From Dehalococcoidia bacterium (GTDB taxonomy: Bacteria > Chloroflexota > Dehalococcoidia > UBA2979): a stretch of DNA of 35,088 bases. Under the pieces are notes generated by a model. It worked only from the letters and a program-made list of their open reading frames with translations. It was not told the origin of the DNA and searched no databases. The position numbers were made by a program, and so were the translations under genes. Position 1 is the stretch's first letter. Every line of letters begins with the position of its first letter. This document shows positions 1-35,088 of the stretch, in pieces. Where the stretch lies: the NCBI GenBank assembly GCA_022451865.1, contig JAKUNM010000010.1, positions 1 to 35,088 on the forward strand, written 5' to 3'.

Positions 1-1
1 T

Positions 2-262
2 ATGGATCTTACAATTCGCCTTTTACTTGTCATGGGAGCAGTTTTTCAAGTTCCAATTATAGTGATGGGATTAGCAAAATTTGGTGTTGTAAGTGCAAAA
101 AAATTAGCAGGATGGTGGCGTCTAGCCTTAGTGATATCCTTTGCTATATCAGCTATAGTCACCCCCACTCCAGATCCAATAACACAAACCTTAGTAGGCG
201 GCCCAATTTTCATACTCTATCTTGTCGGAATCGGCCTTGCATGGTTAGTAAAGCGCGATTGA
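2..262 (+). CDS. tatC: Sec-independent protein translocase TatC, C-terminal part (5' truncated by window start)
   Basis: Translation has TatC-like C-terminal TM segments (LLLVMGAVFQVPIIVMGLAKFGVVS...ALVISFAISAIVTPTPDPITQ...GPIFILYLVGI). The first Met is probably internal. Confidence 0.85.
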   Translation: MDLTIRLLLVMGAVFQVPIIVMGLAKFGVVSAKKLAGWWRLALVISFAISAIVTPTPDPITQTLVGGPIFILYLVGIGLAWLVKRD

Positions 263-391
263 TAACTGGTCAAACATAGTCAAAAAGAGTTTTACATGTT
301 AGCCTCCGAGATAACGACTGCTATTCATACTAAGCAGATTCAATATTAAAATTGCTGGCAAAAAGTGCCATAGAAAGATTCATTTTTTACT

Positions 392-1012
392 GTGATAACC
401 GAAAATTGGAACCAAATACCAATTGGTGCTCCAGAGGATTTACATCCATTCTATAGAATAGAACAACCGTTCACCGATTTATATAAAAGAATAGCTGATT
501 GCCCAGCATGTGAGTTAGCACGGTTTCGTTCAAAGACTGTCCCCGGTTCAGGACCAAGTACATCAAAATTAATGCTAATTGGTGAGGGGCCAGGACAAAG
601 AGAGGATGAATTAGGGCTACCTTTTGTAGGAAGGTCTGGTAAATTTTTAGAAAAAATGCTTCTCAGCATTGGACTATCAAGACATGATGTCTACATCACT
701 AATGTTGTGAAGTGCAGGCCACCTGCTAATCGAGATCCTCTCACTCAAGAAATAAGTGCATGCGATAATTTTCTACAAGAACAAATTGCAATAGTTAATC
801 CAACTGTTATAGCTACATTGGGACGTTTCTCTATGTCAATTTGGTTTCCAAATGAAAAAATTAGTCAGATCCATGGTGAGGTCAAAAAAATTGATGGAAG
901 ATTGATCATACCTATGTATCACCCTGCAGCAGCATTAAGAAATGGAAGTTTAAGAAAAACAATCCAAGATGACTTCTTGAAAATCAAAGAAACTTTAAAT
1001 GAAACGAAATAA
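392..1012 (+). CDS. Family 4-type uracil-DNA glycosylase (Fe-S)
   Basis: GTG start. Motifs GEGPGQREDELGLPFVGRSGKFL, YITNVVKCRPPANRDPL and MYHPAA, with four Cys (CPAC, KCRPP, ACDNF) matching the 4Fe-4S pattern. Confidence 0.92.
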   Translation: MITENWNQIPIGAPEDLHPFYRIEQPFTDLYKRIADCPACELARFRSKTVPGSGPSTSKLMLIGEGPGQREDELGLPFVGRSGKFLEKMLLSIGLSRHDVYITNVVKCRPPANRDPLTQEISACDNFLQEQIAIVNPTVIATLGRFSMSIWFPNEKISQIHGEVKKIDGRLIIPMYHPAAALRNGSLRKTIQDDFLKIKETLNETK

Positions 1013-1029
1013 AGGAGACAACGGTAAAC

Positions 1030-2691
1030 ATGTCCACATCTTCTAGCACATTAAGGGTAATTCCTCTAGGTGGCTTAGGCAATATTGGTAGGAACATGAT
1101 GCTATATGAAGTAAACGGTGAGAGCATCGCTGTCGACTGCGGACTTATGTTCCCTGAAGATGAACATTTAGGTGTAGATATCATCATTCCTGATTTCAGT
1201 TATCTAAGAACTACAAAAAATAGATTAAGGGCCCTTTTTCTAACTCATGGCCATGAAGATCACATTGGAGCAGCGGCTTATTTACTAAAAGAATTTAACA
1301 TCCCTGTATACTCCACAAAATTAACCAGAGGATTGCTGCAAGTTAAACTTCAAGATCATCATTTGGCAAATGAGATTGATGTTCAGACATTAGATCCAGG
1401 TAGCAATGTCGATATCGGTAATTTTAATGTCGAATTCTTTCAGGTATCACATTCCATACCTGATTCTGCAGGATTAATTATCAGAACTGATGCAGGTACT
1501 GTAGTCCATACAGGAGATTTCAAAATCGACCACACTCCTATTATGGAACAACACACAGACCTTAATAGATTGGCAGAGGTTGGGAATGAAGGCGTAGCAT
1601 TATTATGTGCAGATTCTACATATGCTGAAATCGAGGGATATACACCATCAGAAACATTAGTAGCAGATAGATTAGAAAATGCTATTGCTAACGCTTCCGG
1701 CCGAATAATTATGACTACTTTTGCATCATTGATTTCGAGAATTCAAATAGTTATCGATGCAGCGATTAAATTCGATAAAAGAATTTTTGTTACTGGACGC
1801 TCAATGGAAAAAAATATCCAAATTTCACGTGATCTAGGATATATTTCTGCGCCAGATCAGGTTTTTATGTCACGTAAAGAAATGCGAGCATTCCCTTCAC
1901 ATAAAACTATTATCATCTGTACAGGCTCACAAGGAGAACCGAATGCTGCCCTGTCAAGAATTGCTCGTGGAAATCATCAATATATAGAAATTCAAGAAGG
2001 AGACACAGTAATTCTCTCCTCAAACCCGGTACCTGGAAATGAGAAATCTGTCTCAAAAAACATTAATCTATTATTCGAAGCTGGTGCTGATGTAATTTAC
2101 AACCAAATTGATAATGTACATGTACGAGGACATGCAGCAAAAGAAGAATTAAAGATCATACAGCGGATTATCCAACCTCAAAATTTTGTACCCATCCATG
2201 GAGAATTTAGGCATTTAGTACATCATGCTCAACTAGCAATCAATTTAGGGATGGATCCTGAAAATGTGTTCGTATTAGAAGACGGAGATGTACTTGAAAT
2301 TAATGAGGATTACTCTGAAATATCTGAACATGTTCCTACAAATTATATATATATAGACCAGCACGGTAACAGTGAGATCAATGAAAACATTATTCATGAA
2401 AGGCAAGAATTAGCTGATAACGGGGTATTAATGGTTACCTTTTTCTTCAATACCAACACAAATAGTTTTGAGATTCCCATATCAATTTCGTCATATGGTT
2501 TCATTCCACTCGAAAATAAAATTGAAATTTATGAAAACATCAAAACATTTTCAAAAACTCTCCTCGACGATGCAAAAAACACAAATATCCAACAAACACA
2601 AGTAAGCATTGAAAAAAAACTTTCACAGTATTTATTTAAACTCACTCGTAGGAAACCTATAGTTCGCGCTAAAATTCTTACACAGTATTAA
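1030..2691 (+). CDS. rnj: Ribonuclease J (metallo-beta-lactamase/beta-CASP)
   Basis: GGLGNIGRNMMLYE, LTHGHEDHIGAA, HTGDFKID, CTGSQGEP, HVRGHAAKEELK, PIHGEFRHL; RBS aaaggaga upstream. Confidence 0.95.
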   Translation: MSTSSSTLRVIPLGGLGNIGRNMMLYEVNGESIAVDCGLMFPEDEHLGVDIIIPDFSYLRTTKNRLRALFLTHGHEDHIGAAAYLLKEFNIPVYSTKLTRGLLQVKLQDHHLANEIDVQTLDPGSNVDIGNFNVEFFQVSHSIPDSAGLIIRTDAGTVVHTGDFKIDHTPIMEQHTDLNRLAEVGNEGVALLCADSTYAEIEGYTPSETLVADRLENAIANASGRIIMTTFASLISRIQIVIDAAIKFDKRIFVTGRSMEKNIQISRDLGYISAPDQVFMSRKEMRAFPSHKTIIICTGSQGEPNAALSRIARGNHQYIEIQEGDTVILSSNPVPGNEKSVSKNINLLFEAGADVIYNQIDNVHVRGHAAKEELKIIQRIIQPQNFVPIHGEFRHLVHHAQLAINLGMDPENVFVLEDGDVLEINEDYSEISEHVPTNYIYIDQHGNSEINENIIHERQELADNGVLMVTFFFNTNTNSFEIPISISSYGFIPLENKIEIYENIKTFSKTLLDDAKNTNIQQTQVSIEKKLSQYLFKLTRRKPIVRAKILTQY

Positions 2692-2743
2692 GCACTACTC
2701 GAGCATATATTCTCAATTTGAGGTCCGTTACGAGGAGAGCAAA

Positions 2744-5227
2744 ATGTCTCGATCAACAAGAAAAAAACAATCGAAAAAAAATATCAATAATTTATTTAAA
2801 AATACATCTTCAATTGTTCGCCCTGAGCTAATTGGAACGATATTCGTCGTAGTTGCTGCCGCCTCAATTCCATTTCTTATTCCACTCGCAGGACTAATTG
2901 CCGATGCACGAGATGAATTAATTCGGCTTTTTGGTTTGCACACATTTACTTTGGTTCTGATCATGGCCAGTATAGGTATCATCTTAGCATTTCGAAAAAA
3001 TGCATTACTCGTCGAACGCAGAAGACATTTAGTGGGATTATCGTTCGTATTACTGTTCCTATCAGGAATCTTAGGATATTGGTATCCAGATAGATTAATT
3101 GGAACAACAGACCTTTCTATATTTTCTGCCGGTGGCAAATTAGGACGCTCACTAACTAATTGGCCTGAAGGGATCTTAATTTGGGTCAGTTCTGGAATCT
3201 TTGGATTTATTTTACTTTGGCCCCATAGTGCATTAGAGATATCAAAAATACCGCCAAAACTATTTGTTCAAGGACTTAGTGCACTTTGGGCGAAAAGAAT
3301 TGATAAATATGTAATACATGTACTAGCTTTGGCTTCTACAATCACTTTTAAGAATATTAAATCACAAATTTTTGACCGTTTCATACCTACTGTCAAAAAT
3401 GAAAAAACTTCAACAGATTCAGATTTTATAACACAAATTGCAGGTCCAAAAACTCCCGAACTAACCCAAAAAAATGAAGTCAATATTGACGAAATGAGTG
3501 AAACACCTATTGAAGAGGATACAGAAATTGAAAAACGACCTGCAGCACAACTTTCTATGGATATGCAAACACCTGCTGATGAAGTACGTCATTCAGATGA
3601 TGGATGGCAACTACCTCCGATAAATGTACTCGCAGAACCATCAGGAAGTGAGTTGGGAACTGTTGATAACGATGCGAGAGCAGATTTAATAATAAAAACA
3701 CTTGCATCTTTTGGCGTTGATGCCACTGTAGTCCAAATTAATCAAGGTCCAACTGTTACTCAATTTGGCGTAGAACCAGGATGGGATATTAAAACCAAAC
3801 TTGTTACTGAAAGAGATGCTTCAGGAGAGATTATTCATGATGATACAGGTGCACCAATACAAAAAGTAACAGAAGTATCCAGAACACGAATCAGGGTTAA
3901 TCGAATTACAGCACTTCAAAATGATCTTGCATTGGCTCTAGCTGCTCCAGCCTTACGAATCGAAGCACCAGTCCCAGGCAAACCTATGGTAGGCATTGAA
4001 GTCCCTAATAGCCAAACTGCCACTGTAACGATGCGAGGATTAGTAGAAACTCCTGAGTATCAATCAGCATTAAAAAAGATGGCGTTACCTATTGCTTTGG
4101 GTGCTGGAGTATCTGGAAGCTCTGTACTAGCAGATTTATCTGGGATGCCTCATCTTCTTATAGCAGGAGCAACAGGGGCAGGGAAATCAGTATGCCTGAA
4201 TTCAATTATCAGCGGTCTGCTTATGCAGCGTTCACCTGAAGAACTACGCTTCGTAATGATAGATCCAAAAAGAGTTGAGCTGGCAGATTTTTCAGAAATT
4301 CCACACTTAGCATTTTCAAGAATTATAGTTGAAATGGATGAAGTAGTCGGCACATTACAAGCAGTAATCAACGAAATGGAATCACGTTATCAAAAATTTG
4401 CACGTGTGGGTGTAAGAAATATCTCTTCTTACAATGAGAAAAATTTGGGAAACACTTCAATGCCATATTGGGTAGTGATAATAGATGAATTAGCAGACCT
4501 AATGATTGCAGCACCTTATCAAGTTGAACAACAGCTTGTCCGTCTTGCACAACTCGCACGAGCAACAGGCATACATCTCATAGTAGCCACTCAACGGCCA
4601 TCTGTTGATGTCATTACTGGATTGATAAAAGCTAACTTCCCTACCAGAATTGCTTTTGCGGTAGCTTCATCAATTGATTCACGAACAGTACTTGATCAAG
4701 GAGGAGCTGAGAAAATGCTTGGAAAAGGAGACATGCTTTATGTACCACCTAACGATCAAAAACCTAAAAGAGTCCAGGGTGTTTATGTTAGTGACAATGA
4801 AATAAAATCACTTGTGGACTTTTGGACAGCTGATAGGTTTTCTAACTTAAAGCCTGAAAATTATGATCAATTACTAAAGGAGGCAAAAGAAATAAATCCG
4901 CACGTTGATGTTAGTTCATCATCGAATTCAGATCCAATGCTCCTAGAAGCAATCGATATAGCAAATAATCAAGAAACAATCTCGACTTCATTACTCCAAA
5001 GAAGGTTACGCATCGGATATCCAAGAGCGGCAAGAATAATGGATAGCCTTGAAGAGCAAGGAATTGTTGATGCAGGTGATGGCAGTAATGCCAGAAAAGT
5101 TATTTCACATTCAGATATACAACAAACAGAACATTCAGATAATGATGAAGAAGATCTTTCAAATTCAATCTCAGAACTTGCAGAAAAAAACCGTCTGGAA
5201 TTCCCAAAACCGTTCGATCAAGATTAA
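2744..5227 (+). CDS. ftsK: DNA translocase FtsK/SpoIIIE
   Basis: N-terminal TM segments, Walker A AGATGAGKSV, VVIIDELADLM, ATQRPSVDVITGLIKANFPTRIAF, C-terminal gamma winged-helix domain (LLQRRLRIGYPRAARIMDSLEEQGIV). Confidence 0.96.
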   Translation: MSRSTRKKQSKKNINNLFKNTSSIVRPELIGTIFVVVAAASIPFLIPLAGLIADARDELIRLFGLHTFTLVLIMASIGIILAFRKNALLVERRRHLVGLSFVLLFLSGILGYWYPDRLIGTTDLSIFSAGGKLGRSLTNWPEGILIWVSSGIFGFILLWPHSALEISKIPPKLFVQGLSALWAKRIDKYVIHVLALASTITFKNIKSQIFDRFIPTVKNEKTSTDSDFITQIAGPKTPELTQKNEVNIDEMSETPIEEDTEIEKRPAAQLSMDMQTPADEVRHSDDGWQLPPINVLAEPSGSELGTVDNDARADLIIKTLASFGVDATVVQINQGPTVTQFGVEPGWDIKTKLVTERDASGEIIHDDTGAPIQKVTEVSRTRIRVNRITALQNDLALALAAPALRIEAPVPGKPMVGIEVPNSQTATVTMRGLVETPEYQSALKKMALPIALGAGVSGSSVLADLSGMPHLLIAGATGAGKSVCLNSIISGLLMQRSPEELRFVMIDPKRVELADFSEIPHLAFSRIIVEMDEVVGTLQAVINEMESRYQKFARVGVRNISSYNEKNLGNTSMPYWVVIIDELADLMIAAPYQVEQQLVRLAQLARATGIHLIVATQRPSVDVITGLIKANFPTRIAFAVASSIDSRTVLDQGGAEKMLGKGDMLYVPPNDQKPKRVQGVYVSDNEIKSLVDFWTADRFSNLKPENYDQLLKEAKEINPHVDVSSSSNSDPMLLEAIDIANNQETISTSLLQRRLRIGYPRAARIMDSLEEQGIVDAGDGSNARKVISHSDIQQTEHSDNDEEDLSNSISELAEKNRLEFPKPFDQD

Positions 5228-5239
5228 TATCTTAGGAAA

Positions 5240-7303
5240 TTATACTCGTGATCTTTTAGAAGACTGTTTTGTATCTTTCCGCATAGAAGAAAGTAAACTT
5301 AATCCTTGAAGTGAATCACTATCTGAAAGATCTCTGCGTAAATCTACTATTTGATCTCTGAGTATTGCTGCACGTTCAAAATCCAACTCTTTAGCAACTT
5401 TTCTCATTTGATTTTCGAGGTCATTAATAACACGTATTGCTTCATCTTTTGGTATATCAACGATCGAAATCGCATCTTTCTCACTATCAATAGCGAATGT
5501 TTGACGTAAATCATCATTGATATCACGTAAAGCCTTTTCGATACCTTGAGGAGTAATACCATGTTCTTGATTATGTTCATCTTGTATTAAGCGGCGCCGA
5601 TTAGTTTCATCAATGGCTGTTTGCATTGACTTTGTTACTACATCAGCATACATAATTATATTTCCTTTTGGATGGCGAGCTGCACGGCCTATAGTTTGAA
5701 TTAGTGCACCACTAGATCTTAAATAGCCTTCTTTATCTGCATCTAAAATGCAAATCAAAGAAACTTCTGGCAAATCTAAACCTTCGCGTAATAAATTTAT
5801 ACCAACTACAACATCATAAATCCCTGATCTTAAATCACGTAAAATTTCAATCCTTTCCAAAGTATCCACTTCAGAATGCAAATAGGTAGATTTGATACCC
5901 ATTTCTTGTAGATATTCATTAAGTTCTTCTGACATTTTCTTAGTAAGTGTAGTGATAAGGCAACGTTCGTTTTTTTTCTTACGCAGATTTATTTCACTTA
6001 ATAAATTATCAATTTGCCCGCTTGTCGGACGAACTTCAACTGTTGGGTCCAAGATTCCAGTTGGCCTAATGACCTGTTGAACTATATGTGATGAAACTGA
6101 AAATTCATATGGTCCAGGGGTAGCAGAGACAAATACAACTTGATTAATTCTATTTTGAAATTCATCAAAATTAAGAGGTCGGTTATCCAGAGCGGAAGGC
6201 AAGCGAAAGCCATGTTCAACTAATGTCCTCTTACGTGACATATCACCTTCATACATCCCGCGAGCTTGAGGTACTGACATATGAGATTCATCAATGACAA
6301 TCAACCAATCATCAGGAAAATAATCGAGCAACGTCCATGGTGTCGATCCAGGCTCACGTCCTGATAAATGACGTGAATAATTTTCAATTCCTGAACAATA
6401 TCCTGTTTCCTTAATTGTTTCTATATCATAACGTGTACGTTCTTCTAGTCTTTGAGCTTCAAGTAATTTGCCTCGGTCCTGAAATTTTTTTGCTTCGACG
6501 CTTAATTCGGTTTCTATAGATAATATTGCCTCCTGTAAACGTTCTTTTGAAGTAACAAAATGTTTTGCAGGATAAATAGATGTATCCTCAAATTCATTTA
6601 ATATTTCACCGCTCAATGGGTCGAGGGTTAAGATTTTTTCAATTTCATCTCCAAAAAAATCAACTCGAATAGCTAGATCATCATACGAAGGAAATATTGT
6701 TAATGAATCACCACGCACTCTAAAAGTTCCACGTAATGTATTCATATCATTCCGCGTATATTGCATTTCAACAAGCTGTCTTATCAAAGATGTACGGTTA
6801 ACATGCCTTCCTTTGAAAAGATTTAAAACAAAAGATTGATATTCACCCGGTTCACCTAAACCGTATATACAGGAGATAGAAGCAACAATAATGACATCCT
6901 GTCTTTCAAATAGTGCACGAGTTGCTGCATGACGCATTTTATCAATTTCATCATTAATATCTGCGTCTTTAGCAATATATGTATCTGTTCGAGGGATATA
7001 GGCTTCAGGTTGATAGTAGTCATAGTAAGAAACAAAATATTCGACAGCATTACTAGGGAAGAAATCTCTGAATTCTGCAACTAATTGCGCAGCTAACGTT
7101 CTATTAGGAGCTAATACAAGAGTAGGTTTTTGATAATTTTCAATTACATTTGCAATAGTAAATGTTTTCCCAGTACCTGTTGCTCCCAGTAATGTCATTG
7201 CAGATACATCATTATTTAATGCTCCAGTTATTTCCGTAACTGCCTGATTTTGATCACCCATCAACTTAAAATCACTAATAATTGAGAATTTATTATTCGA
7301 CAT
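5240..7303 (-). CDS. uvrB: Excinuclease ABC subunit B
   Basis: [55 protein letters not shown]-terminal UvrB/UvrC motif. Confidence 0.98.
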
Positions 7304-7318
7304 TATAGATCTCCATGG

Positions 7319-7948
7319 CTAAGCAGGAGCTTGGTTTTCCAATATATACACCAAAAGTTCTTCTAAATTGTTTAATTCTGTACCACTTCGTACAGCGGAC
7401 ATTACTAATTGTTCTGATTCTCGATGGGAGTATTGTAACGTCCTCAAGGCTTCTACAGCATCTTCCACAAGCTGGTTTGTAATTAATGCATTAGGTATAT
7501 CAACTCTCTCCTGGGTATGGATTTGAGCTTCTTCGACTAATTTGCCCTGTAAATTTGCTATCAAAGTTTGTGATAATCTTTCTCCAACTCCAGGTAATTG
7601 TCGAAGTGCTTGATGATCTCCCGACTCAATCCATTGTGCAATTTCATTAATAGGAAAAGTCAATGCGCGGACAGCTTTCACAGGACCAAAATCAGGAACA
7701 TCTATTATCTTTCGAAAAAATTCGCGCTCAGCAAAAGATGGAAATCCTATTAAAAGTGGTGTTGGTTGTCTTTCTGTAACATGATAATAAGTAAATAAAT
7801 TTAATTCTTCATCAATATTATTTTCTGCAATCCATGCCTGCGCAAAAGCAGGGATGAACACCTCGTATGACAAACCAGCTGATTCTATCCAGGCAACTGA
7901 AGATTCAACATTCCACCTTACTAAATGGCCTTTAATACCTACTATCAT
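7319..7948 (-). CDS. ruvA: Holliday junction branch migration protein RuvA
   Basis: OB-fold N-terminus (MIVGIKGHLVRW...), HhH region LPGVGERLSQTLIANL, C-terminal domain III; start overlaps ruvC stop by 4 nt. Confidence 0.88.
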   Translation of the reverse strand: MIVGIKGHLVRWNVESSVAWIESAGLSYEVFIPAFAQAWIAENNIDEELNLFTYYHVTERQPTPLLIGFPSFAEREFFRKIIDVPDFGPVKAVRALTFPINEIAQWIESGDHQALRQLPGVGERLSQTLIANLQGKLVEEAQIHTQERVDIPNALITNQLVEDAVEALRTLQYSHRESEQLVMSAVRSGTELNNLEELLVYILENQAPA

Positions 7949-8466
7949 TCTCTAACCATCGCTAACTCCAAATTAGCATCAGCAAATCTAGTCAATGCAA
8001 CTGCAAAAGCATCACTAACATCAAAAGATTTAACAGCCTCGGAAATCTCTAATTGCATAAAAACCATTTGTTGTACTTGCTCTTTTGTAGCATTCCCAAA
8101 ACCGGCAACAGCTTCTTTTATTGATTTTGGAGCAAATTCATAAACAGGTAATGAAAAATCCGCAGCTGCAATCATTGCAGCTGCACGAGCTTCCCCTATT
8201 GCCATTGCAGAACGGACATTTTTAGCAACGAATTGTTGTTCAACTGCTACTTCAGTTGGTGAATATTCTTTAATTATAGATCGGATTTGTAATGCAATTT
8301 TTCCTAAACGAGCAGAACGAGTCTCTTTTGTTGTTGTCTTTATCTGACCAGAACCGATAGCGGTCAGTGATTGTCCATGCACATGAATAATCCCCCAGCC
8401 TGTAACAGCAAGACCAGGATCAATTCCTAATATTATAATTTCAGCTGGAGAAAATTTATTATCCAC
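7945..8466 (-). CDS. ruvC: Crossover junction endodeoxyribonuclease RuvC
   Basis: ILGIDPGLAVTGWGII, VAVEQQFVAKNVRSAMAIGEARA, KEAVAGFGNATKEQV, DVSDAFAVALT. Confidence 0.95.
   Translation of the reverse strand: MDNKFSPAEIIILGIDPGLAVTGWGIIHVHGQSLTAIGSGQIKTTTKETRSARLGKIALQIRSIIKEYSPTEVAVEQQFVAKNVRSAMAIGEARAAAMIAAADFSLPVYEFAPKSIKEAVAGFGNATKEQVQQMVFMQLEISEAVKSFDVSDAFAVALTRFADANLELAMVRE
8162..8184. repeat. Perfect palindrome gcagctgcaat-c-attgcagctgc (11+1+11) inside ruvC
   Basis: Read directly; encodes an Ala-rich stretch (ARAAAMIAAADF). Confidence 0.9.
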
Positions 8467-8480
8467 GAAACTCCATAAAA

Positions 8481-9233
8481 TTATTCATTCACAGCAGCAA
8501 TGACTGAATCAGAAAATCCGACGTTAGAATGTACTTTAGAAACGTCATCGAGTTCATCAAGTTTCTCTAACATACGTAAAGTTACAATTGCTGATTGATC
8601 ATCTAATTCAACAGTATTTTGTGGCATTTTGATAATATCGGCAGATTCGATTACATAGCCAGCATTACTCAATGCCAATCTAACTTGCTCAATTAAAGCT
8701 GGATCTGTAACAACTTCTACTGACAAGCCATCTTCAGAAACTTCAATTTCATCAGCACCAGCTTCGATTGCTTCCAGTTGTATCTCATCCACATCAGTTC
8801 CTAAAGCATTAACATTAATCAATCCTTTTAGATCAAATTGCCACGCCACTGAGCCATTTTCGGCTAAATTACCACCACTCCGACTAAATACCAAACGAAC
8901 CTCAGCAACTGTTCGATTTTTGTTGTCAGTAACTGTATCTACTAAAATAGCTGTCCCTCCAGGGCCATATCCTTCATATGTAATTTCCTCAAGTTGATCA
9001 GCACCATTATCGCCTGAGCCCTTTTGAACAGCACGGTCAATATTGACATTAGGCATGTTGGAATCTCGAGCTTTTTGAATTGCAAGACGTAAAGCAGAAT
9101 TCATATCGGGATCATTACCAGTTCGTGCAGCCATTGTTATATCTCTAGCAAGTTTTGTAAATAGTTGACTACGCTTCGAATCTGTAGCAGCTTTTTTATG
9201 CTTGATTGAAGACCATTTAGAGTGACCAGACAT
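8481..9233 (-). CDS. yebC: YebC/PmpR family protein
   Basis: MSGHSKWSSIKHKKAATDSKRSQLFTKLARDI...YEGYGPGGTAILVDTVTDNKNRT. Confidence 0.97.
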   Translation of the reverse strand: MSGHSKWSSIKHKKAATDSKRSQLFTKLARDITMAARTGNDPDMNSALRLAIQKARDSNMPNVNIDRAVQKGSGDNGADQLEEITYEGYGPGGTAILVDTVTDNKNRTVAEVRLVFSRSGGNLAENGSVAWQFDLKGLINVNALGTDVDEIQLEAIEAGADEIEVSEDGLSVEVVTDPALIEQVRLALSNAGYVIESADIIKMPQNTVELDDQSAIVTLRMLEKLDELDDVSKVHSNVGFSDSVIAAVNE

Positions 9234-9304
9234 TTCAACCCCTACAATGTAATAATTAATAGAACAATTCTATGCTAACAAGAAAAAAGACCTTTAGTCA
9301 TTGT

Positions 9305-10141
9305 TTATTGCAATAACACATTATCAATTAAATGGGTTTTACCGATATGTACAGCTAATGAAAGTAATGTCGGAGAACTGATTTCTCCTGAAATCTCCTC
9401 CAGCGTTTGGTGATCGGATAGTGATACATAATCAATTGATATCAAAGATGATTTTTTAAGTTCTTGAATAACTATGTTTCGCACAATATCTGAATTTCTT
9501 TCACCAAGTTCATAACAAACTTTTGCTTTAAGTAGTCCTTGGTACAAAAATGTTGCATCGTGACGTTCAGCTACACTTAAATATTTGTTTCGCGACGATA
9601 ATGCAAGACCTTCACTATCTCGGATAGTTGGAGACGAGACAATTTCAATAGGAAAATTTAAATCTTTCACCATTTTTTGAATAACACGAAGTTGTTGCGC
9701 ATCTTTTTCACCAAAGTATGCTCTATCGGGTTGAATAATATTAAACATTTTTGAAACAATTGTAGTAACGCCGTCAAAATGTCCGGGGCGTCGAGAACCT
9801 TCTAATAATTTTGTTATTTTGCCTAATTTAATAACTGAATCAAAATCAGAAGGATATATCTCAGTTGTTGTTGGAATCAATAAGATATTAACACCACGTT
9901 GTTCTAACAAAGAAACATCTTCTTTCTCTTCTGCGGGATAGATATTAAGATCTTCATTTGGACCAAATTGTTTTGGATTAAGAAATAGCCAAGAGACAAT
10001 TGTTTCACAGTCTTTTTTTGCTGCATCAACCAATGAAAGATGTCCTTCATGCACTCCACCCAAAGTAGGTACAAGTCCTATAGGATGTTGAAGGTGAGTA
10101 TATAATTCACGGTATGACTCAATTGTGCGAACTATTTCCAC
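9305..10141 (-). CDS. panC: Pantothenate synthetase (pantoate--beta-alanine ligase)
   Basis: VPTLGGVHEGHLSLV, FLNPKQFGPNEDLNIYP, RPGHFDGVTTIVSKMFNI, YFGEKDAQQLRVI, LALSSRNKYL. Confidence 0.96.
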   Translation of the reverse strand: MEIVRTIESYRELYTHLQHPIGLVPTLGGVHEGHLSLVDAAKKDCETIVSWLFLNPKQFGPNEDLNIYPAEEKEDVSLLEQRGVNILLIPTTTEIYPSDFDSVIKLGKITKLLEGSRRPGHFDGVTTIVSKMFNIIQPDRAYFGEKDAQQLRVIQKMVKDLNFPIEIVSSPTIRDSEGLALSSRNKYLSVAERHDATFLYQGLLKAKVCYELGERNSDIVRNIVIQELKKSSLISIDYVSLSDHQTLEEISGEISSPTLLSLAVHIGKTHLIDNVLLQ

Positions 10142-10153
10142 TTGTATACCAAT

Positions 10154-11098
10154 TCAAGAATTAAATACGTCTGTGACTTCTGAAGCTTTTGCAATGAGTT
10201 GATAGTCCTGCTCAGCTAAAATCCTTGCAACAGTGCTTAAATTCTCATCCAAAACAGGTAATTGTGATCGAATTAAATCTAACGCATGATCATCCATATA
10301 AAAAGATTCTTTCGCTGAAGGAAAAATTCTATTTTCGACTTGATTTCTATACTCCAACAGTGCAATAAGAATATCTTCACCAACATCATGAAATTTTTTA
10401 GCATGCTTAGGTTGAAAATTTTTAAATAAACCGAGAATGTCATGTAAAACTTGCACTTGCCCACTACAGAATGGACCTGCACCAATACCAATTGTTGGAA
10501 CAGAAATGCGTTGAGTAATCATATGTGAGAGAGCCGTTGGAATTAGCTCAAGTACAACTGCATAGGCACCAGCAGAAACGATATCTTTCGCATCAGAAAT
10601 TAAATGAACAGCATCTCTTGGAGTTTTTCCTTGTACTTTAAACCCACCTATCTGGTTCACAGACTGTGGCGTCAATCCAATATGTCCCATTACAGGTATG
10701 CCAGCCTCAACTAAATGCTGAATAGTTTCAGCCGATCTCGAACCACCTTCAAGCTTTACAGAATCACATCCTGTTTCTTGAAGTATTCGAGAGGCATTTT
10801 TTACTGCATCTTGCCATCCAGATTGATACGAACCAAACGGCATATCAACAACTACATGAGATGCCCCAGAACCTCGAACAACTGCCTTAGCATGATGAAT
10901 CATATCATCGATAGTGACAGGAATTGTAGAGTCATATCCCAAAACAACCATACCAAGCGTATCACCAACAAGAAGTACAGGAATTTCTGCCTTTGATGCG
11001 AAACATGCAGAAGGATAGTCGTAAGCAGTAATCATAGTTATAGGTGAACCATGATCTCGCATAGATTGAATGTCAGTAACAGTGATCTTCTTAGTCAT
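10154..11098 (-). CDS. panB: 3-methyl-2-oxobutanoate hydroxymethyltransferase
   Basis: MITAYDYPSA, VGDTLGMVVLGYDSTIPVTIDDMIHHAKAV, GHIGLTPQSVNQIGGFKVQG, GIGAGPFCSGQVQVLHDILGL. Confidence 0.97.
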   Translation of the reverse strand: MTKKITVTDIQSMRDHGSPITMITAYDYPSACFASKAEIPVLLVGDTLGMVVLGYDSTIPVTIDDMIHHAKAVVRGSGASHVVVDMPFGSYQSGWQDAVKNASRILQETGCDSVKLEGGSRSAETIQHLVEAGIPVMGHIGLTPQSVNQIGGFKVQGKTPRDAVHLISDAKDIVSAGAYAVVLELIPTALSHMITQRISVPTIGIGAGPFCSGQVQVLHDILGLFKNFQPKHAKKFHDVGEDILIALLEYRNQVENRIFPSAKESFYMDDHALDLIRSQLPVLDENLSTVARILAEQDYQLIAKASEVTDVFNS

Positions 11099-11176
11099 TG
11101 CCTCTCCGTCCCGGTCTAATAGATCCAGGCGGTATGCCTACTAAATAATGAGCAGTATCATTTACAACGACTTATA

Positions 11177-11204
11177 AGTATAAAATCTTCATAGGTGTCG
11201 TCAA
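11177..11204 (-). promoter_or_regulatory. Putative sigma70-type promoter for panB (panB-panC unit)
   Basis: On the minus strand TTGACG - 16 nt - TATACT, in the gap between the upstream peptidase stop and panB; about 80 nt upstream of ATG. Confidence 0.55.
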
Positions 11205-11215
11205 TTATATTTTTG

Positions 11216-12193
11216 TTAAATTTTATTTTGGGTCCATTCCCAAGCTGACGGAGTTCCGCCCATAGATTCACTACTATCTACTGCATTCAATATTGCAGAC
11301 TCAATAGCTTTTACTGCAAATGCTTCTATTTTAAATATTTCAGATGATGAAGCATCAATTTCTTGAGTTGCTAATCCAAAAATTACATCCCCATCAGATC
11401 GTGTATGGACGGGCCAGATACTGGATGCGAATCCATCATGAGCAACGGCAGCAAGTCGATTTACACGAGTTTTATCAAGTTTTGCATTTGTTATTACAAT
11501 ACCTAAGGTAGTATTTGAGCCACTATCGTTGTTCTCATTTTTAGAATTTACTATTATTTTTTCATCAAGAAATAATCCAGATTCACTTCTTGCACCAGCA
11601 ACAGTTTTTCCCGTATTTGCATCACGTATGCATCCAAAAGCATTCACTACGACCATTGCACTGACTATGATTCCTGAATCGAGTACAACACTAGACATAC
11701 CTATGCCGCATTTAATTGCATGTTCTCTTCCTGCAATTTTTGCAACAGTTGCACCTGTACCAGCACCAACAGATCCAACTGCAATATTATTAGATTGAGC
11801 AGATTTCACTGCCTCTTTTCCAGATTCATAATCTGGAAAAGAGGCAGTGCCTATATTAAGATCAAAGATGATGGATGCAGGGACTATTGGAATAGTATGT
11901 TCACCAACTTTAAACCCAATACCATCTTCTGCTAACTGATCCATCACGCCAGATGCAGCAGCAAGACCAAATGCTGAGCCACCAGATAAAAGAATAGCAT
12001 TGACTTCTTGAACTGAATTTTCGGGTTTTAATAAGTCGGTTTCACGAGTCCCTGGTGCGGCACCTCTGACATCAACTCCACCTATAGTTCCATCAGGACA
12101 GATAACTACCGTACAACCAGTCAAAGTGAGCTTATCAGTCCAGTGACCTACTTTTATTCCATTAATATCTGTAATTGAGTTGCCAAGAATCAT
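11216..12193 (-). CDS. P1 family (DmpA/S58-like) peptidase
   Basis: IKVGHWTDKLTLTGCTVVICPDGTIGGVDVRGAAPGTRETDLL, ILLSGGSAFGLAAASGVM, GSVGAGTGATVAKIAG, NTTLGIVITNAKLDK. Confidence 0.9.
   Translation of the reverse strand: MILGNSITDINGIKVGHWTDKLTLTGCTVVICPDGTIGGVDVRGAAPGTRETDLLKPENSVQEVNAILLSGGSAFGLAAASGVMDQLAEDGIGFKVGEHTIPIVPASIIFDLNIGTASFPDYESGKEAVKSAQSNNIAVGSVGAGTGATVAKIAGREHAIKCGIGMSSVVLDSGIIVSAMVVVNAFGCIRDANTGKTVAGARSESGLFLDEKIIVNSKNENNDSGSNTTLGIVITNAKLDKTRVNRLAAVAHDGFASSIWPVHTRSDGDVIFGLATQEIDASSSEIFKIEAFAVKAIESAILNAVDSSESMGGTPSAWEWTQNKI
11807..11849. repeat. Perfect inverted repeat: 20-bp arms (cactgcctcttttccagatt / aatctggaaaagaggcagtg), 3-nt loop (cat)
   Basis: Read directly: left arm 11807-11826, loop 11827-11829, right arm 11830-11849; lies within the P1 peptidase CDS. 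Confidence 0.97.
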
Positions 12194-12208
12194 AATTCAC
12201 AACCGAAA

Positions 12209-13144
12209 CTAACTCACTTTTTGCTCAATATGATTTTGCGTGGAATCGCGAATCACATGGATCGGAATAGGTGCAAATTTAGATATAAAATCCTTAACTC
12301 GCAAGAAATATTCAGCAGGATTATCGAAATAATAGGTGCAGTGACCTAAGTGATTTTCATGTATCCATAAATAATGGTGAGGATTCGTTGAAGAAGCGCA
12401 AAGATTAATTGAGTTCCAAACAGGCACCAATTGATCATATTCTGAGTGAATAAAAAATATAGGTGTTCGAATATTTTTAACTTTCTCAATAAGTTGAAGG
12501 CAATAAGGGTCACTTTCATATATCATTTTGCTGAAATATCCACTCACTCGAAAAATAAAGCTAGGCATCCAAATATAATTTTTACGAAGGATGTAAGAGA
12601 AAGAATTCATGGGAGCATCTGCAACAATCGCAGTAACATCTTGATTCTTTGCTCCCACTTCTATAGCCAAGGCAGCACCCAAACCAAAGCCATGTAGCAC
12701 AATTGAGTCTTGAACTTTTCGTCGTCGTACATAGAGAACAGCGGCATCGATATCTAAAGTTTCAAGTTGACCTAAGTGGCCATGTTTTCCAGTTGATTCT
12801 CCACATCCACGTAAATCAAAAGACAAAACTGAGAATCCTTGTTTGGCATAATCGACCTGCAGATTGAGTAACCCCATTTGACTATCAGATCGATCTCTAT
12901 CGCGATCATGAATTATGATAATAGTAGTACTGCTAGTTGGATTTTCTAAATACCAACCGCTTAATGCAATTCCATCATCAGCATGGAATAATACGTCTTC
13001 AAAACTGACACCTAAATCACTAGGTATTCCAGTAATCCTAGTACGGACAGTCTTAACAAAAGAAGATGCTACAAAAATTGCAAACAGAATTACCAAGCAC
13101 ATAATAATCAATGAGCAAATCAAAAAGGAATAGAATATGATCAC
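12209..13144 (-). CDS. Membrane-anchored alpha/beta-hydrolase fold protein (nucleophile motif degenerate)
   Basis: N-terminal TM anchor; IIIHDRDRDRSDSQ, LSFDLRGCGESTGKHGHLGQLETLDIDAAV, FIHSEYDQLVPV, C-terminal His region; elbow reads HGFGLGAA instead of GxSxG. Confidence 0.85.
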   Translation of the reverse strand: MIIFYSFLICSLIIMCLVILFAIFVASSFVKTVRTRITGIPSDLGVSFEDVLFHADDGIALSGWYLENPTSSTTIIIIHDRDRDRSDSQMGLLNLQVDYAKQGFSVLSFDLRGCGESTGKHGHLGQLETLDIDAAVLYVRRRKVQDSIVLHGFGLGAALAIEVGAKNQDVTAIVADAPMNSFSYILRKNYIWMPSFIFRVSGYFSKMIYESDPYCLQLIEKVKNIRTPIFFIHSEYDQLVPVWNSINLCASSTNPHHYLWIHENHLGHCTYYFDNPAEYFLRVKDFISKFAPIPIHVIRDSTQNHIEQKVS

Positions 13145-13250
13145 TTAATCTCACTTCTATAATCAAATTTTAGAATACGAAGTTATCAATGACACAAGTC
13201 AACAACAACTCTTACAACCAATCTATCAAAACTATTAACACAAAAAAATC

Positions 13251-14069
13251 TTATTTTTGGCAAGAAGGACAGTAATGAGTACCTCGCCCACCTAATTTAA
13301 TTTTTACAATAGTTCCATCACATCGAGAGCATTCAAAGCCTTCACGCCTAAACACTTTTGCATTAATAGAATTATTTCCAGCACGCCCATAACCATCTCG
13401 ATAATTTGAAAACGTCGTACCTCCATTGCCTAATGCCAGATCTAATACGCTTAAGATTGAGCCGTGAAGTAATTTAACTTTATGTAAAGAAAGATCATTT
13501 GACGATCTATTTGGATTAATCCCTGCATCAAAGCATGCTTCATCAGCGTAAATATTACCAATGCCAGCAACTATTTTTTGATCCAGTAACGCACTTTTAA
13601 CTGGAATTTTCCTTTGTGAAAGTTTCTCAAGTAACCATTGAACTGTAAATTCTGATGAATAGGCATCTGGCCCAATTTTTGGCATAGCATCGATAATATT
13701 TTTGACAATATGCCATGTTCCAAATTTTCGCATATCATCAAAAAGCAATACATTATCATTATCTAAGATAATTCTAGCTCTTTCATATTTTTGTTTTGGA
13801 CTAATAGGTTTGGAAATAATCAATGCCCCAGTCATACGAAGATGTACAACCCAAGTACGATTATCATCAAGTAAAAAAAGTAGATATTTGCCATGTCGTT
13901 CTAGATTAGTAATTCGTCTACCTACCAACTCCCTTATCATCTCACTAGCAGTATGTGAAATTGCTAATCTTTCTGCACCTTTGTAAATTAAAACATCTTT
14001 TATTTCATTATTAATTAAGTATGGGGCAATATGTCGACGTGTTGTTTCAACTTCAGGTAATTCAGGCAT
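13251..14069 (-). CDS. mutM: Formamidopyrimidine-DNA glycosylase
   Basis: MPELPEVETTRRHIAPYL, GIGNIYADEACFDAGINP, C-terminal zinc finger CSRCDGTIVKIKLGGRGTHYCPSCQ. Confidence 0.97.
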   Translation of the reverse strand: MPELPEVETTRRHIAPYLINNEIKDVLIYKGAERLAISHTASEMIRELVGRRITNLERHGKYLLFLLDDNRTWVVHLRMTGALIISKPISPKQKYERARIILDNDNVLLFDDMRKFGTWHIVKNIIDAMPKIGPDAYSSEFTVQWLLEKLSQRKIPVKSALLDQKIVAGIGNIYADEACFDAGINPNRSSNDLSLHKVKLLHGSILSVLDLALGNGGTTFSNYRDGYGRAGNNSINAKVFRREGFECSRCDGTIVKIKLGGRGTHYCPSCQK

Positions 14070-14081
14070 AAGTTCCTAAGA

Positions 14082-16901
14082 TCAGGATAATTCGCCCCAA
14101 GAATATCCATTCTTTTCATCAAGTTCTAAGGGAACCGACAATTGTAAAGATGGCATCAATCTATGGGCAATTTCACGAATATCATCTAATTCTGAAGAAG
14201 GTAACTCGAAAATTATTTCATCATGAACCTGGAGCACCATTCGACCTAACATTCCTTTTTTACGACGCTCCAAAAGTTCCTTATCAATATCATTCATTGC
14301 AACCTTAATTATGTCAGCTGCAGTTCCTTGAATTGGCATATTGATAGCAATGCGTTCAGCAGCTTGTCGGCGATTGAAATTGCTAGAATTTAAATCATTA
14401 ATCAACCGTCGACGACCTGAAAGAGTTTCAGCGAAACCTCTAGAGCGTGATTCATCAACAATAGATTCTCTCCATTCTTGAACTTTAGGATATGCATTAA
14501 AATAGGCTTCAATGAATGCATTCGCTTCTTCTATTTCAATACCTTCACGCTGAGAGAGTCCAAATCCTGTCAAACCATAAAGTACACCGAAATTAAATAC
14601 TTTTGCTCGTCGACGCATTTCTGATGTGACATTTTTCTGATCGATGTTAAAAATTGAGGCTGCTGTGGCAGAGTGAATATCCTCTCCTTTTATAAAAGCT
14701 TGCCGTAATGCATCATCTTCCGAGACATGTGCTAAAACCCTTAACTCAATTTGAGAATAATCTATTGAAAGTAAAATAGGATTGGAACCACAATCACGTG
14801 CGATAAATGCTTTACGGACTGCCTGGCCTAGCTCACTACGTACAGGTATGTTTTGTAAATTTGGATCGTTTGAAGACAATCTTCCAGTAGCGGTAGTTGA
14901 TTGCGAAAAAATTGTGTGCACTCTGTTGGTAACAGGATCAACTTGCAAAGGTAACGAATCGACATAAGTCGATTTAATCTTAGTCAATTCCCTCCAATTT
15001 AATATCACATCAATTAAAGGATGTAAGTTCCGCATTGGAGCGAGTGCATTAGCATCAGTCGTATAACCGGTTTTCGTCTTCCTTGTAAGAGGTAAATTTA
15101 ATTCTTCAAAAAGAACTTTAGATAGTTCTTGAGGAGAAGCAATTTTAAAGTCATGACCAACTTCTTGATATGCTTGATTTTCTAACAGAGCGATATTTTC
15201 ACGTAATTCCACAGAAAGTCCATTTAGCACTGACTGATCTAAGGCCATTCCAAATTGTTCTATTCGAGCCAAAACTGGAATATGAGGTAAATCAATTTCT
15301 TGTAATACTGTTTTTAAATGATTTTGATCAACTTCAATTAGTAGATTTTTTGACAATTCATTAAGTGCACGAGACCTCATCGACGCGTATCGAGCGACTT
15401 CATTGATATCAACATCTTGGTACCGAACCGCCTTTTTACCACTACCAAGTAAAGTTTTTGAATCCGTGATTTCTAAACCAAGATTTTTTTCAACCAAACG
15501 ATCCAGTGACATATTAAAGTCACCAAGTAAATAAGCAGCAATTTGAGTATCTATATAATTAGGAAATTCACAATCGTCATTATTAAGTTTTGACAAAACT
15601 AATAATGCGAACTTCACATCATGGGTAATTTTGTGTATCGATGCATCCTTAAAAACTGGCAGTAAATAGTTAATAATTTCATTCACAGTTAATAACGATT
15701 CAATCTCAGTTTGAGGTATATTATTTTCATTAGCATCCATGAAACTTTTTTGATGAGAATCAGTTATTTGAATACTATTCTGTATCGGTATATAGAATGT
15801 AGAACTTTCAGGAATAGTTATACTTATCCCTACTAACGAATGACGAGCGCGAATCGGATGATTATCTTCTGTAATCAAAGCAAATGAGAATGCTTCTGCT
15901 TCTCTAACTTTGAGGACAAGATCAGACAATCCATTAATATCATTGATTATCCCAAATGAGAGCTCTGCATTTGGGATTGGAACATCAACTGAGTCAATAG
16001 TTACGGGCAAACGATTAACTAGAGAATTGAATTCTAATTTTTTAAAAAAATCAGTAACTTTAGTCCTATCATAATTTTGGAATGATGCCTCATTTATTGG
16101 AAGTTCCAAATCAGGTATATCATCAACAATAGTTGCTAATTTTTTTGACAAAAGGGCATCAGATTGCCCTGAAACCAAAGCTTTCTGCAACCGAGAAGGC
16201 TCTAAAAGGTCTAAGTTTTCTAACATATTTTCAACTGATCCCCATTGGTTAATTAGAGCCTTGGCACCTTTTTCACCAATACCTTTAACACCAGGAATAT
16301 TGTCAGATGCATCTCCCACTAAAGATTTATAATCAATCATTTGTAAAGGTTCGAAATTCCATCTTTTTATAACAGCTTCTCGGTCATACATTACATATTC
16401 ACGTTGATACGGACGGTACATATATACTTTTACATTTTCATCAACAAGTTGAATCATATCATTATCCAAAGTGACAATAATCGTTTCAATCGACTTCTCT
16501 GCTGCTTGTTTTGCGAAGGTCCCTAGTATATCGTCAGCTTCAAAACCTTCTCTTTCGATTAAGGGAATATCGAATGCATCTAGTAGATTTCTTACATGTT
16601 CAAATTGTGGAATTAGATCAGGAGGAGTGGGGTCTCGGTGTGCCTTATAATTTACATCTAGATCTTTTCGAAATGTATCTGCAGAGGCATCCCAAGCTGC
16701 AATAATATGTGTCGGAGCTAAGTCCTTTACAACAGTAAGTAGGCTAGTTGCAAATCCATACACTGCATTAACAGATTCACCTGTACTTTTGAGAGTTAAT
16801 CCATCCTTTAAGGCAAAATATGATCTGAAAATTATCCCATGCGAATCTAAGATAACTAAGCGCATAGTATTGTTTTCGGTCGTGCTACTTTCAGATTTCA
16901 T
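14082..16901 (-). CDS. polA: DNA polymerase I (5' nuclease + degenerate 3'-5' exo + polymerase)
   Basis: 5' nuclease motifs (GFEADDILGT, GDASDNIPGVKGIGEKGA), polymerase motifs (LSIDYSQIELRVLAH, RRRAKVFNFGVLYGLTGFGLSQ, QVHDEIIFE). Confidence 0.97.
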   Translation of the reverse strand: MKSESSTTENNTMRLVILDSHGIIFRSYFALKDGLTLKSTGESVNAVYGFATSLLTVVKDLAPTHIIAAWDASADTFRKDLDVNYKAHRDPTPPDLIPQFEHVRNLLDAFDIPLIEREGFEADDILGTFAKQAAEKSIETIIVTLDNDMIQLVDENVKVYMYRPYQREYVMYDREAVIKRWNFEPLQMIDYKSLVGDASDNIPGVKGIGEKGAKALINQWGSVENMLENLDLLEPSRLQKALVSGQSDALLSKKLATIVDDIPDLELPINEASFQNYDRTKVTDFFKKLEFNSLVNRLPVTIDSVDVPIPNAELSFGIINDINGLSDLVLKVREAEAFSFALITEDNHPIRARHSLVGISITIPESSTFYIPIQNSIQITDSHQKSFMDANENNIPQTEIESLLTVNEIINYLLPVFKDASIHKITHDVKFALLVLSKLNNDDCEFPNYIDTQIAAYLLGDFNMSLDRLVEKNLGLEITDSKTLLGSGKKAVRYQDVDINEVARYASMRSRALNELSKNLLIEVDQNHLKTVLQEIDLPHIPVLARIEQFGMALDQSVLNGLSVELRENIALLENQAYQEVGHDFKIASPQELSKVLFEELNLPLTRKTKTGYTTDANALAPMRNLHPLIDVILNWRELTKIKSTYVDSLPLQVDPVTNRVHTIFSQSTTATGRLSSNDPNLQNIPVRSELGQAVRKAFIARDCGSNPILLSIDYSQIELRVLAHVSEDDALRQAFIKGEDIHSATAASIFNIDQKNVTSEMRRRAKVFNFGVLYGLTGFGLSQREGIEIEEANAFIEAYFNAYPKVQEWRESIVDESRSRGFAETLSGRRRLINDLNSSNFNRRQAAERIAINMPIQGTAADIIKVAMNDIDKELLERRKKGMLGRMVLQVHDEIIFELPSSELDDIREIAHRLMPSLQLSVPLELDEKNGYSWGELS

Positions 16902-16991
16902 ACTCGATCATTCACTAAACTAATATTAATTGTATAGCCTTAAGACAGGCATCACCGCTAAACTTTTTCCAATACATATTAGAGAATATAC

Positions 16992-19900
16992 ATGAAAAAA
17001 TATCGTTCCCTTCTCATTCTAGTTTTTTTAAGAATACAAGGGAATTGGAAACTATTAAGTAGTGTCTTAATTGGAACAATTATTGCAGGAGCAATATTAT
17101 CATCGACAGCAATATACGCAGAAGCAATAAAAGATCTTGGATTAAAATATGCATTAAAACAAAAAGATGCAGTTACACTTGATGTTCATGTCACACGTAG
17201 CACACAAAGTCTGACTCGAGAAAGCTACCAACGTTCTGAAGAAAATATCAACCGAGCCGTTACCAATGCTCTTGAAGAAACATTTTCTGGATTAATTCGC
17301 TCGGGAATCAGTGCAACATTTTACTCAACACCTTCGGGCGAAAAAATAAATTTAAAAGACGACAGCAGAAACCGATCAAATTTATCATTCCGTTCAAATC
17401 TAGAGAATCACATTGATATTATTGAAGGCAATTGGCCAAAAACGAACAATCAAAGTTCTACAAAAATTCCAGTTGCCATAGGAGCAAGAACTGCAGAAAA
17501 ACACAGTATCAATATTGGAGATAGTTTAGATCTATATCCGTATTGGGATGAAAATGCATTTCCATTGGAAGTAGTGATTGTTGCGAAAATAATTCCCAAA
17601 AATCTTGAAAATCGATATTGGGCAGGAAATGATTCTGCGATCGATGCACCTTCACGAACATGGGAAACAATCATCCTTCACCTGCCTGAAACTGCTTTTT
17701 TTACAACATTTTCAGACAAGTACTCGAAAATTGTCGCAGACTATAATGATTATTTTACAGTAGACCTCAATCGCCTTCGTGCAAACAATGCACAACGAAT
17801 ATCACAAAATCTATCATCACTTTCTAATGAACTTTCTTCAACTGAGAATCGCACGCGGTATGAAACTGATCTATTAAAAGTCTTAAATACCTACGATGAA
17901 AAACTATTTTTCACCCAAGTCCCACTATTCGTTTTACTACTTCAAATTACAGGAATCGTGCTCTACTACCTTTTTATGGTGAGTACGATGCTAAATGATC
18001 GTCAGAAAAATGAAATAGCAACTCTCAGGTCGCGTGGAGCAACTACTAAACAATTGATTACACAATATTCATTAGAAGGAGGTTGTTTATCATTAATTGC
18101 TCTCGTTACAGGACCTTTACTTGCAGCTTTAGTCATTTCATCGCTAGGAATTACTCCTGCATTTTCAGGTCTTTCTGAAGGTCAATTCTTAAATATTAGA
18201 ATTTCCAAAGAAGCTTTTTTACTAGCAGGGTTAGGTGGGTTACTAGCATTTTTAACGCTTATCGTTCCTCTAGCTCTTTCAACAAAAACAACTATAGTCA
18301 CTTCAAAACGAGCATCCGCCAGACCAAAACCAACACCAACTTTTCTAAAATATTATCTTGATTTAGGTTTGATATTCTTTTTGATCTTAATCCTATGGCA
18401 ACTAGTTCGGAAAAATGGGATATTTTCGGAAAATATTTTGGGAGAAAGATCGTTCGATCCAATATTACTTGCCACACCTGCGTTATTTATGATTACTGTG
18501 GGAGTGGTTTTCTTAAGAATTTTCCCTCTACTTTTGAAGGGAATCGCAATTATCGTCGATTGGACTAATAACGTTGCAGCGACAGTAAGTTTACGTGCAC
18601 TAGTCAGAAATCCCACACACTACAGCCGCTTAGTCTTACTGTTAATGTTTGCGACAGGGGTAGGGACATTCGGGGCAACTTTTTCTGCAACATTAGACAG
18701 ATCGTACTCCGATAGAGCAAATTATGAAGTTGGCTCTACAATTCGTGCATCTAATTTGCCACCAGAATTAACACATGTAGATTCACTTTCGGTTGATAAC
18801 AAATTATTAGGAACAAATCCTGCTATAGGACTTATTCGAGGTAATGCAACAATTAGAGCTTTCGGCAAAAGCAAACGTGCATCAATTTTAGGTTTAGAAC
18901 CAGAAAAAATGAAAGACACCTTATATTGGCGATCTGATTTTTCACAATCCAGCATTGATGATATTGCTCGAACACTTAACTCAAATCTACCTTCTGAAAG
19001 AATAGGCACTCCTATACCTCTAGAATCAAAACAAATAGGCGTCTGGATCAAAGCGCGAGACATAAGAGGAGGGTTTCACGTTCAATTATCAATAAGAGAT
19101 GCTAATGGAAATCGAAGAGAGTTTTTGGTTACTTATCTAAGACCTCAAGCAGAAAATACTTCAAAATGGACTTTCTATACTACAAGTCTAATGCATGAAC
19201 GAAGTATGAGTGGAGAGACATTAAGAGACGAACCTCTCGTATTCCCTGCAACTCTCGAAGCAATTTCATTTGTTACTTCAAGCCGTATAGCATCTGGCAA
19301 TGGATCTGTTTTAGTAGGGCCTGTCCTAACTACACCTTCATTAATGAATATCGAAACTACGAAATTTGATAATATTCCAGAGGACAGCTTTGAAAAATCA
19401 GCATTCCAAAAGAACACAATGATCACAGAATTCTATAATTCACGTTATGAACCTATTACAGGAATAAGTGTGTCTTCCAACACAGATGTTTTATCACGTT
19501 CATCTGATGGACCATTAAATACTGAATTTTCTGCTCGAATAGATTGGTCAGCAGTATCACGCCCCCCTCCTTTGCATGGGATTAGAGAAAAATTAGATTC
19601 ACAACCACTTAAAGCATATATCTCAACTAACGCAGTCAAAGAATTAGAACTTAATATAGGTGATCCTCTGACAATTTATACGTTCAATAGTTACCATGAG
19701 GCCGAATTTGCTGGAGAGCTTAATTATTTCCCCACATACAACTACGCAGAAACTAATGACGATCTTGTTGTATTAAGTGCCAAGAGATTAATGCAAAATG
19801 TAGAAGCAACACTTCCTTATCGTGCTCCTTATTTTTCTGAAATATGGATAAGTACAGATGATATAGATTCAATATTGACTAATCTAACTGAATTAGATGG

Positions 19901-20393
19901 TCGTATTAATATCGATGATGTAGCCTCAACTCAGTTAAGACAGCAAAGTGATCCTCTGGTAGCAGCGGGGTGGTCAGGTATCCTTGCCATATCATTTGGA
20001 GCAGTGCTTTTATTATCAAGTATTGGGTTCCTAATTTATTCTTACCTTTCTGCACAACAAAGAGGCTTAGAATTCGCTATTTTAAGAACCTTAGGACTCT
20101 CGCGAAAACAAATTTTTTCAATCGCCTTAGTTGAACAAGCCTTTGTTGTAATAACTGGAGTAGTTTTAGGAACACTTGTAGGCTTACAGACTGGCAACTT
20201 GATGATGTCTTTTATGGCGTTCAATGAAAAAGGTCTTCCCATAACACCACCTTTCTTACTTGATGTATCGTGGTCAGAAATATTCTTAGTTTGGGCAATA
20301 CTGGGGTCGGTTATTATTATTACTACAGTGGGTGTAGTGTTAGTGTATTTCCGACTGGCAGTACATAAAGCTTTACGTATTGGAGACAGTTAG
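16992..20393 (+). CDS. Large FtsX/MacB-type ABC transporter permease (1133 aa)
   Basis: N-terminal TM anchor, FtsX-like TM blocks (MVSTMLNDRQKNEIATLRSRGATTKQL...; LIYSYLSAQQRGLEFAILRTLGLSRKQIFSIALVEQ), large extracytoplasmic segments. Confidence 0.92.
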   Translation: MKKYRSLLILVFLRIQGNWKLLSSVLIGTIIAGAILSSTAIYAEAIKDLGLKYALKQKDAVTLDVHVTRSTQSLTRESYQRSEENINRAVTNALEETFSGLIRSGISATFYSTPSGEKINLKDDSRNRSNLSFRSNLENHIDIIEGNWPKTNNQSSTKIPVAIGARTAEKHSINIGDSLDLYPYWDENAFPLEVVIVAKIIPKNLENRYWAGNDSAIDAPSRTWETIILHLPETAFFTTFSDKYSKIVADYNDYFTVDLNRLRANNAQRISQNLSSLSNELSSTENRTRYETDLLKVLNTYDEKLFFTQVPLFVLLLQITGIVLYYLFMVSTMLNDRQKNEIATLRSRGATTKQLITQYSLEGGCLSLIALVTGPLLAALVISSLGITPAFSGLSEGQFLNIRISKEAFLLAGLGGLLAFLTLIVPLALSTKTTIVTSKRASARPKPTPTFLKYYLDLGLIFFLILILWQLVRKNGIFSENILGERSFDPILLATPALFMITVGVVFLRIFPLLLKGIAIIVDWTNNVAATVSLRALVRNPTHYSRLVLLLMFATGVGTFGATFSATLDRSYSDRANYEVGSTIRASNLPPELTHVDSLSVDNKLLGTNPAIGLIRGNATIRAFGKSKRASILGLEPEKMKDTLYWRSDFSQSSIDDIARTLNSNLPSERIGTPIPLESKQIGVWIKARDIRGGFHVQLSIRDANGNRREFLVTYLRPQAENTSKWTFYTTSLMHERSMSGETLRDEPLVFPATLEAISFVTSSRIASGNGSVLVGPVLTTPSLMNIETTKFDNIPEDSFEKSAFQKNTMITEFYNSRYEPITGISVSSNTDVLSRSSDGPLNTEFSARIDWSAVSRPPPLHGIREKLDSQPLKAYISTNAVKELELNIGDPLTIYTFNSYHEAEFAGELNYFPTYNYAETNDDLVVLSAKRLMQNVEATLPYRAPYFSEIWISTDDIDSILTNLTELDGRINIDDVASTQLRQQSDPLVAAGWSGILAISFGAVLLLSSIGFLIYSYLSAQQRGLEFAILRTLGLSRKQIFSIALVEQAFVVITGVVLGTLVGLQTGNLMMSFMAFNEKGLPITPPFLLDVSWSEIFLVWAILGSVIIITTVGVVLVYFRLAVHKALRIGDS

Positions 20394-20396
20394 TTT

Positions 20397-21317
20397 ATGA
20401 ATAATGAATCAGCAATTCACACTACATACATATTCTGTGAAGACTTGTTTAAGATTTATAAATCAGAGCAACTTGAAGTTGTTGCCCTCCGGGGTCTTGA
20501 TCTTCAAGTGAACCACGGGGAGCTTATGGCAATAGTCGGAGCATCTGGTTCAGGGAAATCAACGCTCCTTAATATTTTAGCGGGACTAGATCAACCTTCC
20601 GCAGGACAAATTACAGTAGGTGAATTCAACCTATTAACTATCACACCTGAAGAACTTGTTGACTATAGAAGAAATGAAGTTGGTTTTGTATGGCAGCAAA
20701 CTTCACGTAATTTAATACCGTATTTATCTGCAGAACAAAACATTACAGTTCCACTAATTCTAGATGGTGCATCACGTAATCAAGCAAACGAACGAGCAAA
20801 ATTATTATTAGATGCAGTCCACCTAAGTCATCGTAGCAGACAGAAACCAAATGAACTTTCTGGAGGAGAACAGCAAAGAATTGCAATTGCAGTAGCACTT
20901 GCTAACAGTCCCACTTTACTGCTTGCTGATGAACCGACGGGAGAACTAGACAGCACAACTGCAGATGAGGTTTTTCAAGTTTTCCACGACTTAAATGAAA
21001 ATTTAGGTGTAACGATCGTAATTGTTACACATGACACAGATATTATTTCTAAAGTCGATAGAGTAGTTGCAATGAGGGATGGAAAAACAAGCAGTGAACA
21101 AATCCGTAGTATCCAATACTCAAAAGGTAAAGGTGAAGTATTAGAAGAATTTGCAATCGTCGATCATTCTGGAAGATTACAAATTCCTCGCAAATATTTA
21201 GATGAGATGGGCATTAACAAAAGGGCACGTTTGAATTTTTCACCCGATGGACACGTAGAAATTAGATCTACGCAAGACACCGAAGACAGAAGGGCAATGT
21301 GGGATCAGAAGGATTGA
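20397..21317 (+). CDS. ABC transporter ATP-binding protein (MacB/LolD-like) with C-terminal AbrB/SpoVT-like domain
   Basis: Walker [10 protein letters not shown], signature LSGGEQQR, Walker [14 protein letters not shown]-terminal [42 protein letters not shown]. Confidence 0.93.
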
Positions 21318-21991
21318 ATTCGAATCTAATGCTAGTTGCATCAAATATTACTCGTGATTTCTTTACAGGAGGCATAAACGTTCGTGCCTTAGACAATATA
21401 AATCTATCTGTGCAAAAAGGAGAATTCCTAGCAGTTATTGGTAGATCAGGTTCTGGAAAAACAACTCTACTGAACGTAATCGCAGGATTAGATCAGCCAA
21501 CACACGGAACAGTTGTGATCAATGATCAAGATATTTCGAGTTTCTCAGATCGCCAAATGACCGAACTGAGAAGACATCATATAGGTTTTGTCTTTCAATC
21601 ATTTGGGTTACTCCCCTTGATGTCTGCTGCTGAAAATATTGAACTAGCTTTAAGAATTGCTGGCACTAATAAAAAACATCGAAGAGAGAGAACACTTGAA
21701 TTGTTAGAGCTTGTCGGACTAGAAAATCGTTCGCAACATAGACCTTATGAACTATCAGGTGGAGAACAGCAAAGAGTTGCTGTTGCAAGAGCTATCGCAA
21801 ATAATCCTCCACTAATTATTGCTGATGAACCTACAGGAGAATTGGATTCCAATACTGGCCAACAAATTTTTACATTATTACGTAAAGTAGCAGAAGCTGG
21901 AGTCACAGTTATTACAGCCACACATGATCCATTCGTCATAGATCATGTAGATCGAGTTGTAGAAATGAATGATGGAAAGTTATTAAGTTAA
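21299..21991 (+). CDS. ABC transporter ATP-binding protein (MacB/LolD-like)
   Basis: Walker [30 protein letters not shown]. The true start may be the internal ATG at 21329 (MLVASNITRDFF). Confidence 0.94.
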   Translation: MGSEGLNSNLMLVASNITRDFFTGGINVRALDNINLSVQKGEFLAVIGRSGSGKTTLLNVIAGLDQPTHGTVVINDQDISSFSDRQMTELRRHHIGFVFQSFGLLPLMSAAENIELALRIAGTNKKHRRERTLELLELVGLENRSQHRPYELSGGEQQRVAVARAIANNPPLIIADEPTGELDSNTGQQIFTLLRKVAEAGVTVITATHDPFVIDHVDRVVEMNDGKLLS

Positions 21992-22011
21992 TATCCGAGA
22001 AAGAAAATATT

Positions 22012-22596
22012 TTGCCACTTTTACATATTATTAACGCAAAAATAAAAAAAACGACCTTTGAAAATGAAATTGCTGCTGCATTAGAAAAAGCAACAGCCAT
22101 GAGTAATATTCCCGTAGTGAATTCAATCGCTTCAGGGCTTTCAGATGACTCGATAGGTATAGGAGTTTGGTTAGATAACACTGATGATCTTGAAACTTTT
22201 GCTGCCTCGGAAGAACATCTAGTTTTTATTATGCAAGGATTAGCTCCTATCATTGAATCTTTGTGGAGTGCAGCTATAGATTGCAATGATTCAATACCTA
22301 GTAAGGATATCGATTTGATTTTTTGGCTATATGCTTTTCTTGATCATGAAGGGATTTTTGAATGGGAAATTCAAAAAATACTGAATGACATAGCTCATTT
22401 ACCTGGAAGAAGCTGGGAGGGGATCACTATCGAAGAACGAGACCATTTTCGTGCAGGAGGTATAGTTTTAATTAACAAAAATGAATATGAAATTTTCTCA
22501 AAAAAATTGGAGGAAGCTAAGTCAAATTGGGGGGATCTAGTCAATTCATTAACAGAAGAATTCTATACCCAAGACACTCTTGTATCGACAAGTTGA
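22012..22596 (+). CDS. Conserved-looking hypothetical protein (194 aa) downstream of the ABC cassette
   Basis: Uninterrupted ORF, TTG start, co-directional and close to the ATPase gene; no recognised family. Confidence 0.6.
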   Translation: MPLLHIINAKIKKTTFENEIAAALEKATAMSNIPVVNSIASGLSDDSIGIGVWLDNTDDLETFAASEEHLVFIMQGLAPIIESLWSAAIDCNDSIPSKDIDLIFWLYAFLDHEGIFEWEIQKILNDIAHLPGRSWEGITIEERDHFRAGGIVLINKNEYEIFSKKLEEAKSNWGDLVNSLTEEFYTQDTLVSTS

Positions 22597-23361
22597 TTAA
22601 TTACTCAGTTGTAGAACTATATCGCCATTATCGTAACGGATCATTTCATGAGGAGGTAAAGTGTTAATCCAAACACTTGCTAAAGCGCGACCATTGCGAA
22701 CAACCAAACGCCAAGTATCATAAGTCCCTGCAGGCACTTTAACTAATTCTTTAGGAAAAATTCTAACGGACATACTATTAATTTCGTTATCCAGAACAAG
22801 TGATGCATTATAAGAAATCTCTGTGACTTCAGAAAAATTAAGGGTACGCCATAACCAGAATGAGGATTCATTATCGAAATAGTTTCCTATCAGATCCAAT
22901 GATTGATTTTCAGTTCCATCTTGGGTAGTTATCGTTGAATTGAGCTTTGGCAAATCTGGATTATTATCATAGATCCATTCATAGACATCATTTATTTGTT
23001 TTTTATCAAGGTTGACATGTGATATTTCCCTTAATCCCGCTAAAGGTTTAAGTGTTTGCGAATCAACGACCAATATTATTTCATCTGTTGCAAATTGATC
23101 TCTAGAAGATGAATATTTCTGTTCCAATACCAAACGTCCATCATTTATAAATGAAGATAAAAATCCGAAAGCAATTACATCCTCTTGAGAATTAATTATT
23201 TCATATTTATGCTGCTGATCATTTTCAAAAGGAATTTGATAAACAATTGGTTCATTAATTACATTGAGAAGGCTTGCTTGAGAATTATCACAACTTAAAA
23301 ATAGAAATAGACAAAGTACAGTTGAACTTATTAGAAGAGATAATGATTTTAGCTTAACCAA
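22597..23361 (-). CDS. Putative lipoprotein of unknown function
   Basis: N-terminal hydrophobic signal ending FLFLSCDN (lipobox-like Cys); overlaps the upstream aldolase gene by 8 nt. Confidence 0.7.
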   Translation of the reverse strand: MVKLKSLSLLISSTVLCLFLFLSCDNSQASLLNVINEPIVYQIPFENDQQHKYEIINSQEDVIAFGFLSSFINDGRLVLEQKYSSSRDQFATDEIILVVDSQTLKPLAGLREISHVNLDKKQINDVYEWIYDNNPDLPKLNSTITTQDGTENQSLDLIGNYFDNESSFWLWRTLNFSEVTEISYNASLVLDNEINSMSVRIFPKELVKVPAGTYDTWRLVVRNGRALASVWINTLPPHEMIRYDNGDIVLQLSN

Positions 23362-24397
23362 TCATATTCTCCGTCGTTTTTTGTACTTGTTCTATAACCA
23401 CATCAATTGATTCTTCAGGAATATCTAGATGTGTGACCATCCTAAGTGTATTAGGAACAGTTGAGCTAACAAGTATTCCATGATCAGCTAAATCATTTTG
23501 CAAAATGGCAACATCAATTTTTTCAGAGCTGATAAAAATCATATTTGTTTGTACTAAATTTAAATCTACATCAATTCCTGAAATTTGAGTCAACCCTTCA
23601 GCAAGGCGGCGAGCATTAATATGATCAATTCCAATCCGTTCAATATTATTCTCTAAAGCGAATAAAGCGGCTGCAGCAATAATCCCAGATTGTCGCATTG
23701 CACCTCCAACCTGGCGACGAATGGAACGTGCACTGCTAATAAATTCTTCTGAACCTGTCAACACAGAACCAACAGGTGCGCCCAACCCTTTAGAAAAACA
23801 AAAAGATAAAGTATCAGCATCTTGTACTAAGGAAGAAACGTCTGTTTCTAAAGCACAAGCAGCATTAAATATTCTAGCGCCATCAATATGTACAGACGCA
23901 CCTGCATTGTGAGCAATTCCAGCAATTTCAGTAATTTCGCTTTGAGGAATGACGGTACCACCACAACGATTTTGTGTGTTTTCTAAACACATAACTTTAG
24001 AAATAGACTTTTCAGATTTAAAATGAGATTCAATTTCATCGATATTCATACGACCATTTTTTTGATTACGCACTATACCTAAATGTATTCCACCAAGAGC
24101 TGGGGCTCCTAAGCCTTCATGGTGAAGGATATGTGATTCAGATCCAACAATAGCTTGATCACCTCTTCCGCAATGTGTCAAAAGTGCTATTAAATTAGCC
24201 ATTGTTCCACTAGGTACGAATAGGGCAGCTTGCTTGCCGACAACTTTTGCAGCCTTTGCCTCTAATAGTTTAACTGTGGGATCATCACCTAAAACATCAT
24301 CCCCTACTAAAGAATCCTTGATTATCTCTCGCATAGCTAACGAAGGACGACTGACAGTATCAGATCGTAAATCGATAACACTCATTTTTACCTCCAA
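23354..24397 (-). CDS. GntG-type PLP-dependent aldolase (low-specificity threonine aldolase family)
   Basis: IDLRSDTVSRPS, LFVPSGTMANLIAL, HIDGARIFNA, FCFSKGLGAPVGSVL, RRQVGGAMRQSGIIAAAAL; likely start at 24385 (MSVIDLRSD). Confidence 0.94.
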   Translation of the reverse strand: MEVKMSVIDLRSDTVSRPSLAMREIIKDSLVGDDVLGDDPTVKLLEAKAAKVVGKQAALFVPSGTMANLIALLTHCGRGDQAIVGSESHILHHEGLGAPALGGIHLGIVRNQKNGRMNIDEIESHFKSEKSISKVMCLENTQNRCGGTVIPQSEITEIAGIAHNAGASVHIDGARIFNAACALETDVSSLVQDADTLSFCFSKGLGAPVGSVLTGSEEFISSARSIRRQVGGAMRQSGIIAAAALFALENNIERIGIDHINARRLAEGLTQISGIDVDLNLVQTNMIFISSEKIDVAILQNDLADHGILVSSTVPNTLRMVTHLDIPEESIDVVIEQVQKTTENMIG

Positions 24398-24428
24398 CCA
24401 ACGGACATTGATTTAAAATGTTCAAATT

Positions 24429-24890
24429 TTAATTATCTTGCTTACGCTCCCAGATGGTTTCATAACCTTCACCACCAGAAATTGCCAATTGAATATCAAT
24501 TTTTTCTAATTGTAATGCTTCTTGATATATTAGTTTTGCATCATTAACAGCCTGTAACCCAGCACTTTCAAAAAAACGTTTTTCCAAAACTTGCCACAAA
24601 CCTAATATTCTTAACATTCTTATGCTCTGAGCCCAATGAAAAACAGTAATTTGAGTAGGTAATTCTAATTCAGGACGTGTTGTACGTAAATAACGATAAC
24701 GCTCTTCTGCAGAATTAGCAGGTGGAACTAAACGAATTAAGGGCATGTTATTTTCCCCTAAACGTGTATCCACTAAAAGCCTTTGGTGAATATGAGAAAA
24801 ACGAACCACAAAAACATCTGTAGTTTCTAAAACAATCTTAATAGCTTCAAAGTCAATCCCAGAATTGGACTCCATATACGTGACCCACAC
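24429..24890 (-). CDS. Hypothetical protein (about 150 aa)
   Basis: Uninterrupted ORF in a co-directional run of genes; no recognised domain. Possible internal start MESNSGIDFEAI. Confidence 0.65.
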   Translation of the reverse strand: MWVTYMESNSGIDFEAIKIVLETTDVFVVRFSHIHQRLLVDTRLGENNMPLIRLVPPANSAEERYRYLRTTRPELELPTQITVFHWAQSIRMLRILGLWQVLEKRFFESAGLQAVNDAKLIYQEALQLEKIDIQLAISGGEGYETIWERKQDN

Positions 24891-24897
24891 AAATTCC

Positions 24898-25665
24898 TTA
24901 AAAAATACGATAATCTCTATCCAGATAAGGAATCTTAATTATTCCTATCATTTGCAATCCAAAAAGTATTAACAATACCCCACCAATTCTAGTAAACAGA
25001 GGAATATTTTGCTGAATACTATTACCAACTAATCCAACTGATGCACCCAATAATGCAAATACTACACCAAATCCCAGAACAAACGAACAGGCATGTCGAA
25101 CAACTTGAGAACGTCTATTGAATGACAAATTATTATCGATAGCAGATTCTCCCGCAATATTTATTAAATATGCTGGAACCAATGGTAGTACACATGGAGA
25201 TAAAAATGACAATACCCCTCCTAAAAAAGCTATAAATGGTCCAAAAAAATTACTGGTATCCAAACTCAAATTACTTTCCATATCAAAAGTATTACTCAAT
25301 ATTGAACCATAGCCCATAAGATAATTATTTAATCGAGAAAATTCATTGAAAAACAATAACAGGCCCATCAAGATAAAAATAAATGCACCACTGATAGTAA
25401 TAATTCTTATTTTCGCCTGAGTATATCTTAATCTTGGCATTATCCATTCAAAAAAAAGTGCTATTAAGATAAACCAAATTCCCATACCCATTGCATATGA
25501 CAGTAATAAAATCCCTCCTTGAATAGCAGTCCCTGAAGTAGCAGCTAGGGTAAGTGCTACTCCCAGAATTGGCCCTACACACGGAGACCATGCCACTGCA
25601 AAAGTTACTCCAATGAGAAATGAACGCAAATACGAATTATTTTGAATACCCATTAGAAAAATCAC
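24898..25665 (-). CDS. ccdA: CcdA-like cytochrome c biogenesis/thiol-redox membrane protein with swapped (circularly permuted) halves
   Basis: Six predicted TMs; VTFAVAWSPCVGPILGVALTLAATSG (normally the second half) precedes FIAFLGGVLSFLSPCVLPLVPAYLINIAG (normally the first half). GTG start 25665 or ATG 25653. Confidence 0.85.
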   Translation of the reverse strand: MIFLMGIQNNSYLRSFLIGVTFAVAWSPCVGPILGVALTLAATSGTAIQGGILLLSYAMGMGIWFILIALFFEWIMPRLRYTQAKIRIITISGAFIFILMGLLLFFNEFSRLNNYLMGYGSILSNTFDMESNLSLDTSNFFGPFIAFLGGVLSFLSPCVLPLVPAYLINIAGESAIDNNLSFNRRSQVVRHACSFVLGFGVVFALLGASVGLVGNSIQQNIPLFTRIGGVLLILFGLQMIGIIKIPYLDRDYRIF

Positions 25666-25690
25666 TCAAATATGTAACTTTTAAGATTTC

Positions 25691-25888
25691 TTAAGATTCT
25701 ATCCCAAGTATCTTCAATCTTAACATGTCATACTTTTCCTTGGCACGAGCTTCACGGCCCAACAGCCCTTTTATTTTATCTGGAGACATTTTTTTACCTT
25801 CAAGAAGTAATTCATGTAAATCTTGTAATTGCAATTGCCAATATGACAATGCTTCTAGATATTCAGTTTTTAATTCAGAGTCAATCAT
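25691..25888 (-). CDS. Small hypothetical protein (65 aa)
   Basis: ORF MIDSELKTEYLEALSYWQLQLQDLHELLLEGKKMSPDKIKGLLGREARAKEKYDMLRLKILGIES; helical, charged, co-directional. Confidence 0.55.
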   Translation of the reverse strand: MIDSELKTEYLEALSYWQLQLQDLHELLLEGKKMSPDKIKGLLGREARAKEKYDMLRLKILGIES

Positions 25889-25930
25889 GACAATAAATTC
25901 AACCTAAACTTCCTATATTTATGATTTACG

Positions 25931-26008
25931 TGGTAGCGCATACGGGATTCGAACCCGTGATCTCTGCCGTGAGAGGGCAGTGTCCTAGGCCGCTAGACGA
26001 ATGCGCCA
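25931..26008 (-). tRNA. tRNA-Glu (anticodon CTC), CCA encoded
   Basis: Minus strand: TGGCGCA acceptor, anticodon arm CTGCC-CTCTCAC-GGCAG, T arm ACGGGTTCGAATCCCGT, closing acceptor TGCGCTA + CCA. Confidence 0.95.
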
Positions 26009-26025
26009 CGTCCGAATAATAGCAT

Positions 26026-26583
26026 CTATCTGTGTAATCGGGGATCGTCTCTCGTAATTTCAGTCATTTTGTTTTTATGAAGTGCAGCAAGGTGGCTATA
26101 AATTTCAGGATTACGGTTTACCCATTCTTCTGATTGACTCCCTGCAATAGTTCGTTTTACAACTGCAGGGGCACCAACAACCAACATTTCTGCAGGGACA
26201 TCAAGATCTGGAAGTACCACAGCACCAGCAGCAACCAGAGTACGCGAACCAATATTACATCCATCCAAAATCAATGCACCATTCCCTATAAGAGCACCTT
26301 CGCCAATTGTTGCACCATGAACCACACAATTATGTGCAATAGAAGCTTTTTTACCTATTAAAACCGGAAATCCATCTCTCCCATGAATAATGGCACCATC
26401 TTGAATATTCGCATCCTGAGCAATATGTATGTAGTTTGTATCGCCGCGCACTACTGCGCCATACCAAATTGAGACTCCTGATTCAATTCTTACATCACCC
26501 ACTACACTGGCGGTTGGGGCGATAAATGCAGAAGGATCAATTTGTGGAACTTTATCTCCTATGGCAAAGATTGGCATTGGCAC
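26026..26583 (-). CDS. Gamma-carbonic anhydrase family protein (left-handed beta-helix)
   Basis: IWYGAVVRGDTNYIHIAQDANIQDGAIIH..., IGKKASIAHNCVVHGATIGEGALIGNGALI hexapeptide repeats with His ligands. Confidence 0.93.
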   Translation of the reverse strand: MPMPIFAIGDKVPQIDPSAFIAPTASVVGDVRIESGVSIWYGAVVRGDTNYIHIAQDANIQDGAIIHGRDGFPVLIGKKASIAHNCVVHGATIGEGALIGNGALILDGCNIGSRTLVAAGAVVLPDLDVPAEMLVVGAPAVVKRTIAGSQSEEWVNRNPEIYSHLAALHKNKMTEITRDDPRLHR

Positions 26584-26608
26584 TCCTAAAATATGTCAAG
26601 GAAAAAAT

Positions 26609-28756
26609 TTAAGATTGAATACGTTGAACAGATATTACACCACGAACACCATCAAGAGCAGAAAGCAGATTAATAAATTCTGCACCACCTTCTGTTTCGA
26701 GTGTTAAATCGACTACCGTTGTCCTGTCTTTGCGTTCGTTTGTACGTACACCTATCATGTTAGCCTCGCCATTTGCCAATATAGTACTTATATCTCTAAG
26801 TAGACCGATTCGATCCCAAGCAATTACCTCGACACGAGCAGAATACATCCCAACATTCAGATCCCAATCACATTCTAACAATCGTTCATGATCAACTACG
26901 CGTGCGAGATTATTGCATGTATTACGATGGACTGTCACTCCACCACCTCTTGTGACAAATCCAATTATTTGATCTCCCGGCAATGGGCTGCAGCATCTTC
27001 CAAGATTGATATGCAGACCTGTGCTACCTAGCACTCTAACGTTAGCATTATCGCCTAATTTCACTAGTGATGAAGAAATATTAAGGATTTCAGGTTTTGA
27101 GTGCTGTGACAAAATCAAACCAAGATGCTCAGAAGAAACATCCCCAGACCCTAATGCCATATAAAGTTCAGATTGAGATCGTAATTTAAAGCTCTCCCAG
27201 ATTTTAGATGGTGTTTTATTGATCGCTAAACGACGCATCTCCCTATCAAAAAGTTCCCTCCCGCGATCAACATTTTCATCTTTTTGTTGTCGACGAAACC
27301 ATTGTCGAACTTTTTGCCTTGAGTGGTTAGAGCCCAAATATCCTAGCGAAGGAAGTAACCAATCCCTAGATGGACCTCGAACTGTACGACTACGAATAAT
27401 TTCAATCGCATCACCGTTTTCAATGATCGTGGTTAATGGAACAAGTTTTCCATTAATTTTTGCCCCTGCACAGCTGTGGCCTAGATCTGTATGAATCCGA
27501 TAAGCAAAATCGATAGGCGTAGATCCTCGAGGTAAAATTAATACATCACCTTTAGGTGTATGCACGAAAACTTGATCAACAAAAACATCAGTTTTAATAG
27601 ATTCAAGAAAATCTTCAGTTCCTTCTTGTTGCCATTCAATTAAGTGCCTTAACCACGACATACGTTCTTCATAACGATAATCTCTATGAGATAAATTACT
27701 TTTATACTGCCAATGTGCAGCAACTCCATATTCGGCAATTTCATGCATTTCTTCAGTACGTATTTGCACTTCAAATAAACGCTGTCCTGGACCGTATACA
27801 CTCGTATGTAAGGATTGATATAAAGATTCTTTTGGATTAGCAATGTAATCATCAAAACCAGCAGGCACAGGCCTCCAAGTTTGATGAATTATGCCCAATG
27901 CTGCATAACAATCACTTACTGATTCCACAACAACTCTTAAAGCGAGTAAATCATGAATTTCATCAAATCCTTTTAATTCATGTTCGTATCTTTGTTCTTT
28001 TTCAAAAATTGAATATAAATGTTTTGCTCTCCCTTTTACTTCACACTTAATTTCCGCAACTTTAAGTGCTTTCAAAAGTTGATCTTCTAATCTTCGTACA
28101 TATCGTTCGCGTTCACTTCTTTTAGAATCTAGATTTTTTGCTATACGTACATATTCTTGCGGCTCTAAGTAACGAAAAGATAAATCTTCTAATTCCCATT
28201 GGATTTGTGTAATACCTAATCTAGAAGCTAATGGTGCATAAATTTCACGCGTTTCTTCAGCGATAGCTTTTTGTCTCTTGTCTGAAAGGTATTCCAATGT
28301 TCGCATATTATGTAATCGATCTGCGAGTTTTATTATTACAACGCGAACATCTTGCGCCATTGCTAAAAACATTTTACGCAAAGTTTCAGCATCAGTTTGA
28401 GCATTAGAAAGATTGGGAATTTTTTCAATCTTAGTAGCACCTTCAACAAGATTAGCTATATTTTCCCCAAATTTTTCTTTAAGTTGTTCTGTGGTTACTC
28501 CACAATCTTCTACAACATCGTGCAATAATGATGCTGCAATTGTTTGAGAATCCATTTTGATATTTGCTAAAAGGGAAGCAACTGCAAGCGGATGAGTAAT
28601 ATAAAGATCACCAGATTTACGTTTTTGTCCTTGATGTGCTCGATTTGCAAAATCAAATACCGCGAGTAACTCGTTAATTCTTTCGACAGGCAAATATGTT
28701 TCGAGTGTTTCGATTAAATTTTGTACTTTAGCAGTCACATTTTCGGTCGCGACCAT
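26609..28756 (-). CDS. rel: RelA/SpoT-family (p)ppGpp synthetase/hydrolase
   Basis: HD motif ASLLHDVVEDC, synthetase YQSLHTSVYGP, TGS domain VFVHTPKGDVLILPRGSTPIDFAY, C-terminal ACT domain. Confidence 0.96.
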   Translation of the reverse strand: MVATENVTAKVQNLIETLETYLPVERINELLAVFDFANRAHQGQKRKSGDLYITHPLAVASLLANIKMDSQTIAASLLHDVVEDCGVTTEQLKEKFGENIANLVEGATKIEKIPNLSNAQTDAETLRKMFLAMAQDVRVVIIKLADRLHNMRTLEYLSDKRQKAIAEETREIYAPLASRLGITQIQWELEDLSFRYLEPQEYVRIAKNLDSKRSERERYVRRLEDQLLKALKVAEIKCEVKGRAKHLYSIFEKEQRYEHELKGFDEIHDLLALRVVVESVSDCYAALGIIHQTWRPVPAGFDDYIANPKESLYQSLHTSVYGPGQRLFEVQIRTEEMHEIAEYGVAAHWQYKSNLSHRDYRYEERMSWLRHLIEWQQEGTEDFLESIKTDVFVDQVFVHTPKGDVLILPRGSTPIDFAYRIHTDLGHSCAGAKINGKLVPLTTIIENGDAIEIIRSRTVRGPSRDWLLPSLGYLGSNHSRQKVRQWFRRQQKDENVDRGRELFDREMRRLAINKTPSKIWESFKLRSQSELYMALGSGDVSSEHLGLILSQHSKPEILNISSSLVKLGDNANVRVLGSTGLHINLGRCCSPLPGDQIIGFVTRGGGVTVHRNTCNNLARVVDHERLLECDWDLNVGMYSARVEVIAWDRIGLLRDISTILANGEANMIGVRTNERKDRTTVVDLTLETEGGAEFINLLSALDGVRGVISVQRIQS

Positions 28757-28840
28757 CGTCTATAAAGACTAACATGCTAGTAAGAACTAGTCAGTGAATT
28801 TTTTTGTTGTAATTAGTATATAAGAATTGGAGAAGATTAC

Positions 28841-30106
28841 GTGGCCAAATTTCAATCTCCCCGAGGCATGAATGATATATTGCCTGAGCAAATGGCCATT
28901 TGGCAACAAATCGAACAGACCTGTCAAAAAATTAGCCGACAATTTGGGTATGAATGGATTGTCACTCCAATTGTAGAAGATCAAAAAATTTTTAGCCGAA
29001 CAGCCGGAACTGATTCAGATATCGTTTCAAAAGAGATGTATGTCTTTGAAGATCGCGGCGGAGATTCTCTAGCCTTAAGACCAGAAGGAACTGCAGGTGT
29101 AGTTCGAGCTTTTATCGAGCATGGTATGTCAAATAGACCACAACCGTTAAGGCTTTGTTATTTTGGTCCATTTTTTAGATATGACAGACCTCAAGCTGGA
29201 CGTTATCGTCAATTATGGCAATTTGGTGTTGAACTCATAGGAGAGAGCTCACCTATTGCAGATGCTGAGGTAATTAATTTACAAAATTCACTTTATGAAA
29301 ATTTAGGTTTATCTAATGTGGAACTACGAATTAATTCTATAGGCTCTTCTGAAAGTCGAAAGAAATACTTAGATGTATTAAAGGAATTCCTAAAGCCTCA
29401 TATCAATGAGCTATCTATTGAATCACAAAAGCATTTCGTGAATAATCCGTTTAGAATATTAGATTCAAAAATACAAGACGATCAAAAAATCGTGTCGCAA
29501 GCTCCTGAGATACTTGAATATATCGACACTGAAGATCGTGAGCATTTTGAATCTGTTTGTAATTATTTAGATGCACTCAATATAAATTATAAAATTGATT
29601 CTGGAATTGTAAGAGGACTTGATTACTACACTCGTACAGTCTGGGAATTTCAACCAACTGATGCAGGATCACAATCAACAATTGGTGCTGGCGGCAGATA
29701 CGACAACCTAGTTGAGATCTTAGGAGGAACATCCACACCTGCAGTAGGTTTTGGTACAGGGATAGAAAGAATATCTCTCAATATGAAAAAAATGGATGAG
29801 CATGATCAAATAAAAAATATTGATGCCTTCACAATTCCACTAGGCAAAGCAGGAGCGATTAAAACAATACAAATTGGTAATATACTTCGGAATGCAGGCT
29901 TCAATATCGTCAATGGAATAGCAGGAAGATCTTTACGTTCACAACTAAGAAGTGCTAACAATCAGAATGCCTCATATGCATTAATCATTGGAGATGATGA
30001 AGTCAATGCCAATCGTATACAAGTAAAAGCCTTAAAAACTGAACAAGAGCAACAGTTACTTTCTGAAGAGGAATTAATTAATTTCTTGAATAACACTACT
30101 AATTAA
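28841..30106 (+). CDS. hisS: Histidyl-tRNA synthetase
   Basis: GTG start; FQSPRGMNDILPEQ, FFRYDRPQAGRYRQLWQFGVE, GIVRGLDYYTRTVWEF, AVGFGTGIER. Confidence 0.97.
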   Translation: MAKFQSPRGMNDILPEQMAIWQQIEQTCQKISRQFGYEWIVTPIVEDQKIFSRTAGTDSDIVSKEMYVFEDRGGDSLALRPEGTAGVVRAFIEHGMSNRPQPLRLCYFGPFFRYDRPQAGRYRQLWQFGVELIGESSPIADAEVINLQNSLYENLGLSNVELRINSIGSSESRKKYLDVLKEFLKPHINELSIESQKHFVNNPFRILDSKIQDDQKIVSQAPEILEYIDTEDREHFESVCNYLDALNINYKIDSGIVRGLDYYTRTVWEFQPTDAGSQSTIGAGGRYDNLVEILGGTSTPAVGFGTGIERISLNMKKMDEHDQIKNIDAFTIPLGKAGAIKTIQIGNILRNAGFNIVNGIAGRSLRSQLRSANNQNASYALIIGDDEVNANRIQVKALKTEQEQQLLSEEELINFLNNTTN

Positions 30107-30147
30107 TAGTACTCATACGAAACTCATTAACCTGCTAAGGTATAAAA

Positions 30148-31209
30148 ATGTTGGAAAAATTTGATGAACTAGAATTACGTTTCGAAGAGCTCACTTTGCA
30201 ACTTGCCGATCCAGAAGTAATTTCAGATCGACATCGACTCGAAGAAATCGCGAGAGAACGATCGAATCTTGGAGAAATTGTTGAGTTATACCGGAAACAT
30301 CAACAGACTTCTTCAGATCTTGAAGAGGCGCAAATTTTAGCTAATGATTCTGATCCTGAAATAAGTCAGTTAGGAAATGAAGAAAAAACTAGACTAACCA
30401 AAGAGTTAGAGGATTTAGACCAGGCACTCAAATTAGCCTTATTACCCAAAGATCCTGCAGATGAGAAAAATGTAATAGTTGAAATAAGATCTGGTACTGG
30501 AGGAGATGAGGCAGGACTATTCGCTGCTGATTTATTTCGAATGTATCAAAGATATGCTGAACGAAGAACATGGAAAGTTGAAATACTCAACACATCATCT
30601 GCACACTCAGGTGGTTTTAAAGAAATTACATTCGAGTTAAACGGGCATGGAGCGTATTCAAGATTGAAATATGAATCAGGAGTTCATCGAGTACAACGTG
30701 TCCCTGAAACAGAATCGCAAGGAAGGATTCATACCTCCACAGCCACTGTAGCAGTACTGCCAGAAGTAGATGAGATCGACATAGATATTGATTGGAATGA
30801 AGTACGAATTGATATTTTTCACTCAGGTGGAGCAGGTGGTCAAAATGTTAACAAAGTTGCCACTGCTGTAAGGATGACACATGAGCCATCAGGTATCGTC
30901 GTCGTATGTCAAGATGAACGTTCACAGTCAAAAAATAGAGCACGTGCAGAATCAGTTCTTCGCTCTAGATTGTATGATCTTGAACAAGAAAAGCAACAAT
31001 CAGAAGAAGCTGAGGCGCGAAGATTACAGGTAGGAGGTGGTGCTAGGGCAGAAAAAATTCGAACATATAATTTCCCACAAGACAGAATTACAGATCATCG
31101 TATAAGCCTCACAGTACACAGTATCGATAAAGTAATGGATGGAGAAATTGACGGGATAATTGAAGCAGTTAACGCCGATATCACAGCACGAATGTTAGCC
31201 AATTCATAA
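30148..31209 (+). CDS. prfA: Peptide chain release factor 1
   Basis: HRVQRVPETESQGRIHTSTATVAVLPEVDE, HSGGAGGQNVNKVATAVRMTH (GGQ), C-terminal RITDHRISLTVHSIDKVMDG. Confidence 0.96.
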   Translation: MLEKFDELELRFEELTLQLADPEVISDRHRLEEIARERSNLGEIVELYRKHQQTSSDLEEAQILANDSDPEISQLGNEEKTRLTKELEDLDQALKLALLPKDPADEKNVIVEIRSGTGGDEAGLFAADLFRMYQRYAERRTWKVEILNTSSAHSGGFKEITFELNGHGAYSRLKYESGVHRVQRVPETESQGRIHTSTATVAVLPEVDEIDIDIDWNEVRIDIFHSGGAGGQNVNKVATAVRMTHEPSGIVVVCQDERSQSKNRARAESVLRSRLYDLEQEKQQSEEAEARRLQVGGGARAEKIRTYNFPQDRITDHRISLTVHSIDKVMDGEIDGIIEAVNADITARMLANS

Positions 31210-31223
31210 TTACTATTATCGAC

Positions 31224-32018
31224 ATGATTACAAGTACTTCTAACTCTACCATCCGTACCATACGATCATTAAGTATTCGAAAACAGCGAGATACATTACT
31301 GATGGCATATGTTGAAGGCATACGAGTTGTCAGGTCGGCAATAGAACTAAAGCCACACTTGATCGAAAAAATAATTTTAGCGCCTGATTTATTAACAAGT
31401 ACAGATACGAAACAAGTTATACGCAATGCACAACAAGAAGAAATTCCAATCATTGAAGTTTCTAAACAGATATTCCAAAAAATTTCAAAACGTGATGGCC
31501 CGCAAGGCATTGCTGCAGTAGTGAAGCAAGACTGGAGATCTTTAAAAGAGATTGTTCCAGAAAATAATTCACTCTGGGTAGCCCTTACTTCATCAGGAAA
31601 CCCTGGAAATATAGGAACAATCTTACGAACTATAGATGCAGTCGGAGCAGCTGGCATAATTTTATTAGGACCTAGTGCCGATCCCTGGGATCCAACTTCG
31701 ATAAGAGCCAGTACTGGGGCAATATTTAACTGCACTTTAATTCGTTCAAACTGGTTGGAATTAAAGGAATGGGCTGCAGCTACTAATTTTAGTTTAATAG
31801 GAGCTACTGACGAAGCTAGGGATAATTATCAAAATTTCAATTACCCGAACAATACCGTTTTAGTCATGGGAAGCGAACAATTAGGATTAAGCATCACACA
31901 AAAAAAAGAATGCTCTAATCTTGTCGCTGTTCCTATGGTTGGCTCCGTCGATTCATTAAACCTTAGTGTGGCTTGCTCCATAATTTTATATGAAATCATG
32001 TCACAACAGGCATCTTAG
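31224..32018 (+). CDS. SpoU/TrmH-family RNA 2'-O-methyltransferase
   Basis: SSGNPGNIGTILRTIDAVGAAGIILLG, VLVMGSEQLGLS, VPMVGSVDSLNLSVACSIILYE. Confidence 0.95.
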   Translation: MITSTSNSTIRTIRSLSIRKQRDTLLMAYVEGIRVVRSAIELKPHLIEKIILAPDLLTSTDTKQVIRNAQQEEIPIIEVSKQIFQKISKRDGPQGIAAVVKQDWRSLKEIVPENNSLWVALTSSGNPGNIGTILRTIDAVGAAGIILLGPSADPWDPTSIRASTGAIFNCTLIRSNWLELKEWAAATNFSLIGATDEARDNYQNFNYPNNTVLVMGSEQLGLSITQKKECSNLVAVPMVGSVDSLNLSVACSIILYEIMSQQAS

Positions 32019-32027
32019 GATCGTAAT

Positions 32028-32957
32028 TTGAGTAGTACTAAAAATATAAGAAAAACCATTCATGATTCAGCACAAATGCTAATCGATGCCTATTGTGCTG
32101 AAAATATGGATGATGCACGTCTGGAATCAGAATTACTTTATGCCTGTGCTGCAGAAATAGATAGGGTAAATGTCATTGCAGACGGTAACTATAATCCAAA
32201 GGTTAAGGATTTAACTAAATTTGAATTATTACTAGATCGTAGAATAAATCATGAACCACTAGCCTATATTCTTGGTCATAAAGAATTCTATAATCTTGAC
32301 TTCTTGATCGGTCCAGGTGCACTAATACCTCGTCCAGAAACAGAAACAATAGTTGATGTAGTACTGAATACTATTCATGAGCATCCACAATTCAATCAAG
32401 AAGTTACAGTTGCAGATATTGGCACTGGCAGTGGTGCAATAGCTATTGCAATTGGCATGCATGCACCTCATGCAAAAATTTTTGCGATCGACAAATCTAA
32501 CGAAGCTTTAATTTGGGCAAAGAAAAATATTGAGAAACATAAGCTACAAAAACAAATAACATTACTTCATGGTGATCTTTTACAACCTCTTAATGTCCCA
32601 ATTGATATTGTAATTGCCAACCTACCCTATATACCTGCTGATGAATTACAATCACTCCCTAAAGAAATTATAAAACATGAACCCGATCTAGCAGTTAACG
32701 GGGGAATAGATGGCCTTGAATTATATCGAGATTTTTCGAGACAACTGCCACAACATCTTTCCAAAAAAAACAATTCTGTCATTGTAGAAGTTGGTGCAGG
32801 GCAAATAATTTTTGTCCAAGAAATATTGTTGGAAAATCTATCTAGTTTCAATAACACACAAATACAAATCCACCGCGATCTTCGAAAAATACGACGTGTA
32901 TTAGAGATTAGGAATAATTATTTACCCGATGGTCAAACCCCTGAAGGACGAGTTTGA
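32028..32957 (+). CDS. prmC: Release factor glutamine methyltransferase PrmC/HemK
   Basis: TTG start; PLAYILGHKEFYNLDFLIGPGALIPRPETE, VADIGTGSGAIAIAIG, IVIANLPYIP (NxPY motif), GGIDGLELYR. Confidence 0.94.
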   Translation: MSSTKNIRKTIHDSAQMLIDAYCAENMDDARLESELLYACAAEIDRVNVIADGNYNPKVKDLTKFELLLDRRINHEPLAYILGHKEFYNLDFLIGPGALIPRPETETIVDVVLNTIHEHPQFNQEVTVADIGTGSGAIAIAIGMHAPHAKIFAIDKSNEALIWAKKNIEKHKLQKQITLLHGDLLQPLNVPIDIVIANLPYIPADELQSLPKEIIKHEPDLAVNGGIDGLELYRDFSRQLPQHLSKKNNSVIVEVGAGQIIFVQEILLENLSSFNNTQIQIHRDLRKIRRVLEIRNNYLPDGQTPEGRV

Positions 32958-34120
32958 GCAATTTGATATATTTTTCCTTCAGTTTTAATTGATGGAGCGA
33001 TAATCATTCGAGCTTCGTGAAATTCTTTAATTGTTTGTGCACCACATGTAGCCATCGAAGTTGTTAGAGCACCTACCAAATTCTCCGATCCATCAGTTTT
33101 AGATGTTGGCCCAAATAAAAGTGTTTCTAATGTTTTTGACTGTCCTACTTGAACTCTAACACCTCTAGGTAATGAGACATCAGGTGTTGCCATACCCCAG
33201 TGAAAACCTCTACCGGGGGCACCTTCACAGCTAGCAAATGGAGAACCTAACATAACTGCATCAGCCCCAGCACAAATGGCTTTAGATATGTCTCCTCCAG
33301 TTCTGAGCCCACCATCTGTTAAAATAGCGACATATCTTCCAGTTTTTTCATAATAGACATCACGTGCATAAGAAGTCTCTATAGTTGCACTTACCTGAGG
33401 CATCCCTATGCCAAGTACTTCTCTAGAAGTACAAGCAGCACCTGGTCCCACTCCTACCAAAACACCATGTATACCGGTCTCCATTAATTCAAGAGTGGCA
33501 TGAAAATCTACAGTGTTACCAACCAAAATAGGGACATCTCCCATATTATGAACTAATTCATCAAGTCTTAATCCTCTTAGTGAGCTAGAGACATGCTTAG
33601 CAGTTGTAACGGTTGATGCGACAACAAAGAAATCAACTCCCGCTTCTTTAGCGACAGGAGCAAATTTTTTCGTGTTTTGGGGAGTACATGCAATGGCAGC
33701 TAAACCACCAAGTGCTTTAATTTTTTCAATTCGCTCTCCGATTAAATTTTCTTTAACGGGTTCATCATATATTTTTTGTATTGTTCGAGTAGCTGTTTCA
33801 ATCGAAGCATTAGCAATCTCATCTAAAACTGCGTCAGCATCTACATATTTACCCCATACCCCGTCAACATTAAGTACCCCAAAACCACCTAAATTACTAA
33901 TATTAACAGCAAAATTTGGATCTACAACTCCATCCATTGCAGAAGCAATTATAGGTATCCGAAAGGTATGATTACCCAGACTAAAATTGGGTTTTACTAA
34001 GTTAGGGTTAGTAGTTACCGTCCCAGGTACAATTGCCACATCATCAAACCCATAGCTATGTTCCAAAGATTTGGGAGTAACTTTAGTTTGATCAATTATC
34101 TGTTGAGATGTTTTCAGCAT
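32933..34120 (-). CDS. GuaB3-like IMP dehydrogenase family protein (no CBS domains)
   Basis: GFDDVAIVPG, RIPIIASAMDGVVDPNFAVNISNLGGFGVLN, GVGPGAACTSREVLGIGMPQ, LTDGGLRTGGDISKAICAGADAVMLGSPFA. Confidence 0.93.
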   Translation of the reverse strand: MLKTSQQIIDQTKVTPKSLEHSYGFDDVAIVPGTVTTNPNLVKPNFSLGNHTFRIPIIASAMDGVVDPNFAVNISNLGGFGVLNVDGVWGKYVDADAVLDEIANASIETATRTIQKIYDEPVKENLIGERIEKIKALGGLAAIACTPQNTKKFAPVAKEAGVDFFVVASTVTTAKHVSSSLRGLRLDELVHNMGDVPILVGNTVDFHATLELMETGIHGVLVGVGPGAACTSREVLGIGMPQVSATIETSYARDVYYEKTGRYVAILTDGGLRTGGDISKAICAGADAVMLGSPFASCEGAPGRGFHWGMATPDVSLPRGVRVQVGQSKTLETLLFGPTSKTDGSENLVGALTTSMATCGAQTIKEFHEARMIIAPSIKTEGKIYQIAQTRPSGV

Positions 34121-34219
34121 TACACCCTCGGTTAATTAATGCAAATGATTATCAAAATTACAAATGCTGTAGCGTGAGAGTATCGTTCGGAGCCTTGTCG
34201 GTCAAACTTATCGAATAGA

Positions 34220-34247
34220 TTGACTTGAATTAAGATAAATATAGGAT
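34220..34247 (+). promoter_or_regulatory. Putative promoter for metG
   Basis: TTGACT - 16 nt - TAGGAT about 75 nt upstream of metG ATG; -10 box is weak. Confidence 0.35.
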
Positions 34248-34321
34248 TGCCAGAAAAAAGAATTTTTAATCAAGACTATTTATTTCGTGAGCACACCACT
34301 CAGAAGTGCTAGGATTTTTTT

Positions 34322-34999
34322 ATGACTCTTTCAACTGAAAATCAAAAAATGTCTGCCAAGTACGTACTTGTGGCTGCTGCTTGGCCTTATGCAAACGGAG
34401 ATTTACATCTTGGTCAAATTGCTGGCTGCTATTTACCTGCTGATATATATGCACGATATCATCGTATGAAAGGTAATCATACCTTGATGGTTTCGGGATC
34501 AGATTCTCATGGAACGCCAGTAACTGTTCGTGCCGAGCAAGAGGGAGTAGAACCCACAGATATCTTTAAGAAATACCATGAATCATTTCTAGATACTTTT
34601 CAACGTTTCGGAATTTCATTTGATTTATTTACACACACAGATACTGACAATCATGCCGATGTGACACATGATATTTTCTTGAAACTCCTAGAAAATGATT
34701 ACTTATATGAAGCAGAACAAACCCTTTTATACGATGCCTCTACAGAAAGATTTTTACCCGACAGGTATGTAGAAGGTGAATGTCCACACTGTAATTTTGA
34801 TCGTGCACGTGGTGATCAATGTGATAACTGTGGAAGAACATTAGACGCGTTAGAATTAATCAATCCAAGATCGAAATTAAGTAACTCCGAACCTGAACCA
34901 CGCAAAACAAGTCACCATTTTCTCCGTCTTTCTGCATTTAATGAACAACTTACTAAATGGATTGAATCAAAAGAACAGTGGCGCCCTGCTGTTCGTAAC
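34322..34999 (+). CDS. metG: Methionyl-tRNA synthetase, N-terminal part (interrupted at putative chimeric junction)
   Basis: VLVAAAWPYANGDLHLGQIAGCYLPADIYARY, SGSDSHGTPVTVRAEQEG, zinc region CPHCNFDRARGDQCDNCGRTLD, HHFLRLSAFNEQLTKWI...WRPAVRN, then homology stops. Confidence 0.93.
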
Positions 35000-35088
35000 A
35001 CTGGCAGCCTGCATCGGCAGCAAACCATAAATGTCGCCACCACTTGAATGTCGAAGCGCAGCAACACGCGAACCCAGGCGCACATATG
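35000..35088. other. Probable chimeric/foreign contig end
   Basis: metG-like translation ends at about 34999; the remaining 89 bp is about 56% GC by hand count versus the AT-rich window, and no forward frame continues MetRS. Confidence 0.65.

Follow-up and report, generated by a model that had tools for sequence, protein, structure and literature searches.

The gene on the minus strand at positions 24898–25665 very probably encodes a working CcdA (DsbD family, thiol-disulfide electron carrier) in a naturally occurring, circularly permuted form; its electron transfer, its fold, and its route of origin we infer from sequence. The window, i.e., the whole stretch of DNA analysed, comprises 35,088 nucleotides of contig JAKUNM010000010.1 of a Dehalococcoidia bacterium (assembly GCA_022451865.1). 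Families (f), genomes (G), and loci (L) carry the codes of the genome search, in which the window's family is f1. The gene, its parts, and its neighbours are as follows.

22597–23361, minus strand: DUF3108 protein (7.5e-6), conserved neighbourhood
23354–24397, minus strand: threonine-aldolase-type lyase (Beta_elim_lyase, 2.4e-90), conserved neighbourhood
24429–24890, minus strand: conserved 153-aa gene immediately downstream of ccdA, no Pfam/NCBIfam match
24898–25665, minus strand: permuted ccdA, type A (TM4-5-6-1-2-3), 255 aa, single open frame
24904–25113, minus strand: TM2-3 (residues 185–254), new C-terminus, segment HMM 104 bits
25150–25248, minus strand: TM1 (residues 140–172), motif SFLSPCVLPLVPAYL, segment HMM 64 bits, matching 5VKV 7–93
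25192–25194, minus strand: codon of Cys158, the TM1 active-site cysteine, motif PC..P, conserved in all 41 type A proteins
25249–25302, minus strand: linker core from the old C-terminus to the old N-terminus, resembling a canonical C-terminus plus N-terminus
25303–25644, minus strand: TM4-5-6, the former second half (residues 8–121), redox motif WSPCVGP
25579–25581, minus strand: codon of Cys29, the TM4 active-site cysteine, motif W.PC.G, conserved in all 41 type A proteins
25691–25888, minus strand: conserved small gene of 65 aa, lying upstream of the permuted ccdA, no Pfam/NCBIfam match

Helix order of the window protein

The reading frame starts with a GTG at 25665, the alternative being an in-frame ATG at 25653, and its stop codon lies at 24898–24900. 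The Pfam model DsbD_TM scores 66.3 bits against the protein (cut-off 27.1) in two stretches, the best of which pairs protein residues 146–245 with profile positions 7–103. In the whole-genome scan with this model, profile positions 7–103 are found at 24931–25230 and positions 122–192 at 25429–25641, an order that is reversed in the reading direction. The segment HMMs place TM4 at residues 8–44 (74 bits) and TM5-6 at residues 45–121 (94 bits).

The same arrangement is obtained with the solved CcdA structure 5VKV, which the whole protein matches in phmmer with an E-value of 4.2e-30. The TM4-6 half (query 12–117) aligns with CcdA residues 110–211 (i-E 7.8e-15), and the TM1-3 half (query 145–242) with residues 7–93 (i-E 7.2e-14). 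When the halves are used as separate queries, the matches to the opposite pseudo-symmetric half reach only E ~0.1–0.4, far weaker than the assigned ones, and the identity of each half is therefore not in doubt. Local alignment of the unrotated protein with its canonical relatives spans one half only (109–116 aa), whereas after rotation 223–234 aa are aligned at 40–44% identity, the best rotation point in a scan along the protein being residue 132–141. From the swapped 5VKV matches and the rotation test, the order is TM4-5-6, linker, TM1-2-3 (type A). The protein aligns end to end when rotated, its linker joins the old ends, and its new ends lie in a loop; it does not have the canonical order with TM1 first. 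Because of the order 4-5-6-1-2-3, we class it as a permuted variant of CcdA/DsbD (PF02683) rather than as an ordinary member.

These results bear out the initial annotation, which had read the two halves as standing in reverse order with both active-site cysteines present (Cys29 and Cys158) and had proposed that each half be aligned separately with DsbD/CcdA, which indeed gives the swapped and not the canonical order. The linker, measured from the end of TM6 to the start of TM1, has about 33 residues (approximately 107–139) and is polar; it was described as free of lysine, which is correct, and it contains one arginine (R111).

Conservation in the family and gene neighbourhood

Permuted ccdA is the sole match in the window's own genome. 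Within f1, the permuted order is carried as one open frame by 37 of the 44 genomes, representing 17 genera, and no canonical-order ccdA was found in the 44; the remaining genomes are without a complete match, one of them having a fragment at a contig end. A second species of the window's genus (PANZ01000015.1) has a 91% identical copy, and dN/dS between the two species amounts to 0.08 for the whole gene and to 0.12 for its linker. The search in related genomes that had been suggested at the outset thus recovered the permuted order, and the canonical gene in close relatives that would have spoken against it is absent from f1. One such gene occurs at this neighbourhood in another family (G059, locus L035), which points to the route of origin and does not refute the permutation.

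This canonical gene of G059 (f25) has surroundings like those of the window, namely a 65-aa gene, ccdA, a 150-aa gene, threonine aldolase, and DUF3108. At a second locus, the type A gene of G065 (f31) is followed by tlpA, as in its canonical sisters, while at a third the type B gene of G039 (f5) has three neighbours in common with the canonical ccdA of G107 (a 563-aa gene, lgt, and a third gene).

The family of the small upstream gene is found 5' of permuted ccdA in f1 and f66 and 5' of canonical ccdA in f16 and f25. Its protein (65–94 aa, motif IKGLLNREARAKEKYD) precedes ccdA in several families, permuted or not. The downstream gene of about 150 aa lies 3' of permuted ccdA in f1 and 3' of canonical ccdA in G059, and its product carries the motif SAEERYRYLR...ITVFHW. 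A scan for promoters and terminators performed no better than on shuffled sequences.

Permuted forms in the phylum

About 720 genomes of the phylum (Chloroflexota) were surveyed, the helix order being read with separate models for TM1, TM2-3, TM4, and TM5-6. Within the class, permuted and canonical proteins were told apart by a profile spanning TM4-6, the linker, and TM1, of which permuted matches cover positions 3–171 with about 158 bits or more, whereas canonical matches end near position 116–131 with 138 bits or less. Outside f1, type A occurs in three families (f31, f50, and f66). A different order, type B (2-3-4-5-6-1), in which the cysteine helix TM1 comes last, is found in seven families, f20 and f5 in the class and f121, f122, f151, f160, and f161 elsewhere in the phylum. 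Permuted ccdA thus recurs in about eleven families, which goes beyond what the initial annotation covered; in most families, and likewise in the structures that have been solved, the canonical order is the rule. Neither active-site motif is missing from any of the 67 permuted proteins of this set (41 of type A, 26 of type B).

With a second profile, no cuts in the TM4-5 or TM5-6 loop were found in 400 genomes of the phylum; among the matches listed, only the known type A proteins span the linker. Since cuts were found only in the TM1-2 and TM3-4 loops, all those observed lie in cytoplasmic loops. Outside the phylum, matches were obtained in 267 plasmid records, in none of which they extended over 80% of the linker-spanning query.

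Three further observations concern individual loci. The type B proteins of L126 (3007–4143) and L130 (3602–4660), which represent two families, have an insertion of about 110 residues in the TM3-4 loop, rich in hydrophobic stretches. Genome G250 has both a permuted and a canonical ccdA (L115, 747–1673, and L154, 3201–4031), and tlpA follows the canonical one only. Near the canonical ccdA of L046, a second, divergent CcdA-like frame (6329–7225, minus strand) gives weak TM1 and TM2-3 matches.

Topology, linker, and fold

In type A, type B, and canonical proteins, the mean number of Lys and Arg residues is 2–5 in loops 1-2, 3-4, and 5-6 or in the matching new ends, the C-terminal tail of type B having a mean of 1.0, and it is at most about 1.5 in loops 2-3 and 4-5 and in the linker. 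As this pattern is common to the permuted and canonical forms, the helices appear to keep their orientation, which would place the new ends in the cytoplasm. The reading of the positive-inside pattern as that of a permuted protein with cytoplasmic termini, put forward in the initial annotation, agrees with these counts. The linker has a length of 27–38 aa in type A (41 proteins) and type B. An AlphaFold model of the window protein, from an alignment of two sequences only (the window protein and that of L031), has a pLDDT of 45, too low for a confident structure; the fold would presumably be that of canonical CcdA.

Two explanations in which no permutation would have taken place can be considered here. 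An artefact of assembly or binning, such as collapsed tandem ccdA copies, could be suspected from the mostly draft state of the genomes searched and from the 88 contigs of the window's assembly. However, 37 genomes from 17 genera show this order in an uninterrupted reading frame, on contigs of up to several hundred kb, the gene is under purifying selection (dN/dS 0.08) with a conserved linker length, and the permuted order occurs in other families too. Misassembly, which had been named at the outset as a possible refutation, is rejected on these grounds, and we give an artefact practically no chance. Since CcdA consists of two inverted repeats (PMC7329351), one could also imagine that the pseudo-symmetric halves exchanged their signatures in place by gene conversion, with the topology unchanged. 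Yet the Lys and Arg residues move with each helix, giving the inverted orientation at the ends that a permutation demands, and the new linker of about 30 aa sits where the old termini would join; as for type B, where the cut lies in the TM1-2 loop, exchanging the halves could not produce its order at all. Such an exchange is exceedingly improbable, and we retain the circular permutation.

Origin of the permuted genes

The permuted gene would have formed in three steps, in which ccdA was duplicated in tandem, the two copies were fused in frame, and TM1-3 of the first copy and TM4-6 of the second were lost. The polar linker, some 30 residues long, would thereby have come to bridge the two old termini, the C-terminus following TM6 and the N-terminus preceding TM1, which both lie outside the membrane, while the new break in the chain would fall within the cytoplasmic TM3-TM4 loop. 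Both ends would then be cytoplasmic, with the orientation of each helix unchanged. The f1 linker (LNNYF..LGFFF...LTSGVHGLFGPGIAFF) resembles the C-terminus (FNSYFDHFGRL) followed by the N-terminus (SIDGLFGPFVAF) of the canonical protein of L035. This resemblance and the shared neighbours at the three loci described above make an origin in place by tandem duplication, fusion, and trimming likely. Among the loci fetched, neither a fused tandem nor an intermediate with 9–12 helices was found.

The number of origins was addressed with a tree built on the helices rearranged to canonical order, the window protein included. Permuted and canonical genes are interleaved on the trees, and the three helix orders require seven changes on the best one. 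On the tree with the window protein, the tests reject a single clade both for type A (p = 0.0003) and for type B (p = 0.011); for all permuted genes together, rejection (p = 0.0002) was obtained on the earlier tree without it only. The type A genes of f1 and f50/f66 as one clade are not rejected with the window protein (p = 0.11), the value without it being 0.043, and their linkers have the common pattern T..AE..L..G. For these two reasons, we can safely count no fewer than two origins per type, provided that the canonical order is ancestral and that the tree model is adequate. We therefore consider it on balance probable that CcdA was permuted repeatedly in this one phylum, with at least two origins for each cut point, each in place by duplication, fusion, and trimming and always in a cytoplasmic loop (TM1-2 or TM3-4).

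Two other histories would lead to the same gene order. The permuted gene may be a chimera, in which a second-half gene became fused to the first-half gene of a different ccdA paralogue. The top canonical relatives of the two halves differ in f1, where the agreement between halves in three proteins is rho 0.30–0.47, with no clear single canonical sister (canonical control: mean 0.59, range 0.09–0.84), and a canonical and a permuted gene do coexist in G250. In f50/f66 and f31, however, the nearest canonical relatives of one half are also those of the other (rho 0.75–0.81), and synteny points to a change in place. We consider a chimera very unlikely, and it would still join the end of ccdA to its start, yielding the same permuted fold. 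Alternatively, the permuted order may be old, descending from a single fused tandem gene, and the canonical order may have been restored from it several times. The interleaving of the two kinds of genes would fit such a history, as would the similar linkers of f1 and f50/f66 and the single origin of their type A genes, which is not rejected (p = 0.11). Against it stand the three rejections of a single clade, the prevalence of the canonical order in most families and in the solved structures, and the lack of a fused intermediate among the loci fetched; an old permuted order thus appears unlikely, and repeated permutation of a canonical ancestor is preferred.

Function and redox partner

CcdA carries reducing equivalents outward, and an elevator-like motion of TM1 and TM4 has been proposed in which the other helices act as a scaffold (PMC7329351). 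The scaffold of CcdA is described as O-shaped. In the permuted protein, TM1 and TM4, with one cysteine each, would likewise relay the reducing equivalents that cytoplasmic thioredoxin supplies, the acceptors being exported thioredoxin-like proteins of the CcmG/TlpA type, whose electrons would then serve cytochrome c maturation. Permuted ccdA is adjoined by tlpA in L112, L126, and L138 and by a Cytochrom_C_asm gene in L126, L130, and L135–L137. Since some permuted genes are located beside tlpA or cytochrome c assembly genes, the function is probably the same as that of the canonical protein.

CcmF/CcmC-type genes, accompanied at close range by a thioredoxin-like gene, occur in other, larger genomes of f1. 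In the window's genus (G000 and G001, genomes 84–94% complete), c-type cytochrome domains and DsbA-like proteins are present, and no tlpA/ccmG and no CcmF/CcmC-type or ResB gene was found.

Relation to known systems

Permuted CcdA is by its parts a CcdA and by their order, as far as the open-access literature shows, apparently new. It has the six helices, the two cysteine motifs, a similar length, and the loop charges of the canonical protein (PDB 5VKV and 2N4X; PF02683), together with the same neighbours (tlpA and cytochrome assembly genes) in some genomes. It differs in having the order 4-5-6-1-2-3 or 2-3-4-5-6-1 instead of 1-2-3-4-5-6, in the new TM6-TM1 linker, and in its ends, which, judging from the charges, are cytoplasmic and not outside.

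Natural circular permutation is well known among soluble domains. For multi-helix membrane proteins, we found one open-access report, on the deep DsbB/VKOR pair (ABCD vs CDAB), for which duplication and deletion were proposed as the route and whose authors present it as the first such case among polytopic helical membrane proteins, having found none reported before (PMC4555120). This pair is the nearest precedent, no report of a permuted CcdA or DsbD having been found in the open-access literature. In both cases, a thiol-redox helical membrane fold is related by circular permutation. However, DsbB and VKOR are 12–14% identical, from an ancient inferred event, whereas permuted and canonical CcdA are about 40–65% identical, and the CcdA permutations are recurrent, fall at two cut points, and lie in neighbourhoods that canonical genes also have. 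The circularly permuted GTPases (YlqF/YRG; cpRAS, PMC2430557) are alike in that one fold has more than one natural permutation, but these are soluble domains, free of the constraint of membrane topology.

The canonical and the two permuted orders of CcdA coexist as clear homologues, at times in one neighbourhood and once in one genome (G250). This set makes it possible to test how much re-threading the topology of a membrane protein can bear, whether helices enter the membrane singly or in pairs, and what connections the CcdA elevator cannot do without. It is also a warning for annotation, as order-dependent profiles split or under-score the permuted genes. If the present reading is true, natural circular permutation has recurred in a polytopic helical membrane protein and can be observed among close relatives; evolution would have re-cut a six-helix membrane protein repeatedly while apparently keeping the protein in use.
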